Origin: Streptacidiphilus carbonis
GTDB lineage: Bacteria; Actinomycetota; Actinomycetes; Streptomycetales; Streptomycetaceae
Direction: 5' to 3'
Length of the DNA stretch: 64,000 nt
Assembly: GCF_000787775.1 (NCBI RefSeq)
Contig: NZ_BBPM01000001.1
Location: forward strand, 100,207-164,206
The position numbers were made by a program, and so were the translations under genes. This document shows positions 1-64,000 of this stretch, one piece after another (position 1 is the stretch's first letter; each line of letters starts with the position of its first letter). The notes under the pieces were generated by a model, which did not search any database, had not been told where the DNA came from, and saw only the letters and a list, made by a program, of their open reading frames with translations.

Positions 1-87
1 GCGCGGCCGGGGGCCGGCGGGGGCCAGCGCGCCGGGGTCCTGCGGGACGGCGGGCGCGGCGGGCGCGGCGGTGTGGTCACGGGTCAC
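1..87 (-). CDS. N-terminal fragment of an unidentified gene, cut by the window edge
   Basis: Only the first 29 codons are present. The reading frame starts with GTG (85-87), which overlaps the TGA of the upstream CBS-domain gene as GTGA, and a GGAGG lies 8 nt before it. Third positions in this frame are almost all G or C, which supports coding. The visible peptide is a low-complexity Ala/Pro-rich stretch (starts VTRDHTAAPAAP) and shows no domain. The overlap implies translational coupling with the MgtE-like protein and co-transcription behind the M-box leader, so a metal transport or metal-related role is a reasonable guess but is not shown by the sequence. Confidence 0.6.
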   Translation of the reverse strand, partial: MTRDHTAAPAAPAVPQDPGALAPAGPRPR

Positions 88-1451
88 TGCAGGAACCTCC
101 GGAAGTGCAGGCGCCCGCGCTGGGGCAGCAGGGTGTCCAGGACGTCGTCGGCCAGGATGCGGCCGATCGGACGGTCCTGGTCGTCGACCACCAGCAGCGA
201 GGAGGCGCGGGAGGCGACCAGGAGTTCGGCGGCCTCGGTGATGCGCGCCTGCGGGCGGACGGTGGCCGGGGGGCCGAACTGGGTCAGCCACTGCGCCAGT
301 TCACCCATCGTGGTGGAGTCCTCGGCCACGGCCAGGTCGAACAGGGCGATGTCGGCCTGCAGTACGCCGCGATCGTCCACCAGGGCGACGGCGTCGATCT
401 CGGCGCGGTGCTCGGCCAGTTCGGCCAGGGTGCGGCGCACGGCGGCGACGGTGTCCCGGTGCTGGAAGGCCACCACCCGCGGCGTCATGCAGCCGCCGGC
501 CGTTCCCTCCCGATAGGCCAGCAGCCCGCGCAGCTCGGCCGCGTCGGCATCCGGGAGGCGGCCCAGCAGCGTCTCGCGCTCGCCGGAGTGCAGGTCGCGC
601 AGGGCGTCGACGGCCTCGTCCGGCTCCATCTCCTCCACCAGCCGTGCGGCGTCCTCGGGCGCGGCCTCGCGCAGCAGGTTCTCCAACTCGGCGGGCTCCA
701 TCTCCTCCAGGGCGTCGGCGACATGGGCCGGTGCCAGCCAGGTCAGCAGCTGCTGGCGCTCGATCCGGCCCAAGTCCTCCAGGACGTCGGCCAGTTCGGC
801 GGGGCGCAGCCGGTGCAGGGCGGCACGGGAGGCGCGCAGGTGCACCTGCGCCGGGCCGTCGGTCGCCTGTTCCGCGAAGGGCGCCACCGACTGCCAGTCC
901 ACGACGCGCTCGGGGGTGGCGCGCGACTGCCAGCGCCGCGGACCCAGGCGCCGCAGCAGCGTGGGCAGGCTCACGTCCACGCCCACCAGTACCGAGCGGC
1001 TGCCCTGCGGCGCCAGGTACAGGTCGGCGGCGCGGCTGACCTGGACGCCGTCGACGTCGACGAGTTGGTGGTCCAGCACGTCCCGGCACAGCAGCACCTC
1101 GCCGGGTCGCCGCTCGAACTCGCGCAGGTCCAGTCGGGCGGTGCTCAGCTCCACCCGGTCCCCGGCCAGCCGGCCGACGCAGTCGGCGGCGATGAAGGCG
1201 CGGCGCCGCCCGACGCGCACCACCAGGCCGGTGACCGGCGGGTACGGCTCGGTCCCGTACAGGCGGGCGACGACGTCGACGATCCGGCCGACCTCCTCGC
1301 CGGCCTGGTTGGTGACCGGTCGGCCGACCAGTCCGGCCAGGGAGACCAGGGAGGCGCGCACCGCCTGGGAGGCGGTGGCGCGGCGGACGAGTTGCACCCT
1401 GCGGTTGCGCAGGCGCTCCGATGTGGCCATGAGCAAGGTGTTGGCAGCCAT
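84..1451 (-). CDS. PRC-barrel / MgtE N-terminal / CBS-pair protein (Mg2+-linked regulatory protein)
   Basis: 455 residues. An N-terminal PRC-barrel-like segment (about residues 25-110, with GRPVTNQAGEEVGRIVDVV) is followed by an MgtE intracellular N-domain of helical repeats (about 190-310, repeated ADVLEDL/ADALEEME motifs) and two C-terminal CBS motifs (about 320-455). No membrane segments are present, so this is not itself an MgtE channel; in MgtE the N and CBS domains sense cytosolic Mg2+ and gate the pore. ATG at 1451 is chosen over an upstream in-frame start because AAGGGG lies 8 nt before it. Transcription probably comes from the promoter and M-box upstream. The next gene overlaps its stop codon. 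Function as an Mg2+ sensor or partner of that gene is inferred. Confidence 0.85.
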   Translation of the reverse strand: MAANTLLMATSERLRNRRVQLVRRATASQAVRASLVSLAGLVGRPVTNQAGEEVGRIVDVVARLYGTEPYPPVTGLVVRVGRRRAFIAADCVGRLAGDRVELSTARLDLREFERRPGEVLLCRDVLDHQLVDVDGVQVSRAADLYLAPQGSRSVLVGVDVSLPTLLRRLGPRRWQSRATPERVVDWQSVAPFAEQATDGPAQVHLRASRAALHRLRPAELADVLEDLGRIERQQLLTWLAPAHVADALEEMEPAELENLLREAAPEDAARLVEEMEPDEAVDALRDLHSGERETLLGRLPDADAAELRGLLAYREGTAGGCMTPRVVAFQHRDTVAAVRRTLAELAEHRAEIDAVALVDDRGVLQADIALFDLAVAEDSTTMGELAQWLTQFGPPATVRPQARITEAAELLVASRASSLLVVDDQDRPIGRILADDVLDTLLPQRGRLHFRRFLQ

Positions 1452-1577
1452 GGTGGACACCCCTTTCGCCCGACGGGCAGGGCGACGGGCGGCAGCAGGC
1501 AGCACGCGTCCCCGCAGGTCCGCCCGGGCCCGGTGACAGGCAGTCGGACGACGGACGTGCGAGAGGGAAGGGAGTGG

Positions 1578-1652
1578 CTACCGTGCGCCGCGGAAGGACG
1601 ACGAGGACGACGTGGGCTGGGGCCGACTATGGCCCGGACTACTGTCCAACAC
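1578..1652 (-). CDS. putative 24-residue leader peptide between M-box and MgtE-like gene
   Basis: A short open frame starts with GTG (1650-1652) directly behind a strong GGAAGGAGG and ends with TAG 24 codons later. The peptide is Ser- and Pro-rich (MLDSSPGHSRPQPTSSSSSF and four more residues). It lies in the transcribed leader between the M-box and the MgtE-like gene, where a translated leader could affect the expression platform, as leader peptides do for some other Mg2+ genes. The strong ribosome site is the main support; conservation has not been tested, so this may be chance. Confidence 0.3.
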   Translation of the reverse strand: MLDSSPGHSRPQPTSSSSSFRGAR

Positions 1653-1710
1653 TCGCCTCCTTCCGGCCGTGACGCCCGCGGGCGTCTCTCAAGGCACGCA
1701 AGGGGAAGGA

Positions 1711-1726
1711 CCGGGCGGAGACCCGG
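1711..1726 (-). terminator. small GC hairpin after the M-box, possible expression platform
   Basis: CCGGG and CCCGG arms face each other around a 6-nt loop, starting about 12 nt after the 3' end of the M-box core on the minus strand. No U-tract follows. It may be part of the switching structure (terminator or anti-terminator), but this is only suggested by position. Confidence 0.3.
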
Positions 1727-1737
1727 CACACCCCAAC

Positions 1738-1890
1738 TCGTCAGAGCTTTGGCACTCCACGGCGTGTCCCTGCGCGGGAAGCCACTTGGGGTCACCCCTT
1801 AGGTCGGGGAGACCTGTCCTGATCCGGAGCGTCTCTCGACGGGTGGGATCAGTGGCCTGTGTCCGTGAAGACGCCTCACCGAACGAGGTG
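1738..1890 (-). ncRNA. M-box (ykoK leader) Mg2+ riboswitch
   Basis: Read on the minus strand, the block opens with CGTTCGGTGAGGCG (1871-1884 region), continues with ACACAGGCCACTG and GGACAGGTCTCCCC, and closes with GTGCCAAAGCTCTGACGA (1738-1755). These are the hallmark conserved segments of the M-box aptamer, in the right order and spacing. M-box RNAs fold when Mg2+ is plentiful and shut off Mg2+ transport genes. It sits downstream of a plausible promoter and about 290 nt upstream of the MgtE-N/CBS gene on the same strand, which fits its known role. Confidence 0.9.
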
Positions 1891-1908
1891 TCCCAAACAA
1901 CAGGTCGC

Positions 1909-1938
1909 ATCCTACGCCCGTGCTGCCACAGACCCCAA
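1909..1938 (-). promoter_or_regulatory. promoter of the M-box leader
   Basis: On the minus strand TTGGGG (1933-1938) and TAGGAT (1909-1914) are separated by 18 nt, a good match to a vegetative actinobacterial promoter. Initiation about 7 nt downstream would start the transcript just before the M-box. Confidence 0.6.
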
Positions 1939-1958
1939 CCCCGCTGGTCGGACGGGCG

Positions 1959-2849
1959 TCAGCTCTTGCCGACCCCGGCGGTGATGCCGGCGACGATGTA
2001 GCGCTGCAGCACCAGGAAGACCACGAGCAGCGGCGCGGTGCCCAGGACGACGGTGGGCAGCAGTTGGGCGGTGCTGTAGGCGTGGGTGCCGATGGTCGAG
2101 TAGACGTCCAGGGTGATGGTCTGCTTGCTGTCGGAGGTGAGCATCACCAGCGGGATCACCAGGTCGTTCCAGATCGACAGGGTCAGCGTGATCACCAGGG
2201 TGGCGGTGGCCGGGCGCAGCAGCGGCACGATGACGTGCCAGTAGGTGCGCAGCGGGCCGGCGCCGTCGATGGCGGCGGCCTCTTCCAGTTCGGCGGGGAC
2301 CGAGCGCAGGAAGCTGGTGAAGAACAGCACGGCGAAGGGCAGGCTGAGGGCGGCCTCGGACAGGATCACCGAGGTGTAGCTGTCCAGCAGTTTCAGGTCG
2401 CGCATCAGCATGTAGAGCGGTGTGATCATCACAAAGACGGGGACGGTCAACCCGGCGACAAAGAGCTGGTAGACCAGCCTGGTCCAGCGCCGTGCTATCC
2501 GGGCCATCGGCCAGGCCGCCAGCGAGCCGGTGAACATCACGAGTACCGCGGCGCCGCCGGTGATCAGGACGGTGTTGCCCAGGCTGCGGCCGTAGTCCAT
2601 GTCCTTGATCGCGGCCACGTAGTTGTGCAGGCTCAGGTGGCCGGTCAGGGCGAGGGGATGGGAGGCCACGTCGGTGTCGGACTCCAGGGACACCTTGAGC
2701 ATCAGCAGGATCGGCGCGACCACGATCAGCGTGACCAGCAGCAGGCCGCACTGGGAGGCCACCCGGCGGAGCCGGCGGCGGCGCAGTGGGGCGGTGTCGA
2801 CCGGGGCGGGCTGGAGCGGGGACCGGGTGCGGGGGAAGGTGAGGGTCAT
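1959..2849 (-). CDS. carbohydrate ABC transporter permease (MalG type)
   Basis: 296 residues with about six membrane helices. The EAA loop typical of sugar importer permeases is visible as EEAAAIDGAGPLRTYWHVIVPLL at about two thirds of the length (the family motif is EAAxxDGAxxxxxxxxIxLP). Its ATG overlaps the stop codon of the preceding permease as ATGA, so the two are translationally coupled. It is the last gene of the GH2-binding protein-permease-permease operon. No ATPase gene is present here; actinobacterial sugar importers often share a distant MsiK-type ATPase, which is assumed for this system. Confidence 0.92.
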   Translation of the reverse strand: MTLTFPRTRSPLQPAPVDTAPLRRRRLRRVASQCGLLLVTLIVVAPILLMLKVSLESDTDVASHPLALTGHLSLHNYVAAIKDMDYGRSLGNTVLITGGAAVLVMFTGSLAAWPMARIARRWTRLVYQLFVAGLTVPVFVMITPLYMLMRDLKLLDSYTSVILSEAALSLPFAVLFFTSFLRSVPAELEEAAAIDGAGPLRTYWHVIVPLLRPATATLVITLTLSIWNDLVIPLVMLTSDSKQTITLDVYSTIGTHAYSTAQLLPTVVLGTAPLLVVFLVLQRYIVAGITAGVGKS

Positions 2850-3718
2850 GCGGCGACCTCCCGGCGGCGCAGGAACGTGGTGAGCAGGACGCCGACGACC
2901 ACGGTGATGACCAGCAGCAGGACGGCGACGGCGGTGCCGTACGCGAAGTGGAAGTCGTGGAAGCTGTCCTGGAAGACGACGTAGCTCAGGGTCTGGGTGG
3001 AATTGGCGGGGCCGCCGTCGGTCATGATGAACGGCAGGTCGAACACGCGCAGCGAGCCGATGGTGGACAGGGTCAGGTTCACCGTCAGCGACGGTGCCAG
3101 CAGCGGCCAGTCGATGTGGCGGAACCGGGCCAGGCCGCGGGCGCCGTCCAGGGCGGCCGCCTCCATCAGGCTCTGCGGGATGGACAGGTAGTTGGACAGG
3201 TAGATGGTGGCCGTGTAGCCCAGGTACATCCACATGTAGGAGACGGCGATCGCCATCAGCGCGGTGTGGGTGTCGCCGAGCCAGGACATCTCCAGGCGGT
3301 GCAGGCCCAGGGCGTTCATCACGGCGTCCAGCGGGCCGCCGACCGGGGAGTAGATGAAGGACCACAGGTAAGAGACCGCGACCAGCGCCATCATGGCCGG
3401 CATCAGCAGACCGGTGCGGGCGATGGTGCGCACGGCGGGCGAGTTGTACAGCCAGGAGGCGACCGCCAGGCCGAGCACGTTCTGCACGACCACCACGACC
3501 ACGGTGTAGACGAGGGTGTTCTTCAGCGCGGCCAGGACCTGGGGGTCCTGGAAGGCCTGCCGGTAGTTGTCGAGTCCGATGAAGGAGCCGCCGATGACGC
3601 CGTGCGCGTCGGTGAGGCTGAGCAGCAGGCCCTTGGCGGTGGGGTAGAGGATGAACAGCGCGTAGAGCGCCGTGGCGGGCAGCATCAGCAGTGCGGCGGA
3701 GCGGGTGGTGAGTCTCAC
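2846..3718 (-). CDS. carbohydrate ABC transporter permease (MalF type)
   Basis: 290 residues with about six membrane helices and an EAA loop (MEAAALDGARGLARFRHIDWPLL). A GTG start at 3718 is chosen because GAGG lies 8 nt upstream and the protein then begins directly before the first helix (VRLTTRSAALLMLP). It overlaps the next permease by 4 bp and forms a heterodimeric channel with it by analogy to MalFG. Two strong hairpins separate it from the binding-protein gene upstream, which should lower permease output relative to the binding protein. Confidence 0.92.
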   Translation of the reverse strand: MRLTTRSAALLMLPATALYALFILYPTAKGLLLSLTDAHGVIGGSFIGLDNYRQAFQDPQVLAALKNTLVYTVVVVVVQNVLGLAVASWLYNSPAVRTIARTGLLMPAMMALVAVSYLWSFIYSPVGGPLDAVMNALGLHRLEMSWLGDTHTALMAIAVSYMWMYLGYTATIYLSNYLSIPQSLMEAAALDGARGLARFRHIDWPLLAPSLTVNLTLSTIGSLRVFDLPFIMTDGGPANSTQTLSYVVFQDSFHDFHFAYGTAVAVLLLVITVVVGVLLTTFLRRREVAA

Positions 3719-3748
3719 AGCGACGACCTCGTCGGGTGGCGGAGGGAC

Positions 3749-3822
3749 TGCGGGGCCGGGCCGGGGTCCGGCCCCGCACGGTGCGGACTGTCGGGGTCCC
3801 GGCCGCCGGGGCGGCCGGGACC
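3749..3822 (-). terminator. tandem intra-operon hairpins between binding protein and permeases
   Basis: Two strong inverted repeats lie between the binding-protein stop and the permease start: an outer pair with 13-bp arms (3795-3807 and 3810-3822, GGTCCCGGCCGCC) and a second pair with 11-bp arms (3749-3759 and 3768-3778, TGCGGGGCCGG). No U-tract is seen. Such hairpins commonly cause partial termination or protect the upstream mRNA, giving excess binding protein. Confidence 0.6.
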
Positions 3823-3834
3823 GGTGCGCGGCGG

Positions 3835-5106
3835 CTACTTGGCGGGGGTCTTGGGGATGTCCTTGTCGAGCTGGGCGAGCAGCGAGCCGGTGTCCATGCC
3901 CGGGTCGTTGAACAGGGAGTTGAGCTGCGCGGTGAACTTGTCCTCGGAGTTGGGGTAGTTGGGCACCTCGACCTGGGAGGGGCTGGTGTCGCCGGCCGCG
4001 AAGGCGGCGGCCACCGGGGCGGCCTGGGGCACCTGCGGGCTGGGCACGTCGGTCAGGGTGCTGAAGCAGCTCTCGGCCTTGAGGTAGGCGCTGTCCTGCG
4101 CCGGCTGCGACATGAAGTCGACGTACTCCTTGGCGGCCTGCTGCTGCTTGGAGGCGGCGTTGACCGACCAGCCGGAGCCGATGAAGGTGAAGGTCTTGGG
4201 CTTGCTGCCGGCCGGCCCGCCGGGGAAGGGGTTGAGGGTGAAGTCGAACGTGGCGGCCTGCTGGTAGTGCGTCAGGTCCCAGGCGCCGTCGACGTAGAAG
4301 GCCCACTTGCCGGCGGTGAAGCCGGCGACGCCCTGGCTGAAGGGGTCGATGCCGTTCATGGTCTTGCCGTCCACCAGGCCGCCGGTGAGCAACTGCTTGA
4401 GGTGGTCGATGACCGGGGACCAGCTCGCGGCCCAGGTGGAGCCGCCGTTGTCGTAGCCGCTGCCCCAGGCGGGGTCGACCAGGTTGGCGGCGAGCGCCAG
4501 CGAGACCTGCTCGGCGTCCCAGCCCTTGAGGTTGGGGATCTCCAGGCCGCCGATGTTCTTGGCCTTGAGCGTCTGCAGCGCGGCGAGCAGTTCGGGCCAG
4601 GTCCGCGGCACCTGGGTGATGCCGGCCTGCTTGAGCAGGCTCATGTTGGCGTACAGGCCGATGGGGATGTTCTGCTGGACGAAGTCGTAGGTCTTGCCGC
4701 CCACCTGGGTGTACGGGGCCAGGCTCGGCATCGTGCGCTTGACCCAGGGCTGGTCGCTGAGGTCGGCCAGGAAGCCCTGCTGCTGCCAGGTGGTCAGGCG
4801 GCTCTTGTTGACCATCAGCACGTCCGCGGCTGTGCCGGCGGCCAGGCGGGTGTTGTTGTAGGCGTCGTACTCGGTGTTGGCGACGTACTTGTAGTCGACC
4901 TTGACGTCGGGATGGGCCTTCTCGAAGGCGGCGTTGATGGCCGGGATGTCGGCGATCTCGTTGCCGCCGCCCTCGAAGCCGACCACGGTCAGCGTGGTCC
5001 TGCCGCCGACGGTGGCGGAGCCGGAGGAGGACGAGCAGGCGGCCAGTCCGAGGACGAGGGCGGAGGCTGCCGCGGCGGCGGTCAGCAGGCGGGGTCGGGT
5101 GCGCAA
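3835..5106 (-). CDS. extracellular sugar-binding lipoprotein of an ABC importer
   Basis: 423 residues. It starts with TTG at 5106, supported by GGAG 8 nt upstream and by the immediate signal sequence. A lipoprotein signal ends in LGLAAC, so Cys is the predicted lipid anchor, followed by a Ser-rich linker. The rest follows a family 1 solute-binding fold (TTLTVVGFEGGG, IPAINAAFEKAHPDVKV, WAFYVDGAWD). It should capture an oligosaccharide outside the membrane and hand it to the two permeases encoded next. Gene order after the GH2 enzyme and the shared operators suggest the ligand is a substrate or product of that enzyme. Confidence 0.93.
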   Translation of the reverse strand: MRTRPRLLTAAAAASALVLGLAACSSSSGSATVGGRTTLTVVGFEGGGNEIADIPAINAAFEKAHPDVKVDYKYVANTEYDAYNNTRLAAGTAADVLMVNKSRLTTWQQQGFLADLSDQPWVKRTMPSLAPYTQVGGKTYDFVQQNIPIGLYANMSLLKQAGITQVPRTWPELLAALQTLKAKNIGGLEIPNLKGWDAEQVSLALAANLVDPAWGSGYDNGGSTWAASWSPVIDHLKQLLTGGLVDGKTMNGIDPFSQGVAGFTAGKWAFYVDGAWDLTHYQQAATFDFTLNPFPGGPAGSKPKTFTFIGSGWSVNAASKQQQAAKEYVDFMSQPAQDSAYLKAESCFSTLTDVPSPQVPQAAPVAAAFAAGDTSPSQVEVPNYPNSEDKFTAQLNSLFNDPGMDTGSLLAQLDKDIPKTPAK

Positions 5107-5139
5107 AGCGGGCTCCTGGAGAGGGTTCGGGCGGGGGTG

Positions 5140-5161
5140 CCGGCGAGGAGGGCCTCGCCGG
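5140..5161 (-). terminator. hairpin between GH2 and binding-protein genes
   Basis: CCGGCGAGG (5140-5148) and CCTCGCCGG (5153-5161) form a 9-bp stem with a 4-nt loop immediately after the GH2 stop codon. It has no U-tract and lies inside the operon, so partial termination or mRNA stabilisation is more likely than a full stop. Confidence 0.45.
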
Positions 5162-5162
5162 G

Positions 5163-7082
5163 TCAGGGCTGCTCGAGTTCGTACGCCGCCGCCCGGAATT
5201 GAATCTTCCGGATGCGGTCGGTGTCGAGCTTTCGGCTCCGGTCGAAGCGGTATATGCCGTTTTGTTCCTGGAAGACATCGGTGAGCTGGGTGAAGCAGTA
5301 GCCGAACATGAGCGGGTCGGCGATCAGGACGTCGACCAGGCCGGCGAAGCGCTGGTACCAGGCCTCCTCGCTGCCCGGGGTGTCGCCGTACCCCCATGAG
5401 CCGGTGTCGGGCTCCCCGGCGCGGTCGGTGGGCCAGTGGATGCCGCCGAACTCGCTGCAGAAGTAGGGCTGGCCGGCGTAAGGCAGGGACCAGGCGGAGC
5501 CGTCGGGGGCCGTGTTGACGTACGGCTTGCCGTCGGCCAGTCCGGCCATGTCCTGGGCGAAGCGCTCGGGGTCCTGCTGGTAGTTGTGCGAGTCGTACAC
5601 GTCGGTCTCGGGCACGCGGTGGGAGTAGCCGGAGCTGTCGATCACCGGGCGGGTCCGGTCGGCGGCCTTGGTGGCCAGGAACATGCCGCGGGTGACGTCG
5701 TCCAGGGCCGTGATGCGGTCGGTGAGCTTCTGGAAGGTCTCGTTCAGCGGGCACCAGCCGATGATCGAGGGGTGGTTGTAGTCGCGCTCGACCACCTCCA
5801 GCCACTCGGTGATGAACGAGGCGGTGGGCACCTGGCGTTCGTGCCAGCCGCCGACCTTGGCGCCCCAGTCGCCGAACTCGCCCCAGACCAGGTAGCCCAG
5901 GCGGTCGGCGTGGTAGAGGAAGCGCTCCTCGAAGACCTTCTGGTGCAGCCGGGCGCCGTTGAAGCCGGCGGCCAGCGCGAGCTCGATGTCCCGCACCAGG
6001 TCCTGGTCGCCGGGAGCGGTCATCAGGCCCTCGGGGTACCAGCCCTGATCCAGCACCAGGCGCTGGAACACCCGGCGGCCGTTGAGCAGGACCGCGGTGC
6101 CGTCCACGGTCACCGAGCGCAGCCCGGCGTAGCTCCGCGCGCTGTCCACCAGTTCCCCGTCCAGGTTCCGCAGTTCCAGCTGGAGCGTGTACAGGTGCGG
6201 ATCCTGCGGCGACCAGGGCCGGCGGCGCTCGGCGGGGATGTCCAGCACCAGGTGCGGGGTCCGGTCCGCGGACGCGGAGGCGGACGCCTCGGCGACCAGG
6301 CCCTGCCCGTCGGACAGCACGGCCCAGCAGACGTGGCCAGGGACGTTGCCGGACACCGGCAGGTCCACCAGCAGGCGGCCGCCGGCCAGGTCCGGGGTGA
6401 TCCGCGGCCGGCGCAGGTGGGTCTGCGGCACCGGCTCCAGCCACACGGTCTGCCAGATGCCGGTGACCCGCGGGTAGAAGGCCTCGTAGCCGTCGTAGCG
6501 GGTGGACTGCTTGCCGCGGGCCTGGCTCCCGTGGCGGCTGTCGCGCGCCCGCACCACCAGCTCGGGGCTGGTGCCGGGGGCGGCCACGTCGGTGATGTCG
6601 AAAGTGAAGCCGCTGAACCCGCCGCGGTGGCGGCCCACCTCGTGGCCGTCGACCCACACCGTGGTGTCGTGGTCCACCGCCTGGAAGTGCAGCAGCACCC
6701 GCTGCCCCTGCCAGTCCTGCGGGATCTCCAGGGTCCGGCGGTACCAGACGGACTCCAGGAAGTCCTTGCAGCCGATGCCGGAGAGCGGAGCCTCGGGGGC
6801 GAAGGGGACGGTGATGGCGCCGCTGAGCCGCTGGTGCAGCAGGCCGCGTTCGAGGCCGCTGTCGCCGGGGTCGGCCTCGAACTGCCAGGGGCCGTTGAGG
6901 CAGAGCCAGTCCCGGCGCACGAACTGCGGTCTCGGGTACTCGGGCCTGGGCAGTGCCGGGACGGCGTCGCCCGGGGCGGCGTCGCCCGGGGCGGCGTCGG
7001 CCGTGGGGGCCTCGGCCGCGGCCGGGGCCTGCCGGGTGCCGTCACCGCGGCCAGCTGTTTGCATCGATGCAAAATCGTTCAC
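5163..7082 (-). CDS. glycoside hydrolase family 2 enzyme (beta-galactosidase/beta-glucuronidase type), intracellular
   Basis: 639 residues, no signal peptide. It shows the GH2 layout: sugar-binding jelly roll (about 60-220, including WYRRTLEIP), immunoglobulin-like domain, then a TIM barrel. The acid/base Glu is at about 448 in CPLNE and the nucleophile Glu at about 544 in FCSEFGG. GH2 enzymes remove beta-linked galactose, glucuronate, mannose or arabinose; which sugar applies cannot be read from the sequence. It begins with GTG at 7082, only 7 nt past a good -10 box, so the mRNA may be leaderless. One LacI operator lies inside its first codons and one over the promoter. An internal low-complexity stretch repeats GDAAP near the N terminus. 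Confidence 0.9.
   Translation of the reverse strand: MNDFASMQTAGRGDGTRQAPAAAEAPTADAAPGDAAPGDAVPALPRPEYPRPQFVRRDWLCLNGPWQFEADPGDSGLERGLLHQRLSGAITVPFAPEAPLSGIGCKDFLESVWYRRTLEIPQDWQGQRVLLHFQAVDHDTTVWVDGHEVGRHRGGFSGFTFDITDVAAPGTSPELVVRARDSRHGSQARGKQSTRYDGYEAFYPRVTGIWQTVWLEPVPQTHLRRPRITPDLAGGRLLVDLPVSGNVPGHVCWAVLSDGQGLVAEASASASADRTPHLVLDIPAERRRPWSPQDPHLYTLQLELRNLDGELVDSARSYAGLRSVTVDGTAVLLNGRRVFQRLVLDQGWYPEGLMTAPGDQDLVRDIELALAAGFNGARLHQKVFEERFLYHADRLGYLVWGEFGDWGAKVGGWHERQVPTASFITEWLEVVERDYNHPSIIGWCPLNETFQKLTDRITALDDVTRGMFLATKAADRTRPVIDSSGYSHRVPETDVYDSHNYQQDPERFAQDMAGLADGKPYVNTAPDGSAWSLPYAGQPYFCSEFGGIHWPTDRAGEPDTGSWGYGDTPGSEEAWYQRFAGLVDVLIADPLMFGYCFTQLTDVFQEQNGIYRFDRSRKLDTDRIRKIQFRAAAYELEQP
7058..7073. 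promoter_or_regulatory. LacI-type operator O1, inside the GH2 start codons
   Basis: TTTGCATCGATGCAAA is a perfect 16-bp palindrome with a central CG, typical of LacI-family sites. It covers codons 4 to 9 of the GH2 gene. The adjacent lacI-type gene and the repeats of the same motif at 7105, 8259 and 8334 make it the probable site of that regulator. Confidence 0.8.
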
Positions 7083-7089
7083 GGCAGGG

Positions 7090-7119
7090 AGTATCGGCCG
7101 ATTCTTTGCAACGATGCAA
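7090..7119 (-). promoter_or_regulatory. promoter of the GH2-transporter operon
   Basis: On the minus strand TTGCAT (7114-7119) and GATACT (7090-7095) are spaced by 18 nt. The -35 lies within operator O2. Initiation 7 nt after the -10 would coincide with the GTG start at 7082. Confidence 0.5.
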
Positions 7120-7120
7120 T
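7105..7120. promoter_or_regulatory. LacI-type operator O2, over the GH2 promoter
   Basis: TTTGCAACGATGCAAT differs from the perfect palindrome by one internal base and one end base. It covers the predicted -35 of the GH2 operon, so bound repressor would block polymerase. O1 and O2 centres are 47 bp apart. Confidence 0.75.
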
Positions 7121-7168
7121 GGTGTCGGCGGTAACGAATCGGACTCGGCGGAATCCGGACGCCTGCCT

Positions 7169-8200
7169 TCAGGCGGTGGCGCCCGCGCCGCCGAGTGAGC
7201 TCTCGCGCAGCACCAGGCGGTGCGGTGTGGTGATCTCCAGGGGCGTGGCGTCCTGGCCGGACTCGATGCGGGTCCGGATCGTCTCCACCGCCGAGCGCGC
7301 CAGCCCCTGCTTGTCGGGGGCGACCGTGGTCAGCGTCGGAGTGCTGTAGCGGCCGTCCTCGATGTCGTCGAAGCCGACCAGGGCCAGGTCCTCGGGGATG
7401 CGCAGTCCCCGGGACAGGGCGACGCGCATCGCGCCCAGGGCCAGCAGGTCGCTGAAGCAGAAGACCGCGTCCGGGGGGTCCGCCCGGTCCAGCAGTGCGG
7501 TCATGGCCGCCGCGCCGTGGCGGCGCTCGTAGTGCGGGGTGGGCACCATCAGCGACTCGTCCACCGGCAGACCCGCCGCGGCGAACGCCTCGCGGTAGCC
7601 GCGGGTGCGCAGCACCGCGGTGCCGTCCGAGGGGTCCTGCTCCACGCCGATCGCCGCGATGCGCCGCCGGCCCAGGCCGATCAGGTGGGCGGTGGCCTCG
7701 CGGGCGGCGGTCACATTGTCGATGGCCACGTGGTCGGCGGCCGAGTCGAAGATCTTCTCGCCGAGGAGCAGGATCGGCGCGGGGCTGCGCCGCGACTCCA
7801 GGTCGGCGGCGGTCAGCGCGAGCGGGCTGACGATCACCCCGTCGAAGCCGACCGCCTGCGGGGCCTCCATGATCAGTTCACGCTCGCGCTCCACGTCGCC
7901 GTCGGTCTGGTCGATCAGCACGGCGTACCCGTGGGCCTGGGCCTCCCCGATGATCAGCCGGACCAGTTCCGCGAAGTAGGGCACGTCGAGAGCCGGCACG
8001 ACCAGGGCGATGATCCGCGAGCGGCCCTGCTTGAGGTTGCGGGCCATCAGGTTGGGCCGGTACCCCAGGTCGTCGATCGCGGCCTGGACCCGCACCTTCA
8101 TGGGCTCGGTGACCTTGGCGTAGCCGTTGACGACGTTGGAGACCGTGCGGATGGAGACTCCGGCGCGCTCGGCGACGTCTCGGAGCGTGGGGGCCGTCAT
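7169..8200 (-). CDS. LacI-family transcriptional repressor of the GH2/transport regulon
   Basis: 343 residues. An N-terminal LacI helix-turn-helix (TLRDVAERAGVSIRTVSNVVNG, residues 5-26) with the hinge motif YRPNLMARNLK is followed by a periplasmic-binding-protein fold (ALVVPALDVPYFAELV to the C terminus). AGGAAGG lies upstream of the ATG. It sits between the GH2 operon and the divergent secreted glycosidase, and near-identical palindromes occur in front of all three transcription units, including its own. It most likely represses them and itself until a sugar effector binds. Confidence 0.93.
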   Translation of the reverse strand: MTAPTLRDVAERAGVSIRTVSNVVNGYAKVTEPMKVRVQAAIDDLGYRPNLMARNLKQGRSRIIALVVPALDVPYFAELVRLIIGEAQAHGYAVLIDQTDGDVERERELIMEAPQAVGFDGVIVSPLALTAADLESRRSPAPILLLGEKIFDSAADHVAIDNVTAAREATAHLIGLGRRRIAAIGVEQDPSDGTAVLRTRGYREAFAAAGLPVDESLMVPTPHYERRHGAAAMTALLDRADPPDAVFCFSDLLALGAMRVALSRGLRIPEDLALVGFDDIEDGRYSTPTLTTVAPDKQGLARSAVETIRTRIESGQDATPLEITTPHRLVLRESSLGGAGATA

Positions 8201-8249
8201 GGGCGGGCCTTCCTGGCGGTGGCGGGCGGCAGATGATCAGCAGGCAACC

Positions 8250-8255
8250 AGTCTA
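8250..8255 (-). promoter_or_regulatory. -10 element of the lacI-type gene
   Basis: TAGACT on the minus strand lies 4 bp downstream of operator O3, which would occupy the spacer and -35 region. The match is by motif and position only. Confidence 0.4.
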
Positions 8256-8258
8256 ACT

Positions 8259-8274
8259 ATTGCATCGATGCAAT
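8259..8274. promoter_or_regulatory. LacI-type operator O3, between lacI and the secreted glycosidase
   Basis: ATTGCATCGATGCAAT is a perfect 16-bp palindrome sharing the TTGCATCGATGCAA core of O1. It lies directly upstream of the lacI -10 box and 18 bp before the -35 of the divergent gene, so it can serve autoregulation and the plus-strand promoter. Confidence 0.8.
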
Positions 8275-8291
8275 TTGTCGCGCCGGAGGCA

Positions 8292-8320
8292 TTGCGGCCC
8301 GCGACCCTGCCCCGCATACT
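8292..8320 (+). promoter_or_regulatory. promoter of the secreted BNR-fold glycosidase
   Basis: TTGCGG (8292-8297) and CATACT (8315-8320) are spaced by 17 nt. Predicted initiation near 8327 is immediately before operator O4. Confidence 0.5.
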
Positions 8321-8333
8321 CCTCTTCCGGCGG

Positions 8334-8352
8334 CTTTGCCATCGATGCAAAG
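8334..8352. promoter_or_regulatory. imperfect LacI-type operator O4
   Basis: CTTTGCCATCGATGCAAAG has 9-bp arms that pair perfectly only if one extra C is looped out; the right half ATCGATGCAA is identical to the other sites. It sits at the predicted transcription start of the secreted glycosidase, a repressing position. Confidence 0.55.
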
Positions 8353-8422
8353 CCTGCCGTGACCACGACGTCCCCCGGTCGCACGTCAGGGACGCACCTC
8401 CCGACCAGCGCAAGGAGCCGCA

Positions 8423-10576
8423 ATGCTCGCACCACCGCGCCACCGTCGCCCAGCACTCCGCCTGTGGCTCAGCACGGCCCTCGCGGGGCTGCTGTGCCTG
8501 TTCGCGATACCCACCACCGCGACGGCGAACGTCCCGGGCGCCGCCCTGTACAGCCCCTCGGCCGGCAACGAGGGCATGGCCTACACCCGCATGGTCCGCC
8601 TGCAGCACAGCGGATCGGCCGACGGCACCCTGCTGGCGAGCTTCGAGCACTGGACCACCGACGGCAGCGCAAGCTACTACGACATCCGGCGCAGCACCGA
8701 CGACGGGGCGTCCTGGTCCACGCTCTCCAGCGTGCTCGGCGACACGTACTCGTACCAGCCGTTCCTCTTCGAGTACCCGCAGCAGCTCGGCGCCTACCCG
8801 GCCGGGACCCTGCTGCTGGTCGGAGCCACCCTCCCGGCCAACCGCGCCGGGGTCACCTTCCGCGAGTGGCGCAGCACCGACCACGGCGCCACCTGGTCCT
8901 ACGTCGGAGCACCGCAGACCTCGGCGGGGGCCGACGGCAGCGGGATCTGGGAACCGTTCGTCGGCCTGGACTCCTCCGGGAAGCTGCTCATGTACTTCTC
9001 CGACGAGCGGCAGAACGCCACCTACAGCCAGTTCCTGGGCCACATCGTGTCCACCGACGGCGGCGACACCTGGAGCGCCGCCCCCGACGGCTCGACCCGG
9101 GTCGCGCCCGGCGAGGTCAAGGACGTCGCCAGCACCACCCAGGCCGACCGCCCCGGCATGATCACCATCGCCAAGGTCCCCGCCACCGGCTCGTACGTGG
9201 CCAGTTACGAGGTCTGCGGCCCCCTGAACTGCCAGGTCCACCTGAAGACCTCCACCGACGGCGACACCTGGGGCTCGGGCCCCGCCGACCTCGGCACCGT
9301 GCCCCGGACCGACGACGGCCGCCAGCTGTACAACACCCCCGTCATCGCCTGGAGCCCCGCGGGCGGCGCCGACGGCGAACTCCTGCTCACCGCGATGAAC
9401 GAGTCCCGCCTGGCCGGGGGCGCCCCGGAGAACCACCAGATCGTCTTCACCAACACCTCCGGTGGAAGCGGCAACTGGTCGTGGATGCCGTCCCCGATCG
9501 CCGTCCCCACCGCGGGCGCGGCTCCGAGCTGCGGCGCCGACTACAGCCCTGACCTGCTGCCCTCCAGTGACGGCAGCACGGTGCGCTACAGCGCCGCAGG
9601 TGTCGCCGGCCCCTACGGCTGCCAGGAACTGACCGGCTCCGGCAACGCCGGCGTCCTGCCCTACACCGCCGCCCTGTCCTCCAGCGACCCCGGCTGGACC
9701 CAGTACGGCGGCAGCTGGTCCGCGTCCGGCGGCAGCTACACCGAAACCTCCGGCGGGTCGGGCGGCAACAAGTCGGTGACCGGTTCCACCGGCTGGACCG
9801 ACTACACCCTGGAGGGCGACGTCCAGCTGGGCAGCGTCGGCGCCAACGGCAACGCCGGCTTCCTGCTGCGCACCACCGACCCCAGCTCCGGCACCGACAG
9901 CTCCAACGGCTACTACATCGGCGCGGGCACCTCCAGCCTGACGATCGGGCGCGAGGGGTACGGCTGGACCCAGCTGGCCGCCACAGCGATCCCCGGCGGG
10001 TTGGCCTCGGGCAGCTGGTACCACCTGACGGTCCAGGTCTCCGGCTGCACCGTCTCCGTCCAGGGCCGGCCCGCCGGGTCCTGGAGCAACCCCGCCTACC
10101 TGAGCGTCAACGACTGCACCTTCAGCCACGGCTCGGTGGGCGTAAGGGACTTCAACACTACCGCCGCCTGGCGCGACCTCACCGTCCGCACCTCCGCGGC
10201 CGCTACCGGTCCGGGCACCACCGGCAAGTGCGTCGACGTGGACACCAACGGCAACGCCAACGGCAACAAGGTCCAGCTCTGGGACTGCAACCGGGTCCCC
10301 GGGCAGCAGTGGACCGCCGCGGCGGACGGGACTCTGCGCGCGTTCGGCAAGTGCCTGGACGTCGTCGGCGACGCCACCGCGAACTACAGCAAGGTCGAAC
10401 TGTGGGACTGCAACGGCGTGGGCGGCCAGCAGTGGGTCCCGCGCGCGGACGGCTCCCTGTACAACCCGCAGTCGGGCCGCTGCCTGGACGACCCCTCAGA
10501 CGTCACCGCCAACGGGACCCAGCTGCAGATCTACGACTGCAACCAGCTGTCCACCCAGGTCTGGCACCTCCCCTGA
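8423..10576 (+). CDS. secreted BNR/sialidase-fold glycosidase with laminin-G-like and ricin-B domains
   Basis: 717 residues. A Sec signal (about 1-36) precedes a six-bladed-propeller-type catalytic region with Asp-box motifs STDDGASWS, STDHGATWS and STDGGDTWS (about 40-415). A jelly-roll segment of the laminin-G/DUF1080 kind follows (about 420-590), then a ricin-type lectin (CBM13) with three QxW-like repeats (VQLWDCNRVPGQQW, VELWDCNGVGGQQW, LQIYDCN). AAGGAG stands 6 nt before the ATG. The propeller resembles sialidases and GH93 exo-arabinanases; the latter fits a plant-polysaccharide regulon better, but the substrate is not proven. It shares operators with the divergent lacI/GH2/ABC genes, so it probably releases the sugar they import. 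Confidence 0.82.
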   Translation: MLAPPRHRRPALRLWLSTALAGLLCLFAIPTTATANVPGAALYSPSAGNEGMAYTRMVRLQHSGSADGTLLASFEHWTTDGSASYYDIRRSTDDGASWSTLSSVLGDTYSYQPFLFEYPQQLGAYPAGTLLLVGATLPANRAGVTFREWRSTDHGATWSYVGAPQTSAGADGSGIWEPFVGLDSSGKLLMYFSDERQNATYSQFLGHIVSTDGGDTWSAAPDGSTRVAPGEVKDVASTTQADRPGMITIAKVPATGSYVASYEVCGPLNCQVHLKTSTDGDTWGSGPADLGTVPRTDDGRQLYNTPVIAWSPAGGADGELLLTAMNESRLAGGAPENHQIVFTNTSGGSGNWSWMPSPIAVPTAGAAPSCGADYSPDLLPSSDGSTVRYSAAGVAGPYGCQELTGSGNAGVLPYTAALSSSDPGWTQYGGSWSASGGSYTETSGGSGGNKSVTGSTGWTDYTLEGDVQLGSVGANGNAGFLLRTTDPSSGTDSSNGYYIGAGTSSLTIGREGYGWTQLAATAIPGGLASGSWYHLTVQVSGCTVSVQGRPAGSWSNPAYLSVNDCTFSHGSVGVRDFNTTAAWRDLTVRTSAAATGPGTTGKCVDVDTNGNANGNKVQLWDCNRVPGQQWTAAADGTLRAFGKCLDVVGDATANYSKVELWDCNGVGGQQWVPRADGSLYNPQSGRCLDDPSDVTANGTQLQIYDCNQLSTQVWHLP

Positions 10577-10668
10577 ACCCCGACAGGTCCTCAGCCTGAC
10601 GTCCGACACCCGACCTCGCCGGTCGCCCGACTCGCTGAGATGCCCCGGTTTTCAGGGGCCCATGGCAC

Positions 10669-10720
10669 GGCCGTTCTCCCCGCTTCGAGGCGTCGACCAA
10701 CGATGCGCGGGAGAACGGCC
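10669..10720. terminator. bidirectional terminator between convergent genes
   Basis: GGCCGTTCTCCCCGC (10669-10683) pairs with GCGGGAGAACGGCC (10707-10720), a 14-bp stem with one bulged C and a loop of about 23 nt. It lies between the plus-strand glycosidase and the minus-strand DUF1206 gene. Confidence 0.7.
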
Positions 10721-10763
10721 GCGACGCACGGCCCGGGCGGTCGGGGTAGCGGTGCCGGTGGGT

Positions 10764-11684
10764 TCAGCGGGGGATGCCGCCCAGGGTGCGGCGCCAGCGG
10801 GCCTCGGCGAAGGAGTAGAGGCCGAAGGCGATCAGGCCCAGGGCGATCAGGATCAGGACCAGGGGGCCGAAGGACGTCTGGGCGAAGGAGCGCAGGGTGG
10901 CGTCGAGGCCCTTGGCCTTGGCGGGGTTGTCCGACAGGGCGGCGTCCAGGGCGAGGAGTCCGGCGGCGGCCAGGACCACTCCGCGGGCGATGTGGCCGGC
11001 CTGTCCCAGCCGCAGGACCAGGTCGCGGGTGCGGTACGTCATCCAGCCGGTGCGCAGGCGTGCGGCGAAGCGCTTGCCGACCGCGCGGGCGACCACCACG
11101 ACGCCTACGGCGATCACGACCAGCGACAGGACGATCATGATGACGCGACCGCCGTCGGTCTGCAGCAGGCGGGCGCTGACGTCGTGGGCGGAGTCGTCCG
11201 AGCCGATCGGCGTGCGGCCGTGGGTGAGGAACTGGTAGACGCTCCAGGCGATCACGGCGTAAACCACGGCGCGGACCGCGTCCAGGGCGCGGTGTCCGCC
11301 GCTCTCGGCGGAATGGGCCGCCCGCACGAGGCGCCACAGCGCCAGGCCGATGAATCCGATGAACAGCAGCCACAGCAGCAGCGCCCCGAAGGGCTCGTCG
11401 GCGATCGCCACCAGGACACCCGCCCGGTCCAGGTCGTAGCGCCCGAAGCCGAGAGCGACCAGTACCGCCAGGACGCCGATCACGATGTAGACGACGCCCC
11501 GGGCGACGAAGCCCGCCCGGGCCAGGCCGTCGACCGTGCCCGAACCCGCGGTGCGCCGTGCGCCCCAACTGCCGCGCGCCCCGGCACGCCGGAAGCCCCC
11601 TCGGTTCACCCGGGTACGGCCGTAGCGCGGGTTCCGCCTGTGCGGTGTGCTGCCGTGGTGTCTGCCGGACAGTGTCCAGTCCAT
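10764..11684 (-). CDS. DUF1206 family membrane protein
   Basis: 306 residues with three tandem DUF1206 units, each a pair of membrane helices opening with a similar pattern (LARAGFVARGVVYIVIG, ALDAVRAVVYAVIAW, LGQAGHIARGVVLAAAG). A basic cytosolic N terminus of about 50 residues comes first. GTAGGAGG lies 5 nt before the ATG, fixing the start. DUF1206 proteins are common in actinobacteria and have no assigned function. The gene stands alone between two terminators. Confidence 0.85.
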   Translation of the reverse strand: MDWTLSGRHHGSTPHRRNPRYGRTRVNRGGFRRAGARGSWGARRTAGSGTVDGLARAGFVARGVVYIVIGVLAVLVALGFGRYDLDRAGVLVAIADEPFGALLLWLLFIGFIGLALWRLVRAAHSAESGGHRALDAVRAVVYAVIAWSVYQFLTHGRTPIGSDDSAHDVSARLLQTDGGRVIMIVLSLVVIAVGVVVVARAVGKRFAARLRTGWMTYRTRDLVLRLGQAGHIARGVVLAAAGLLALDAALSDNPAKAKGLDATLRSFAQTSFGPLVLILIALGLIAFGLYSFAEARWRRTLGGIPR

Positions 11685-11756
11685 GTCTGCCTCCTACACC
11701 TCGGCTGCCCCTGTCGCTTCGCCAGAAACGCCTGCCGGCAACGTCATTGACGCAAG

Positions 11757-11800
11757 GCCGGGAGCGTCCTCCCGGTTCTGCGGAGGAAGACGCTCCCGGC
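11757..11800 (-). terminator. terminator of the GH92 gene
   Basis: GCCGGGAGCGTC and GACGCTCCCGGC form a 12-bp stem, extended inside by CCTCC and GGAGG. It follows the GH92 stop by about 37 nt on the minus strand and precedes the DUF1206 gene. Confidence 0.75.
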
Positions 11801-11836
11801 ACTGTGGGGGTGGTGAAGGGTGGGGCGGCGGTGGGG

Positions 11837-14800
11837 CTATCCGCCGAAGGCGAGCGCGAACAGGTGCACCGTTCCCGAGGCGCCGGTCACCGGCAGGGTC
11901 ACGGACGCCACCGCCTTCGTGCTGTCCAGCGGCACCTTCACCGAGAAGACGTAGGCCTGCACGGTGTCCTTCGAGCCGTCCGCGGTGTTGCGGTAGGCGG
12001 TGGTCACCGCGGTGGTGTCGCCTGCCACCGGCTTCTTGGAGGCGCCGTTGAGGGTCCAGTCCGAGAACGTCACCGTCGCCGTCGCGGTGGTGCCGTCGGT
12101 GTAGGTGACGGTCAGTCGGCCGGGGACGCCGGTCCCGTCGAGGGGTGCGTCGGTCGCGGCGCCGAGGAGGCCGAGGTAGGCGCCGGTGGTGCCGGCGGGT
12201 TGCGGGATGGTCTGGCCCGCGACTTCCAGGTTGTCCGGGCGGCCGGCGGCGACGGTCGGCCAGGTGTAGGACATGCCGTCCGCACTGACCTTGGTGTCGC
12301 TGCTCACCCCGACCGTGGCCAGGGCGCTCTGCGAGTAGGCCCATCCCTCGTCGTCGAAGCCGCCGGAGAAGTGGGTGCCGTCGGGGTAGACGCCCTCGTT
12401 GGACTCGTAGGGCCACAGCTCGCCCGGTCGGGCCACCGACACCCGCAGCGTGGCTGCGGCGAGTGCGGCACCGCTGCCGTGGTCGGTGATCGCGAACGTC
12501 ACCGGGTACGCGCCTTCGGCGCTGCCGGCCGTCACCGGTATCGCCGCTTCGGCGCTGCCCGACGCGGGCACGGTCAACGAACCCGAGTCGGTGCCGAGAG
12601 TCACGCCCGAGGGGGCGGTGGCGGCCCAGTCGGCGGTGACCGGTCGGGTGCTCAGATTGGTCAGCCGCAGAGTGCCGTCGGCCGAGCCGCCCGGCGCCAC
12701 GATCAGCCCGTCACTGCTCGGTCCCGTGGCCGCGAGCGTCCGGCCGCCGCCGGTGGTGTCGGACGGCGGGACCGCGGCGGCCGACGCGGCCCAGGCGGTG
12801 TTCGGCACGGTGTTGAGGCTGTAGTCGAGCGTGCCGGCCCTCTCGAACTGACCGAACGTCAGCCATGAGCTGTTCCACTCCTTGCCCTTCACGTCCAGGG
12901 CCTGGACGTAGGGGGCGCCCGGTGCCGCCTGCGGCGCGCTGATCGCGGCCTGCTTGCCGTTGCCGAACGTCACGTTCGCGACCGGGAAGGCCGGGCTGCC
13001 CAGCACCAGCGTGTCGGTGCCCGGCGTCTCCGGGTACATCCCGAGCGAGGACCAGACGTACCAGGAGCTCATCGCACCCAGGTCGTCGTTGCCGAACGAG
13101 CCGACCGGCGCGTTGAAGTAGAGCTTCTGCTGGGCCTGGCGCACGGCGGCCTGGGCCTTCCAGGGCTGCCCGAGGTAGTCGTACTCCCAGGGGATCTCCA
13201 GGCTCGGCTCGTTGCTGAGGTCGGCGTTGGTCCCACCGGGGTCGGTGATGTCGCTCAGCAGGCTGTCCAGGTACGACGAGTACGCCGCCGCCCCGCCACG
13301 GGCGGTGATCAGCTGCTGGAGGTCGAACGGCACCATGGGCGTGTACTGCGCGGAGGTGCCCTCGACGAAGCCGTTGGACGTGCCGGGGGTGAAGCTCCCG
13401 GCGAACTGGCCGTCCAGGTCCTTGCCCTGGATGTAGCCGGTCTGCGGGTTGAAGACGTTCATCCAGTCCTGGGCGCGGGTGGCGAACTTCTGGTAGTCCG
13501 CCGTGTTGCCCAGCGCCTTCGCGAAGGAGGCCAGGGCGTAGTCCGCACTGTCGTACTCGAGCTGGGTGGAGACCGGGCCGTAGAAGTTGCAGCAGCCGTA
13601 GTCCGTCTCGTCCAGCGGCAGATACCCCTTGGCATCGCGGACCGACTCGCCGGGACGGTCCTGGTTGGGCGCGGTGGCCTCGTGCACCATGGCGTCCAGG
13701 GCGTGCGCGGCGTCGAAGTTGCGTACCCCGAACGCGTAGGCGTCGGCGATGATCGAGGCGCCCGGGTCGCCGACCATCACATAGCTCTCGCCGTTGTTCG
13801 AGGCCCACTTGGGCAGCAGACCGGTCTGGTCGTAGCCGTTGAGCATCGAGGTGACGATGTCGCCGGTCACCTTCGGCTCGATCATGGCGATCAGCTGGGT
13901 CTGCGAGCGGTAGGTGTCCCAGCCAGAGTAGTTGGCGTACTGCGCCTTCTGGCCCTTGCTGAGCTTGTGGACCTGGTCGTCCATGCCCATGTACTGGCCG
14001 TTGTCGTCGGAGAGCACATTGGGGTGCAGCAGCGAGTGGTAGAGGGCGGTGTAGAACTGCACCTGCTGGTCGTTGCTGCCGCCGCCGACCTGCACCCGGT
14101 TCAGGACGGTATTCCAGGCGTCGTGGTTGGCCTGCCGCACGGCGTCGAAGTCCCAGCCCTTGACCTCGGTGGAGCGGTTGGCGGCGGCGTTGTCGTCGCT
14201 GGTGTAGGAGATGCCGACGGCCGCGGTCACCGTGGTCGACGCGGAGGTGTCGAAGGTGAGGTACATGCCGTTGGCGCCGGTGACGGGGGCCGAGGAGGCC
14301 GTCCTGGCGCCGCCGGTCGGGTGGATCTTCGGCGAGGGGGTGGCCGGGAGGGTGAAGTGCTGCTGCTTGCGTGGAGTGCTCTGCGGCGCGGCCGGCGGCT
14401 GCTGCGCTCGGCCGAGGCTGAGCGACTTCGCGTCCGGGTTGATGGTGCTGCCGACCCAGGTGCCGCTCTGGGTGAACGGCTGGTTGAACTTGATGTCGAA
14501 GTGCAGCGTGTAGCGGTTGTCGGCGCCGCAGAAGTGGCCGCTGTCGACGGCGCCGCTCACCTCGGTGTCGCTGACCACCTTCGCCCGGGTGCCGTCCACC
14601 TGCGTGGCGCCGCCGCTGAGCTTGAGCAGCAGATCGGCCTGCGCGCCGGCGGGGAAGGTGAACCTGCCCAGGCCGGCCCTGGTGGTGTCGGTCAGCTCGG
14701 TCCTGACGCCCGAGGCGTCGGTCAGGCCGTAGTAGCCGATCCCGGTCTGCTCGTCGGCATGGCTGAACGTGGATGTGGTGTTGGAGAGATTGCCCGTCAG

Positions 14801-15184
14801 CGCCCCGGTGAGCGGCAGGATCGGGATGTCGCCCGCGACGGGGCAGCCGGGACCCGAGACATGGGTGAGGCTGTAGCCGGAGATCTTGGTGTTCTTGTAC
14901 TCGTAGCCGCCGCCGTCGGTGCGGGAGGGCGTGGTGTCCGGGCCCCACTGGATCATGCCGTTGGGCATGTCCGGACCGGGGAAGGTGTCCACCGCGCCCG
15001 AGGTGCCGATCAGGGGGTTGACCAGGGCTGCGGGGTCCGTGACGAGTTGCGGGCCGGACGCGGCCACCGCACTGCCGAGGGTCTGGAACGGCACGACCGC
15101 GATGGCCACCAGGGCCACCACGGTCAGGCGTTGACGGAGTCTGCTGCTGATACGGGACCCGTCCGGGCACCGCCGTGTGGCCAT
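11837..15184 (-). CDS. secreted GH92 alpha-mannosidase with NEW3-like and C-terminal accessory domains
   Basis: 1115 residues. The start at 15184 has GGAGG 6 nt upstream and leads straight into a signal peptide (LTVVALVAIAVVPFQTLGSAVAA). The GH92 signature is clear: VNPLIGTSGAVDTFPGPDMP near the mature N terminus, WDTYRSQTQL, EGTSAQYTPMVPFD at about 608 and GNDDLGAMSSWYVWSSLGMYP at about 700. GH92 enzymes are Ca2+-dependent exo-alpha-mannosidases active on fungal or host mannans and N-glycans. After the catalytic part come a NEW3-like immunoglobulin domain (about 850-920) and a C-terminal jelly-roll-like domain (about 930-1115). It is monocistronic and preceded by a LacI-type palindrome. Confidence 0.93.
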   Translation of the reverse strand: MATRRCPDGSRISSRLRQRLTVVALVAIAVVPFQTLGSAVAASGPQLVTDPAALVNPLIGTSGAVDTFPGPDMPNGMIQWGPDTTPSRTDGGGYEYKNTKISGYSLTHVSGPGCPVAGDIPILPLTGALTGNLSNTTSTFSHADEQTGIGYYGLTDASGVRTELTDTTRAGLGRFTFPAGAQADLLLKLSGGATQVDGTRAKVVSDTEVSGAVDSGHFCGADNRYTLHFDIKFNQPFTQSGTWVGSTINPDAKSLSLGRAQQPPAAPQSTPRKQQHFTLPATPSPKIHPTGGARTASSAPVTGANGMYLTFDTSASTTVTAAVGISYTSDDNAAANRSTEVKGWDFDAVRQANHDAWNTVLNRVQVGGGSNDQQVQFYTALYHSLLHPNVLSDDNGQYMGMDDQVHKLSKGQKAQYANYSGWDTYRSQTQLIAMIEPKVTGDIVTSMLNGYDQTGLLPKWASNNGESYVMVGDPGASIIADAYAFGVRNFDAAHALDAMVHEATAPNQDRPGESVRDAKGYLPLDETDYGCCNFYGPVSTQLEYDSADYALASFAKALGNTADYQKFATRAQDWMNVFNPQTGYIQGKDLDGQFAGSFTPGTSNGFVEGTSAQYTPMVPFDLQQLITARGGAAAYSSYLDSLLSDITDPGGTNADLSNEPSLEIPWEYDYLGQPWKAQAAVRQAQQKLYFNAPVGSFGNDDLGAMSSWYVWSSLGMYPETPGTDTLVLGSPAFPVANVTFGNGKQAAISAPQAAPGAPYVQALDVKGKEWNSSWLTFGQFERAGTLDYSLNTVPNTAWAASAAAVPPSDTTGGGRTLAATGPSSDGLIVAPGGSADGTLRLTNLSTRPVTADWAATAPSGVTLGTDSGSLTVPASGSAEAAIPVTAGSAEGAYPVTFAITDHGSGAALAAATLRVSVARPGELWPYESNEGVYPDGTHFSGGFDDEGWAYSQSALATVGVSSDTKVSADGMSYTWPTVAAGRPDNLEVAGQTIPQPAGTTGAYLGLLGAATDAPLDGTGVPGRLTVTYTDGTTATATVTFSDWTLNGASKKPVAGDTTAVTTAYRNTADGSKDTVQAYVFSVKVPLDSTKAVASVTLPVTGASGTVHLFALAFGG

Positions 15185-15231
15185 CGGTCGCCTCCGCGTT
15201 CTGTGCCTTGCGCTTGGGTGTGCCAGGGGCC

Positions 15232-15245
15232 TGACAACGTTGCCA
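15232..15245. promoter_or_regulatory. LacI-family-like operator upstream of the GH92 gene
   Basis: TGACAACGTTGCCA is a near-perfect 14-bp palindrome with central CG and one mismatched pair, 48 bp before the start codon. It differs from the TTGCATCGATGCAA sites, so it should belong to another LacI-type regulator not encoded nearby. Confidence 0.5.
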
Positions 15246-15815
15246 ACCAGCACGAGGCATGAGTAGAACGCTGATGCTGAGGACATGTCAATGGGGCCCG
15301 TGCGTCACCTGCCACCCTCGGCGGCTCCTGGTGCTGGAGGTGACGATCAATCATCCGGCCTGAACGAGCGGAATGGTGGAACTCGCACACGTTTCGCCGG
15401 GTCGTTCGACAGTTCCGTTCAAGAGTTTTGTCTGAGGAATCAGATGCGGCTCTTGAGGCGTTTTCGGAGTCGGGATCAGCGGTATTCTCCAGCACCGTCG
15501 ACCGGCATTCGGCCGTGGGGCACAGTCATGGTCGGGAGGCCGCTCAAACCGCCGACCGCACTGGCTGTGCCCCTCGCGGTCGGCCGCCCAGCGACGGTGG
15601 CCACCCGTCCGGAATCCGCCGGAATTCCGGAGCCTTTGCAGTCGTCCGTTCGATGGCTGCAGCAGAAGTTCTAGCACATACCTTCGGCGTGGCACCCCCA
15701 CTTCGGGATATCGGATGCGGAGAGAAGCGAGTAGCGGCGACGGCGGTCCGGCCGCCGCCGGGTGCGCGCCGCGCCGACCGCTGCCCGGAGTGGCGGGGCG
15801 GGTCGGCGGGCGCCG
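15246..15815. other. long intergenic region, no gene called
   Basis: This stretch between the GH92 gene and the cupin gene has lower GC than its surroundings and no frame with convincing codon bias. A 12-bp palindrome CCGGAATTCCGG occurs at 15619-15630. It may carry the GH92 control region and decayed coding sequence; nothing else is recognised. Confidence 0.4.
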
Positions 15816-16163
15816 TCACCGGGCGCGGTAGCGGATCTCCAGCATCACGCACCCGGTGCCGGTGCGGTACGGGCCGTGCGGCATGCCCGGCGGTCGGCAG
15901 GCGTAGTGGCCGGCGGTGAAGGTGGTGCCGAGGGTGAGGTCCTCCAGTTCGCCCTCCAGGAGCAGGACTTCCTCGACGTACTCGTGGCGGATCACGCCCG
16001 CAGGGGAGGTGTCCAGGCCGGCGGCCCAGCGTGCCAGGCGGGTGAGTTCGGTGCCGTCACCGGTCGGCGCCGAGCTGAGCACGCGCTCCGAGATGCCGGG
16101 TGCTCCTGCCACGTCCGTCCAGGGCAGGCCGTCGACGGCCAGGAACTCCTGGGCACGCTTCAT
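15816..16163 (-). CDS. cupin-domain protein
   Basis: 115 residues forming one conserved beta-barrel cupin. The cupin core is seen as HEYVEEVLLLEGELED followed by TAGHYACRPPGMPHGPY, which carry the usual metal-binding His/Glu pattern (HxxxxE, PxxxxH). ATG at 16163 is favoured over GTG at 16169 because GGAAGGA is 9 nt from the ATG but too close to the GTG. ChrR-like or dioxygenase-like cupins of this size bind a metal and a small ligand. The next gene upstream on the strand is a methyltransferase. No specific substrate is indicated. Confidence 0.75.
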   Translation of the reverse strand: MKRAQEFLAVDGLPWTDVAGAPGISERVLSSAPTGDGTELTRLARWAAGLDTSPAGVIRHEYVEEVLLLEGELEDLTLGTTFTAGHYACRPPGMPHGPYRTGTGCVMLEIRYRAR

Positions 16164-16184
16164 GTCCACCGGTCCTTCCTCTGA

Positions 16185-16231
16185 AGGTGCTCGGGCCTCA
16201 GGTGTTCGGGCCTCTCCAGGTGCTCGGGTTC
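16185..16231. repeat. three imperfect 15-bp direct repeats
   Basis: AGGTGCTCGGGCCTC (16185), AGGTGTTCGGGCCTC (16200) and AGGTGCTCGGGTTC (16218) follow each other between the cupin and methyltransferase genes. Their role is unknown; slippage is a simple explanation. Confidence 0.6.
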
Positions 16232-17048
16232 AGCCGGGGCGGTGTGCGAGGACGCCGAACATGGTCACGGACATGTGCAGGGAGCCCTGCTCGGCCGCTG
16301 CGGAGAGGTCGCGGTACAGCCCGTCCCGCTGTTCCGCGGTGATCAGCGCGGCCTGCACCGCTGACTCCGTGATTCCGCGGATGAGCGGCCAGTTGACCTC
16401 GCGGTGGTTCTGCACCAGTGCCTGCGAGCCGATGTCGTCGACCACCAGTCCGGCCGCGGCCAGATCCCCCATCAGTTTCCGTCCCGCGTAGGGGTTGGCC
16501 GCCGCCCGCAGCGCCAGGCCGACCAGCGCTGTGACCACCTCGGGATCGCCGGGGTACAGGATGGTGGTCGCCCAGTCGGTGTCGAGCAGGGCGACCCGTC
16601 CGCCCGGCCGCAGCACCCGGGCGATCTCGGCAGCGGCTCCCGCCGGCTCGTCGAGGTGCTGGAACACCCGCTCGCACCAGACCACGTCGATCTCGGCGTC
16701 GCTCACCGGCAGCGCCAGCGCGTCGCCCTCCAGGAAGCGGGCCGCGCTGCCGGCCTGGGCGGCACGCTGCTCGGCGACGGCCCGGAGCCCAGGGTTCGGC
16801 TCGACCCCCACCGCGCTGCCGCCGGGTGCCACCACCGCGGCCAGCGCCTGGGTCTCCGAGCCGGTGCCCGCGCCGATGTCCAGCACCCGCTCGCCGGGAG
16901 CCGCGGCGAGGCCCAGGTGCGCCCATGCGCGCAGCCGCCGGACGCCCGCGCTGGCCGCCTGTGCGTCCAGTGCGGCGACGAGAGCCTCCGTGCGGTCGCT
17001 GGACATGTTGCCGGTGTGGAAGGCCGAGGTCGCCCGTGTGTCGCCCAT
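16230..17048 (-). CDS. class I SAM-dependent methyltransferase (UbiE-like)
   Basis: 272 residues. SAM-binding motif I is VLDIGAGTGSETQAL, with VGVEPNPGLRAVAEQRA (motif II), DVVWCERVFQHL (motif IV region) and RVLRPGGRVALLDTDW, matching the UbiE/Methyltransf_11 type that acts on small molecules. The start at 17048 is chosen because a TAGGGT -10 box ends 7 nt before the ATG, giving a leaderless message, and earlier in-frame codons read into non-homologous sequence. The substrate is unknown. Confidence 0.85.
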   Translation of the reverse strand: MGDTRATSAFHTGNMSSDRTEALVAALDAQAASAGVRRLRAWAHLGLAAAPGERVLDIGAGTGSETQALAAVVAPGGSAVGVEPNPGLRAVAEQRAAQAGSAARFLEGDALALPVSDAEIDVVWCERVFQHLDEPAGAAAEIARVLRPGGRVALLDTDWATTILYPGDPEVVTALVGLALRAAANPYAGRKLMGDLAAAGLVVDDIGSQALVQNHREVNWPLIRGITESAVQAALITAEQRDGLYRDLSAAAEQGSLHMSVTMFGVLAHRPG

Positions 17049-17112
17049 GCCGCCAACCCTAGGCCGTGTCCTGCCGGGAACGGCGCTGATTGTCCGCCAC
17101 GAGTGCTCCGGG

Positions 17113-17274
17113 TCAGCGTTCCAGCAGGCGCCGGACGGTTTCGGTGACCTCGCGGGCCCGGCGGACCGACGGCGGCGGCAGCCGCGGCCGAATACCGCGC
17201 CGCCGACCAGGAACACGGCCGCGCGGGTGCGCAGCAGCTCTGAGCTGGGCGCGGTGTCGGCGGGTCCGAACGGC
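17113..17274 (-). pseudogene. possible gene remnant downstream of the AraC gene
   Basis: Directly after the AraC stop the minus strand reads a coding-like segment (SSELLRTRAAVFLVGGAV) and, after a one-base frame change, GIRPRLPPPSVRRAREVTET and RRLLER ending in TGA at 17113. Both parts have strong GC3 bias, and together they look like the 3' end of a lost gene. No start codon, ribosome site or family could be identified. Confidence 0.25.
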
Positions 17275-18075
17275 TCAGCGGGGGCGGCGGGCGAAGCGGC
17301 CTGGGCTGGTGCCCACGATGCGGCGGAAGTGGCGGGTCAGGTGGGACTGGTCGTAGAAGCCGGCGTCGACGGCGACCGTGCGGGCCGGGACGCCGTCCAG
17401 GAGCAGACCGCGGGCCCGATCCACCCGACGGGAGGTCAGGTACTGGTGCGGGGGCATGTCGAACTCGCTGGTGAAGGCGCGGACCAGGTGGGCGGGGTTG
17501 GCGTGGAGCTGCTCCGCCGCCTGCTCCAGGGTCAGGCCCTCGACGACGCGCGCGTCGATCAGGTCCCGCAGCCGGTGGGCGACGGTGCGGTCGCGGGGTG
17601 GCTGCGGCGCGGAACCGGTGCGGCGCAGCAGATGCCCGCGCAGCCGTCCGCAGATCAGCGCCAGCCGGCTCTCCGCCTCCAGTTCGTCCCCGGGCAGCTG
17701 CAGGGCGTGGTGGAGCTGGTGCACCCGTCGGCGCAGCAGCGGGTCGTCGACCGCCGGGGTGTCGACGGCGGCGCCGATCAGGTCGGTGCCGAGGCACTCC
17801 GGTTCGAGATAGAGCACCCGCTTGCGGAAGCCCAGCGCGGTCGCGGCCCGGCCGTTGTGCGGGACCTGCGGCGGCAGCAGGCTGACCAGGTCGCTGAGCA
17901 CACCGCGCTCGTGCCGGTCCAGGTCGTAGCGCACCGCGCCGTCGTCGACGATCAGCAGCGTCCAATTGGCGTGGGCGTGCATGGGGTAGGCGTGCTCGAC
18001 GAAGTGCGCATGGAACACCTCGGAGATCCCGGGGACCTCCGGATGCCATGCGGTGACCTCTTCGGCGGCGACCAT
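17275..18075 (-). CDS. AraC-family transcriptional regulator
   Basis: 266 residues. An N-terminal cupin sensor domain (HAHFVEHAYPMHAHANWTLL, YDLDRHERGVL) precedes a C-terminal AraC double helix-turn-helix (LTLEQAAEQLHANPAHLVRA and FYDQSHLTRHFRRIVGTSPG). The ATG at 18075 lies 6 nt after TACGTT, suggesting leaderless transcription. It is divergent from the DUF2000 gene 49 bp away; this pairing recurs in actinobacteria and suggests that it controls that neighbour. Confidence 0.9.
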   Translation of the reverse strand: MVAAEEVTAWHPEVPGISEVFHAHFVEHAYPMHAHANWTLLIVDDGAVRYDLDRHERGVLSDLVSLLPPQVPHNGRAATALGFRKRVLYLEPECLGTDLIGAAVDTPAVDDPLLRRRVHQLHHALQLPGDELEAESRLALICGRLRGHLLRRTGSAPQPPRDRTVAHRLRDLIDARVVEGLTLEQAAEQLHANPAHLVRAFTSEFDMPPHQYLTSRRVDRARGLLLDGVPARTVAVDAGFYDQSHLTRHFRRIVGTSPGRFARRPR

Positions 18076-18124
18076 GCAAAGAACGTACAAGACCGCCGCT
18101 CGGACCGGCGAACACAATCGGTCC

Positions 18125-18610
18125 ATGGACACCACCACCCCTGCCGCCTCCACCCCTGCCGTCCCCGACGACTCCGCCGCCGCCGAGGCTCCTGCGCGGA
18201 CCGGCTTCGACACCAAGATCGCCGTTCTGCTGCGCGACGACCTGCTGCCGTGGCAGCGCCTCAATGTGACCTCGTTCCTGGTGAGCGGGATCGCGGCGGC
18301 CCTGCCCGAGCTCATCGGCGAGCCGTACGCGGACGCCGACGGGACGCCCTACCTGCCGATGTTCCGCCAGCCGGTGCTGGTGTTCGAGGGCTCCAAGGAG
18401 ATGATCACCCTCGCCCACGGCCGGGTCCTCAGCCGTAATCTGCCGCGGTCCGTCTTCACCTCGGACCTGTTCGCCACCGGCAACGACCAGGACAACCGCG
18501 CCGCGGTGCGGGCCGTGCCGCGCGACCAGCTGGACATCGTCGGACTGGCGCTGCACGGCCCCCGCAACGCGGTGGACCGGGTCGTCAAGGGAGCCAGGAT
18601 GCATCCCTGA
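18125..18610 (+). CDS. DUF2000 domain protein
   Basis: 161 residues. After a Pro/Ala-rich N terminus of about 30 residues the DUF2000 domain begins (TKIAVLLRDDLLPWQRLNV, ASFLVSGIA-like, PVLVFEG). The family has a PTH2-like fold and no firm function. ATG at 18125 follows an ACAAT-type -10 by about 8 nt, so a leaderless transcript is likely. The last 26 bp overlap the 3' end of the opposite-strand hydrolase gene. Confidence 0.8.
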   Translation: MDTTTPAASTPAVPDDSAAAEAPARTGFDTKIAVLLRDDLLPWQRLNVTSFLVSGIAAALPELIGEPYADADGTPYLPMFRQPVLVFEGSKEMITLAHGRVLSRNLPRSVFTSDLFATGNDQDNRAAVRAVPRDQLDIVGLALHGPRNAVDRVVKGARMHP

Positions 18611-19940
18611 GACCAGCCGTCCCCGAATCCAGCGGTCGTTGGCGTCGGTCCACGAACTCCATGGCCGGGTACCGGGGCGACGGTCCGTCCAGGAGTCGTC
18701 CGCTGCGGCCCCGGAGCCAGTGGTCGAAGTAGGCGGAGACGTAGGCCTCGTCGGTGCGGATCGCGGTGGCCGGGTCGATGGTGCCGATGTCGTCGGTACG
18801 GGTGGCCACGGGCAGGTGGAGCTGCGGGACGAGGGCTTCCGCGTCGGTGAACGACGCGTGCTCCGAACCGCGCAGCGTGAGCTGGCGGGTCCAGCCGGGA
18901 GTGTGGGCCCGGAACGCGTCCCAGCCGGGGCCGGTGTCGGTGCTGCCGTCCTTGCCCAGCAGCAGGAGCGGCCCGGCGAGCCCGTGCTCTGCCACCGGCA
19001 TGAGGGCGCCGTTGTAGTCGGTGAGATTGCCGTCCATGTCGATGCCCGCGCTGATCCGCGGGTCGGCGTCCATGGCCAGGGCGGCGGCTGTGCCGCCCAT
19101 CGAGTGGCCGAACATGCCCACCTCGGACAGGTCGAGTGCTCCGGGGAGACCGCTCGGCAGCCGGCGGCCGTCCGCGTCGGGGTTCTGGCCGGCGTTCAGC
19201 CGGGTCAGCTGGTCCAGTACGAACCCGGTGTCGGTGACCCGGACGGCCAGGGCCTTGTCGATGAACGTCTCGGGGTCGGCCGGCATGGAGAGGGTGGCCA
19301 GCGAACCGTCCGGGAACTGGACTTCGGGGGACTCGTAGGTGTTGTCGACGGTGACCACCACATAGCCGCGGCTTGCCAGGTCCGTCACCAGTGTGGTGCC
19401 CCAGGTCCGGGGTTCGCCGAGGCCGGGGGAGTAGATCAGCACCGGCCGCTGCCGGTTCCGGTCGGCGACCGGGGCGCCCTGCACCGCGTGGGTGAGCGTG
19501 GACGCCCAGTCGAACTGACCGGTCGGCACGCCCATCTGCAGGTAGCCGTTGGCGGTCACCGAGTCGAAGTGCGCCGCCGCGCGGGGCAGCATGTACGGCG
19601 CCGGGGAGCCGCCGGCGGTGTGCGTCGCCGGGTAGTACACGCTGACCATCAGCTCGCGGTGGTCCTGGTCGGTCTGCCAGGGGTCGGGCCGGGAGCTGTC
19701 GACCAGGTGCAGGTCAACTTCGCCGACCTGCTGGCGGCCGGACGGGACGGGCAGGCTGAGCCGGGTCGGGTGGCCGGGGTGGCCGTTCGACGCGGGGGCG
19801 GTGACCGCCTCGGAAGGGGAGACCGCGGGGGAGACGGCGGTCAGGGTGGCGAACGCGATGGCCACGCCCGCGCAGGCGGCTGCGGCCCGCAGGCCGCGGT
19901 GTCGGTCGGTGCGCTGCTTCGTCGACTGATCTCTCGTCAT
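18585..19940 (-). CDS. secreted alpha/beta hydrolase, PAF-acetylhydrolase / lipase-like
   Basis: 451 residues with a signal peptide (about 1-45). The fold is the alpha/beta hydrolase of PAF-acetylhydrolase-like esterases: PVLIYSPGLGEPR (oxyanion region), GHSMGG with the nucleophile Ser at about 280, SAGIDMDGNL, and GSEHASFTD carrying the probable catalytic His. These enzymes cleave short or oxidised acyl esters; the real substrate is unknown. It ends inside the DUF2000 gene on the other strand, a 26-bp convergent overlap. Confidence 0.85.
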   Translation of the reverse strand: MTRDQSTKQRTDRHRGLRAAAACAGVAIAFATLTAVSPAVSPSEAVTAPASNGHPGHPTRLSLPVPSGRQQVGEVDLHLVDSSRPDPWQTDQDHRELMVSVYYPATHTAGGSPAPYMLPRAAAHFDSVTANGYLQMGVPTGQFDWASTLTHAVQGAPVADRNRQRPVLIYSPGLGEPRTWGTTLVTDLASRGYVVVTVDNTYESPEVQFPDGSLATLSMPADPETFIDKALAVRVTDTGFVLDQLTRLNAGQNPDADGRRLPSGLPGALDLSEVGMFGHSMGGTAAALAMDADPRISAGIDMDGNLTDYNGALMPVAEHGLAGPLLLLGKDGSTDTGPGWDAFRAHTPGWTRQLTLRGSEHASFTDAEALVPQLHLPVATRTDDIGTIDPATAIRTDEAYVSAYFDHWLRGRSGRLLDGPSPRYPAMEFVDRRQRPLDSGTAGLRDASWLP

Positions 19941-20088
19941 ATCGTTCAGGGTGCGGGACCGTGAGCCGCCCGCACCATCGGGAAGATCCCCGGCGTTTCG
20001 ACCAGGGATCTCCCTAGGGGACGACCTGTCCGGTCCGCGTCAGGTACTAGTCTGAACGGTACGGCGGGAACCGGCCACGGGAGGATGC

Positions 20089-20904
20089 ATGGGCGACTTC
20101 GACCTGTCGCTGCGTGAGGACGCCGACCGCTTCCACGCCGCGCGGGCCTCGGGCGGACTGCAACTACGCCTGGTGGAACAGGCTTTCGGCGAGGAGTACC
20201 CGGCGCAGGTGGAGCCTTCCAGCTCCTGCACCTGGTCGGTGCTGGCGGAGATGGTCCGGCGGCTGCGGTTGGCTCCGGGCGAGCTGCTGGTCGATCTCGG
20301 ATGCGGCCGGGGCGGCACCGGGCTGTGGCTCGCCCGCGCACTGGCCACGCGGTTGATCGGGGTGGACCTGTCCCCCGTGGGGGTGAAGCTCGCGGCCGCC
20401 CGTGCGACGGACTTCCTGCCTGAGGGCCGGGCCCGGTTCCAGGTGGGCACCTTCGAGAGCACCGGCCTGCCGGACGCCTGCGCGGACGGCGTGGTCAGCA
20501 TGGACGCCCTGCCCTTCGCCCCGGACCGGGAGGCGGCGCTGCGCGAGCTGGCCCGGATCCTGCGCCCCGGCGCGCGAGCGGTGTTCACCGTCGGCGAGAG
20601 GCTGCCCGGCCATCCCCGTTACGACCCGGCCGAACCGGGCTGGGCGGAACGGGCCGCCCGGGCCGGCCTCCTGGTCGAGGCCGAGCTGGAACGGCCCGAG
20701 GAAGCCGCGCTCTGGCTCAGGCTCTACGAGCTGTGGGAGCAGCACGAGGCCGAGCTGCGCGTCGAGATCGGCGACGAGGCCACCGAGCAGGTGCTCATCG
20801 AGGCGCGCCAGGCCAGGCCGGTCATGCGGCACCACCGCTCCCTGCTGCTCACCGTGCGCGCGTCCGCGCCCGCTCGCGGGCCCGCGTCCGTACAGGCACC
20901 GTGA
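20089..20904 (+). CDS. class I SAM-dependent methyltransferase
   Basis: 271 residues. Motif I LLVDLGCGRGGTGLWLA, motif II LIGVDLSPVGVKLAAARA, and DGVVSMDALPFAPDREAALRELAR with RILRPGARAVFTVGE place it among small-molecule methyltransferases. GGGAGG precedes the ATG by 4 nt. A helical C-terminal extension (about 185-265, ALWLRLYELWEQHEAELR) may shape the substrate pocket. No biosynthetic genes surround it. Confidence 0.88.
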   Translation: MGDFDLSLREDADRFHAARASGGLQLRLVEQAFGEEYPAQVEPSSSCTWSVLAEMVRRLRLAPGELLVDLGCGRGGTGLWLARALATRLIGVDLSPVGVKLAAARATDFLPEGRARFQVGTFESTGLPDACADGVVSMDALPFAPDREAALRELARILRPGARAVFTVGERLPGHPRYDPAEPGWAERAARAGLLVEAELERPEEAALWLRLYELWEQHEAELRVEIGDEATEQVLIEARQARPVMRHHRSLLLTVRASAPARGPASVQAP

Positions 20905-20937
20905 CCGGAGCGGATACCAGGCGCGGACACCGCAGCC

Positions 20938-21150
20938 TCAGGCTGCCGAGGTGAGCGCCTCGCGGCGCGGGGCGATGAGCCTGCGGGCCTGCTCCACCGC
21001 ACGAGCGGGCTCGCGGATGCCGGTGGACACGCAGATGGTGTAGTGGAGGTCCTCACGGCGGCGCTCGGTCTCCGGGCCGGCCTGAGCGTTGTCCAGGGCT
21101 TCGAGTTCGGTGACGAGGCGACGCAGCTCGGTGGGATTGATCAGGGGCAT
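20938..21150 (-). CDS. DUF5133 family small protein
   Basis: 70 residues. The sequence LINPTELRRLVTELEALDN and HYTICVSTGIREPARAVEQA matches the layout of Streptomyces DUF5133 proteins (a helix, then YTLCVSTGTR-like). ATG at 21150 has GGAG 8 nt upstream; earlier in-frame codons lack a ribosome site. Function unknown; these small proteins are often present in several copies in streptomycetes. Confidence 0.8.
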   Translation of the reverse strand: MPLINPTELRRLVTELEALDNAQAGPETERRREDLHYTICVSTGIREPARAVEQARRLIAPRREALTSAA

Positions 21151-21420
21151 GGAATGCTCCGTCAGGTCGTTGCTGGCACGGTGGAAACCGCTGCAGGCCG
21201 ACACTGGCACACAGCACGGGAGCCGCCCACACGTCTCGACGCACGAACGGCTGACCCGGCATCACCTCGCGGGAGCGCGAGGTGGACTGTTCACTCAATG
21301 ATAAGCGGGCCGAGCCCACTGAACTGCCGTCAGCACGCGAGACCTTCACCACAGGCGGGGCTCGGCCGCTGTCCGTCCCATGGCTGCGGACCGACGGGAA
21401 CCCGGTAGGGGCGCCGGGGG

Positions 21421-21801
21421 TCAGAACATGGTGTTGTCGTTCTTGGAGGTGGGTGGGACGACCTGGAGGACGTCCCAGTGTTCGACGATCCTGCCGTTCT
21501 CGTCGAAACGGAAGATGTCGATGTCTGCGTACTCCTCGGCGGGCCAGGTCTGGCGGCAGTGCAGGACGACGTGGTCGCCCTCGGCGAAGGCGCGTTCGAA
21601 GGCGACGTGCTTGCCCGGGTACTCGGCGGCCATCTGCTCGAAGTAGGCGATGAACGCCTGCTTGCCGTCGCCGACCTCGGGGTTGTGCTGGATGTAGGTG
21701 TCGCCGGCGTAGCGGTCGATGGCCTCGGCCGGGCGGCACCGGTTGAACATCAGGTCGTAGAACGCCTTGGCCGTGGCCTTGTTCTGCTGGGGGTCGCTCA
21801 T
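21421..21801 (-). CDS. SnoaL-like nuclear transport factor 2 fold protein
   Basis: 126 residues. The NTF2/SnoaL fold is seen in [35 protein letters not shown] and [19 protein letters not shown], with the His and Asp residues usual for this group. Family members are polyketide cyclases, isomerases or stress-linked proteins of unknown role. It starts 22 nt after the acetyltransferase stop and is probably co-transcribed with it. Confidence 0.85.
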
Positions 21802-21823
21802 GGGATCACGGTAACGGCGCGCG

Positions 21824-22498
21824 TCAGGCGTTGTGCGCGGTGGCGGGCCGGCCTTTCGGGGCGCGTGTCGCCAGCCAGACGCAGGAGTCCGGGGCCAGGG
21901 GGACCTCGTGGGGCCCGGCGAAGCCGAGCGGCTGCAGCGGGGCCAGTCGGTCGGCGGAGCGGGTGATCGCGACGGCGGTGACGCCGTCCTCGTCCACCGT
22001 GTGCAGGCCCGGGGTGAGCAGCCGGGTGGCCAGGCCGAGGTCCCAGGTCCCGGCGTCGTCAGGCGCGAAGACCAGGACGCACTTCCAGTGCGGCTCGTCG
22101 GGGTAGGCCGCCTGAAGGGCCTCCGGCGGCTCGGGAAGCTCGGGGGAGTCGGTGGCGAGTTCCCGGGAGAGCAGGCTGCCGAGGCGGGAGTGGGCGGCTT
22201 CGGTACCGTCGTCCGGCGGCAGCCAGACTCCGGCCGCAAGGAACGTGCCGTCGGGCCGCTCGACCACCCAGACCTGGCCGTCCTCCAGCGCGTGGTGCGC
22301 CATCATCAGCCGCATGGCGCTCTGAGCCTGCTCCCAGTCCACACCGGGCCCGTCCTGGCCCCTGCCCTCGCCCGCCACCTCGACCGGCGGCAGCCGGAGC
22401 GCCGCCGCAGTCGGGGCGAAGAGCCGCACCACCGCCGGTACGTCCACCAGGTTCGCCCTGCGTACGGCGGTACCGACCAGCGGCTCAGGCCTCGTCAT
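21824..22498 (-). CDS. GNAT-like acetyltransferase
   Basis: 224 residues. An N-terminal [18 protein letters not shown] resembles the alpha1 region of GNAT proteins, followed by [20 protein letters not shown] (beta strands 2-4) and a central [20 protein letters not shown] replacing the usual acetyl-CoA loop region. The match is to atypical Streptomyces GNAT-like proteins rather than to a defined enzyme. The start at 22498 follows GAGAGGG. It precedes the SnoaL-like gene by 22 nt in the same direction. Confidence 0.65.
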
Positions 22499-22705
22499 CC
22501 TTGGATTCCCTCTCGACAGCGGGCAGTCGTGCAGCCGGGACGGACGACCAGGTCGACACGGCCCGGCTTTCACCCTAGACGAGTGCGTCCACAGTGATCC
22601 GTGTCACTGAGCCAGGCCCGGCTCGGACCGGGTGTCAGCCGCGACGCGGCCTGTTTACCTGTGAGGGAATTGGTTCGGTGCGCGGTCGGGTGAATGGTTG
22701 GGGTC

Positions 22706-23317
22706 ATGAACACCTACACGATCCATACTGCGGAAACCGCACCCGAATCCGCGCGGCAGTCCGTCGCCGGCCTGTCCGCCGCGTTCGGGTTCGTGCCGAA
22801 CGCCGTTGGCGCCATGGCGAACTCCCCGGCGCTGGTGAACGCGTTCTTCGCCGCGTTCGGCCAATTCCGTGGGCTCGGCACCTTCAGTGCCGGCGAGCGG
22901 CAGGTGCTGCTGCTCTCCAATGCGGTGGCGAACGACTGCCCGTGGGCGGTGGCGTTCCACTCGACGCTCGCCCTGGAGGACGGGATCCCGCAGGAGGAGG
23001 TCGACGCGATCCGCCGACGCGAACTGCCCGAGGACCCCGGGCTGTCCGCGCTGTCCGCGCTCACCCGAACGCTCATCGACAAGCGGGGACGGCTCGACGA
23101 GGCCGACGCGAAAGCCTTCACCGCGGCCGGCTTCGAGGACGACCAGATCCTGGAGGTGATCACCGGCGTGGCGATCTCGGCGATGGCCAACTACACCGCC
23201 CATGTCACCCGGCCGCCGCTGGAAGCGCCCTTCCAGGCGCAGGCCTGGGACGGGAACGGGAGCGGGAGCGCGAAGGGGAGCGGGAGCGGGAACGGGAACG
23301 CGGTCGGGGCATACTGA
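22706..23317 (+). CDS. carboxymuconolactone decarboxylase / AhpD-like protein with a degenerate CxxC
   Basis: 203 residues of the helical AhpD-like fold (ALVNAFFAAFGQFRGLGTFS, ERQVLLLSNAVANDCPWAVAFHS). AhpD peroxidase activity needs CxxC followed by His; here the motif reads CPWAVAFH, so only the first Cys and the His remain. The C-terminal 20 residues are a Gly/Ser/Asn tail from a 6-bp-like repeat (about 23254-23300). The XRE regulator begins 5 nt after its stop codon, so they form an operon. Classical peroxidase activity is therefore doubtful. Confidence 0.82.
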   Translation: MNTYTIHTAETAPESARQSVAGLSAAFGFVPNAVGAMANSPALVNAFFAAFGQFRGLGTFSAGERQVLLLSNAVANDCPWAVAFHSTLALEDGIPQEEVDAIRRRELPEDPGLSALSALTRTLIDKRGRLDEADAKAFTAAGFEDDQILEVITGVAISAMANYTAHVTRPPLEAPFQAQAWDGNGSGSAKGSGSGNGNAVGAY

Positions 23318-23322
23318 GCGCC

Positions 23323-24138
23323 ATGTCCGACTTCGGTCCGCTGCTGCGCCACTGGCGCCACGCCCGGCGGCTGAGCCAGCTCTCGCTGGCCGGGCGGGCC
23401 GACGCGTCGATCCGGCACATGTCCTTCCTGGAGACCGGACGGGCGAACCCGAGCCGGACCATGGTGCTCAGGCTCGCCGAGGTGCTCGACGTCCCGCTGC
23501 GCGAACGCAATGCGATGCTGCTGGCGGCCGGCTTCGCGCCGGTGTACAAGGAGTCCTCACTCGACGCGCCCGAGCTGGCCGTCGTGCGCGACGCGCTCGA
23601 AGCGATCCTCGTGCAGCAGGAGCCCTATCCGGCACTGGTGATGGACCGGGACTGGAACATCCGCCACGGCAACGCCGCCGCCGCCCGGTTCGCCGCCTTC
23701 CTGCAGGCCGGACGCACCGCCGCGCCACCCGGACCGGCCAATGTGCTGCGCCGGATGTTCCACCCCGACGGCCTGCGCCGCCATGTCACCAACTGGCCGG
23801 AGGTCGCCGAGGCCCTGGTCCGACGCGCGCGCCGGGAGGCGATCGGCGGCGTCGCGGACGAAAGGGCCGCGCGGATCCTGGACGAGGTGCTGGCCTACCC
23901 CGGCGTTCCCGCCTCGCTCGCCTCGGCGGACACCGGCACCACGCCGTTGCTCCCGATCGTGCCGGTCCGGTACGCCCGCGACGACCGACGCTTCGACTAC
24001 TTCTCCACCGTGACGACGCTCGGCACACCGCAGGACGTCACCCTCCAGGAATTGCGCATCGAGTGCTTCTTCCCGGCGGACGAGGCCACCCGGGCGCAGG
24101 CGCTGTGGCTGGCGGCCGGGGATGCCGCCGCCGCCTGA
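23323..24138 (+). CDS. XRE-family regulator with MmyB-type ligand-binding domain
   Basis: 271 residues. The helix-turn-helix (FGPLLRHWRHARRLSQLSLA, HMSFLETGRANPSRTMVLRLAEVL) occupies residues 4-60. The rest follows the MmyB-like ligand-binding domain (EPYPALVMDRDWNIRHGN, NVLRRMFHPDGLRRHVTNW, FDYFSTVTTLGTPQDVTLQELRIECFFP). This type commonly stands next to a reductase or AhpD-like gene and controls it; here it is in the same operon, 5 nt after that gene. Its ligand is unknown. Confidence 0.92.
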   Translation: MSDFGPLLRHWRHARRLSQLSLAGRADASIRHMSFLETGRANPSRTMVLRLAEVLDVPLRERNAMLLAAGFAPVYKESSLDAPELAVVRDALEAILVQQEPYPALVMDRDWNIRHGNAAAARFAAFLQAGRTAAPPGPANVLRRMFHPDGLRRHVTNWPEVAEALVRRARREAIGGVADERAARILDEVLAYPGVPASLASADTGTTPLLPIVPVRYARDDRRFDYFSTVTTLGTPQDVTLQELRIECFFPADEATRAQALWLAAGDAAAA

Positions 24139-24207
24139 TTCGCCGCCGCGGATGCCGGATGATGGGAGTCGGCGGGGCAGCGGCGGATGTGAGGGTAGGG
24201 CAGCGCA

Positions 24208-25527
24208 GTGACGGACAGCGAGACCCAGGGTTCGGAGCGGGTTGTAGTGGAGCCCTCGCCGGTTGAGGCGGGGGTGGAAGCGGGGGCCGGGGCCAGGACC
24301 GAGGCCGGGACCGGGGGCGGCCGGCGCGGGCGTCGGCGGCTGGGCACCGTCGTGGTGTTCGCGGTGCTGGTGCTGCTGTTCGTGCTGCCCTGGTGGACGC
24401 TGTTCTCCGGCGGCACCGACTGGCCGCTCCCGGTGGTCGTGGTCGGCACGGTCGTCTTCGCCGCCGCCCTGATCGCCTTTCCGGTGCTGATGGGCCGGGG
24501 CCACGGGGCCAGGCGGCTGGACGGGGCCGCGCGGGTTGCGGACACCACGCTCGGGGTGGTCTGGGTGCTGTTCGCCTGGTCGGTGCTGAGCCTGCTGCTG
24601 CGGCTGGTCCTTTTCCTGCTCGGGGTGGGCGACCCGGACCGGTCCAGGATCGTGGCGGTCGCCGTCGCGGTGGTCGCGGCCGTGCTGCTGGCGTGGGGGT
24701 ACGGCGAGGCCATGCGGGTGCCCAGGGTGGCCCGGTTGGACATCACCCTGCCGCGGCTCGGCCCCGGCCTGGACGGCACCCGGGTCGTTGTGCTGGCCGA
24801 CACCCACTACGGCCCGATCGACCGCGCGGGTTGGTCGGCACGGGTCGGCGAGGCGGTGAACCAGCTGGACGCCGACGTCGTCGTCCACGCGGGCGACATC
24901 GCCGACGGCACCGTGGAACAGCGTCGGACACAGGCATCGCCGCTCGGGACGATGCGGTCGCGGCTGGCCAAGGTGTACGTCACCGGGAACCACGAGTACT
25001 TCGGCGAGGCCCAGGGCTGGCTCGACCACATGGCCGAGCTGGGCTGGGAGCCGCTGCACAACCGCCATGTGGTGGTCGAGCGGGGCGGCGACCGCCTCGT
25101 CCTCGCGGGTGTGGACGACGTGACCGCGGCCTCCTCCGGGTTGGCCGGACACTGGGCCAACCTGGACGGCGCGCTGGCCGGCGCGGATCTGGAACTGCCG
25201 GTGCTGCTCGTCGCCCACCAGCCCAAGTACGTCGGCCAGGCCGCGAACGCCGGAATCGACCTGCAGGTCTCCGGGCACACCCACGGCGGCCAGATCTGGC
25301 CGTTCAACTTCCTGGTCCGGATCGACCAGCCGGTGGTCCACGGCCTGAGTCGGCACGGCGAGCGGACCCAGCTCTACACCAGCCGCGGCACCGGCTTCTG
25401 GGGACCGCCTTTCCGGGTCTTCGCGCCGAGCGAGATCACGCTGATCACTCTGCGGTCGGGTCGGTCGGACCAGTCGGAACGGTCGGGCCGGTCGGGTCAG
25501 TCGGATGGGTCGGGCGGGCCGGGTTAG
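24208..25527 (+). CDS. membrane-anchored metallophosphoesterase
   Basis: 439 residues. Four membrane helices lie between about residues 45 and 170, followed by an extracytosolic or cytosolic calcineurin-like domain. All metal-ligand motifs are present: LADTHYG (DxH), HAGDIADG (GDxxD), TGNHEY (GNHE), LVAHQP and SGHTHGGQ (GHxH). Such proteins (YkuE/YaeI type) cleave phosphoesters of lipids or nucleotides. GTG at 24208 is the start. The C-terminal 25 residues are a Ser/Gly/Arg repeat (RSGRSDQSERSGRSGQSDGS) encoded by DNA that also codes the tail of the convergent YdeI gene. Confidence 0.9.
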   Translation: MTDSETQGSERVVVEPSPVEAGVEAGAGARTEAGTGGGRRGRRRLGTVVVFAVLVLLFVLPWWTLFSGGTDWPLPVVVVGTVVFAAALIAFPVLMGRGHGARRLDGAARVADTTLGVVWVLFAWSVLSLLLRLVLFLLGVGDPDRSRIVAVAVAVVAAVLLAWGYGEAMRVPRVARLDITLPRLGPGLDGTRVVVLADTHYGPIDRAGWSARVGEAVNQLDADVVVHAGDIADGTVEQRRTQASPLGTMRSRLAKVYVTGNHEYFGEAQGWLDHMAELGWEPLHNRHVVVERGGDRLVLAGVDDVTAASSGLAGHWANLDGALAGADLELPVLLVAHQPKYVGQAANAGIDLQVSGHTHGGQIWPFNFLVRIDQPVVHGLSRHGERTQLYTSRGTGFWGPPFRVFAPSEITLITLRSGRSDQSERSGRSGQSDGSGGPG

Positions 25528-26125
25528 CGGTCAGGGCGTCGACCGCCTTGCGCAGGCGTGCCGACCGGGTCTCCGGGGTCCGTGCCTGGAGCAGCGGAAG
25601 GATCAGCTGGTAGCGGGCTGTCCCGTCGAGCGCCTTGAAGGCACGGTCGGCTGCCGGGTCGGCCGCGAGCGCCGCGGCCAGGTCGTCCGGGACCTCGGCC
25701 GCCCGCTGCGACGCGTAGGCAGCCTCCCAGCGGCCGTCGGCCCGGGCACGGCGTACCTCGGCCAGTCCGGTCTCGCGCATCCGGCCCGCCTCGACGAGTG
25801 CGGCGACCTTGTCCACATTGACCTGGGACCACAGGCTCCTGGGACGCCGCGGCAGATACCGCTGCAGGTAGTGGTCGGCATCCAGGCTGCGCCGCTGACC
25901 GGAGATCCAGCCGTGGCACAGGCCGACATCGACCAGCTCGTCGGCGGTGATCGACGGGATCCCGGAGGCCTTCTTGGCCACCTTGACCCAGACACCCTCC
26001 TGCCGGGTCCAGTTCCGGGTCAGCCAGTCGTCGAACGCGTCCGCGTCCGCGAAGGCGAGGACCTGCACGCCGTCGATCGGGTCGGTCGCCCCGTCCTTCG
26101 CACCCTCTGCGTCCTTCGCGCCCAT
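25445..26125 (-). CDS. YdeI/OmpD-associated family protein
   Basis: 226 residues. Typical family motifs are DADAFDDWLTRNWTRQEGVWV, ITADELVDVGLCHGWISGQ, RYLPRRPRSLWSQVN and AGRMRETGLAEV. These proteins are linked with bacteriocin or peptide tolerance in some bacteria, but their activity is unknown. The ATG lies 7 nt after TAGCAT, so a leaderless mRNA is likely. The last residues are a Pro/Thr repeat (PTHPTDPTGPTVPTGPTDP) encoded opposite the metallophosphoesterase tail; the two genes overlap by 83 bp. Confidence 0.9.
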   Translation of the reverse strand: MGAKDAEGAKDGATDPIDGVQVLAFADADAFDDWLTRNWTRQEGVWVKVAKKASGIPSITADELVDVGLCHGWISGQRRSLDADHYLQRYLPRRPRSLWSQVNVDKVAALVEAGRMRETGLAEVRRARADGRWEAAYASQRAAEVPDDLAAALAADPAADRAFKALDGTARYQLILPLLQARTPETRSARLRKAVDALTANPARPTHPTDPTGPTVPTGPTDPTAE

Positions 26126-26165
26126 GCCGCCGATGCTAGGTCCTGTCCGGAGTCCTGGCGCGGCG

Positions 26166-26727
26166 CTACCCGATGAAGTGCTCGACCGCCGCGGTGAAGT
26201 CGGGCGCGTCCTGGAACAGGAAGGCGTGGCCCGCGTCCGGGTACAGCAGGGCCTGGGCGTGGGCGTGGGCGTGGCGCAGGCTGTGGGCCAGGACCGTCGC
26301 GTTGGGCGCGGGGTCGAGCGCGTCCGACGCACCGTCAGCGACCAGCGCCGGTACGTGGATCCGCCCCGGGTGCCCGGCCCGCCGGGTCCGCTCCGGTCAT
26401 CCACTGCTGGATCGCGGACTCCTCGGCGGTCCTGACGGCGACCGGGGCCTGGTAGTAGCCGGGGTACCGGGTGATCGCCAGCCCGTAGGCGCGGGCGGCG
26501 GCGAGCTGGTCGGCGGGGAAGAGGACGGAGAGCACCTCGGCCGGGTTCCCGCTGTCCACCGCCGCGGCCGCGGCGGGCGACTGCGGGGTGGCCTGCGGGC
26601 CGCCGCCCCCGGGCCCGGTGACGGTGGCGGTCGGTGCGGCTCCGCACAGCGCCGCGACCATCGCCGCGGCTGCCACCGCGCCCGCGGCGGCCGTACGGAT
26701 CCGTCGACTCGTCCTGCTGCTCCGCAC
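26166..26727 (-). pseudogene. decayed secreted alpha/beta hydrolase (internal deletion plus frameshift)
   Basis: A GTG start with GGGGAA and a signal peptide (RTAAAGAVAAAAMVAALCGA) are followed by the distal part of a TAP-like alpha/beta hydrolase (PAEVLSVLFPADQLAAARAY, ITRYPGYYQAPVAVRTAEES). The segment that should carry the nucleophile Ser elbow, about 100 residues, is missing. A one-base insertion in a C/G run at about 26361-26370 then breaks the frame; removing one G restores RIHVPALVADGASDALD and YPDAGHAFLFQDAPDF up to a TAG at 26166. The Asp and His of the triad are still visible. The gene cannot make an active hydrolase. Confidence 0.75.
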
Positions 26728-26776
26728 GGTTCCCCGCTTCCCCGTTGGTCCTTCGAGCGCATACCCCCGAGGCGGT

Positions 26777-27796
26777 CTAAGTCGCGGTCCCCTCGCCCGA
26801 CCGGTTTTCGATGAGAGGGGAACGTCCTTGTGGTGACCGGGACCTGCCCGAGGCCGCAGACCTCCCGACACTGAGCCAGCCGAGCAGCAGGAGCTGGTAG
26901 GGGAGTTCGCCCACGGCCCGGAACTGGCTGTCGTCGAAGTTCAGCACCTGGACGATGAGCAGGTCGATCAGCACGGCGGCCCGCCACAGCCGGCGCGCCT
27001 GCGGAGAGCCGGCGAACCGGAGCCGAAGGCCGGCCAGCACCAGCAGCGCCGTGACGACCCGCACGGCGGCCTCGGTGGGGATCACCGTCCCGCCGTTGCC
27101 GATCTGCGTCAGGAAGACGATGGCCACCACGACATGACTGACCGTCATGGTGGAGACGGCTACCGGCTCGGTCCAGCGCCATGCGGTGACCCGGGCCGCC
27201 AGCGCGGTGGCGGACTCGCCGAGCCGCTCCGCCCGCCCGGGCGGGCGCGACGGCGCGAGCGCCAGCAGGGCGTGTACGGCAGCGGCCCGCTCGTCGTCGG
27301 GACCCGGTCCGACGGGGAGTCCGTCCAGCAGCTCAGCGGCACAGTGCCGTTGACGGTCGGTCAGGCCGCCGTGCAGGGATTCGGCGGCGATCCGGGCGGC
27401 CGCGGTGATGCGTGCCTCGGGATCGCCCGGTCCCTGCCGTTGCAGCAGTGCGGCGAGTACCAGCAGCGAGGCGAAGAGGAAGTAGATCAGCGCGGCGGCC
27501 GGACGGTAGAAGTAGTCGTTGGTCTGCGTCAGGTATTTGCCGATCTCGTCCGCGAACAGCCCGGCGCCGACGCCGCCGAGGAGCACGGTCCAGGTCCGGG
27601 CCCCGGCGCCGCCGCGGGTCAGCGCGACCCCGAGACCGGCCAGCATCAGCAGGCCGCCCCACAGCACATGCGCGATGTGCAGCCCGCCGCCGCCCACCTG
27701 CGGATATCCGGTCGCGGCGAGGAACGCCCGGGTGATCAGCACCGTGACGATCCCCGTGATCGCCAGTGCCCGTAGTCGTACCGCTCCGTCGCCCAT
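26777..27796 (-). CDS. multi-pass membrane protein of unknown function
   Basis: 339 residues with about seven to eight membrane helices: four in the N-terminal 125 residues (ITGIVTVLITRAFLA, HVLWGGLLMLAGLGVAL, LLGGVGAGLFADEIGKYL, ALIYFLFASLLVLAALL), a cytosolic helical middle (about 130-210), then three more. The motif FADEIGKYLTQTNDYFYRPA is distinctive and is repeated in many actinobacterial homologues by memory, but no function is known. ATG at 27796 follows GGGTGGGG. It is divergent from the HSP90 operon across 245 bp. Confidence 0.7.
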   Translation of the reverse strand: MGDGAVRLRALAITGIVTVLITRAFLAATGYPQVGGGGLHIAHVLWGGLLMLAGLGVALTRGGAGARTWTVLLGGVGAGLFADEIGKYLTQTNDYFYRPAAALIYFLFASLLVLAALLQRQGPGDPEARITAAARIAAESLHGGLTDRQRHCAAELLDGLPVGPGPDDERAAAVHALLALAPSRPPGRAERLGESATALAARVTAWRWTEPVAVSTMTVSHVVVAIVFLTQIGNGGTVIPTEAAVRVVTALLVLAGLRLRFAGSPQARRLWRAAVLIDLLIVQVLNFDDSQFRAVGELPYQLLLLGWLSVGRSAASGRSRSPQGRSPLIENRSGEGTAT

Positions 27797-28041
27797 CCCC
27801 ACCCGCCCCGTTGATCCGCTGCCCGAAGTCTTGCATCCCGGCCGGCTGCGCGCCGGTCCGCGTCGTCGAGGACGATTCAGACGGACGCCGGCAGATCCGG
27901 GCATTCGGACCGCGTTCCCTCGGCCCGGCGCTCCTACCTGCGGTGGAGCCTGGGAAAGACGGTGTTGCGGCGTGCCGGGAGTCGGCTAGCCTACGGCTGC
28001 CGATCACGCGTACCGCCGGGTCGGCCGTTGGAGGGGAACAC

Positions 28042-29091
28042 GTGTCAAGCCTTTCGCTGCTGGTGCCTGCTGTGCTCGTGGGCTCCGCCGCCGTCCGCGT
28101 CTTCGCGAAGCGCAGCCCGCGCAGTCCGTCCGGACCTGCCGCTGCCGCTGTCGGCGGACCGCGGCCGGTGCCGATCGACCCCAGCTACGGGGATCCGGAG
28201 CTCGCCGCGCTCCGCAAGGCGGTGACCGCGGCGGACTGGCCCGCGACCGAGGCGATCCTGCAGCCCTGCCGGGACCGGGGCGACCACGCCCGGCTGACCT
28301 GGCTGATCAGCGGGGTCGTGGAGATCGGCGGCGACTTCCTGCTCGGGCTGCCCGACCGGCGACCGGACGATCCGCTGGCCCTGACCGCCGCCGGTGCCCG
28401 GCATGTGGCCTGGGCCTGGGAGGCGCGCACCGGCGCCCGTGCCGCCCAGGTGTCCCAGGAGCAGTTCCAGACCTTCCACGAGCGGCTCCGCACCGCTGAG
28501 AAGCACCTCTACGCCGCCGTCGAGGCCGACCCGGGGACGGCCACCCCCTGGCACTCGCTCACGAACTCCGCGCGGGGCCTGCAGCACGGCCACGAGGTGA
28601 CCCGGCGCCGGTTCGAGGCCGGCGTCCGCCGGGCGCCGCACCACTTCGCCCTGCACCTGGCCATGATGCAGCAGTTGTGCGCCAAGTGGAGCGGCTCGCA
28701 CGAGCAGATGCACGACTTCGCCCGGGAGTCACTCGCCAAGGCCCCGCTCGGCAGCAACCTGGGCGCCCTGGTCCCGTACGCGTACCTGGAGCACTGGCTG
28801 GATCTGCCGCAGGGCGAGCGGGCCGGCTTCATCCGTCGGGGCGAGGTCAGGGCCGAACTCAAGGCGGCCGCCGACGCCTCGGTGCTGCACCCGGCGTACG
28901 CGCCCACCGAAACGCCCTGCCTCGCGCTGAACACCTTCGCGATGGCGCTCTGGCTGGCCGGCGATCCGGCCACCGCCGCGGAGCTGTTCCGGCGTCTCGG
29001 CGACCGTCCGACCAGCCTCCCATGGGGCTACGCCGGGAACGCCGGCAAAGTGTTCGCCAGGGCACGGCAGGAATGCAAGAAGGGGAAATAG
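28042..29091 (+). CDS. membrane-anchored helical-repeat protein (DUF4034-like), first gene of HSP90 operon
   Basis: 349 residues. GTG start with GGAGGGG 5 nt upstream. A single N-terminal membrane helix (SLSLLVPAVLVGSAAVRVF) would tether it, with the rest predicted to be TPR-like helices: TAAGARHVAWAWEARTGARA, TFHERLRTAEKHLYAAVEAD, RRAPHHFALHLAMMQQL, CAKWSGSHEQMHDFARESLA. This resembles DUF4034-type proteins seen in streptomycetes. The HSP90-like gene begins 11 nt after its stop. Membrane recruitment of a client or of the chaperone is a possible role, inferred from context. Confidence 0.72.
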   Translation: MSSLSLLVPAVLVGSAAVRVFAKRSPRSPSGPAAAAVGGPRPVPIDPSYGDPELAALRKAVTAADWPATEAILQPCRDRGDHARLTWLISGVVEIGGDFLLGLPDRRPDDPLALTAAGARHVAWAWEARTGARAAQVSQEQFQTFHERLRTAEKHLYAAVEADPGTATPWHSLTNSARGLQHGHEVTRRRFEAGVRRAPHHFALHLAMMQQLCAKWSGSHEQMHDFARESLAKAPLGSNLGALVPYAYLEHWLDLPQGERAGFIRRGEVRAELKAAADASVLHPAYAPTETPCLALNTFAMALWLAGDPATAAELFRRLGDRPTSLPWGYAGNAGKVFARARQECKKGK

Positions 29092-29102
29092 GTACCACTC
29101 CA

Positions 29103-31022
29103 GTGACCACCAACCAGCCGGGCCACACGTTCCAGGTCGATCTGCGCGGCCTCGTCGACCTGCTCTCGCACCACCTCTACTCCTCACCCAAGGTCTATCT
29201 GCGCGAGTTGATGCAGAACGCCGTTGACGCGATCACCGCGCGCCGGCTGCTGGACCCCGCCGCCCCGGCCCGGATCACCATCCGCACCGGGACGGACGGC
29301 GGCATCGTCGTCGAGGACTCCGGCGTCGGGCTCACCGAGTCGGACGTGCACACCTTCCTGGCCACCATCGGCCGCTCCTCCAAGCGCACCGAGGACGGCG
29401 GCATCGACCTGTCCGCCGCGCGGGCCGACTTCATCGGCCAGTTCGGCATCGGGCTGCTCGCCTGCTTCGTGGTCGCCGACGAGATCACCGTGGTGTCCCG
29501 CAGCGCCCGCGAGCCCGGTGCGCCGGCCGTCGAGTGGCACGGCCGCAGCGACGGCACCTATAGCATCCGCACCCTGCCGGCCGGCTCGGTCGCCCAGCCC
29601 GGCACCACCGTGACGCTGACCCCGCGCGGCGACGGCAGCGAGTGGCTGGAGCCGGGCCGGGTGGTCCAACTGGCGCGCCACTTCGGCTCGTTGCTCCGCT
29701 ACCAGGTCGAGGTGGTGGACCGGCACGGCGATGTGGTCCAGGTGAACGACACCCCGCCGGTGTGGGAGCGGCAGTACGGCTCACCCTTCGCCCGCCGCGA
29801 GGCGCTGGCCGCCTACGGGAAGTCCGTCTTCGACTTCACCCCGCTGGACACCATCGACCTGGACATCCCGCTGGTCGGGCTCAAGGGCGTGGCCTTCGTG
29901 CTGCCGACACCGGCCCACCCGACCAAGCGGTCCGGCAACCGGGTGCACCTCAAGGGCATGCTGCTGTCCGACCAGGCCACCGAACTCGTCCCGGACTGGG
30001 CCTTCTTCGTCTCCTGCGTGGTGGACACCACCGGCCTGCGCCCCACCGCCTCGCGCGAGGCGCTGTACGAGGACGAGACCCTGGCCGCGGTCCGCGACGC
30101 GATCGGCGAGCGGATACGGCAGTGGCTGACCGGACTGGCCGCCTCGGACCTGGCCCTGCTGCGACGCTTCCTGGACGTGCACCACCTCGCGGTGAAGGCG
30201 CTGGCCCGGTACGACGACCAGCTGCTGGCGCTGCTGCTGCCGTGGCTGCCGTTCGAGACCACGGACGGCACCGTCAGCCTGGACGAGTTCGCCCGTGCGC
30301 ACCCGGTGGTGCTGGTCACGCAGACCGTCGAGGAGTTCCGGCAGGTCGCGCCGATCGCGGCAGCGGCCGGGCTCGGCGTGGTCAACGGCGGTTACGTCTA
30401 CGACCGGGAGCTGGTGCACCAGCTCCCGCAGGTCCGGCCCGGGGTCACCGTCACCGACCTGGACCCGGAGACCGTCAGCGCGCACCTGGACAGCGTCGAC
30501 CCCGGGGCCGAGCTCGCTGCCGCCCCGTTCCTGGCCCGGGCCCGCGCGGTCGCGGACCGGATGGACACCGATGTGGCGCTGCGCTCCTTCCAGCCGGTGG
30601 GCGTGCCCGCGATGCTGGTGGACAACCGGGAGGCCCGCCACCAGCGGCGGCGTGCCGAACTGTCGTCCGACGCCGATGAGTTGTGGGCCGGGATCCTCGG
30701 CTCGCTCAGCTCGTCGGCGCCGCGGGCTCAGCTGATCCTCAATCACCTCAACCCGCTGATAAGGAAGTTGGTCGAGCTGGCCGGGACGGCCGACGCCCAG
30801 CTGTCCGAGACGGCGATCGAGGCGCTCTACGGTCAGGCGCTGCTGCTCTCCCGGCGGCCGCTGCGGCCGAGCGACCACGCGCTGCTCAACCGCTCCTTCC
30901 TGGGGCTGCTCGAATTCGCGACCCAGGCCGCCGGCAACGGGCCGGTCGGTGGGCCGGGCAATGGGCCAGGCAGTGGGCCGAGCAATGGGCCGAGCAACGG
31001 ACAGGGGAACGTGCCGTCATGA
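29103..31022 (+). CDS. divergent HSP90-family (GHKL) ATPase
   Basis: 639 residues. The HSP90 N-terminal ATPase is clear: ELMQNAVDAI (N-box), DSGVGLTESDV (G1), TIGRSSKR lid segment and GQFGIGLLACFVVADE (G2), all in residues 30-130. The middle domain retains the catalytic-loop signature as PTASREALYEDETL (about 315-330). The usual C-terminal dimerisation domain is not recognisable, and the protein ends in a Gly/Asn/Pro repeat (VGGPGNGPGSGPSNGPSNG). No strong ribosome site precedes the GTG; translation may be coupled to the gene 11 nt upstream. The next gene, a large TPR protein, overlaps as ATGA, recalling the TPR co-chaperones of eukaryotic HSP90. Confidence 0.88.
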   Translation: MTTNQPGHTFQVDLRGLVDLLSHHLYSSPKVYLRELMQNAVDAITARRLLDPAAPARITIRTGTDGGIVVEDSGVGLTESDVHTFLATIGRSSKRTEDGGIDLSAARADFIGQFGIGLLACFVVADEITVVSRSAREPGAPAVEWHGRSDGTYSIRTLPAGSVAQPGTTVTLTPRGDGSEWLEPGRVVQLARHFGSLLRYQVEVVDRHGDVVQVNDTPPVWERQYGSPFARREALAAYGKSVFDFTPLDTIDLDIPLVGLKGVAFVLPTPAHPTKRSGNRVHLKGMLLSDQATELVPDWAFFVSCVVDTTGLRPTASREALYEDETLAAVRDAIGERIRQWLTGLAASDLALLRRFLDVHHLAVKALARYDDQLLALLLPWLPFETTDGTVSLDEFARAHPVVLVTQTVEEFRQVAPIAAAAGLGVVNGGYVYDRELVHQLPQVRPGVTVTDLDPETVSAHLDSVDPGAELAAAPFLARARAVADRMDTDVALRSFQPVGVPAMLVDNREARHQRRRAELSSDADELWAGILGSLSSSAPRAQLILNHLNPLIRKLVELAGTADAQLSETAIEALYGQALLLSRRPLRPSDHALLNRSFLGLLEFATQAAGNGPVGGPGNGPGSGPSNGPSNGQGNVPS

Positions 31023-33997
31023 CCGCACCCACCACGAAGGAAGAGTTCTTCCAGGCCCTGGGCGAGAACCGCGACCGCCCCAAGGGGCGGGCCACCGCCG
31101 CGATCGCCGAGGAACTGGTCGAGGCCGCCGAGGCGTTCGGCGACCCCGAGGTCACCGTGTCGGCGCTGGTGGAGCTGATGGGCGCCTACCACGGCAGTGG
31201 AGAGTCGGTGAAGTACCCGGTCGCCTTCGCCCGGCTGCTGCGGTTGTGGGACGAGAACCCGCAGGCGTTCGACGAGCACGAGACCCATCGGCTGTTCTGG
31301 TTCTTCAAGTGGGTCGGCGCCGGGCTGCTGTCCACGCCGGACGTGCCGCTGGCGTCGATCCGCGGCTGGATCACCGAGATGCGCCGCCGCTACACGGAGG
31401 CGGGCCATGACCTGCAGCCCGTGTACGCCCAGGAGTACTCGCTGGCCCGGCACCTGGACCAGGGCGAGGAGCTGGCCTACGAGCTGTGGGCCACCCGGGG
31501 GCGGAGCCGGTTCAGCGACTGCGCCGCCTGCGAGGCGCGGGACCGCGCGGACCACCACATCCGGAACGGCGCGGACCGGCAGGCGCTGGCGGAGCTGGAG
31601 CCGACCCTGGACGGCCGGCAGGGCTGCGACGAGGAGCCGCACAACAGCCAGGCGCTGGCACTGCTGCCGCTGCTGCGGCTCGGAGAGTTCGACCGGGCGC
31701 GCGCCGCCCACCTCACCGGCTACCGCAAGGTGCGCGGTCAGGAGGCGGAACTCAGCGCGGTCGGCCAGCACCTGGAGTTCTGCGCGCTGACCGGGAACGA
31801 GGCCCGCGGCCTCGAACTGCTGGCGCAGAACCGGGCGTTGTTCGACTTCACCGCTGCTCCGTCCAGCCGGTTGCGTTTCCTCACCGGCGTCGAGGTGCTG
31901 CTGGCCCGGCTGGCGGAGACCGGGCACGGCCAGCTGCCGTGTGCCGGACCGCTGGCGCGGCCGGAGTGGACGGTCGCCCAGATCCGGGAGGAGGTGACCA
32001 GGGAGGCCGATGAGCTGGCGTCGCGCTTCGACGCCCGCAACGGGAACGACGCGGTGTCCGCGCGTCGACGGGAGCGACTGGCCGTCCGGCCGCTGACGGC
32101 GCAGCTCAACCTGGGTGTGCAGACGTCGGCGCCGGCGCAGGCGTCCGCGGACGCAGCGTCCGCGAGGCCGGCGGTGCCGGCGGCTTCGGCCGTCCCGGTC
32201 GAGGTGCCACAGGACTTCGCCGAACTCGTCGCCGAGATCAGGCGGCTGGACCGGACCGGCGACCCCCGTGCGCGGACGCTGTGGGACGCGCTGCTGGACC
32301 GGGTTGCCGCTGCGGATGCGGAGCCGGACGCGGATGCGCTGGACGCGTTGCTGCGCGGCGAGATCGCCTCGGAGCTGGCGCAGCGGGCGTCCAAGGACGA
32401 GGACTGGAACGGCTGCGCGGCCCGGCTGCGCGAGGCCGTGGAGCACTACACCCGGGCCGGTCGCCCGGCTCGGAGCATCGCCTCCGAGTCGCGACTGGCC
32501 TGGTGCGAGGCCACCGGCAAGGACGTCGCCGCAGCCGCGGCTGCGGCGGCCTGGCCGGTCCTCGACGGGCTGCTGGCGCGGATCGGCGCCCTGATCGACG
32601 CTGGGTTCGACACCGCGGAGGAGGAGCGCGAGGCGCTGCTCCGCAGGCTTGTGGTTCGGCAGAGCCGCGTGCTGACGGCGCGTCATGCGCTGCTGCGGAC
32701 CGATGGGCCGGAGCAGCACACCCGTTGGGCCGAGGTGTTCACCGCGGAGGCGCAGACGCTGATCGCCGAGGGTGCGGCCGTGGACCCGCCGACGCACGTG
32801 TCGATGGCCCACGAGATCCTCGCTGAGTTCCAGGCCACCCACGGCGCACCGGTGGAGGGCGAGGCCTCCGCGCGCCGCGCCGTCGCCGTCTTCACCGAGC
32901 AGGGCTGGCCCTGGCGGCTGCACCGGGGCCGGCTGCTGCTGGGCCTCGCCCTCGGCGCCCAGGGGCGGTACGACGAGGCCGTGGGAGAGCTGGAGCGCGG
33001 CCTCGCGGAGGCCACGTCGGACGTCCCTGACGTGGAGTTGACGCCGCTTCACCGGATGCTCGGCAATATGGCGCTGCGGGCGAAGCAGTACCCGACCGCT
33101 GTGCGCGCCTACTCCGAGGCGGCCGCGCGGCTGGACCGCGAGGGTCATGCGCTGCAAGCGCTGGAGGCACGCTGGCAGTTGAGCCGGGCGCTGCGCGCCC
33201 AGGGCTCGACCGGCGACGCGGTGGCCGTGCTGGAGACGCTGCTGGACCCGGTGGGTCCGGCGGCGCCGGACCGGGGCGCTGAACCCGCTGAGCCCTCTGA
33301 GGCAGAGCAGTTGACGGCTCAGATCCGGGTCGACCTGGCCAATGCGCTGCTGCAGTTGGGGGAGCCGCTTGACGCCGCGAAGGAGTTCCTGCAACTGGCC
33401 GACGCCGTCAGCCGTTGGCCCGAGAAGGGGCCGCTGACCTCCGCCGCCTCAGGCGCGGCCGGCGCCCTGGCGCAGGCTGGCAACTGGGACGGCGCCCGGG
33501 CGGCGCTGGAGCGCGCGCTGGCCTCCAACGCCGAGGCGCCGTGCATCCCCGACCTGACCGACACCCTGCGCACCCTCGCCGGCGAGGCGATCGACGCCCG
33601 GGGCGCGGAGGCGGCCGAGGAGGCGCTCGGCTACCTGGACCAGGCCGACCGCCTGCGCGAGGAGTTCGCGGAGGCAGCGGCTGAGCAGTTCGTCAGCGTG
33701 GACGTCGACAGGGCGCAGTGCCTCTTCATCCGCGGCCAGGTGCATGCCTCCGTGGGCAACCCGGACCAGGCGCTGGCAGCGTTCGAGCAGACAGCCGCCG
33801 AGTACGACCGGGCGGGCTATGCCGAGGCGTCGCCCCGGTTCGAGGCGCTGCGCAGGGCCGCGCTGGTGGAGGCCCGGCTGATGGACCGGACCCCGGCAGC
33901 ACGGGACCGCCTGGACCGCGCCGCCGCCGAGGCCGACAAGGCGGGCCTCCCGGAGGCAGCCGCAGCGCTCCGCCGCCAGCGGGACAGCCTGCAGTGA
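31019..33997 (+). CDS. large TPR-repeat protein coupled to the HSP90-like gene
   Basis: 992 residues, almost entirely helical. TPR-like pairs are best seen in the C-terminal half (LLLGLALGAQGRYDEAVGELERGL, HRMLGNMALRAKQYPTAVRA, DLANALLQLGEPLDAAKEF, RGQVHASVGNPDQALAAFEQ). The N-terminal third (SGESVKYPVAFARLL, HRLFWFFKWVGAGLL) is a different helical region ending in a flexible Ala-rich linker (about 360-400). One CxxC (FSDCAACEARD) could bind metal or form a disulfide. It starts inside the stop codon of the HSP90-like gene, so production of the two is coupled. A perfect terminator follows. Co-chaperone or client scaffold is the working hypothesis. Confidence 0.85.
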   Translation: MTAPTTKEEFFQALGENRDRPKGRATAAIAEELVEAAEAFGDPEVTVSALVELMGAYHGSGESVKYPVAFARLLRLWDENPQAFDEHETHRLFWFFKWVGAGLLSTPDVPLASIRGWITEMRRRYTEAGHDLQPVYAQEYSLARHLDQGEELAYELWATRGRSRFSDCAACEARDRADHHIRNGADRQALAELEPTLDGRQGCDEEPHNSQALALLPLLRLGEFDRARAAHLTGYRKVRGQEAELSAVGQHLEFCALTGNEARGLELLAQNRALFDFTAAPSSRLRFLTGVEVLLARLAETGHGQLPCAGPLARPEWTVAQIREEVTREADELASRFDARNGNDAVSARRRERLAVRPLTAQLNLGVQTSAPAQASADAASARPAVPAASAVPVEVPQDFAELVAEIRRLDRTGDPRARTLWDALLDRVAAADAEPDADALDALLRGEIASELAQRASKDEDWNGCAARLREAVEHYTRAGRPARSIASESRLAWCEATGKDVAAAAAAAAWPVLDGLLARIGALIDAGFDTAEEEREALLRRLVVRQSRVLTARHALLRTDGPEQHTRWAEVFTAEAQTLIAEGAAVDPPTHVSMAHEILAEFQATHGAPVEGEASARRAVAVFTEQGWPWRLHRGRLLLGLALGAQGRYDEAVGELERGLAEATSDVPDVELTPLHRMLGNMALRAKQYPTAVRAYSEAAARLDREGHALQALEARWQLSRALRAQGSTGDAVAVLETLLDPVGPAAPDRGAEPAEPSEAEQLTAQIRVDLANALLQLGEPLDAAKEFLQLADAVSRWPEKGPLTSAASGAAGALAQAGNWDGARAALERALASNAEAPCIPDLTDTLRTLAGEAIDARGAEAAEEALGYLDQADRLREEFAEAAAEQFVSVDVDRAQCLFIRGQVHASVGNPDQALAAFEQTAAEYDRAGYAEASPRFEALRRAALVEARLMDRTPAARDRLDRAAAEADKAGLPEAAAALRRQRDSLQ

Positions 33998-34002
33998 CCG
34001 CA

Positions 34003-34042
34003 GACTCCGCCGCGGGGCCCCTGACGGGCCCGCGGCGGAGTC
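34003..34042. terminator. strong terminator after the HSP90/TPR operon
   Basis: GACTCCGCCGCGGGG and its near-perfect complement GCCCGCGGCGGAGTC make a stem of about 15 bp around a 10-nt loop, 6 nt after the TPR stop and 33 nt before the end of the convergent PPOX gene. It can serve both directions. Confidence 0.85.
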
Positions 34043-34074
34043 GTGGTGGTGGTCCTGATGCCCGACCGGTCGGC

Positions 34075-34524
34075 TCAGCCGCGGCCGGGTTGGCCGTAGA
34101 CGTGGTCGACGTGGAGCTTCAGGACCAGGCGGCCGTCGGCGACCATGGCGCGGCGGTAGTCGTCCCAGTCGGGGTGGTCCTCGCCGCGTACGGAGCGGTA
34201 GAGGTCGATGAGTTCCTCGACGGCGGCGTCGTGGGGGTCGGCGGCCACCGGGGTCAGCTCGGCGGTGCCCTCGGCGACGGTCCAGGACCAGCGGTCGGTG
34301 CTGGTGACGTGGTAGCTCGCGCGCGGGTCGCGGCGCAGGTTGCGGGTCTTGGCGCGGTCGTCGGTGAGGGAGACCCGGATCAGGCGCTGCTCGGCGTCGA
34401 AATGGTGGGTGACGTTCGAAATCTGGGGTCGGCCGTCGCGCTTGAGCGTCACCAGTACGCCACCGTCGGTGTCTGCGAGGAGCTGGAGCAGGGACTGCTC
34501 GGTCTTGCCTGCGTCATCGGTCAT
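34075..34524 (-). CDS. PPOX-class F420/FMN-dependent oxidoreductase
   Basis: 149 residues, the usual size of split-barrel flavoproteins. Motifs: LLADTDGGVLVTLKRDGRPQ, ISNVTHHFD, VSLTDDRAKTRNLRRDPRAS (cofactor-binding loop), and a C-terminal HPDWDDYRRAMVADGRLVLK found in actinobacterial F420-dependent members. They reduce small molecules using deazaflavin or flavin; the substrate is unknown. Confidence 0.9.
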   Translation of the reverse strand: MTDDAGKTEQSLLQLLADTDGGVLVTLKRDGRPQISNVTHHFDAEQRLIRVSLTDDRAKTRNLRRDPRASYHVTSTDRWSWTVAEGTAELTPVAADPHDAAVEELIDLYRSVRGEDHPDWDDYRRAMVADGRLVLKLHVDHVYGQPGRG

Positions 34525-34695
34525 GCCGGTAGCAACGGCGCCCGAGCACGCGGGATTCCGGGGTTGCGCCGGCCGGGTGAGGCGGGGCGGGTTCCTTCCG
34601 CCGCAGGGGAAGGAAGCGGTCGGCGGGAGTGTTGGATCCGGGTAGCGTCCTAACGGACCAGGTCCGCATGCCACTCCTGAGAGAGAAGCCCAGCC

Positions 34696-35076
34696 ATGAC
34701 CGACCGTCCTGTCCTGCAGCCCAGCGCCAGCCACCCGATCACCGTCTCGGCCAACCCGGCCCGCGTCGTCGTCACGGTGGCCGGCCGCACCGTGGCCGAC
34801 ACACGCAACGCGCTGATCCTGCGCGAGGCGCAGTACCCCGCCGTCCAGTACATCCCGCGCGCCGACGTGGACCTCGCCCTGCTGGAGCCGAGCGACAACG
34901 AGAGCTACTGCCCTTTCAAGGGCGAGGCGACCTACTACAGCATCCCCGTCGGCGGCGAGCGTTCGGTCGACTCGGTGTGGGTCTACGAGTCCCCGTACCC
35001 GGCCGTCGCCGAGATCAAGGGCCATGTCGCCTTCTACCCGGACCGGGTGGACAGCATCACCGAGCAGTCCGAGTAG
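34696..35076 (+). CDS. DUF427 domain protein
   Basis: 126 residues. The DUF427 signature is visible in ARVVVTVAGRTVADTRNALI, LREAQYPAVQYIPRADVD and SYCPFKGEATYYSI, ending with HVAFYPDRVD. The family is a compact beta-barrel of unknown function, common in actinobacteria. A GAGAGAAG sequence lies 8-10 nt before the ATG. It converges with the CopD gene, with 14 bp between stops. Confidence 0.88.
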   Translation: MTDRPVLQPSASHPITVSANPARVVVTVAGRTVADTRNALILREAQYPAVQYIPRADVDLALLEPSDNESYCPFKGEATYYSIPVGGERSVDSVWVYESPYPAVAEIKGHVAFYPDRVDSITEQSE

Positions 35077-35090
35077 TCCTTGACAACGGC

Positions 35091-36368
35091 TCAGCCGGCG
35101 TCGCGCACCGGCTCCGACGCGGGTTTCGGGGCCGGGGCGGCGGCTGAGGTGCGGCGGGCGGCGAGGGTGCCGGAGACGCGGTAGCCGCCGACCATCAGGG
35201 CGATCACGGCGATGGTCTCGGTGGTGCCCCAGACCCAGGTGGACGCGGTGGGCTGCTTGGCGGCGAGTTTGGGCAACTGCTCGGCCTCGCCCGCGGTGGG
35301 GCTGGTCGCGGCGTGCTTGGCCAGGTCGGCCTGGTAGGCCTGGTTGCGGGCGGAACCGTGCAGGAAGGGGGCGACGAACAGCACCGCGAGTGCGAGCAGG
35401 ACCTCGACGCCGACCACGGCCGGGAAGGTGCGCAGCAGCACGGTGGCAAGCGGGCGCTGGTCGCCGGCGGCGCGCAGGGCCTCGATCCGGGGGTGCAACC
35501 GGAACTGGTTGAACATGCCGAGCAGCAGCAGCGCGCCGAAGATCAGGATCTTCACGCCGAGCACCCGTCCGTACATGGTGGTGACCAGTTGGGTGGGGCC
35601 GTCGACGTGCTCCCAGTACAGGAATAGGCCGGACAGGGTGATGGCGGCGACGCAGCCCATGGCCCAGGCGGAGAAGCGCCGGACGGTCGCCGACCAGAAG
35701 GCGGTGCGTTCCGCGGCGCCGAGTCCGCTGGGGAGTCCGCCGCCGGGCAGGGCGATGAGCAGCAGGCCCGCCAGCCCGCCGAGCCAGACGCCGCCGCCGA
35801 TCAGGTGCAGCAGCCACATCAAGGTGTTGAAGACGGTGCGGCCCCAGTCGTCCGGTGCCTTGTCGGGGAACTTGGTGGTGCCGAGTGCGATCGCACCCGC
35901 CGCCAGGCCGGCGCCGAGCAGCGTCCCGCGCCCGCGTCCGGCGGCGATCCGGCGAACCGTCAGCGGAGCCAGCAGCGCCGCCCCCAGCAGGGAGAAGGTC
36001 ACTTCAAGACCGGACAGCCGGCCGTCGTTGCTGCCGTCGTAGAGGGAGCCCCAGGCCGCCGCGTAGTCGTAGCCCCCGCTCTTCGCCGCGCCGTGGGCGA
36101 GGTCGGTGAGCACGGCGGGAACGGCGAGCAGGCCGACGACGACCGCGGCCCGGGCGAGCCGCGCGGTGAGGGCGGGAATCGCGCCGGGCGCGGTGCGGGC
36201 GGCCGCGGGGCCGACGGCCAGGAGGGCGAGGGCGCTCAGCCCGACGAAGCCCATCAGGGTGACCCAGGCGGTCCAGGTGACAGCACTGTCGGCGAAGGGG
36301 CCCAGCGGTGTCGAGGGTGCGGCCGCCGCGAACTGCGGCAGGGCAGGGGGAACCAGGGTAAGGGGCAT
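35091..36368 (-). CDS. CopD-family copper/cation transport membrane protein
   Basis: 425 residues with about eight to nine membrane helices. The CopD domain lies in the second half (FNTLMWLLHLIGGGVWLGGLAGLLL, FSAWAMGCVAAITLSGLFLY, ILIFGALLLLGMFNQFRLHPR). CopD proteins move copper across the membrane or handle periplasmic copper together with CopC; no CopC is encoded here. The frame stays open upstream by chance, but ATG at 36368 is the start because the predicted first helix follows and an iron-box-like site precedes it. That site suggests control by an IdeR/DmdR-type regulator rather than a copper sensor. Confidence 0.87.
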   Translation of the reverse strand: MPLTLVPPALPQFAAAAPSTPLGPFADSAVTWTAWVTLMGFVGLSALALLAVGPAAARTAPGAIPALTARLARAAVVVGLLAVPAVLTDLAHGAAKSGGYDYAAAWGSLYDGSNDGRLSGLEVTFSLLGAALLAPLTVRRIAAGRGRGTLLGAGLAAGAIALGTTKFPDKAPDDWGRTVFNTLMWLLHLIGGGVWLGGLAGLLLIALPGGGLPSGLGAAERTAFWSATVRRFSAWAMGCVAAITLSGLFLYWEHVDGPTQLVTTMYGRVLGVKILIFGALLLLGMFNQFRLHPRIEALRAAGDQRPLATVLLRTFPAVVGVEVLLALAVLFVAPFLHGSARNQAYQADLAKHAATSPTAGEAEQLPKLAAKQPTASTWVWGTTETIAVIALMVGGYRVSGTLAARRTSAAAPAPKPASEPVRDAG

Positions 36369-36406
36369 GGGTGGCCGACCTCGCTGTGCAGAGGGAGCAG
36401 ATGTAG

Positions 36407-36425
36407 TTAGGTTAGCCATACCTAA
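36407..36425. promoter_or_regulatory. iron-box-like operator (IdeR/DmdR type) before copD
   Basis: TTAGGTTAGCCATACCTAA matches the actinobacterial iron box TTAGGTTAGGCTAACCTAA at 16 of 19 positions, with mismatches only in the centre. It lies 39 bp upstream of the CopD start and is far AT-richer than its surroundings. Confidence 0.75.
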
Positions 36426-36578
36426 GTACATAGCGCCACTGCACCCCCGTGCGGGGCCGCGGGCATGGTCGGATGCGCGCCGTTGCCCGCGGTCTCGGGG
36501 CCTCGCTGTCAGTCCCTCCTCGTACTGTCGAAGGCAGCGCACCCGGGCCGCGAACGGCGACCGCGAGCATGGCGCGCC

Positions 36579-36617
36579 AGTGCGACCCGGCCCCGAGTGC
36601 GGGGGCCGGGTCGCACT
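36579..36617 (-). terminator. perfect 16-bp stem terminator
   Basis: AGTGCGACCCGGCCCC (36579-36594) and GGGGCCGGGTCGCACT (36602-36617) pair completely around a 7-nt loop. It sits directly after a TGA at 36617-36619 on the minus strand, marking the 3' end of a transcription unit there. Confidence 0.85.
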
Positions 36618-36860
36618 CAGGCGGTTCCGCGGCGGTGCCTGGTCGGTGGTGCCGGAGTACTCGCCGTTCCGGTCGGGGTACGAGAGCGTCATGGCGGCCT
36701 GGAACTCCTCACTGCCGTCCACGGGTCCGGGCACGCGGGCCCGGGCGACGGCGTGGACCTCGACCCGCGGGGACTCGCGTACGAACGCTGCGCACGCCTC
36801 CAACGCGTCGGCCGGAGTGGCGCCGGAGCAGACCACGGCCGTCTGCAGCGTGACGGACAC
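36617..36860 (-). CDS. small hypothetical gene with unresolved 3' frame
   Basis: From GTG at 36860 the minus strand reads a strongly GC3-biased peptide (VSVTLQTAVVCSGATPADAL, CAAFVRESPRVEVHAVARAR, EEFQAAMTLSYPD). This frame has no stop before the terminator, while a TGA placed immediately before the terminator is in the next frame. Either the gene has a frameshift after about residue 65 or the true C terminus reads TPTGTASTPAPPTRHRRGTA. No ribosome site is seen at the GTG, and the family is not recognised. It follows the radical SAM gene on the same strand. Confidence 0.4.
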
Positions 36861-36912
36861 GTCGGCCCGGGCGCTGGCGAGAGATGCTTCGGCCGGCCGT
36901 CGGTGGCCCGGC

Positions 36913-37962
36913 TCAGATCAGCCTGAGCTGGGTCGGGGCCGGGGGCTCCTCGGCGTGCCGATCCGGGGTTGGCTGCGGCGTCGGCTCCGGGTGGGGCCGG
37001 GGGGTGGGGCCGATGCCGTATTCGGTGGCGAGGGCGTGTACCTGGCGGGTGATGCGGCGCTGGTACCAGGTGGGGGCGTAGGCGTTGTCGTAGTAGAGGG
37101 CCTGGTAGCGGGGGACCAGGTCGGGGCGGTGTTCGGCGAGCCAGTGGAAGTACCACTCGCGGGCGCCCGTGCGCAGGTGCAGTACCAGCGGGGTGACCGA
37201 GGTGGCGCCTGCGGCGGCGATCGCCTGGACGGTGGCGCGCAGTTGTTCGGGGGAGTCGGAGAGGAAGGGCAGGACCGGTGCCATCAGTACGCCGCAGGGT
37301 ATGCCGTGGTCGTTCAGCGTCCGGCAGACCTCCAGGCGCTTGCCGGGGGAGGGGGTGCCGGGCTCGACGCGGCGCCACAGCTCGCGGTCGGTGAATCCGA
37401 CCGAGACGGCGACGGAGACCTCGGTGACCTGGGCGGCCTGTTCGAGGATCGGCAGGTCGCGCAGGATCAGCGAGCCCTTGGTCAGGATGGAGAAGGGGTT
37501 CTCCCGGTCGCGCAGTGCGCCCAGGATGCCGGGCATCAACTGGTAGCGGCCCTCGGCGCGTTGGTAGCAGTCGACGTTGGTGCCCATGGCGATGTGCGCA
37601 CCCTCCCAGCGCGGCGCGGCCAGTTCGCGGCGCAGCAGTTCGGGGGCGTTGACCTTGACCACGATCTGGCTGTCGAAGTCATGACCGGTGTCCAGGTCCA
37701 GATAGCGGTGGGTGTTGCGGGCGAAGCAGTAGACGCAGGCGTGGCTGCAGCCCCGGTACGGGTTGACGGTCCAGGCGAACGGCATCCGGGACGCGCCCGG
37801 CACCTTGTTGACGATCGACCGGGCCCGGACCTCGTGGAAGGTGATGCCGCGGAACTCCGGGGTGTCGAAGGTGCGGGTCACCGCGTCGAGGCCGAAGAGC
37901 CCGGGTGCCGCGGTGTTCTCGGCGCTCTCGCCGTTCCCGGCGCTGAGGTTCTGCCAGCGCAT
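36913..37962 (-). CDS. Rv2578c-type radical SAM protein
   Basis: 349 residues. The radical SAM cluster motif is CSHACVYC (CX3CX2C), within AWTVNPYRGCSHACVYCFAR, as in spore-photoproduct-lyase-like and Rv2578c-type proteins. Other family blocks are IAMGTNVDCYQRAEGRY, LTKGSLILRDLPIL and CGVLMAPVLPFLSDSPEQL. AGGAGG lies 5 nt before the ATG. The enzyme class uses a 4Fe-4S cluster and SAM to make a radical; a DNA-repair-like role has been proposed for relatives but is not established. The C-terminal 30 residues are Pro-rich. Confidence 0.9.
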   Translation of the reverse strand: MRWQNLSAGNGESAENTAAPGLFGLDAVTRTFDTPEFRGITFHEVRARSIVNKVPGASRMPFAWTVNPYRGCSHACVYCFARNTHRYLDLDTGHDFDSQIVVKVNAPELLRRELAAPRWEGAHIAMGTNVDCYQRAEGRYQLMPGILGALRDRENPFSILTKGSLILRDLPILEQAAQVTEVSVAVSVGFTDRELWRRVEPGTPSPGKRLEVCRTLNDHGIPCGVLMAPVLPFLSDSPEQLRATVQAIAAAGATSVTPLVLHLRTGAREWYFHWLAEHRPDLVPRYQALYYDNAYAPTWYQRRITRQVHALATEYGIGPTPRPHPEPTPQPTPDRHAEEPPAPTQLRLI

Positions 37963-38100
37963 GCCGCCTCCTGGGGTGTGGTTCGCCGCCTTCTCGAACC
38001 CCAGAATAGAACAAGCGAGCGAATATGTGGCGACAGGTGCGGCACGGCGGTACGGCGTGGTGTGCACGCAAGGCGCGGATCCGGATCCCGACGTCGGCCC

Positions 38101-38136
38101 CGTTCAGACCCGTTCAGCCCCGTTCAGACCCGTTCA
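38101..38136. repeat. 10-bp tandem repeat at the end of a membrane-protein gene
   Basis: CGTTCAGACC, CGTTCAGCCC, CGTTCAGACC and CGTTCACCC follow one another. The stop codon of the minus-strand membrane protein lies in the third unit. Repeat slippage could move or rebuild the C terminus. Confidence 0.8.
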
Positions 38137-38894
38137 CCCGGGCCGGTGCGGGCCGCCGGTCGGTTCGTCGGCGCCGCGCGGTCATCGACAAGGGCGCCCA
38201 GCCAGCGGCCGCGGCGGAACAGTTCGACCGCCGCCGCGGCGTCCGCGGCGACGAGCACCACGCCCATGGCCGCCCATCCCGCGGTGTTCCGCGAGTCCGG
38301 GGCCCGGAAGGCCTTGGCCGGCTCGTCCCGGCGCACCTGCAGAGCCAACCGGTGTCCGGGCGGGGCGGTCGTCGGCAGGACGCCCCGGTAGGTGTGGCCG
38401 TCGACCACCCACCAACCCTCGCAGGAGGGGTCCTTGGTGCCTCCGGAGCAGTCGGTCACGGTCGCGGTGGCCGGGCGGGTCGCCACCAGGTACTGCGCGA
38501 AGGCGTTGACCGGGCCGCTCCACAGCATGGGTGACAGCGCGAGCACCAGCCCGGCCAGCAGCACCTGCGGCAGCCGCTCGCCCGGCAGCGCCCTCGGTCG
38601 TTCGTCCAGCCCATGGCCCTGGCGCAACCCGGCCAGGAAGCGGTGCGTGGGCACGAAGCGCACCCAGAACAGCACGAAAACGATCAGCACAGCGGCCAGG
38701 GACACCACGCTGCTCGCGCTGCCGTCCCTGGCCACCCCCGCGTAGGGGAGCAGCACCGATGCCGCCAGCAGCGCCCCCCAGAACGGCAGCGCCGTCGCCC
38801 GCCGCACCCTGCGCACTGTCTCCGTGATCACGATCAGCAGCATAGGACGCGTGTTGGTGGCGCCCTGCACAGGCGTCTCCGCCGTACTGCTCAT
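38124..38894 (-). CDS. membrane protein downstream of the ECF41 sigma gene
   Basis: 256 residues with four predicted membrane helices: ALPFWGALLAASVLLPYAG, VVSLAAVLIVFVLFWVRFV, QVLLAGLVLALSPMLWSG and AAMGVVLVAADAAAAVELF. Between the third and fourth is an exposed segment with two Cys (TVTDCSGGTKDPSCEGWWVV), which may form a disulfide outside the cell. No family was recognised. It starts 21 nt after the sigma gene stop, so co-transcription is likely. Confidence 0.75.
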   Translation of the reverse strand: MSSTAETPVQGATNTRPMLLIVITETVRRVRRATALPFWGALLAASVLLPYAGVARDGSASSVVSLAAVLIVFVLFWVRFVPTHRFLAGLRQGHGLDERPRALPGERLPQVLLAGLVLALSPMLWSGPVNAFAQYLVATRPATATVTDCSGGTKDPSCEGWWVVDGHTYRGVLPTTAPPGHRLALQVRRDEPAKAFRAPDSRNTAGWAAMGVVLVAADAAAAVELFRRGRWLGALVDDRAAPTNRPAARTGPGERV

Positions 38895-38915
38895 GCCGCC
38901 GCGGTGGGGGCGGGG

Positions 38916-39902
38916 TCACTGCCCCTTGGGTCGCGGCTCCTTCCGTCGTGCCACGTCCGACACCGGCCCCAGGTGGGCGAGCTTGTCGGGGTTGGACACC
39001 GAGTGGATCGCCCGGACCGCTCCGTCGGCGATCTCCAGCTCGACCACACTGGCCACCCGTCCCCCGGCGTCGCACAGCACGGCGCCGGGGCGGCCGTTGA
39101 CCCAGGCCGGCCGCAGTGAGATCTCCATCATCCGGACTCGGCGCAGCCCGCCGACCAGCAGTTGTGCGACGTGCTGCGGGTCGACCACCGGCTTCCTGAC
39201 CGCCCGGGCCTTGCCGCCGCCGTCCCCGTGGAAGACCACGTCGGGGGCGAGCATGCCGAGCAGCGAGTCCATGTCGCCGCCGGCGGCGGCCTCGAAGAAC
39301 CGGCGGGCCAGCTCCTCGCCTGCCGCCCGCCGCTCCGGGCGAGGGGCGCTGTCGCGCCCCTGCTCTGCGGTGCCGATGCGCTGCCGGGCCCGCGCGAAGA
39401 CCTGCCGGCAGTTCACCTCGGTCTTGCCGGTGATCCTGGCCACGTCCGGGTAGCCGTACCCGAACACCTCGCGCAGCATGAAGACCGCCCGCTCCACCGG
39501 GGAGAGCGACTCCAGCAGCACCAGGAACGCCATCGACAGCGAGTCGGCCAGCTCGGCGTGCTCGGCCGGGCCCTGCCCGTCCGACGGCACGACGACGGGT
39601 TCGGGCAGCCAGTCCCCCACGTAGGTCTCCCGCCGCACCCGTGCCGAACGCAGGTGGTTGATGCCGAGTCGGGTCACCGACGTGGTCAGGTACGCCTTCG
39701 GATCGTTGATCACGGTCCCGGCCCGGCGCGCACGGGTCATGCCCAGGAACGCGTCCTGGACGACGTCCTCGGCGTCGCCGACGGAGCCGGTCATCCCGTA
39801 GGCGATGGAGAACAGCAGCGGTCGGTAGCCGGCCCCGAGGGTGTCGTCGTCAGCCGCCTCGGAAGCGGGTTCCCTGTCGTCAACGCGCATGCCGGTGCTC
39901 AT
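38916..39902 (-). CDS. ECF41-type RNA polymerase sigma factor (SigJ-like) with SnoaL-like C-terminal domain
   Basis: 328 residues. Region 2 (RPLLFSIAYGMTGSVGDAED, about 28-95) and region 4 (LSPVERAVFMLREVFGYGYP, EVNCRQVFARARQRI, about 130-185) are followed by a SnoaL-like domain (about 205-315). The linker DGGGKARAV and the terminal NPDKL are hallmarks of ECF41 factors, in which the extra domain replaces a separate anti-sigma and controls activity. Such factors usually control a neighbouring oxidoreductase or carboxymuconolactone decarboxylase; here the next gene is a membrane protein instead. Confidence 0.93.
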   Translation of the reverse strand: MSTGMRVDDREPASEAADDDTLGAGYRPLLFSIAYGMTGSVGDAEDVVQDAFLGMTRARRAGTVINDPKAYLTTSVTRLGINHLRSARVRRETYVGDWLPEPVVVPSDGQGPAEHAELADSLSMAFLVLLESLSPVERAVFMLREVFGYGYPDVARITGKTEVNCRQVFARARQRIGTAEQGRDSAPRPERRAAGEELARRFFEAAAGGDMDSLLGMLAPDVVFHGDGGGKARAVRKPVVDPQHVAQLLVGGLRRVRMMEISLRPAWVNGRPGAVLCDAGGRVASVVELEIADGAVRAIHSVSNPDKLAHLGPVSDVARRKEPRPKGQ

Positions 39903-40040
39903 TTCCCTGCCCTCATGTCCGAATCCGAGGTCTGCTCCGTGTCCGTCATGCCCTCTGGGACAGGACGCCCCCCTCGGCTGTGACGCATTGTGACCCGGAT
40001 CACATCGATCTGGACGCTGCGCGGGATGAAACACTTGGGC

Positions 40041-42101
40041 ATGACCGAAGAGGACCCGTATCTGTGGCTCGAGGACGTGACCGGCGAGCAGGCCCTGGAC
40101 TGGGTGCGCGCCCGCAACGCGGAGTCGACCGGCCGGTTCGCCACCGGCCAGGCGTTCGACGAGCTGCGTGACAGCCTCCGGGCCGTGCTGGACGCGGACG
40201 AGAGGATCCCCTACGTGACGCGCCGCGGCGCGCACCTCTACAACTTCTGGCAGGACGCCGACCACCCGCGCGGGCTGTGGCGGCGCACCACCCTGGCGGA
40301 GTACCGCACCGACGCCCCGGCCTGGGACGTGCTCCTGGACGTCGACGCGCTCGCCCGGGACGAGGACGAGAACTGGGTCTGGCACGGCGCCGCGGTGCTG
40401 CGCCCGGACCACCGGCTGGCCCTGGTCCACCTCTCCCGCGGCGGTGCGGACGCCTCCGTGGTGCGGGAGTTCGACCTGGAGGAGCGCCGCTTCGTCAAGG
40501 ACGGCTTCGTGCTCCCCGAGGCCAAGAGCACGGTCGGTTGGATCGACGCCGACCGGGTCTACCTCGGGACGGACTTCGGCGAGGGCTCGCTCACGGACTC
40601 CGGCTATCCGCGGTTCGCGAAGGAGTGGCGCCGCGGCACCCCGCCGGACCAGGCGGTGACGGTGTTCGAGGGCGGGCCCGAGGACGTGTCGGTCAGCGCC
40701 CACCACGACCCGACGCCCGGCTTCGAGCGCGACTTCGTGCACCGGTCGATCGACTTCTACCGCACCGAGTTCCATCTGCGTCCGGCCGGGGGCGGCGACC
40801 TGGTGCGGATCGAGGTGCCCGAGGACGCGCTGGCGTCGGTGCGGCGCGAGTGGCTGCTGGTGCGGACCCGCTCGCCGTGGCGGGTCGGCGGCCGGGAGCA
40901 TCCGGCGGGCGCGCTGCTGGCCATCGGCTTCGAGGAGTTCCTGGCCGGGGGACGGGACTTCACCACCGTCTTCACCCCGGACGCCCGCACCTCGCTGGAG
41001 GACTACCGGTGGACCCGGAACCACCTGCTGCTGACCGTGCTGCGCGATGTGACCAGTGAGCTGCGGGTGCTCACCCCGGACGCCGCGGGCCCCTGGGCGT
41101 CCGCGCCGCTGACCGGGGCGGTGCCGCTGGGCACTGCCGGGATCATCGACACCAGTCCGGACGAGGACGACGAGTACCTGACCGTCACCAGCGGCTTCAC
41201 CACGCCGCCGGTGCTCAGCCGCGGCGTGGTCGGCGGAGGTGTCGAGGTGCTCAAGCAGAACCCGGCCTTCTTCGACGCCGAGGGGACGGACGTCGAGCAG
41301 TACTTCGCCATTTCGGAGGACGGCACCCGGATCCCCTACTTCGTGGTCCGCCCCCGCGGCGGGGCCGGGGGCGGTGGGGCCGGGGCCGGCGGGGCCGGGG
41401 CCGGCGGGCGGACGCTGCTGACCGGCTACGGCGGCTTCGAGGTGGCGCTGACCCCCGACTACCTGACCGTCGAGGGCCGGGGGTGGGTGGCGCGCGGCGG
41501 CACCTATGTGCTGGCCAACATCCGCGGCGGCGGCGAGTACGGCCCGGAGTGGCACACCCAGGCGGTCAAGGCCGGACGGCACAAGGTCTACGAGGACTTC
41601 GCGGCCGTGGCCCGGGACCTGGTCCGACGGGGCGTCACCACCCCGGAGCGGCTGGCGGTCCAGGGCGGCAGCAACGGCGGGCTGCTGATGGGCGTGATGC
41701 TCACCCGCTACCCGGAGCTGTTCGCGGCCATCGCCGCCCAGGTCCCGCTGCTGGACATGAAGCGCTACCACCGGCTGCTCGCCGGGGCCTCCTGGACGGC
41801 GGAGTACGGCGACCCGGACGACCCGGCCGAGTGGACCTACATCAGCGCGTACTCGCCGTACCACAACCTCCGTGCGCAGCCCGGCTATCCGCCCGTCCTG
41901 TTCGCCACCTCCACCCGGGACGACCGGGTCCACCCGGGCCACGCCCGCAAGATGGCGGCCCGGATGCTGGAGCTGGGCCACTCCGTCGACTACTACGAGA
42001 ACACCGAGGGCGGTCACGGCGGCGCGTCCAACAACGAGCAGACCGCCTTCAAGTGGGCACTGGTGCTGGACTACCTCTGGAGGCACACCGGATCGTCCTG
42101 A
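40041..42101 (+). CDS. prolyl oligopeptidase family serine peptidase
   Basis: 686 residues, the expected size. An N-terminal propeller (about 70-390) precedes the alpha/beta hydrolase part. The catalytic Ser is at about 544 in GGSNGG, Asp at about 627 in TRDDRV, His at about 659 in EGGHGG. The family cuts short peptides after Pro. ATG at 40041 gives the usual N terminus MTEEDPYLWLEDV; ATG at 40026 is possible. A Gly/Ala repeat (GGAGGGGAGAGGAGAGG, about 445-461) sits at the junction of the two domains and is an insertion. No signal peptide, so it acts in the cytosol. It is divergent from the sigma gene. Confidence 0.93.
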   Translation: MTEEDPYLWLEDVTGEQALDWVRARNAESTGRFATGQAFDELRDSLRAVLDADERIPYVTRRGAHLYNFWQDADHPRGLWRRTTLAEYRTDAPAWDVLLDVDALARDEDENWVWHGAAVLRPDHRLALVHLSRGGADASVVREFDLEERRFVKDGFVLPEAKSTVGWIDADRVYLGTDFGEGSLTDSGYPRFAKEWRRGTPPDQAVTVFEGGPEDVSVSAHHDPTPGFERDFVHRSIDFYRTEFHLRPAGGGDLVRIEVPEDALASVRREWLLVRTRSPWRVGGREHPAGALLAIGFEEFLAGGRDFTTVFTPDARTSLEDYRWTRNHLLLTVLRDVTSELRVLTPDAAGPWASAPLTGAVPLGTAGIIDTSPDEDDEYLTVTSGFTTPPVLSRGVVGGGVEVLKQNPAFFDAEGTDVEQYFAISEDGTRIPYFVVRPRGGAGGGGAGAGGAGAGGRTLLTGYGGFEVALTPDYLTVEGRGWVARGGTYVLANIRGGGEYGPEWHTQAVKAGRHKVYEDFAAVARDLVRRGVTTPERLAVQGGSNGGLLMGVMLTRYPELFAAIAAQVPLLDMKRYHRLLAGASWTAEYGDPDDPAEWTYISAYSPYHNLRAQPGYPPVLFATSTRDDRVHPGHARKMAARMLELGHSVDYYENTEGGHGGASNNEQTAFKWALVLDYLWRHTGSS

Positions 42102-42163
42102 GGCGCCAGCAGCACGCTCTCTTCCAAGGTGCTGCGTAAGATTTTCCATTCCTGATGAGAACC

Positions 42164-42192
42164 TTGCGGCATTTCAGTGTGCTCTGTACGGT
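42164..42192 (+). promoter_or_regulatory. promoter of the GH87-like gene
   Basis: TTGCGG (42164-42169) and TACGGT (42187-42192) are spaced by 17 nt and lie 40 bp before the start codon. Confidence 0.45.
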
Positions 42193-42231
42193 CGGGGCGC
42201 CCGCCACCTGAGTTCCCTGAAGGAGTGCCAG

Positions 42232-45066
42232 ATGCGTGAGACCAGAGGACGCTTACTCGGCACGGGGTTCCTCCCGCGCCTGCTGGTGGCCCTTGTCGCC
42301 GTGCTCGGCCTGGTGTGGACCGCCTCCGCACCGGCCGAAGCCGCCTCCCGCACCGCCGCCGCCGGGGCGGCGCCCGCAGTGAGCACCGCTGCGAGCACCG
42401 CCGCGGGTGCCACCACGCCGTTCGCCACCTACGAGGCCGAGGCCGGGACCCTGGGCGGTGGCGCCGCCGCGGTGTCGCTGACCGCGGCGCCGACGACGCA
42501 GTACTCCAGCGCCGCACTTGAGGCGTCCGGCCACGCCTACGTCCATCTGGGCGCCACCGGGCAGTCGGTGCGGTGGACCAACAACACCGGTCAGCCCATC
42601 AGCTTCATCAACGTCCGTGCCAGCATCCCGGACTCCGCCTCGGGCGGCGGCATCACCGGCACGCTGGACCTCTATGTCGACGGCACCTTCCGGCAGGCGC
42701 TGAACCTCAACTCCAGGCAGACCTGGGTCTACGAGGGCACCAACTACAACAACAGCGACGACCAGACCCCGGCGGACGGCGACCCGCGGGTGTTCTTCGA
42801 CGAGTCGCACACCTTCGTCACCGGCACGCCCATCCCGGCCGGCAGCACCTTCTCGCTGCAGAAGGACGCCGCCAACAGCGCCTCCTCCTACGACATCGAC
42901 TCCATCGACGTGGAGAACCCGCCGGCGCCGATCGCCCAGCCCGCGAACTCGATCTCCATCACCAGCTGCGGCGCGGTGGCGGACGACAACCCGACCAACG
43001 GGGCCGCCGACAGCCAGGCGGTGGACAGCACCGCCGCCATCCAGAACTGCATCAACCAGGCGCAGTCGCAGCGGAAGACGCTCTGGCTGCCGCAGGGCAC
43101 CTTCTATGTGAAGGGGACGACGGGTCTGCAGGCCCAGGGCATCACCATCGCGGGTGCCGGGATGTGGTACACGACCGTCTACCGTGACGTTCCGCTGCCC
43201 AACAGCACTCCGCTGGCCGCGCTGTTCTCGGTGACCTCGTGCGCGGTCGAGGACTTCCACATCGACGCCAACGCAACCAGCCGCGGCACGGCGGGCGGCG
43301 ACGGCGGCGCCATGGACACCACCGGTACCAACTGGGTGGCCGACGGGATCTGGTCCCAGCACACCGAGTCCGGCTTCTGGGCCTCCGGCACCGGCGGCAA
43401 GGTCGAGAACAGCCGGCTGACCTCGATCTGGGCCGACGGGATCAACCTCAACAACGTCTCGCTCAACGCGGACACCGGCAACAACCTGACCGCCACCGGC
43501 AACTTCGTGCGCGGCACCGGCGACGACGCGATGGCGATCAACTCGGTCAACTACAACACCAACGGCAGCACCACGACCTACTACAACCCGATGACCGACA
43601 TCACCATGACCAACAACACCACGATCGCCCCCTGGGGCGGCAAGGGCATCGGGATCTACGGCGGCAGCGGCCATCTGGTCAGCGACAACTACATCAGCGA
43701 CACCGCGCGCTACATCGGCCTGGGCGCGGGCCGGTTCGGGGTCAACGGCAGCGACCTGCTGTCGGCCACGGTGTCCGGAAACGTCGTGGTCCGGTCCGGC
43801 GGCAACGCCTACAGCCAGGGCCAGCCCGCGATGCAGATCGGCAACGGCGGCGACGGCCAGAACGTGGGCGTGGTCGACCATGTCACCGAGACCGGCAACA
43901 CCGTGGTCGATTCGCTGTACGACGGGATCGGCTTCTCGACCTCGACCAACACGCTGCTGCAGAACAACACGGTCACGTCCCCCGGCCGCAACGGCGTGGT
44001 GATCGCGCCGCCGTTCTACCCGGCGCCCACGGGGTCGGCGACCGTCACCGGCAACACCGTCACCGGGTTGAAGGCCGGCGCTTCGGGCTTCGTCGACAAC
44101 TCCAGCGGCTTCACCGCCACCCAGAGCAACAACAGCTGGCAGGGCGGCACCGGACCGGTCGAGGCGCCCTACGGCGGGACCCCGGCCGCCGTTCCTGGCA
44201 CCGTCCAGGCCGAGAACTACGACACCGGCGGCCAGGGCCTCGCCTACAACGTCACCTCGGTCAACGGATCCGGGAACGCCTACCGGGCCGACGGCGTCGA
44301 CCTGGAGACGACTTCGGACACCGGCGGCGGCTACGACCTCGGCTGGACCACCGGAGGCCAGTGGTTCCGCTACACGGTGAACGTCGCCACGGCCGGGACC
44401 TACGCCGTCAGCCTGCGGCTCGCCGCTCCCAGCGCGGTGTCCGGCGCGCTGCACATCTCCAACGCGTCAGGCGCCGATCTGAGCGGCGCGGTGGCCGTAC
44501 CGGCCACCGGCGGGTTCCAGACCTGGACCACCGTGACGGCCGGTGTCACACTGCCGGCCGGGCAGCAGGTGCTGACGGTCAACCAGGACGCCGGCGGCTG
44601 GAACCTCAACAGCCTCGCCTTCGCGGCGAGCGGTGGCGGCACCCCGCCCAGTACCGACCTCGCGGCGGGCAGGACGACCAGCGAGTCCAGCCACACCCAG
44701 GGCTATGCGTCGTCGAACGTGACCGACGGCAACCGGTCGAGCTACTGGGAGAGCGCCAACAACGCCTTCCCGCAGTGGGTCCAGGTGGATCTGGGCTCCG
44801 CGCAGAGTGTGTCCCGGGTCGTCCTCCAACTGCCGACGGCCGGTTGGGGCGCCCGTACCCAGACGCTGTCGCTGCTGGCGGGCACCGACGGCTCCACCTT
44901 CAGCACGGTGAAGGCGTCGGCGGCCTACACCTTCGACCCGGCCGCCGCCAACACCGTCACCATCACCTTCCCGGCGACCACCCAGCGCTACTTCCGGGTG
45001 AACATCACGGCCAACACGGGCTGGCCGGCCGGCCAGCTCTCGGAGTTCCAGGTCTGGAACACCTGA
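42232..45066 (+). CDS. secreted GH87-like (mycodextranase-type) beta-helix glucanase with three carbohydrate-binding modules
   Basis: 944 residues. AAGGAG precedes the ATG. A signal peptide (to about residue 38, APAEAA) and Ala/Thr linker lead to a beta-sandwich module (about 60-235, YEAEAGTLGGG to YDIDSIDVENP). A right-handed beta-helix catalytic part follows (about 240-640), opening with the pectate-lyase-superfamily block CGAVADDNPTNGAADSQAVD and ALWLPQGTFYVKG-like turns, with GTGDDAMAI containing candidate acidic residues. Then come a CBM6-like module (AVPGTVQAENYDTGGQG, about 655-790) and a discoidin/F5-8-type C domain (about 800-944). The order matches GH87 alpha-1,3-glucanases that attack fungal wall or bacterial alpha-glucan. 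Exact specificity is not proven. Confidence 0.83.
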   Translation: MRETRGRLLGTGFLPRLLVALVAVLGLVWTASAPAEAASRTAAAGAAPAVSTAASTAAGATTPFATYEAEAGTLGGGAAAVSLTAAPTTQYSSAALEASGHAYVHLGATGQSVRWTNNTGQPISFINVRASIPDSASGGGITGTLDLYVDGTFRQALNLNSRQTWVYEGTNYNNSDDQTPADGDPRVFFDESHTFVTGTPIPAGSTFSLQKDAANSASSYDIDSIDVENPPAPIAQPANSISITSCGAVADDNPTNGAADSQAVDSTAAIQNCINQAQSQRKTLWLPQGTFYVKGTTGLQAQGITIAGAGMWYTTVYRDVPLPNSTPLAALFSVTSCAVEDFHIDANATSRGTAGGDGGAMDTTGTNWVADGIWSQHTESGFWASGTGGKVENSRLTSIWADGINLNNVSLNADTGNNLTATGNFVRGTGDDAMAINSVNYNTNGSTTTYYNPMTDITMTNNTTIAPWGGKGIGIYGGSGHLVSDNYISDTARYIGLGAGRFGVNGSDLLSATVSGNVVVRSGGNAYSQGQPAMQIGNGGDGQNVGVVDHVTETGNTVVDSLYDGIGFSTSTNTLLQNNTVTSPGRNGVVIAPPFYPAPTGSATVTGNTVTGLKAGASGFVDNSSGFTATQSNNSWQGGTGPVEAPYGGTPAAVPGTVQAENYDTGGQGLAYNVTSVNGSGNAYRADGVDLETTSDTGGGYDLGWTTGGQWFRYTVNVATAGTYAVSLRLAAPSAVSGALHISNASGADLSGAVAVPATGGFQTWTTVTAGVTLPAGQQVLTVNQDAGGWNLNSLAFAASGGGTPPSTDLAAGRTTSESSHTQGYASSNVTDGNRSSYWESANNAFPQWVQVDLGSAQSVSRVVLQLPTAGWGARTQTLSLLAGTDGSTFSTVKASAAYTFDPAAANTVTITFPATTQRYFRVNITANTGWPAGQLSEFQVWNT

Positions 45067-45330
45067 GCCGGTCCGGCGATCGCCCGCCTGAACGATCGGC
45101 CTCCTGACCGAATGCCCGACAGTCCGCGCCGGCGGGCGGTCGGGCATTCGCCGGTCGGTCGGCGGCCGCTCGCCGCAGCGTCGCCCGGGACCGTCGGGCC
45201 GCACCGCCCCTCTGGCTGATGCCGCGTCGGCCGACGACGCGGGGGGTGCGGAGGGCCGACCTTCCGGTTCGTCCGGATAGGCTGGCCAGGGCCCCGAGCG
45301 GTGGGGCGCGATCGAGAGGAGCGTGTGCGG

Positions 45331-46206
45331 ATGGCGCAGCGTGTCGTCGTCACCGGCGGAAGCGGCAAACTGGGGCGGGCCTGTGTCCGAGACCTGGTCG
45401 AGCACGGCTGGGACGTGGTGAACGCCGACAGCACGGCGCCCGCCGAGCCGTTGTGCCCGTTCGTGCGGGTGGACCTCACCGACTTCGGACAGACGGTCGA
45501 GGCGCTCACCGGCATCGACGACCGCTACCACGGGGTCGACGCGGTGGTGCACCTGGCGGCGATCCCGGCACCCGGTCTGGTGCCCAACGCCGCGACCTTC
45601 CGCAACAACGTGCCGGCCAGCTACAACGTCTTCGCCGCCGCGAAGCAGGCCGGCATCCGCAATGTGGTGTGGGCGTCCAGCGAGACGGTGCTCGGGCTGC
45701 CCTTCGAGACCCCGCCGCCCTACATCCCGGCCGACGAGGAGTACCCGCCCAGCCCGGAGAGCGTCTACTCGCTGGGCAAGCACCTCGAAGAGATGATGGC
45801 GGGTCAGTTCTGCCGCTGGGACCCCGAGTTGAAGATGGTCGGGCTGCGCTTCTCCAATGTCATGGATCCGGCCGACTATGCGGAGTTCCCCGGCTTCGAC
45901 GCGGACGCCCGGCTGCGGAGCTGGAACCTGTGGTCCTACATCGACGCCCGCGACGGCGCCCAGGCGGTGCGCCGGGCGCTGGAGTACCGGGCCACCGGGG
46001 TCGAGGTGTTCGTGATCGCCAGTCCGGACACGGTGATGTCGCGCCCCACCAGCGAGTTGATCGCCGAGGTGTTCCCGGACGTGCCGGTGCGCCGCGAGGT
46101 GGGTCCGCACGAGACCCTGCTGTCGATCGACAAGGCCCGCAGGCTGCTGGGCTACGACCCGAAGCACAGCTGGCGCGACGAGTTCCGCGACGGGGCCGTC
46201 GGCTGA
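45331..46206 (+). CDS. NAD(P)-dependent epimerase/dehydratase (extended SDR)
   Basis: 291 residues. The Rossmann motif VVVTGGSGKLGRA is at the N terminus, AVVHLAAIPAPG follows, and the catalytic YxxxK is YSLGK with SSETV as the Ser site. Extended SDRs modify sugar nucleotides or uronic acids; uronate dehydrogenase-like members look similar. ATG at 45331 is used, 9 nt after AGGAG. It lies between two polysaccharide-degrading enzymes and ends at a perfect terminator. Confidence 0.88.
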   Translation: MAQRVVVTGGSGKLGRACVRDLVEHGWDVVNADSTAPAEPLCPFVRVDLTDFGQTVEALTGIDDRYHGVDAVVHLAAIPAPGLVPNAATFRNNVPASYNVFAAAKQAGIRNVVWASSETVLGLPFETPPPYIPADEEYPPSPESVYSLGKHLEEMMAGQFCRWDPELKMVGLRFSNVMDPADYAEFPGFDADARLRSWNLWSYIDARDGAQAVRRALEYRATGVEVFVIASPDTVMSRPTSELIAEVFPDVPVRREVGPHETLLSIDKARRLLGYDPKHSWRDEFRDGAVG

Positions 46207-46213
46207 GGCACAA

Positions 46214-46250
46214 GGCAGGGCCTCCGGTGGGTGCCACCGGAGGCCCTGCC
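46214..46250. terminator. bidirectional terminator between epimerase and GH55-like genes
   Basis: GGCAGGGCCTCCGGTGG (46214-46230) and CCACCGGAGGCCCTGCC (46234-46250) form a perfect 17-bp stem with a 3-nt loop between two convergent genes. Confidence 0.92.
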
Positions 46251-46270
46251 TGCTGTTCCGCCGCCCGGGG

Positions 46271-48085
46271 TCAGACGCTGCCGACCCCGTTCGAGTAGCC
46301 GGTCATGTTGAAGGTGCCGAAGCCGTTCTGCACCGGGTTGCCGGTGTTGTTGATGCAGTGCAGGATGCCGCCGCCGCCCGGGCCGTTCAGGCAGACGGTC
46401 ATCAGGTCGGTGAAGACCACACCGGGGGCGTCCGGGACCTCGTAGGCCCGGTCGGTGTAGATGTCGGCGTTCAGGTCGAAGAAGCAGTAGCTGCCCAGGC
46501 CCCAGGCCTGGTGGTGCCGGACGTGGTCGCCGACCTTGTAGGCGGCGTAGCCGTTGGTGCTGCCGTGCACCCACGCGGACTGGGTGGGCACGTCGTAGGG
46601 ATGCTCGTTCTGGAAGAAGTAGGTGCGACCCTCCTCGCCGTTCCAGAGCACCTCGTACTTCTGGTAGTGCTCGACGGCGAGGCCGTAGGCGGTGACCCGG
46701 TCGCCGTTGACGAGGAAGCCGGTGTCGGCCGGGTTGACCGCCCAGCCGACGGTGCCGTCGTCGCCGTGGTCCGCGCGCCACAGCCAGAGGTTGTCGCAGA
46801 TCACGTCGTTGCTGTCGAGCTGGATACTGACGGTGGCGCCGCCGGCCAGCGCGCCGCCGATACGGGCGTAGACGTCGAACAGGACGGTGGGGTCCGCGCT
46901 GTGCCGGGTCCGGCTGCGGCCGTGGCCGACCCGGAGCAGCACCGGGGAGTTGGCGGAGGCGGCCTCCAGCAGCACGCCGGCCACGGTGACTCCGCCGACG
47001 TCGGCGACCTCGATCAGCGAATTGCCGTGCGTGGCCTGCAGGGTGGCCAGGCCGATGCCGAGTACCACGGTGCCGGGCCGGTTCACCCGCAGGGCGGAGG
47101 AGAGCGCGTAGACGCCCGGGGTGAACAGCAGGTGGTGCCCGCGGTCCAGGGCCTGGTTCAGGGTGTCGGCGGAGTCGCCGGGGCGGGCCACATGGAAGTG
47201 GGACAGCGGGATGCTGTGTCCGGCGGTGTGGCCGGAGGCCCAGGTGGTCCCGGCGGAGTTGCTGTGCAGTGAGGGGACGAAGACGCTGTAGGAGCCGTCG
47301 CGGGCCACGGTGAGGAACGGCTTCTCACGCACGGTCGGGGTCCGGTCGGCCACGGTCCAGGCCGGGTTGGGGAAGTGCTGCGCCGGGGCGCCCTCGGTGC
47401 CGACGAAGACCATGTTCCAGTTGGAGCCGACCCAGCTGCCGAAGCTGTCGTTGCGGGACAGCCACTGCTGCTGCGACCCGGAGTCGACCTGGCCGTCCAC
47501 CACGCTGTCGGCCAGGAAGCCGCCACTGGACCACCGGTTGCCGGGCGGGCTGGGCCACAGGGTCATGTCGCCCTTGATGTGGGCGCGGCGCATCGGCCCG
47601 GCCTGGGCCACCGCCCAGCGCTCCAGGCCGTCCGGCGGCACGATGCACAGGTTCTCGGCGGCGCGCCAGAAGTTCTGGGTGCCGTTGCCCTGCAACCACT
47701 GGGCGTCGACGGTGACATGACCGTTGATCACCACGTCGTCGGGGCTGTCGCCGAGGCCGAGCACATGGGTGTAGAAGCCGACATTGACATCGACGTTGTA
47801 CGTCCCGGGCCGGAAGGCCAGGGCGTAGCGCTCGGTGCCGAACTGGTTCGACTGCTGAGTGTTGAACACGGCGTCGACCTGGGCCTGGATCGCCGCGTCG
47901 CCCATGGACGGGTCGAAGACCAGGACATTGGGGCCGAGGCCGGCTCCTCCGCCGTGAGCCGGGGAGGGGCCCTGGTCGGAGGACGAGGCGAACGCCGGTC
48001 CACCGGCGAGGGTGCCGACCAGCGGCAATGCGGCGGCGACGGCCGCCCCGCGGAGGACGGAACGGCGGTTGGGGCTGACGGGCAT
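46271..48085 (-). CDS. Tat-exported GH55-like beta-1,3-glucanase
   Basis: 604 residues. A twin-arginine signal (SPNRRSVLRGAAVAAALP) leads a two-part beta-helix protein. Blocks such as NVLVFDPSMGDAAIQAQVDA, ALAFRPGTYNVDVNVGFYT, VLGLGDSPDDVVING, LLFTPGVYALSSALRVN and YFFQNEHPYDVPTQSAW resemble GH55 laminarinases of streptomycetes. Relatives are often mislabelled as adenylyl cyclase or factor 5/8 proteins. ATG at 48085, with GGGAG just upstream, is preferred to 48100. A CebR-like palindrome precedes it, which suits control by a glucan-derived oligosaccharide. Glucanase activity is inferred. Confidence 0.8.
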   Translation of the reverse strand: MPVSPNRRSVLRGAAVAAALPLVGTLAGGPAFASSSDQGPSPAHGGGAGLGPNVLVFDPSMGDAAIQAQVDAVFNTQQSNQFGTERYALAFRPGTYNVDVNVGFYTHVLGLGDSPDDVVINGHVTVDAQWLQGNGTQNFWRAAENLCIVPPDGLERWAVAQAGPMRRAHIKGDMTLWPSPPGNRWSSGGFLADSVVDGQVDSGSQQQWLSRNDSFGSWVGSNWNMVFVGTEGAPAQHFPNPAWTVADRTPTVREKPFLTVARDGSYSVFVPSLHSNSAGTTWASGHTAGHSIPLSHFHVARPGDSADTLNQALDRGHHLLFTPGVYALSSALRVNRPGTVVLGIGLATLQATHGNSLIEVADVGGVTVAGVLLEAASANSPVLLRVGHGRSRTRHSADPTVLFDVYARIGGALAGGATVSIQLDSNDVICDNLWLWRADHGDDGTVGWAVNPADTGFLVNGDRVTAYGLAVEHYQKYEVLWNGEEGRTYFFQNEHPYDVPTQSAWVHGSTNGYAAYKVGDHVRHHQAWGLGSYCFFDLNADIYTDRAYEVPDAPGVVFTDLMTVCLNGPGGGGILHCINNTGNPVQNGFGTFNMTGYSNGVGSV

Positions 48086-48140
48086 GGCTCTCCCTGGCAT
48101 GGTGGGTGGGGAGGGAGGTGCGGGTGCTGCGGGAGCGATC

Positions 48141-48154
48141 AGAGAGCGCTCTCA
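48141..48154. promoter_or_regulatory. CebR-like LacI-family operator before the GH55-like gene
   Basis: AGAGAGCGCTCTCA contains the perfect 12-bp palindrome GAGAGCGCTCTC and resembles the CebR site TGGGAGCGCTCCCA known from Streptomyces cellulose and cello-oligosaccharide genes. It is 56 bp before the start codon. Confidence 0.6.
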
Positions 48155-48267
48155 GGGGGAAGTGAAGCACTTGGCTCATGGACCGTCAATGGTCTGTAGG
48201 CAGGTAAGCACCGGGTGACGTGTCCGCGTTCAGTTGCTGAAGGAATCGGCTGGCGGCCCGCTGCACA

Positions 48268-48301
48268 CCGTGCCGCCGGCCCGCGGGGACGGGCGGCACG
48301 G
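48268..48301 (-). terminator. terminator of the hydroxyquinol operon
   Basis: CCGTGCCGCC (48268-48277) and GGCGGCACGG (48292-48301) form a 10-bp stem, about 80 nt beyond the flavin hydroxylase stop on the minus strand. Confidence 0.65.
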
Positions 48302-48383
48302 CGCGGAACCGCAGGACGGCTCAGGGGAGTCGGGTCGGGTCGGCGAGGTAGGACTGGGTGCGGGTGACCCGGTTCGCTCCCGG

Positions 48384-50159
48384 TCACTCCCTGGACAGCA
48401 CCGCGGTCAGTGCCTGGCGCAGCAGCCGGGTCGCCTCGTCGGTGCTGACGGCGCCGGTCGGGCGGCGCCAGGCGACGTAGCCGTCCGGGCGGACCAGGAG
48501 TACGCCGTCCTCGGCGACCTCGGCGCGGCGGTGCCACTCGCCGTAGGCGTCGCGGGCGTCGCGGTCGACGACGACGGTGCGCAGGTCGAGGCCGAGTTCC
48601 TGGGACAGGGCTGCGGCGGCGTCGGCCCACTGGGTTCCGGACAGGCCGGTGAGGACGGAGAACCGGCCGCCGCCGACCAGGTCCAGGGTCGAGACCCGGT
48701 GGCCCCGGGGGTCGACCAGCCAGGCGTGCGGCAGCTTGGCGCCCGGGCGTGAGGTCGGGTGCCCGAACAGCTCCTGGTCGCGGGAGGTGTCCTCGACGGT
48801 GCCGTCGGGGACCACGGCCGTCGACCGGTAGCGCTGGTTGTGCTCCACGCCATGGGCGTTGAACTCGTAGTGCTTCAACTCGACGGCGTCATGGATGGCC
48901 TGCCGCTTCTTGGCCCCCTCGGCGTCCGGCCGGCGGGCCGCGAGCAGGGCCTTGGTGATGCCGTCGTCGTCCCCGCCGACCACGCCCAACGCCTCGAACA
49001 GCGGCAGGAACTGGTCCCGGGACAGGTTGGCCCGCTCGACGATCTGCTTGGCCACCGGGGCCCGCTCCTGCGAGTAGGTCTCCAGCAGTTCGGCGCCGGC
49101 GTGTCCCTTGACGACCGCCGCCAGTTTCCAGGCCAGGTTGTAGGAGTCCTGGATCGAGGTGTTGGAGCCCAGCCCGTTGGACGGCGGATGCCGGTGCACG
49201 GCGTCCCCGGCGCAGAAGACCCGGCCGTGCGACAGCCGGGTCGCGTAGGCGTGGTTGACCGTCCACAGCGAGGCGCTGTCGATCCGCACGTCGAGGCCGT
49301 CGTCGCCGACCAGGTCGCGGACGATCGCGACGGCCGCCTCGTCGGTCACCTCCGGCGGGGGCTTCTCGATGTCGTAGCCCCAGACGATCAGCCACTCGTT
49401 CCACGGCCGGACCATGCGCAGCAGGCCCATGCCGATGCCGCCGACGTCGGCCCCCGGCCGCATGATCCAGTACAGGACGCTGGGACGGTGCGCGCAGTAC
49501 CGGGCGAGGTCGGCCCGGAAGACGATGTTCATGCTGCCGGCCTTGCCCATCTGCCCTTCCATCGGCAGGCCGAGCCGCTCCGCGACGATGCTGCGGCCGC
49601 CGTCGGCACCGATCAGGTACCGGGCCCGGACGGTGTACTCGCGTCCGCCCACCCGGTCCCGCAGCACGGCCGTCACCCCGTCGGGGTCCTGCTCGAAACC
49701 GGTCAGCTCGGTGTTGAAGTCGACGACGGCGCCGCGCCTGGCGGCGTTCTGCAGCAGGATCGGCTCCAGGTAGGTCTGCGGGAGGTCGATCATTCCGCAG
49801 GGGCTCTGCGCGGCGTACTCGGTCAGGCTCTCGTCGCCGGTGCCCCAGGTGCGGATCCGGCCGATCTCCTCGCCGAGCAGCGAGGTGGCGAACACCGTGT
49901 CGCCCATCAGCGAGCTGGGCGTGCCCTGCTCCAGCGCCTGCTGCTCGATGCCGAGGTCGCGGAGGACCTCCATGGTGCGCTGGTTGGTGATGTGGGCGCG
50001 CGGGGTGTCCGCGAGCCATCCGTACTTGGTGACCAGCCGGGTCCGCACGCCGTAGGTGGCCAGCAGCAGGGCCGCGGCGCCGCCCGCCGGTCCGCTGCCG
50101 GCGACCAGGACGTCGGTGTCGTACCCGGTGTCGCCTGCTGTGGTCTCCGGCCCGTTCAT
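48384..50159 (-). CDS. FAD-dependent aromatic hydroxylase (phenol/2,4-dichlorophenol monooxygenase type)
   Basis: 591 residues. The FAD-binding GxGxxG is VLVAGSGPAGGAAALLLA; RYLIGADGGRSIVAE gives the DG motif and RVFCAGDAVHRHPPSNGLGSN the second FAD motif, all typical of class A flavin hydroxylases such as TfdB. A thioredoxin-like C-terminal domain follows (about 430-590). Its ATG overlaps the stop of the upstream fusion gene as ATGA, so the enzymes are made together. By context it probably makes hydroxyquinol from resorcinol or a similar phenol. Confidence 0.92.
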   Translation of the reverse strand: MNGPETTAGDTGYDTDVLVAGSGPAGGAAALLLATYGVRTRLVTKYGWLADTPRAHITNQRTMEVLRDLGIEQQALEQGTPSSLMGDTVFATSLLGEEIGRIRTWGTGDESLTEYAAQSPCGMIDLPQTYLEPILLQNAARRGAVVDFNTELTGFEQDPDGVTAVLRDRVGGREYTVRARYLIGADGGRSIVAERLGLPMEGQMGKAGSMNIVFRADLARYCAHRPSVLYWIMRPGADVGGIGMGLLRMVRPWNEWLIVWGYDIEKPPPEVTDEAAVAIVRDLVGDDGLDVRIDSASLWTVNHAYATRLSHGRVFCAGDAVHRHPPSNGLGSNTSIQDSYNLAWKLAAVVKGHAGAELLETYSQERAPVAKQIVERANLSRDQFLPLFEALGVVGGDDDGITKALLAARRPDAEGAKKRQAIHDAVELKHYEFNAHGVEHNQRYRSTAVVPDGTVEDTSRDQELFGHPTSRPGAKLPHAWLVDPRGHRVSTLDLVGGGRFSVLTGLSGTQWADAAAALSQELGLDLRTVVVDRDARDAYGEWHRRAEVAEDGVLLVRPDGYVAWRRPTGAVSTDEATRLLRQALTAVLSRE

Positions 50160-52135
50160 GCTGTCTCCGTCGGATCCGTCGGAACTGTGCGTGCGATGCG
50201 GAAGGCGAACTCGAGCAGCCGCCACTCGCCTTCGACCGGCCGCCCGTCCGGGGTCGGTCCGGTGCGCGGCGCGAACTCGGTGACCAGCTCCTCCTTGACG
50301 CCGAAGACCGTGTCCCGCTGTCCCGGGGGGCCGTCCAGGTAGGCGCCGCCCTTGACGAACAGCTGGGTGGTCAGCGGCCGGTAGCCGGGGGCCTTGATCA
50401 GGAAGTGCAGATGCGCCGCGCGGTAGGGGTGGCGTCCCACGGCTTCGAGCATCCGGCCCACCGGACCGTCGTCCGGGATCGGGTACGGGGACGGGAGGAT
50501 CGACCAGAACGTCACCCGGCCGTCGTCGTCCGTGTGGAACCGGGCCCGCAGCACCGGGCCGTCCAGGTCGGGGAGCTGGATGTCGTAGAAGCCGTCGGCG
50601 TCGGACTGCCAGACGTCCACCACCGCCCCGGCGACCGGGGCTCCCTGCGGGTCGGTGATCCGGACGTCCGACCACAGCGGGGTGCCCGCCAGCCCCAGGG
50701 CGATGTCGCTCCCGTGTTCCGCGGCCGGCGGACCGGGGACGTAGAAGGGGCCCAGGACGGCCGAGGGCGTGGTGCCGGGGGTGCGGGAGTTGGACAGGGC
50801 GTCGACCACGCTGGACACCCCGAGGGTGTCGGACAGCAGGATGAACTCCTGCCGGGTGTCGCTGGTGATGTGCCCGGCCTCGGTGAGGAAGCCGATGGCC
50901 CGCTGCCACTCGGCCTGGGTCACGTCGTTGCGGACCGCGTATCCGTGCAGCGTGCGGACCAGGTCGGTGAGCAGCTCCTTGGCCCGTGGGTCCGGGCAGT
51001 TGTCGAAGCTCGCCACGACCTCGCCGGTCAGGGCGCTCAGGTCCGGCGCGGCCGCTGCGGCGGCCGGAGCGGGCGCACCGGTGGGACGGCGGCCCTCCCA
51101 GGCCTCCCGAAGCAGGCCCGCGATGCCGTCGCGGGTCAGCTCCCGCGGGTTCGGGTAGGGCTTGGAGGCGGCCAGTTCCGCGGCCCGGTCCAGGTCGCCC
51201 TCGGCCATGCCCAGTTCCCGCAGGGACGTCGGGCCGCCGGCCGCGCGGATCAGGTCGAAGACGCCGCCCGGCGCCTCGGGGACGCCGAGGGCCGCCGCGA
51301 TGCGGGCCATCGCCTCCGGGGCGGCGGGGGCGTTGTACGCCATGGCGTGCGGGAGGACCACGGTGTGGGTCTCGGCGTGGGGGAGGCCGAAGCTGCCGCC
51401 CAGGGTGTGGCAGAGCTTGTGGTGCAGGCCCATGCCGACCGTGCCCAGGCAGGTCCCGGCCAGCCAGGCCGCCCGCAGCAGGTCGGCCCGCGCCTCCAGG
51501 TCCGACGGGTCGTCACCGAGGGCGGGGAGGGCACGGGCGATCGCGGACACGGCCTCCAGGGCGATGGCGTCGGTGACCGGGTCGGCGTCCGGCGAGTACA
51601 GCGCCTCGACGGCGTGTGCCAGCGCGTTGACGCCGCTGGTGACCGACATCGCGACCGGGAGGTCGAGGGTGAGCTCCACGTCGTAGACGACCGTCTCCGG
51701 CAGGATCGCGGGCGAGGACCGGGTGACCTTCTCGCCCTTGGCCGTCTCGCCGAGCACCGGGGTGACCTCGGAGCCCGCGTAGGTGGTCGGCAGGATGACC
51801 TGCGGCAGGTCCGTGCGCAGTGCCAGGGCCTTGGCCAGGCCGGTCGTCGAGCCGCCGCCGAGCGCCACCAGGCAGTCCGCCCGCTGCTCGTGCAGGACGG
51901 CCAGGGCCCGCGCGGTCACCTCGACCGGGGTGTGCATCGCGGCCCCGTCGAACTCGGCCACCAGCAGGTCGCCCAGGGCCGCACGGACCCGGTCCGCGTG
52001 CTTGCGCAGCGACGGACCGGACAGCAGCAGCACCCGGGTGCCGCCCAGCCGCTCCGCCTCGGCGCGTACCTGCTGCAGTGTGCCGGCGCCGAACAGCACC
52101 CGGCTCGGGCCGACCGTGCGAACGAAGCTCCTCAT
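50156..52135 (-). CDS. fusion of maleylacetate reductase and hydroxyquinol 1,2-dioxygenase
   Basis: 659 residues in two enzymes. Residues about 1-355 are an iron-type alcohol dehydrogenase fold specific for maleylacetate reductase (RVLFGAGTLQQV, ALGGGSTTGLAKALAL, HHKLCHTLGGSFGLPHAETH with the metal-binding His cluster). An Ala/Pro linker (GAPAPAAAAAAPD, about 362-375) connects to an intradiol dioxygenase (about 380-655) with LGPFYVPG and HPYRAAHLHFLI, which hold the Tyr and His iron ligands. The dioxygenase opens hydroxyquinol to maleylacetate and the reductase turns that into 3-oxoadipate, so the chain joins consecutive steps in reverse order. GGAG lies 9 nt before the ATG. Confidence 0.95.
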   Translation of the reverse strand: MRSFVRTVGPSRVLFGAGTLQQVRAEAERLGGTRVLLLSGPSLRKHADRVRAALGDLLVAEFDGAAMHTPVEVTARALAVLHEQRADCLVALGGGSTTGLAKALALRTDLPQVILPTTYAGSEVTPVLGETAKGEKVTRSSPAILPETVVYDVELTLDLPVAMSVTSGVNALAHAVEALYSPDADPVTDAIALEAVSAIARALPALGDDPSDLEARADLLRAAWLAGTCLGTVGMGLHHKLCHTLGGSFGLPHAETHTVVLPHAMAYNAPAAPEAMARIAAALGVPEAPGGVFDLIRAAGGPTSLRELGMAEGDLDRAAELAASKPYPNPRELTRDGIAGLLREAWEGRRPTGAPAPAAAAAAPDLSALTGEVVASFDNCPDPRAKELLTDLVRTLHGYAVRNDVTQAEWQRAIGFLTEAGHITSDTRQEFILLSDTLGVSSVVDALSNSRTPGTTPSAVLGPFYVPGPPAAEHGSDIALGLAGTPLWSDVRITDPQGAPVAGAVVDVWQSDADGFYDIQLPDLDGPVLRARFHTDDDGRVTFWSILPSPYPIPDDGPVGRMLEAVGRHPYRAAHLHFLIKAPGYRPLTTQLFVKGGAYLDGPPGQRDTVFGVKEELVTEFAPRTGPTPDGRPVEGEWRLLEFAFRIARTVPTDPTETA

Positions 52136-52222
52136 CGAGCTGCTCTCCAAGCTGTGGTGTTCAGGACCTGTGGGGTCCTGGTGCGACTGTGACGTAGTGT
52201 CCAACGCCGCGCCGCGGCCTGT

Positions 52223-52256
52223 CCTGCACAGAACGGGCGCCGACCTGCACAGAACG
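52223..52256. promoter_or_regulatory. paired direct repeats, probable AraC-family binding sites
   Basis: CCTGCACAGAACG occurs at 52223-52235 and again, identical, at 52244-52256. The 21-bp period places both on one face of the helix, as for AraC/XylS half-sites. They lie between the divergent hydroxyquinol operon and its AraC-type regulator gene. Confidence 0.75.
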
Positions 52257-52340
52257 CGCATTGCCGGGCCCGGAGCGGGAGACACTTGCCCACCCGCCCG
52301 GGCGTGGCGAGACTTGGAGCGGAAACCGGAAGGTGGCCGC

Positions 52341-53216
52341 ATGCGCGAACTCGGACTGACCGACACCCAGGGGATCCTCGCCCAGCCGTGGGTGCGCCCC
52401 AGGCGCACCAGCGCCGGGTTCGGCTGGGACCGGGTCTATGTGTCGGCCCAGCGTGAGCTGCCCTACCGCGAGTCCTTCCAGGGGGCCGGCAGCCACCTGG
52501 TGATCCTGCACCTGGACGGCCCGGTCACGGTCCGGCGCGGACGGCGCGGGCTGACCGAGGCCTGCCGGGTGTCCGCGGGCGGCCTGTTCCTGCATCCGGC
52601 CGGCCTCGAACTGGACGTGGAGCTCGGCGACCGGCTGAACACCGTGCACGTCTATGTCTCGGACGCGACCCTGCAGGCCACGGCGGACAGCGGCGGCCCG
52701 GTCCGGCTCAAGGAGGAGGTCGGCGGTACGGATCCGCTGCTGCGGCAACTGGTGCTGGCCCTGGACGGCGCCGTCCGGAGGTGGGAGCCCAGCGGGCGCG
52801 CCTATGTCGACCAGCTCGCCCTGATGACCGCCGCCCACCTGGCGCGCCACCACAGCGTCCGGCGCCCCGAGGCGCCGCCGCGCGGGCCCGCCGGGCTCAG
52901 CGACCGGCAGTTCCGGGCGGTCCGCGAGCTGCTGGACGAACGGCTGGCCGAACCGCTGTCGCTGGACGATCTGGCGCTGGCTACGGGACTGAGCGTCAGC
53001 CAGTTCGCCCGCCGCTTCAAGGCCAGGACCGGCTGCTCACCGCACCGGTACCTGCTCCGGCTGCGGGTGGAGCGGGCCGCGGGCATGCTGCGGGCCGGCA
53101 CCGCGCCCATCGCCCAGGTGGCGGTGGACTGCGGCTTCTCCCACCAGGAGCACCTCACCCGGGTGATCAGGGCCCACCTCGGGACGACCCCGGCCGCGCT
53201 GCGCCAGAGCCGCTGA
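52341..53216 (+). CDS. AraC-family regulator of the hydroxyquinol operon
   Basis: 291 residues. An N-terminal cupin-like sensor (SHLVILHLDGPVTVRRGRRG, GGLFLHPAGLELDVEL) is joined to an AraC DNA-binding domain: LSLDDLALATGLSVSQFARRF and CGFSHQEHLTRVIRAHLGTTP, with the conserved core SPHRYLLRLRVERAAGML. AAGGTGG precedes the ATG. It is divergent from the flavin hydroxylase/fusion operon, and two direct repeats in the 205-bp gap are its likely targets. Activation by an aromatic inducer is expected from the family. Confidence 0.92.
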   Translation: MRELGLTDTQGILAQPWVRPRRTSAGFGWDRVYVSAQRELPYRESFQGAGSHLVILHLDGPVTVRRGRRGLTEACRVSAGGLFLHPAGLELDVELGDRLNTVHVYVSDATLQATADSGGPVRLKEEVGGTDPLLRQLVLALDGAVRRWEPSGRAYVDQLALMTAAHLARHHSVRRPEAPPRGPAGLSDRQFRAVRELLDERLAEPLSLDDLALATGLSVSQFARRFKARTGCSPHRYLLRLRVERAAGMLRAGTAPIAQVAVDCGFSHQEHLTRVIRAHLGTTPAALRQSR

Positions 53217-53360
53217 CGGCGGCCGCCGGGATCCGGTTCCGCTGACGGGCCGGTGGGGCAGATCCGGCCACCTGTGCCGCCCGGGGCTCCACAAGTGCGG
53301 GTTCGACTGGCAGTCTGTTCGTGCACAGGGCCGGACAAGCCATCGGAAGGACTCCTGCGG

Positions 53361-54677
53361 ATGACCGTGCGGGTGCGAGGGACCAGGTTGAGGCGGACAG
53401 CGGTGGCCGCGGCCGCGGTGGCCGCGTCGGCGGCGCTGACGGCGTCTCAGGGAGTGACTCCGGCAAGCGGCCTGGCCCCGAAGGGGGCATCCGCGCTGTC
53501 GGCGTCGAACCCTTCGGCCTCGTCCTCCGCTGCCGGGGTCGACCCCTCGGGCGCTGCGCCGGTCGACGGTGGCGGGACCGTCACGCTGCCGCAACCTCCC
53601 GTCCTGGGCGGCGGATCCGCGATCCCGTCGGCTCCGTCGGCTCCGTCGGGCCCGTCGCTGACCGTGCCAACGGGCCATGGGGCCGCTCTTCCGGCCACGG
53701 TCTTCGCGGCCTACCGGAGCGCGCAGGCCTCGCTGGCCGTCTCCGACCCGGGCTGCCGCCTGCGCTGGCAACTGCTGGCCGGGATCGGCCAGGTGGAGTC
53801 CGACCAGGCGGACGGCGGCAGGGTCGACGCGACCGGAACCGCCTACACCCCCATCCTCGGCCCGCTGCTGGACGGGAACGGCACCGCGGCGATCCGCGAC
53901 ACCGACCACGGCGTGTACGACGGGAGCACCGTCTGGGACCGGGCCGTGGGCCCGATGCAGTTCATCCCCGAGACCTGGAAGACCTGGGGCGTCGACGCCA
54001 ACGGCGACGGGCGCGCGGACCCCGAGAACATCCAGGACGCGGCCCTGGCCGCGGGGCGCTACCTGTGCGCGGGCGGCCGCGACCTCGCCGACCCGGCGCA
54101 GCTCGACGCGGCGATCCTGGGCTACAACCACTCGACGGTCTACCTGGACACCGTCAAGAGCTGGATGGCGTACTTCGAGCGCGGTGTGACTCCGGTGGCG
54201 GACAGCCCGGCCGGCAGCTCCGGCGGGTCCTCGCCGACAACGGCCCCGGCTGCCAAGCCGTCCAGGTCGTCCGCGCCCTCGGCGCCCTCGGCGCCGCCCT
54301 CCGCGTCCCCCACGCAGCGGGCCCTTCCGTCCGCCTCGCCCTCCGCTCCGCGTGCCTCGGCATCCGCAGCGCCGACCGCGACCGCCGGCAGCTCGCCGTC
54401 GCCGAGCGTTCCCGTCGGCCCGACGGTGCCCGCCGCTCCGAGCTCTTCCCCCAGCGTTTCCCCTTCCGCCTCGCCGACCGGCTGCCCGTCGCCCTCCGCG
54501 AGCCCTTCGCGGACCGCGACGACCGCGGGGGCCTCCGCCTCGCCGTCGGTCGCGCCGTCGGCCCAGGCCTCCGGTTCGCCGGCTCCGGGAACCACAGCCT
54601 GTGCCTCGCCCTCGGCGCCCCCGTCGGCGACGGCCGCACCCTCCTCCACGCCGGCGGCGACGCCGACCGCCCGCTGA
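53361..54677 (+). CDS. secreted lytic murein transglycosylase (MltB/SLT_2-like)
   Basis: 438 residues. A signal peptide (about 1-35) and a Ser/Pro/Ala linker precede the catalytic domain (about 115-270). The catalytic Glu is in LLAGIGQVESDQ; VGPMQFIPETWKTWGVDANG and AALAAGRYLCAGGRDL with AILGYNHS are the conserved blocks of this lysozyme-like fold. It would cut peptidoglycan strands outside the membrane. The last 150 residues are a long Pro/Ser/Ala/Thr tail, probably spanning or binding the wall. GGAAGGA is 10 nt upstream of the ATG. Confidence 0.9.
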   Translation: MTVRVRGTRLRRTAVAAAAVAASAALTASQGVTPASGLAPKGASALSASNPSASSSAAGVDPSGAAPVDGGGTVTLPQPPVLGGGSAIPSAPSAPSGPSLTVPTGHGAALPATVFAAYRSAQASLAVSDPGCRLRWQLLAGIGQVESDQADGGRVDATGTAYTPILGPLLDGNGTAAIRDTDHGVYDGSTVWDRAVGPMQFIPETWKTWGVDANGDGRADPENIQDAALAAGRYLCAGGRDLADPAQLDAAILGYNHSTVYLDTVKSWMAYFERGVTPVADSPAGSSGGSSPTTAPAAKPSRSSAPSAPSAPPSASPTQRALPSASPSAPRASASAAPTATAGSSPSPSVPVGPTVPAAPSSSPSVSPSASPTGCPSPSASPSRTATTAGASASPSVAPSAQASGSPAPGTTACASPSAPPSATAAPSSTPAATPTAR

Positions 54678-54762
54678 GACAGCTGACCCCTCGTCACCCA
54701 CCGCCGGTCGGTGGGTCGAAAGGGCTGCGCGGACCTGGTCGGACGCCCTAGCGTGACGTGGC

Positions 54763-55728
54763 ATGGACACAGCTTCTCCGCAACCGAAGTCCGCCGTCTC
54801 GAATCTGGTGTGGTCGGAGGAATTGTTGGCCGACGCACGGTCCGCGCTGGCCGGGGCACTGGGCACGGCCGATGCGGTGCTGCACCGCGGAAGTGACGAC
54901 CGGTCGGCCTTCCAGGTAGACCTCGACGAGATCGGGCGGATGCCGCCCGGGACGGTCGAGGCGCGGAAACTCGTCTACCGCACCGGGACCGTCCGCACCC
55001 ACTTCGCCTGGGAGGACGCGCGCGGACATGTGGAGGCGCTGGCGGCACTGCTGACCCGGCAGCCGCCCGCCTTCTCCCCGGTGACGCTGACCCGGGCCGT
55101 CTTGGAGGCCGCGGCGCTGGCCTTCCACTTGCAGGACGGCTCCGAGCCGCTGACCGTCAGACTGGCCCGCGCCGCCGGGCTGTGGGCCACCGAGACGGCC
55201 TATGAACTGGACCTGACCACGGCGGTCTCGCCCCAGGACGCGACCGGCGCGCTCGCCCGCAGACAGGAGATGGTGCAGACCTTCGAACAGGCCGGGATCA
55301 GCATGCTGGAGGACCGCCGCGGCCATCCGCTGGCGCTCCGCCTCGAACGGACCACCCTGGACGAGACCGGCGTGGACCTGCCGCGGACCATCGGCCGGCT
55401 GCTGCCGGCCAACGCCAGCCTGGGCGTCTACACGGTGCTGTCCGGCGCCGCGCACACCCGCACCTGGGCCGCCGCCGTCGCCGCCTCGTCAGACGCGGCC
55501 GGACCGGGCGGTACGCCGGGGGGCGGTCCGGGAGGGGGCTGGGGCCGGCTGGAGTCCCAACCCTCCACCACCGTCCAGGCGGTGATCACCACCCTGGTCA
55601 CCCTGGAGTACTGGGTCCGCACCTGGGGCGCGTTCGCCGGCCTCGCCACCGCCGCCGACGCCGACCAGATCGCCGGCTGCACCGGCCGCTTCGCCCTGCA
55701 ACTGCGCGACCGGCACCTCACCGGCTGA
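54763..55728 (+). CDS. hypothetical protein, no family recognised
   Basis: 321 residues, mostly helical and without signal peptide or membrane segments. It contains a fairly hydrophobic core (HVEALAALLTRQPPAFSPVT, LTRAVLEAAALAFHL, LSGAAHTRTWAAAVA) and a Gly/Pro-rich insertion (GGTPGGGPGGGWGR, about 248-261). A TAGCGT -10 ends 8 nt before the ATG, so transcription may be leaderless. Strong GC3 bias supports coding. Two RxxxxH and AHTRTW patterns are seen but no catalytic signature. It precedes the TauE-like gene. Confidence 0.7.
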   Translation: MDTASPQPKSAVSNLVWSEELLADARSALAGALGTADAVLHRGSDDRSAFQVDLDEIGRMPPGTVEARKLVYRTGTVRTHFAWEDARGHVEALAALLTRQPPAFSPVTLTRAVLEAAALAFHLQDGSEPLTVRLARAAGLWATETAYELDLTTAVSPQDATGALARRQEMVQTFEQAGISMLEDRRGHPLALRLERTTLDETGVDLPRTIGRLLPANASLGVYTVLSGAAHTRTWAAAVAASSDAAGPGGTPGGGPGGGWGRLESQPSTTVQAVITTLVTLEYWVRTWGAFAGLATAADADQIAGCTGRFALQLRDRHLTG

Positions 55729-55771
55729 CCCCGGCCGCGGTCACCGAGCCGGGCTGGGATGGAATGGGGGC

Positions 55772-56503
55772 ATGAGCCAGCTGTCGGTCGGTGAAGTGCT
55801 GCTGGGATGCGTCATACTGGTCGGCGCCTCCGTACAGCGGATGGCCGGGATCGGCTTCGCGCTGGTGGCGGCGCCCGCACTGGTGCTGCTGCTGGGGCCC
55901 GGGCAGGGGGTGGTGCTGTCCAACTGCGCGGCCGGTGCGATCAGCGCGGTCGGTCTGGCGGGAGCCTGGCGCCGGGTCCGGCCCGCGGCGATGCTGCCGC
56001 TGGTGGTCGCCGCCGCCTGCACCGTGCCGGCCGGGGCCTGGGTGGCCTCCCGGCTGCCCGGACCGGAGCTGATGGTGGGTATGGGCCTGCTGGTGAGCTG
56101 CGCCGTGCTGGTGGTGATGGGCGGCGTCCGGGTGTCCGCGCTGCGGGGCTCCGGCGGCGCGGTGGCTGCCGGTGCAGCGAGCGGCTTCATGAACGCCGCG
56201 GCGGGGGTGGGCGGCCCGGCGCTGTCGCTGTATGCGGTGAACGCGGAGTGGACCGTCCTGGAGTTCGTACCGAACGCGCAGTTCTACGGGGTGGTGGTGA
56301 ACGCCTTCTCGATCGCGGCCAAGGGTTTCCCGAGGCTGGCCGGGCCGGCCTGGCTGCTGTTCGCGGTGGCGATCGCGGCGGGCGCGGTGATCGGTAAGGC
56401 GCTCGCGGAGCGGGTGCCCGAGCAGCGGGCCAAGCTGGTCGTGATGCTGCTCTCGCTGGCCGGCGGAGTGACCACGCTGGCCAAGGGGCTCTGGGGGCTG
56501 TGA
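55772..56503 (+). CDS. TauE/SafE-family anion exporter
   Basis: 243 residues with about seven or eight membrane helices. Family features: LGCVILVGASVQRMAGIGFAL at the N terminus, GAASGFMNAAAGVGGPALSLYAV in the middle (the conserved GxxxGFxxxxxGxGG block) and an equivalent repeat near FYGVVVNAFSIAAKG. TauE/SafE proteins export sulfite, sulfoacetate or similar small anions. Its stop is followed at once by an 8-bp tandem repeat. Confidence 0.9.
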   Translation: MSQLSVGEVLLGCVILVGASVQRMAGIGFALVAAPALVLLLGPGQGVVLSNCAAGAISAVGLAGAWRRVRPAAMLPLVVAAACTVPAGAWVASRLPGPELMVGMGLLVSCAVLVVMGGVRVSALRGSGGAVAAGAASGFMNAAAGVGGPALSLYAVNAEWTVLEFVPNAQFYGVVVNAFSIAAKGFPRLAGPAWLLFAVAIAAGAVIGKALAERVPEQRAKLVVMLLSLAGGVTTLAKGLWGL

Positions 56504-56504
56504 G

Positions 56505-56552
56505 CCTCAGCCCCTCAGCCCCTCAGCCCCTCAGCCCCTCAGCCCCTCAGCC
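56505..56552. repeat. six tandem copies of CCTCAGCC between convergent genes
   Basis: Six uninterrupted 8-bp units lie between the TauE stop and the end of the HhH-GPD gene. The stop codon of the latter (56547-56549) is in the last unit. Each unit puts a TGA in one minus-strand frame, so copy changes could alter the C terminus only slightly. Confidence 0.9.
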
Positions 56553-57149
56553 CTTCGCGGCCTTGGCGGCCTTGGCCGCCTTCGCGGCCGCCTTGGCCTC
56601 CTGCTTGAAGGCGCGCACCTGGTCCAGCGACTCGGGACCGGTGATGTCCGCGACCGAGCGGAAGCTGCTCTTCTCGCCGTACGGTCCGGCCGCCTCGCGC
56701 CAGCCCTCGGGCCGCACCCCCAACTGCTTGCCGAGCAGGGCCAGGAAGATCTGCGCCTTCTGCCTGCCGAAGCCCGGCAGCTCCTCCAGCCGGTCCAGCA
56801 GTTCGGAGCCGCTCGCGGCGTCCCGCCAGACCGCGGTGGCGTCGGCGTCGTAGTGCTCGTCGAGGTAGGCGCAGAGCTGCTGGATCCGCTTGGCCATCGC
56901 GCCGGGATAGCGGTGCACCGCGGGCTTCCGGGCGCAGAGCGCCGCGAACGCGTCGGGATCCCGGGTCGCGATCGTATGCGCGTCCAGATCGTCCCCGCCG
57001 AGCCGTTCCAGCAGGGTGTAGGGGCCGCTGAACGCCCACTCCATCGGCACCTGCTGGTCCAGCAGCATGCCGATCAGCGCCGCCAGCGGGCTGCGGCTGA
57101 GCAGCGCGTCGGCCTCCGGGTTCTGGGCGAGGCGCAGGGCGGTCGCCAT
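56547..57149 (-). CDS. HhH-GPD-type base-excision DNA repair protein
   Basis: 200 residues. The family start PEADALLSRSPLAALIGMLLDQQVP is followed by the helix-hairpin-helix ELPGFGRQKAQIFLALLGKQ (about 122-141). This single-domain type resembles the DNA glycosylase fold and is common in actinobacteria. The last 20 residues are a Lys/Ala repeat (EAKAAAKAAKAAKAAKG), reminiscent of histone-like tails that bind DNA without sequence preference. GAAGAGGAG lies 6 nt before the ATG. The target lesion is unknown. Confidence 0.9.
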   Translation of the reverse strand: MATALRLAQNPEADALLSRSPLAALIGMLLDQQVPMEWAFSGPYTLLERLGGDDLDAHTIATRDPDAFAALCARKPAVHRYPGAMAKRIQQLCAYLDEHYDADATAVWRDAASGSELLDRLEELPGFGRQKAQIFLALLGKQLGVRPEGWREAAGPYGEKSSFRSVADITGPESLDQVRAFKQEAKAAAKAAKAAKAAKG

Positions 57150-57198
57150 GGCGGGCTCCTCTTCGTTCAGGCAGCTTTCCGGTCACGTCCGCTTTTCG

Positions 57199-57218
57199 TC
57201 ACGTGTTTTCATCACGTG
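57199..57218. promoter_or_regulatory. pair of CACGTG elements upstream of the GH51-like gene
   Basis: CACGTG occurs at 57200-57205 and 57213-57218, with an extra TCACGT at 57183. The repeats lie between the divergent HhH-GPD and GH51-like genes. A regulator is possible but none is known. Confidence 0.35.
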
Positions 57219-57270
57219 TGGTCCGGCCATTCTCCGCGTGCCCGCACCGCCGCGCGCGCGGCAGTGGGCA

Positions 57271-57281
57271 TGTAAGTTACA
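57271..57281. promoter_or_regulatory. palindrome directly upstream of the GH51-like promoter
   Basis: TGTAAGTTACA is a perfect 5-bp inverted repeat around one base, ending 7 bp before the -35 hexamer. Position suits an activator site. The cognate protein is unknown. Confidence 0.4.
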
Positions 57282-57288
57282 CAGCCCT

Positions 57289-57318
57289 TTGACGCCACTT
57301 ACCGGCTGCTGCCACGAT
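57289..57318 (+). promoter_or_regulatory. promoter of the GH51-like gene
   Basis: TTGACG (57289-57294) and CACGAT (57313-57318) are spaced by 18 nt, 60 bp before the start codon. The -35 is close to the actinobacterial consensus. Confidence 0.5.
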
Positions 57319-57380
57319 GCGGTGCCCGTGGTATCCGCGGTGCGCTCGGCGCACCGACTCCGAAGGGGAGACCGGACCGC

Positions 57381-59471
57381 ATGAGAGTGAGAAACCGATC
57401 GGCCCGCGCGCGGCTGGGACGCGCCGCGGCGGCCTGCGCGGTGGCCCTGGCGGCGGCGTTCGCCGCGACCGCGCCCAGTGCCCACGCCGCCGCCACCACG
57501 CCCGGCGTGAACGTCGCCGTCAACGCGCAGGAGGGTCTGGGCACCATCCCGAGCACCGCCTACGGTCTGAACAGCGCCGTGTGGGACGCCCAGATGAACA
57601 CCCCGGCGGTGGCCGGGCTGCTGGGCCAGGCAGGCGTCGGCATGCTGCGCTACCCCGGCGGCTCCTACGGGGACATCTACCACTGGCAGACCAACACCGC
57701 GCCCGGCGGCTACGTCGCGCCCGGCACGGACTTCGACGCGTTCATGGGCACCGCGAAGCAGATCGGCGCCCAGCCGATGCTGATCGCCGACTACGGCTCA
57801 GGGACGCCCCAGGAGGCCGCCGACTGGGTCCGCTACGCCAACATCACCAAGGGCTACGGCGACAAGTACTGGGAGATCGGCAACGAGGTCTACGGCAACG
57901 GGTACTACGGCAGCGGCTGGGAGACCGACACCCACGCCGACAAGAGCCCGACCGCCTACGCCGACAACGTGGTCCAGTACGCGGCGGCGATGAAGGCGGT
58001 CGACCCCACCATCAAGGTCGGCGCGGTGCTCACCCTGCCCGGCAACTGGCCCGACGGCGTGCTGGCCGCCGGCGACGCCGCCGACTGGAACCGCACCGTG
58101 CTCTCCATCGCCGGCAGCTCGGTCGACTTCGTCATCGTGCACTGGTACCCCAGCGGTCAGGGCGCGGCCACCGTGCTCGCCGAACCGGCGCAGCTGACCG
58201 GTGAGTTGGCGCAGCTTCGGCAGGAGATCGACCAGTACGCCGGCGCCAAGGCAGCCAACCTGCAGGTGGCGCTGACCGAGATCAACTCCAACCAGTACGA
58301 GGACACCCAGCCGGACGCGCTGTTCGGCGCCGACGCGTACTTCACCGCGCTGGAGGACGGCGTCTTCACCGCGGACTGGTGGGACACCCACAACGGCGCG
58401 ACGACCATCAGCACTGCGCCGGACGGGGCGACCGACTACGGCGACTACGGGGTGCTGTCCAGCGGCGGCTGCGTGGGCACCACCTGCGAACCGGCGATGA
58501 ACACGCCCTTCCCCTCCTACTTCGCGCTCAGCATGCTGAGCAAGGTGGGACGGCCGGGCGACACCCTGGTGCGGGCCGGCACCGACCAGCAACTGGTGGC
58601 CGCGCACGCGGTCCGGCAGGCCAACGGCAACCTGGCGGTGGAGCTGGTCAACAAGGACCCGGACAACTCCTATGCGGTGAACCTGGACTACACCGGCTAC
58701 ACCCCCAGTGCGGCGACGCCCACCGTCTACACCTACGCCGACGAGGGCACCGCGATCACCAGCGCGGCCCAGGGCACCAGCAGCACGCAGACCCTGCCGC
58801 CGTACTCGATCGAGACCGTCGTGCTGACGCCCTCCGGACAGAACGCCACCGCGCTCTCCGCGCCCGGCGCTCCCACCGTCAGCGGCGTCACCGACAGCTC
58901 GGCGACGGTCTCCTGGCCTGCCGCCACCGGCGCGGCGGTGACCCGCTACGGGGTGTACCGGCAGGTCGGCACCCGCAGCGAACTGCTGGCCGAGTCGACA
59001 TCGACCAGCGCCACCCTGCACAACCTGGTTCCGGGGACCTCGTACACCCTGAATGTGCTGGCCACCGACCAGGCCGGCCGGCTGTCGCAGCCCTCGGCGC
59101 CGCTGACCTTCACCACAGGCACGCCCAGCAGCAGCAACTGCGCCGCGTCGTACGCGTTCTCGTCCGGCTGGGGCAGCGGGTGGGTCGCCAACATCACCGT
59201 CACCGACACCGGTCCGGCCGCGATCGACGGTTGGACGCTGACCTTCACCTTCCCGGACGCCGGGGAGACCGTCAGTTCGGGCTGGAACGGCACCTGGACC
59301 CAGAGCGGCCAGGACGTCCGGGTCACCAGCCTGGACACCAACGCCCAACTGGCGCCGAACTCCGGCAACTCCACCACGGTCGGCTTCGTCGGCGGCAACA
59401 CCGCCGCCTACAGCCCGCCGGCGGCGATCAGCCTCAACGGCACGGTGTGCACCACCACGTACACCTCGTGA
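57381..59471 (+). CDS. secreted GH51-like alpha-L-arabinofuranosidase with FN3 and CBM2
   Basis: 696 residues. Signal peptide (about 1-36), then a clan GH-A TIM barrel: MLRYPGGSYGDIYHWQTN, KYWEIGNEVYG with the acid/base Glu at about 169, HWYPSG, and VALTEINSNQ with the nucleophile Glu at about 300. A fibronectin type III domain (about 495-580) and a CBM2 (about 588-696, NCAASYAFSSGWGSGW, with paired Cys and exposed Trp) follow. The barrel fits GH51-type arabinofuranosidases, often annotated only as cellulose-binding protein. It would be bound to cellulose by the CBM2 and trim arabinose side chains. Confidence 0.83.
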   Translation: MRVRNRSARARLGRAAAACAVALAAAFAATAPSAHAAATTPGVNVAVNAQEGLGTIPSTAYGLNSAVWDAQMNTPAVAGLLGQAGVGMLRYPGGSYGDIYHWQTNTAPGGYVAPGTDFDAFMGTAKQIGAQPMLIADYGSGTPQEAADWVRYANITKGYGDKYWEIGNEVYGNGYYGSGWETDTHADKSPTAYADNVVQYAAAMKAVDPTIKVGAVLTLPGNWPDGVLAAGDAADWNRTVLSIAGSSVDFVIVHWYPSGQGAATVLAEPAQLTGELAQLRQEIDQYAGAKAANLQVALTEINSNQYEDTQPDALFGADAYFTALEDGVFTADWWDTHNGATTISTAPDGATDYGDYGVLSSGGCVGTTCEPAMNTPFPSYFALSMLSKVGRPGDTLVRAGTDQQLVAAHAVRQANGNLAVELVNKDPDNSYAVNLDYTGYTPSAATPTVYTYADEGTAITSAAQGTSSTQTLPPYSIETVVLTPSGQNATALSAPGAPTVSGVTDSSATVSWPAATGAAVTRYGVYRQVGTRSELLAESTSTSATLHNLVPGTSYTLNVLATDQAGRLSQPSAPLTFTTGTPSSSNCAASYAFSSGWGSGWVANITVTDTGPAAIDGWTLTFTFPDAGETVSSGWNGTWTQSGQDVRVTSLDTNAQLAPNSGNSTTVGFVGGNTAAYSPPAAISLNGTVCTTTYTS

Positions 59472-59497
59472 GCCGACGATGAGTTGAGAGCCCTGGA

Positions 59498-59519
59498 GGC
59501 CCCCGCGGCAGCGGGGGCC
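59498..59519. terminator. terminator of the GH51-like gene
   Basis: GGCCCCCGC and GCGGGGGCC pair around GGCA, followed by TT. It lies 27 bp past the stop and 30 bp before the end of the convergent gene. Confidence 0.8.
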
Positions 59520-59548
59520 TTCCCCGTCCACGGCCCCGTCCACGGCCC

Positions 59549-59956
59549 CTAGCGGAGCAGCTTCCCCCATCGGCCCGGCTGGTCCGACTGTGCCGTCTCC
59601 CCGTTCGGGCCCTCCAACTGCTCGACCAGCTCCGCGAGTTCCTCGACCGGTCGCTGGGCCGCGGCGTTCAGGGTGCTGGCCGCCTGGGGTCCGACGAGCA
59701 GGGGGACCATGGCGGCCACGTCCGCGACCGGGCGCAGGGTGGCCGCGGTGGTGAGGATCTCCTGTGCGTGGGTGCGCCGGTTGTCGGCGCTGAGGATGTG
59801 GACCAGCTTCAGCAGCTCGGGGATCGGCCGCTGCAGCGCGATGGTGCGCAGCAGCCGTCCGGCGCTGTCGACGGGGACCTGGGCCGCGGCGGAACCGCTC
59901 TCGGTGTCGGGTACTGGGGTCGTCGGGGGTTCTTGGGCGGAGATCGCGCGTGCCAC
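59549..59956 (-). CDS. small helical protein of unknown function
   Basis: 135 residues. GTG start at 59956 with AGGAG 7 nt upstream; the open frame extends further but without a better site. The body has repeated helices with a recurring pattern: RPIPELLKLVHILS, RPVADVAAMVPLLV and RPVEELAELVEQLE, each of about 35 residues. This suggests a small helical-repeat protein for protein binding. Such proteins are scattered in streptomycetes without known role. No operon partner is seen. Confidence 0.65.
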   Translation of the reverse strand: MARAISAQEPPTTPVPDTESGSAAAQVPVDSAGRLLRTIALQRPIPELLKLVHILSADNRRTHAQEILTTAATLRPVADVAAMVPLLVGPQAASTLNAAAQRPVEELAELVEQLEGPNGETAQSDQPGRWGKLLR

Positions 59957-60146
59957 AGGTTGCTCCTGGAAAAGGGGTGGTGCCGGTTGCTGAATTGACG
60001 GACTGTCAGAAGGGAGTCCCTCCACTGACCAGCCTGCGATCCTCACCCGGTCGCGCCACCGGCATGGTCCATTCGGGCGACGGCGGCGCACCACCCGTCA
60101 CACCAGCAACACCAGTCCCATCAGTGGGCCGTCAGCCATGGGCGGT

Positions 60147-60647
60147 TCATTCCTGTCGGCGGCGGCTGCCGGGGCCGGGCCGCATCCGCACCCGCGGCCG
60201 GTCGCCGAGCTCGTGTCCGGCCTCGCAGGTCACCACCGTCCGGACCGGTGCGCCGCAGTCGGCGTGGACGGCGACCGCCGGCGGCCCCTGCGGGCCGGCC
60301 AGGTGCCGGTCGCCCCAGCCCATGAAGGCCAGCAGGATCGGCATCAGCTCGCGGCCCGCGTGGCTGAGCCGGTACTCGTACCGCTCGCGCGAGCCCTCGG
60401 TCCGGTAGCCGGAGCGGACCGCCAGCTCCGCGTCGACCAGCGCCGCCAGCCGCTTGGACAGCACATTGCGGGCGATGCCCAGATGGGACGCCAGGTCGTC
60501 GAAGCGGCGGACGCCGTTGGCCAGGTCGCGCAGCACCAGCAGCGTCCAGCGGTCGCCGACCAGCGCGAGCGTGCGCGCGATGGAGCAGGTCTCGCTGTCG
60601 AAGGCGCCGTACTCCGGTACTGCCGGTACTGCCGAGGCGGTGCTCAT
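60147..60647 (-). CDS. HxlR-family transcriptional regulator
   Basis: 166 residues. The winged-helix domain begins CSIARTLALVGDRWTLLVLRD, followed by RRFDDLASHLGIARNVLSKRL and RYEYRLSHAGRELMPIL, all typical of HxlR. The CS at residues near 22 is the redox-active Cys position of some family members. TAGGCT lies 6 nt upstream of the ATG at 60647, so a leaderless message is likely. It is divergent from the thioesterase gene, and both promoters overlap one palindrome, its probable operator. Ser/Arg-rich tail at the C terminus. Confidence 0.92.
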   Translation of the reverse strand: MSTASAVPAVPEYGAFDSETCSIARTLALVGDRWTLLVLRDLANGVRRFDDLASHLGIARNVLSKRLAALVDAELAVRSGYRTEGSRERYEYRLSHAGRELMPILLAFMGWGDRHLAGPQGPPAVAVHADCGAPVRTVVTCEAGHELGDRPRVRMRPGPGSRRRQE

Positions 60648-60653
60648 GGTCAT

Positions 60654-60682
60654 AGCCTACCGAGCTGGGTTGCATATGAGAA
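60654..60682 (-). promoter_or_regulatory. promoter of the HxlR gene
   Basis: On the minus strand TTCTCA (60677-60682) and TAGGCT (60654-60659) are spaced by 17 nt, and the expected start falls on the ATG at 60647. The spacer contains the left arm of the palindrome. Confidence 0.55.
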
Positions 60683-60689
60683 CCCAGCT
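60663..60689. promoter_or_regulatory. palindromic operator shared by HxlR and thioesterase promoters
   Basis: AGCTGGGTT (60663-60671) and AACCCAGCT (60681-60689) form a perfect inverted repeat with a 9-bp centre. It covers spacer and -35 sequences of both divergent promoters. Confidence 0.8.
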
Positions 60690-60699
60690 GGCCTAGCGT
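60670..60699 (+). promoter_or_regulatory. promoter of the thioesterase gene
   Basis: TTGCAT (60670-60675) and TAGCGT (60694-60699) are spaced by 18 nt and overlap the palindrome at 60663-60689. Confidence 0.6.
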
Positions 60700-60742
60700 G
60701 GCGGTGCAGCCCGACCACCGAGCGGAACGAGGGGCCAGGACG

Positions 60743-61267
60743 ATGACCGGTACCGAGCAGGCGCAGCCGTCGCAGACCGTCCGGGAGCGCGCGTACACCT
60801 GGTCCGACCCGATGGCGACGGCCGGTGTGGCCGCCGGGCTCAGCGGGATGGAGTTCTTCGCCGCGATGGAGCAGGGACGCGTCCCGCCCCCGCCGATCCT
60901 GAACACCCTGGACTTCGACGGCGTCTCCTTCGACGAGGGACGGGTCGAGTTCCGGCTCACGCCCAAGGAGTTCCACTACAACCCGATCGGCTCGGTGCAC
61001 GGCGGGGTGTTCGCCACCCTGCTGGACTCGGCCTGCGGCTGCGCCGTGCACACCCGGCTGCCGGCCGGCGTCTTCTACACCAGCCTTGACCTGACGGTGA
61101 AGTTCCTGCGGCCGGTCTCCGTCGCCACCGGCACGATCACCGCGGTGGGCAGCGTGGTCCACCTCGGCCGCCGCACCGCGCTGGCCGAGGCCAGGCTACT
61201 GGACGCCGAGGGCCGGGTCTGCGCGACGGCGACCAGCAGCTGCCTGATCATGCGGCCGGGGGAGTAG
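60743..61267 (+). CDS. PaaI-type hotdog-fold thioesterase
   Basis: 174 residues. The hotdog fold motif is HYNPIGSVHGGVFATLLDSACGCAVHTR, with the conserved HGG and the acidic Asp, followed by TSLDLTVKFLRPVSVATGTI. PaaI-like enzymes hydrolyse aryl- or acyl-CoA esters. ATG at 60743 is preceded by AGGACG and GAGGGG. It is divergent from the HxlR gene and likely the regulator's main target. A terminator follows at 61270. Confidence 0.92.
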   Translation: MTGTEQAQPSQTVRERAYTWSDPMATAGVAAGLSGMEFFAAMEQGRVPPPPILNTLDFDGVSFDEGRVEFRLTPKEFHYNPIGSVHGGVFATLLDSACGCAVHTRLPAGVFYTSLDLTVKFLRPVSVATGTITAVGSVVHLGRRTALAEARLLDAEGRVCATATSSCLIMRPGE

Positions 61268-61269
61268 GC

Positions 61270-61288
61270 CCGTCCGCCTGTCGGACGG
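61270..61288. terminator. terminator between thioesterase and ptsI
   Basis: CCGTCCG (61270-61276) and CGGACGG (61282-61288) form a 7-bp stem with a 5-nt loop, 3 nt beyond the thioesterase stop, in a convergent gap. Confidence 0.65.
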
Positions 61289-61411
61289 CTGTCCGCGAGC
61301 GGTGGCCACGGACGCATGCACAAGCACTCCTCCGCGCCTGCCCCGGCTCCACCGGCATCCTGATGGACCGTCAAGAGACGCTGACGGCAGCCGAAGAGCG
61401 CCGCCCCGGGG

Positions 61412-63097
61412 TCAGCCGGCGCGGGCGAGGACGGCTGCCCGGGCTGCGAGCGCGTTCTCGGCGGTGAGGGCGACGGTGGCGAGGGTGCGGCAGTCGTCCA
61501 GGGTGTGTTCGGCCAGGGTGGCGCGGACCTCAGGCAGGCAGGCGGGGGCGGCGGAGAGGCTGGTGACGCCGAGGCCGACCAGGACCAGCGCCAGCAGCGG
61601 ATCCGCCGCGGCCTCGCCGCAGACGCCGACCGGACGGCCGCGCCGTTCGCCCGCCCGTGCCGTCATCCGGACCAGTTCGAGCAGGGCCGGCTGCCAGGGG
61701 TCGAGCAGACCGGCGAGGGAGCCGAGGGTGCGGTCCGCCGCGAAGGTGTACTGGGCCAGGTCGTTGGTGCCGATGCTGAGGAAGTCGCAGACCTCGGCCA
61801 TCGCTTCGGCCCGCAGCGCGGCGGCCGGCACCTCCACCATGGCTCCGGCGAACGGGAGGCCGTGGGCGCGTACCCGGGCAGCGAACCCGGCTGCCTCGGC
61901 GGGCACCGACACCATCGGTGCCATCACCCAGACATCGGCGCTGCCGGCCGCTGCCGCGGCTGCCACAGCCGCGAGTTGAGTCTCCATCAGCTCGGGGTCG
62001 CGGGCGGCGGCGCGCAGGCCGCGCACGCCGAGGGCCGGGTTCTGCTCATCGGCGGACGTTGCGAAGGGCAGCGGCTTGTCCGCTCCCGCATCCAGTGTGC
62101 GCACCACCACCCGCCGCCCGGCGAAGGCGTCGAAGACCTGGCGGTAGGCGGACGTCTGCTCGTCCAGGCCGGGGGCCTCGGTGCGGTCCAGATAGAGGAA
62201 CTCGGTGCGGAACAGGCCGACACCCTCGGAGTCGGCCGCCGCGGCGCCGGAGAGCTCGTGCAGCGCACCGAGGTTGGCGAGCAGCTTGACCGGGTGGCCG
62301 TCGGCGGTGCGGCCGGCGCCGCGGACCCGGGCGGAGCGTTCCCGCCGTCGCCGCTCATGGGCGGCCGCGGACGCCACCGCCTCGGCTGCCGGGTCGAGTT
62401 GTACGGTGCCGGCGGCGGCGTCGACGAGGACGGTGCGTCCGTCGGTGAGGGCCGTCGTGTCGCCGCAGCCGACGACGGCGGGCAGCCCCAGGGCCTTGGC
62501 CAGGATGGCGGTGTGGCTGGTCGGCCCGCCGCGCTCGGTGACCAGGGCCAGTACCAGCCCCGGGTCCAGCAGCGCGGTGTCGGCGGGCGCGAGGTCCTCG
62601 GCGACCAGCACGAACGGGTGACCGGGAGCGGGCAGTCCCGGCACGGGCAGCCCCAGCAGCCGGGCGACGGACCGGTCCCGCAGGTCGTCCAGGTCCGCGG
62701 TTCGCTCGGCGAAGTAGCCTCCCGCGGCTTCCAGGGCGGCCCGGAACTCGCCGAAGGCGGCGTGCAGCGCGTGCGCGCCGTCCCTGCCACCGAGCACCAG
62801 ATCCCGTACCCGGTCCGCGAGTACCGGATCCGCCGCCATCATGCTCTGGGCCGAGAGGACCTCGGCCGCGGCACCTGAGGCCTTCGCGGCGCGCAGCTCC
62901 AGGTCCGCGACGGTGTCACGCAGCGCGGAGAGGGCGGCTTCCGCCTCGGCGGGGGCGTCGGCGGCGGCGACGGCGCGCGGTTCGGGCAGCGCCGGCATCG
63001 GGGCCATTCGGGCCACCGGCCCGGCGGCGCTGCCGGACCCGACGGCTATGCCGGTCAGGGCCGACGCCGCGACCGCGCCGGGTGCCGTGGTGGTCAC
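61412..63097 (-). CDS. ptsI: PTS enzyme I (phosphoenolpyruvate-protein phosphotransferase)
   Basis: 561 residues, normal length. The N-terminal domain carries the phospho-accepting His at about 195 in GGPTSHTAILAKALGLP. The PEP-binding barrel follows, with GVGLFRTEFLYL, RTLDAGADKPLPF, LSIGTNDLAQYTFA and the C-terminal Cys region VGVCGEAAADP. It passes phosphate from PEP to HPr in the cytosol. The GTG start overlaps the stop of ptsH (GTGA), so both general PTS proteins are coupled. Confidence 0.96.
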   Translation of the reverse strand: MTTTAPGAVAASALTGIAVGSGSAAGPVARMAPMPALPEPRAVAAADAPAEAEAALSALRDTVADLELRAAKASGAAAEVLSAQSMMAADPVLADRVRDLVLGGRDGAHALHAAFGEFRAALEAAGGYFAERTADLDDLRDRSVARLLGLPVPGLPAPGHPFVLVAEDLAPADTALLDPGLVLALVTERGGPTSHTAILAKALGLPAVVGCGDTTALTDGRTVLVDAAAGTVQLDPAAEAVASAAAHERRRRERSARVRGAGRTADGHPVKLLANLGALHELSGAAAADSEGVGLFRTEFLYLDRTEAPGLDEQTSAYRQVFDAFAGRRVVVRTLDAGADKPLPFATSADEQNPALGVRGLRAAARDPELMETQLAAVAAAAAAGSADVWVMAPMVSVPAEAAGFAARVRAHGLPFAGAMVEVPAAALRAEAMAEVCDFLSIGTNDLAQYTFAADRTLGSLAGLLDPWQPALLELVRMTARAGERRGRPVGVCGEAAADPLLALVLVGLGVTSLSAAPACLPEVRATLAEHTLDDCRTLATVALTAENALAARAAVLARAG

Positions 63098-63369
63098 TGC
63101 TCCGCCGCGTCGTGGTCGAGGGCGACCAGCGCGGCCAGTTCGTCCAGTGCGTCCTCGGCCTGCGGGCCCTCGGCGGAGAGGACCACGGTGTCGCCGCGGC
63201 GGGCGCCGAGCGCCAGCACCGAGAGCAGGCTGCGGGCGTCGACCGGGTCACCGCCCTCCTTGGCGACGGTGACCCTGACCGGCTGCCGGGCGGCGGCCTG
63301 GACGAACAGCGAGGCGGGTCGGGCGTGCAGGCCACTGCTGGAGCCGACGGCGACCGAGCGCTGGAACAT
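63094..63369 (-). CDS. ptsH: phosphocarrier protein HPr
   Basis: 91 residues. The active His is residue 15 in SSGLHARPASLFVQAAA, and the equivalent of regulatory Ser46 is Ser47 in RSLLSVLALGARRG. HPr takes phosphate from enzyme I and hands it to EIIA domains. ATG is preceded by GGAGGGA. Located between the fructose-type EIIC gene (157 bp upstream, with a strong terminator hairpin between) and ptsI, with which it overlaps by 4 bp. Confidence 0.96.
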   Translation of the reverse strand: MFQRSVAVGSSSGLHARPASLFVQAAARQPVRVTVAKEGGDPVDARSLLSVLALGARRGDTVVLSAEGPQAEDALDELAALVALDHDAAEQ

Positions 63370-63443
63370 GGGAATCCCTCCAGGGACAGATGGGTGGGGT
63401 TGGCGGACGGGAGGACGGCAGTGCCGATGGCACAGGGTGGATG

Positions 63444-63477
63444 CCCGGTCCCGCGGTCGGGGGAGCGCGGGACCGGG
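63444..63477 (-). terminator. strong hairpin between EIIC gene and ptsH
   Basis: CCCGGTCCCGCG (63444-63455) and CGCGGGACCGGG (63466-63477) are perfect 12-bp arms around a 10-nt loop, about 50 nt after the EIIC stop on the minus strand. ptsH-ptsI is therefore probably also expressed separately. Confidence 0.8.
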
Positions 63478-63526
63478 CGGTCGGTGGCCCGGTGGACGGG
63501 CGGTGTGGACGGGCGGTGGAGGAGCG

Positions 63527-64000
63527 TCAGCTGACCAGGGCTTCGTGGCTCACGGCAGGTCCGGCGGCCGGGGCCCCGTCCGTTTCCGCAGCCGCAGCCG
63601 CAGCCGCAGCCGGTGCCTCGTCCTCGGCCCGGTCGGTGACCCCGCCGCGGCCGAGCTGCTTCGCGCCGATCACGCAGGCCGCCGCGACCAGCACTCCCGC
63701 CACGATGGCCAGCAGGTAGAGCCCCGGGCGGCCGATCAGGCCGATAACCCAGAGCCCGCCGTGCGGGGCCCGCGAGGTGGCGCCGAATGCCATGGACAGT
63801 GCGCCGGTGGTGGCGCTGCCGGCCATCAGCGAGGGGAGCACCCGCAGCGGGTCGGCCGCGGCGAAGGGGATCGCGCCCTCGGTGATGAACGAGGCGCCGA
63901 GCAACCAGGCGGCCTCACCGGCCTTGCGCTCGCCGTCGTTGAACAGCCTCGGCCGCACCACGGTGGACAGCGCCATCGCGATCGGCGGCACCATGCCGGC
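63527..64000 (-). CDS. fruA: fructose-type PTS transporter EIIC, C-terminal part (cut by window edge)
   Basis: The last 157 codons are visible; the gene continues beyond base 64000. The EIIC signature of fructose permeases is seen in LLGASFITEGAIPFAAADPLRVLPSL and MAFGATSRAPHGGLWVI, followed by a final membrane helix (LLAIVAGVLVAAACVIGAK) and an Ala/Glu-rich cytosolic tail of about 45 residues. EIIC forms the sugar channel; EIIA and EIIB domains are expected N-terminally. Its neighbourhood with ptsH and ptsI provides a complete route for PEP-driven fructose uptake. Confidence 0.9.
   Translation of the reverse strand, partial: AGMVPPIAMALSTVVRPRLFNDGERKAGEAAWLLGASFITEGAIPFAAADPLRVLPSLMAGSATTGALSMAFGATSRAPHGGLWVIGLIGRPGLYLLAIVAGVLVAAACVIGAKQLGRGGVTDRAEDEAPAAAAAAAAETDGAPAAGPAVSHEALVS

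Follow-up and report, generated by a model that had tools for sequence, protein, structure and literature searches.

Organization of the Locus

The window, as we will refer to the whole 64,000-nt stretch of Streptacidiphilus carbonis DNA analyzed here, contains three consecutive open reading frames on the forward strand. Their coordinates and product lengths (349, 639 and 992 aa), the 11 nt separating genes 1 and 2, and the ATGA overlap joining genes 2 and 3 all agree with the first-pass annotation. The features are as follows:

28042..29091, + strand: gene 1, all-helical TPR-like protein of 349 aa, perhaps distantly DUF4034-like
29103..31022, + strand: gene 2, 639-aa HSP90 with N-M-C architecture, assigned to the NF010683 (PRK14083) lineage
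31019..33997, + strand: gene 3, 992-aa TPR partner, with an N-domain (~1–360) and a TPR superhelix (~397–992)
31019..31022, + strand: ATGA overlap between the start of gene 3 and the stop of gene 2
34003..34042, + strand: strong G+C-rich hairpin 3′ of gene 3, without a T-run

Directly 5′ of the ATGA overlap, within the 3′ end of the HSP90 gene, lies a purine-rich Shine-Dalgarno-like run. The hairpin region (33990–34060; −49.6 kcal/mol, z −5.2) possibly marks the end of the operon transcript; neither a classical terminator nor a sigma-70 promoter was found in the stretch. The S. carbonis genome also encodes a canonical HtpG alongside the HSP90/TPR pair.

The HSP90 Lineage

Gene 2 was rightly described as HSP90-type: it scores 851.9 bits against NF010683 (“HSP90 family protein”; curated cut-off 455) over residues 6–610 of 639, and stays under the cut-off of canonical HtpG (NF003555, 194 vs. 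371 bits), on which the other HSP90 of the genome reaches 773 bits. The ATPase residues are conserved among the HSP90s compared (E35 and R318 in 136/136, N39 and D72 in 135/136); we take E35, N39, D72 and R318 to be equivalent to yeast E33, N37, D79 and R380. The claim that this protein has no recognizable C-terminal dimer domain does not hold, as the NF010683 match runs to residue 610 and a profile alignment with 21 canonical HtpGs gives a local match up to query column 592 of 628; the predicted dimerization region is thus recognizable. The reported Gly/Asn/Pro tail does exist, but it lacks conservation, with tails varying among homologues.

The NF010683 HSP90s are a lineage distinct from HtpG, carried by 46/394 genomes of the Actinomycete class; the cut-off is exceeded in 10/296 genomes of the phylum and also in two control genomes (Corynebacterium glutamicum and Deinobacterium chartae), phyla beyond its own being sampled unevenly. 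In its available text, Chen 2006 (PMC1525184) assigns the two HTPG copies of S. coelicolor to different groups, and the lineage probably corresponds to Group C of that work.

A different heat-shock control of the operon and HtpG was also considered. CIRCE is found in 0/130 operon regions, HAIR being likewise absent, and in 10/21 “canonical” htpG regions (a set including one non-canonical locus, L143), all ten from other classes of the phylum. The seven canonical htpG regions from the class to which the operon belongs also lack CIRCE (6–9 mismatches), so its absence from the operon, like that of HAIR, shows no difference from HtpG, and the contrast was rejected. Other regulatory motifs gave no clear signal above shuffles in the operon.

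The TPR Partner and Its Co-Inheritance With the HSP90

The TPRs of gene 3 score above Pfam cut-offs, in agreement with its description as a 992-residue TPR protein. The TPR part is confidently modeled (pLDDT 93.2) as an LGN/Rap-like superhelix (vs. LGN: Z 24.2, rmsd 4.6, 320 aligned), the Foldseek/VIA rows lying mainly over residues 397–799. Within the N-terminal 360 residues, nine positions are invariant in 31/31 rows (W94, K97, C168, C171, C203, P207, A227, D338, and R340), including FDxR positions. C168, C171, and C203, together with H231 (28/31), form a plausible candidate zinc site. Partners measure 457–1162 aa (by assigned starts) and diverge faster than the HSP90 (65 vs. 89% to the nearest relative).

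The first-pass annotation had pointed to gene order as a check on its proposal, and for genes 2 and 3 that order is conserved. Loci were fetched by the HSP90 alone; too regularly for chance, gene 3 follows on the same strand in 152/152 loci with an HSP90 profile score >600 (135 distinct HSP90s), at a gap of −14 to 65 nt (median 4.5 nt). One locus scoring just below (L143, 540) lacks gene 3. Across 394 Actinomycete genomes, the HSP90 occurs in 46 and the partner in 49, with both in 45, the HSP90 only in 1 and the partner only in 4. In one family sample, the partner adjoins the HSP90 in 19 of 20 HSP90-bearing genomes, a different TPR protein being next to it in the twentieth. Genome G457 has an HSP90 over the NF010683 cut-off beside a TPR protein without the N-domain, and at locus L205 the TPR gene was retained after loss of the corresponding HSP90 copy. 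The partner is not exclusive to the HSP90, since it also stands beside a YbjN-family gene without HSP90 (in one partner-only genome, the second G504 copy and an Actinomyces plasmid copy). On the other hand, the N-domain was found neither at 21 distinct canonical HtpG loci (0.27–0.87 kb of downstream flank) nor within 7.2 kb of the S. carbonis htpG.

Genes 2 and 3 are thus the conserved unit of the locus, and gene order together with co-occurrence strongly supports a fixed, putatively functional HSP90-TPR gene pair. The near-constant adjacency suggests that some bacteria own dedicated HSP90 helper proteins. An assignment of this pairing was not found in the titles, abstract openings and passages of the open-licence PMC matches listed (the passages from PMC3603443, PMC1525184, PMC3534079, PMC10393277, PMC11687934, PMC7688965, PMC10490939, PMC7159879, PMC9137472, PMC13118837, PMC13411936, PMC4957987).

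Gene 1 and the Membrane

Gene 1 is predicted to be all-helical, with a conserved helical domain from residue ~41 and a hydrophobic N-terminal segment (mean hydropathy 2.01 over 19 residues). The proposal of a membrane-tethered helical protein stands to this extent; the segment occurs in 7/66 distinct homologues, all in the window/Catenulispora clade, which rules out a tether as a general trait. Other homologues have short basic N-termini. Structure searches return generic TPR matches alone (best Z 14.0), and PF13226 (DUF4034) is matched by 3/45 homologues (best E 3.6e-4), the window protein being absent at E 0.1. Gene 1 is present in 68/147 loci with room for it; it was acquired by the unit once, in one clade, and the membrane segment is even less common. 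In Streptomyces, loci of the type lacking gene 1 recur in one chromosomal neighborhood, and one plasmid copy carries all three genes. Of the candidate chaperone-cochaperone system originally proposed, genes 2 and 3 are borne out by adjacency and co-occurrence, but “three-gene” and “at the membrane” are true of sub-clades only.

Relatives in Other Bacteria

In Bacillota, an N-domain-sized partner lies directly 3′ of the HSP90 in Paenibacillus, and two lie there in tandem in Listeria; these partners are shorter and lack the long TPR tail, but keep the N-domain positions. In Pseudomonas, Xanthomonas, and Salmonella, the gene after the related HSP90 encodes another kind of protein with weak TPR likeness, which we consider a lead. 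On a cyanobacterial plasmid, a related HSP90 is fused to a weakly CAP12-TIR-like region, with TIR, TPR, vWA, and AAA genes nearby. In Leptospira, a TPR gene lies two genes before a canonical-family HtpG. In the tree, the Leptospira HSP90 L222 is placed with the non-HtpG proteins, on a long branch; it was rejected as a lineage member (629 bits on HtpG vs. 192 on NF010683). In a phage collection, 34 records match the HSP90; of three examined, two are bacterial by annotation and the third is an unannotated gut contig. One IMG/VR match covers residues 17–133 at 34%.

From Actinomycetota, Bacillota, gammaproteobacteria (the three genera above) and, more distantly, a cyanobacterium, a broader reading may tentatively be drawn, to which we give somewhat less than even chances: a non-HtpG HSP90 branch would be built on dedicated partners with helical repeats, drawn from two or more unrelated families, co-chaperoning having arisen independently of eukaryotes on another docking surface, and in the cyanobacterium would be coupled to a TIR-like effector. 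Its odds are lowered because L222 was removed and the TPR scores of the gammaproteobacterial partners are weak.

Interpretation

We consider it probable, with clear room for doubt, that the products of genes 2 and 3 are a chaperone and its dedicated co-chaperone. The HSP90 would act as a conventional ATP-driven, probably dimeric chaperone, as full-length homology and the catalytic residues suggest; the conserved N-domain of the partner would dock onto it, and the LGN/Rap-like superhelix might recruit a client or client peptide. The tight translational coupling seen in the layout may hold both products in proportion. Gene 1 would be a later accessory TPR-like protein, probably membrane-anchored in the window's sub-clade. 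The G457 neighbor, the partner-only genomes, L205 and the Leptospira TPR gene are points against a dedicated pair.

The strongest rival, although unlikely, is that the TPR protein is the single dedicated client of the HSP90, a large helical-repeat scaffold needing its own chaperone to fold or assemble and independent later. Adjacency and co-occurrence would look no different, the variable length and faster divergence of the partner fit a client, and partners that stand next to a YbjN-family gene in place of an HSP90 might rely on a different helper. However, a mere client need not keep an interface, and the nine N-domain positions, invariant from Actinomycetota to Bacillota, resemble a fixed one since they are kept even without the long TPR tail.

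Less probable still is a conflict or defense system whose effector has its threshold set by the HSP90. The patchy presence of the lineage, the plasmid copy of the three genes and the cyanobacterial plasmid would suit it, but the Streptomyces type without gene 1 keeps one chromosomal neighborhood and the window unit has no effector. The best PADLOC match of gene 2 (28.1 bits, residues 14–132) falls within the shared GHKL ATPase fold, and a Pfam scan of ten flanking ORFs, some in overlapping frames, found no defense system families, so a defense reading of the window unit is unsupported. One flanking ORF carries an OmdA/YdeI domain (“bacteriocin protection” in its Pfam description). Mere co-transcription for regulation, with no joint action, is very improbable: TPR folds are generic and L205 kept its TPR gene, but the two genes are inherited together in 45 genomes, with 1 + 4 exceptions, and in Bacillota too, which exceeds what co-regulation usually maintains.

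This HSP90 lineage with its co-inherited, translationally coupled partner would offer a ready two-component system to address HSP90 role and client, and to ask if TPR co-chaperoning has more than one origin. HtpG results would not be simply transferable to the second paralogue.

Comparison With Known Systems

Gene 2 shares with canonical HtpG the three-domain HSP90 plan, aligning end to end, but belongs to a separate clade; it is a member of NF010683/PRK14083, a family whose name is silent on a partner gene. The available text on MoxR-vWA ternary conflict systems describes an ATPase chaperone with a helper in bacteria of complex lifestyles, a likeness to the present pair, and the main text mentions “HSP90” 0 times (Kaur 2020, PMC7159879). 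Unlike them, the window unit has no MoxR, vWA or effector family by Pfam, either in genes 1–3 or in the ten ORFs on both sides.

Dedicated TPR helpers of HSP90 are chiefly known from eukaryotes, and the parallel drawn in the first-pass annotation stands as regards the kinds of parts: an HSP90 is paired, here by the genome, with a TPR protein, as with Hop-, FKBP- or CHIP-type co-chaperones. The bacterial pair differs in its partner family and in having neither a MEEVD-like tail nor a carboxylate clamp. A conserved EEVD-like C-terminal peptide was not found across the HSP90s of the lineage; the RKEx, KEA, and RGDV ends that many of them carry were rejected as analogues, the RKE/KEA ends recurring because their codons spell the Shine-Dalgarno-like run of the following gene. 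The carboxylate-clamp pattern, with what we take to be its residue spacing, occurs in three TPRs of 1/102 distinct partners, the window protein not among them, and in none of five shuffled sets. With both elements absent, docking would differ from that of eukaryotes; judged from sequence, the analogy is valid for the kinds of parts and not for the known docking chemistry.

Operon layout and strictness of the pairing

The operon at 28042-33997 has the three-gene layout claimed in the first-pass annotation, and its 11-nt gap and ATGA overlap were read in the sequence:

28042-29091, + strand: gene 1 (TPR-like helical protein), open reading frame, purine-rich run upstream
29103-31022, + strand: gene 2 (HSP90), open reading frame, purine-rich run upstream
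31019-33997, + strand: gene 3 (TPR partner), open reading frame, purine-rich run upstream

A strong hairpin lies 3' of gene 3. The flanking ORFs (n = 10, including overlapping frames of one gene) encode, by Pfam, an XRE/MmyB-type regulator and phosphoesterase, OmdA/YdeI-domain, PNPOx and CopD proteins; 4/10 gave no Pfam match. The S. carbonis genome of the window comprises 8.46 Mb in 139 contigs.

The pairing of HSP90 and partner is real, old and unusually strict. Among the first 80 loci, picked by HSP90 similarity alone, gene 3 gave tblastn matches in 79, and the eightieth was matched by a profile of gene 3 residues 1-360 (the N-domain). The partner is next, on the same strand, in 152/152 loci with an HSP90 profile score >600 (of 175 loci; the 152 represent 135 distinct HSP90s, the window's own copy being counted twice), with gaps of -14 to 65 nt (median 4.5; 38 gaps of -4), individual values being possibly off because starts were set by rule. 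Under the 600 line, the N-domain is absent at locus L143 (score 540) and at the later L218, which holds the same gene, and present at the later loci L176, L177, L210, L211 and L212. In 394 genomes of the class (judged by their handles to be the same draw), the HSP90 (E <= 1e-90) was found in 46, the N-domain (E <= 1e-8) in 49, and the two together in 45. In G457, the one genome with the HSP90 alone, the next position is taken by another TPR gene (TPR_8 27.8 bits, cut-off 25.7); in the four genomes with the partner alone, that partner is divergent (E 1e-58 to 1e-86). In one sampled family (f6) the HSP90 occurred in 20/201 genomes, adjoined by the partner in 19/20. The cut-off of NF010683 (NCBIfam "HSP90 family protein") was exceeded in 31/41 relatives and 10/296 phylum genomes. 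The function we infer for genes 2 and 3, that of a dedicated chaperone/co-chaperone pair, is reasonably probable and draws on gene order and co-occurrence.

As controls, the N-domain profile found no match beside 21 distinct canonical HtpGs (0.27-0.87 kb downstream seen) or beside the own-genome HtpG of S. carbonis (seen with 7.2 kb), and six annotated canonical HtpGs from plasmid/phage-collection records lacked an annotated TPR gene within 3 kb. Contrary to these controls, a Leptospira TPR gene stands two genes before an HtpG-family gene (locus L222). That row (670-6794) reads two vWA genes, the TPR gene and a BatD gene, and ends on the HtpG-family gene; on checking, Leptospira was withdrawn as support for the wider HSP90 branch described below, its gene belonging to the HtpG family.

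An HSP90 distinct from HtpG

Judged by profile scores, gene 2 encodes an HSP90 of a kind other than HtpG: NF010683 (cut-off 455) gives it 851.9 bits and the HtpG model NF003555 (cut-off 371) only 194, whereas the second HSP90 of the same genome, 31% identical to it, scores 186 and 773 bits, respectively. ATPase residues are conserved in 135-136 of 136 aligned HSP90s. An absent C-terminal dimer domain, as first proposed, is not upheld, because the profile alignment of gene 2 with the 21 distinct canonical HtpGs extends through the C-terminal helices. In trees, NF010683-type HSP90s form a single clade separate from canonical HtpG. Chen et al. (2006; PMC1525184) describe two HtpG copies of different groups in S. 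coelicolor and assign Actinobacteria and Firmicutes to Groups A and C; the NF010683 lineage may correspond to their Group C. Three genomes (G521, G843, G745) carry one in-frame stop each within the HSP90 match (pseudogenes or sequencing errors), and in L169 (genome G609) the match is split across two overlapping frames, with the TPR gene open.

Gene 1, neighbourhood and likely transfer

Gene 1 was found in 68/147 loci with room for it and, in an 88-row thinned tree, in 29/29 rows of one clade and 0 elsewhere, a single gain (98). Its model is helical (pLDDT 88.8; residues 1-31 unreliable), its family shows a distant DUF4034 likeness in 3/45, and a hydrophobic N-terminal segment occurs in 7/66 homologues. 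The membrane-tethered three-gene unit of the first-pass annotation thus fails as a general description and stands as a local extension of a unit of two genes, given the clade-limited gene 1 and the rare segment.

The window's HSP90 shares 84-89% identity with Streptacidiphilus fuscans and Catenulispora(les), compared with 63-72% for the other kept loci, and the tree nests it with Catenulispora, not with most Streptomycetaceae; on these grounds, transfer between orders is likely. All three genes are also present on a mobilizable plasmid of S. globosus. Streptomyces loci of the type lacking gene 1 sit in a recurrent neighbourhood with recG (Pfam-confirmed in L205) and with genes that are rsmD- and coaD-like by sequence signature.

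Some partners stand apart from an HSP90. L205 (5025-10379) retains a partner beside recG and has lost its own HSP90, a further HSP90-TPR pair existing in that genome. Beside YbjN-family (PF10722) genes, partners occur in L178 (4316-5607), L202 (7532-8008) and L203 (6900-7260) with no HSP90 in the DNA fetched, as if YbjN substituted for it. In L204 (7873-11181), a cyclic-nucleotide-binding domain protein directly follows a divergent partner gene.

Partners beyond actinomycetes

After a Listeria HSP90 (799 bits, NF010683) come two genes in tandem (324 and 320 aa), both N-domain matches, the first with a TPR_8 match barely above cut-off, and after a Paenibacillus HSP90 (715 bits) one such gene; by these profile matches, the partner core is the N-domain rather than the long TPR tail. 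Across 31/31 rows of an alignment including these partners, W94, K97, C168, C171, C203, P207, A227, D338 and R340 are invariant. On a 6.6 kb gut contig, an NF010683-type HSP90 (644 bits) occurs together with an open frame containing the partner.

Related HSP90s in Xanthomonas, Pseudomonas and Salmonella records score 277-293 bits on NF010683 (below cut-off) versus 185-195 on HtpG, each with a 764-774-aa protein next (gap 2-36 nt; 39-62% mutual identity). The two of these proteins tested gave no N-domain match, and TPR matches were all under Pfam cut-offs (E 8e-5, 2.5e-4, 0.007). A cyanobacterial plasmid HSP90 (L220, 5932-9314; 383 bits versus 306 on HtpG) has a fused, weakly CAP12-TIR-like C-terminal region, a TIR gene upstream and a TPR gene two genes beyond; the 232-aa product of the next gene shares 32% identity with that region. 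A wider non-HtpG bacterial HSP90 branch with dedicated helical-repeat partners is somewhat doubtful and counts as a lead, because the gammaproteobacterial and cyanobacterial cases are single records; its odds were set slightly lower once Leptospira and the CIRCE contrast had been withdrawn.

Regulation and proposed working

No CIRCE/HAIR was found in 130 operon regions, or in 7 canonical htpG regions of the same class; the operon's lack is therefore uninformative, and the contrast with canonical htpG was withdrawn. CIRCE-like sites (0-5 mismatches) do precede canonical htpG in ten genomes from other classes of the phylum (L099, L101, L102, L103, L105, L106, L107, L109, L111 and L112). On the PAO1 map, the Pseudomonas partner gene is presumably PA1069. 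In a P. aeruginosa heat-shock study (PMC4957987), htpG rises (log2 2.8) and PA1069 falls (log2 -2.0).

The gene 3 model has pLDDT 93.2, and its TPR part is similar to LGN (Z 24.2, 320 aligned, rmsd 4.6) and, at Z up to 19.4, to Rap proteins; according to their entry titles, some of these structures were solved with peptides or partners bound. HSP90 tails are variable or encode the Shine-Dalgarno-like run of the next gene, and a carboxylate-type clamp pattern occurs in 1/102 partners. Unlike eukaryotic HSP90-TPR docking, whose route is missing here (no constant tail, no clamp), the pair would work by docking of the N-domain on the HSP90, with the TPR superhelix holding the client.
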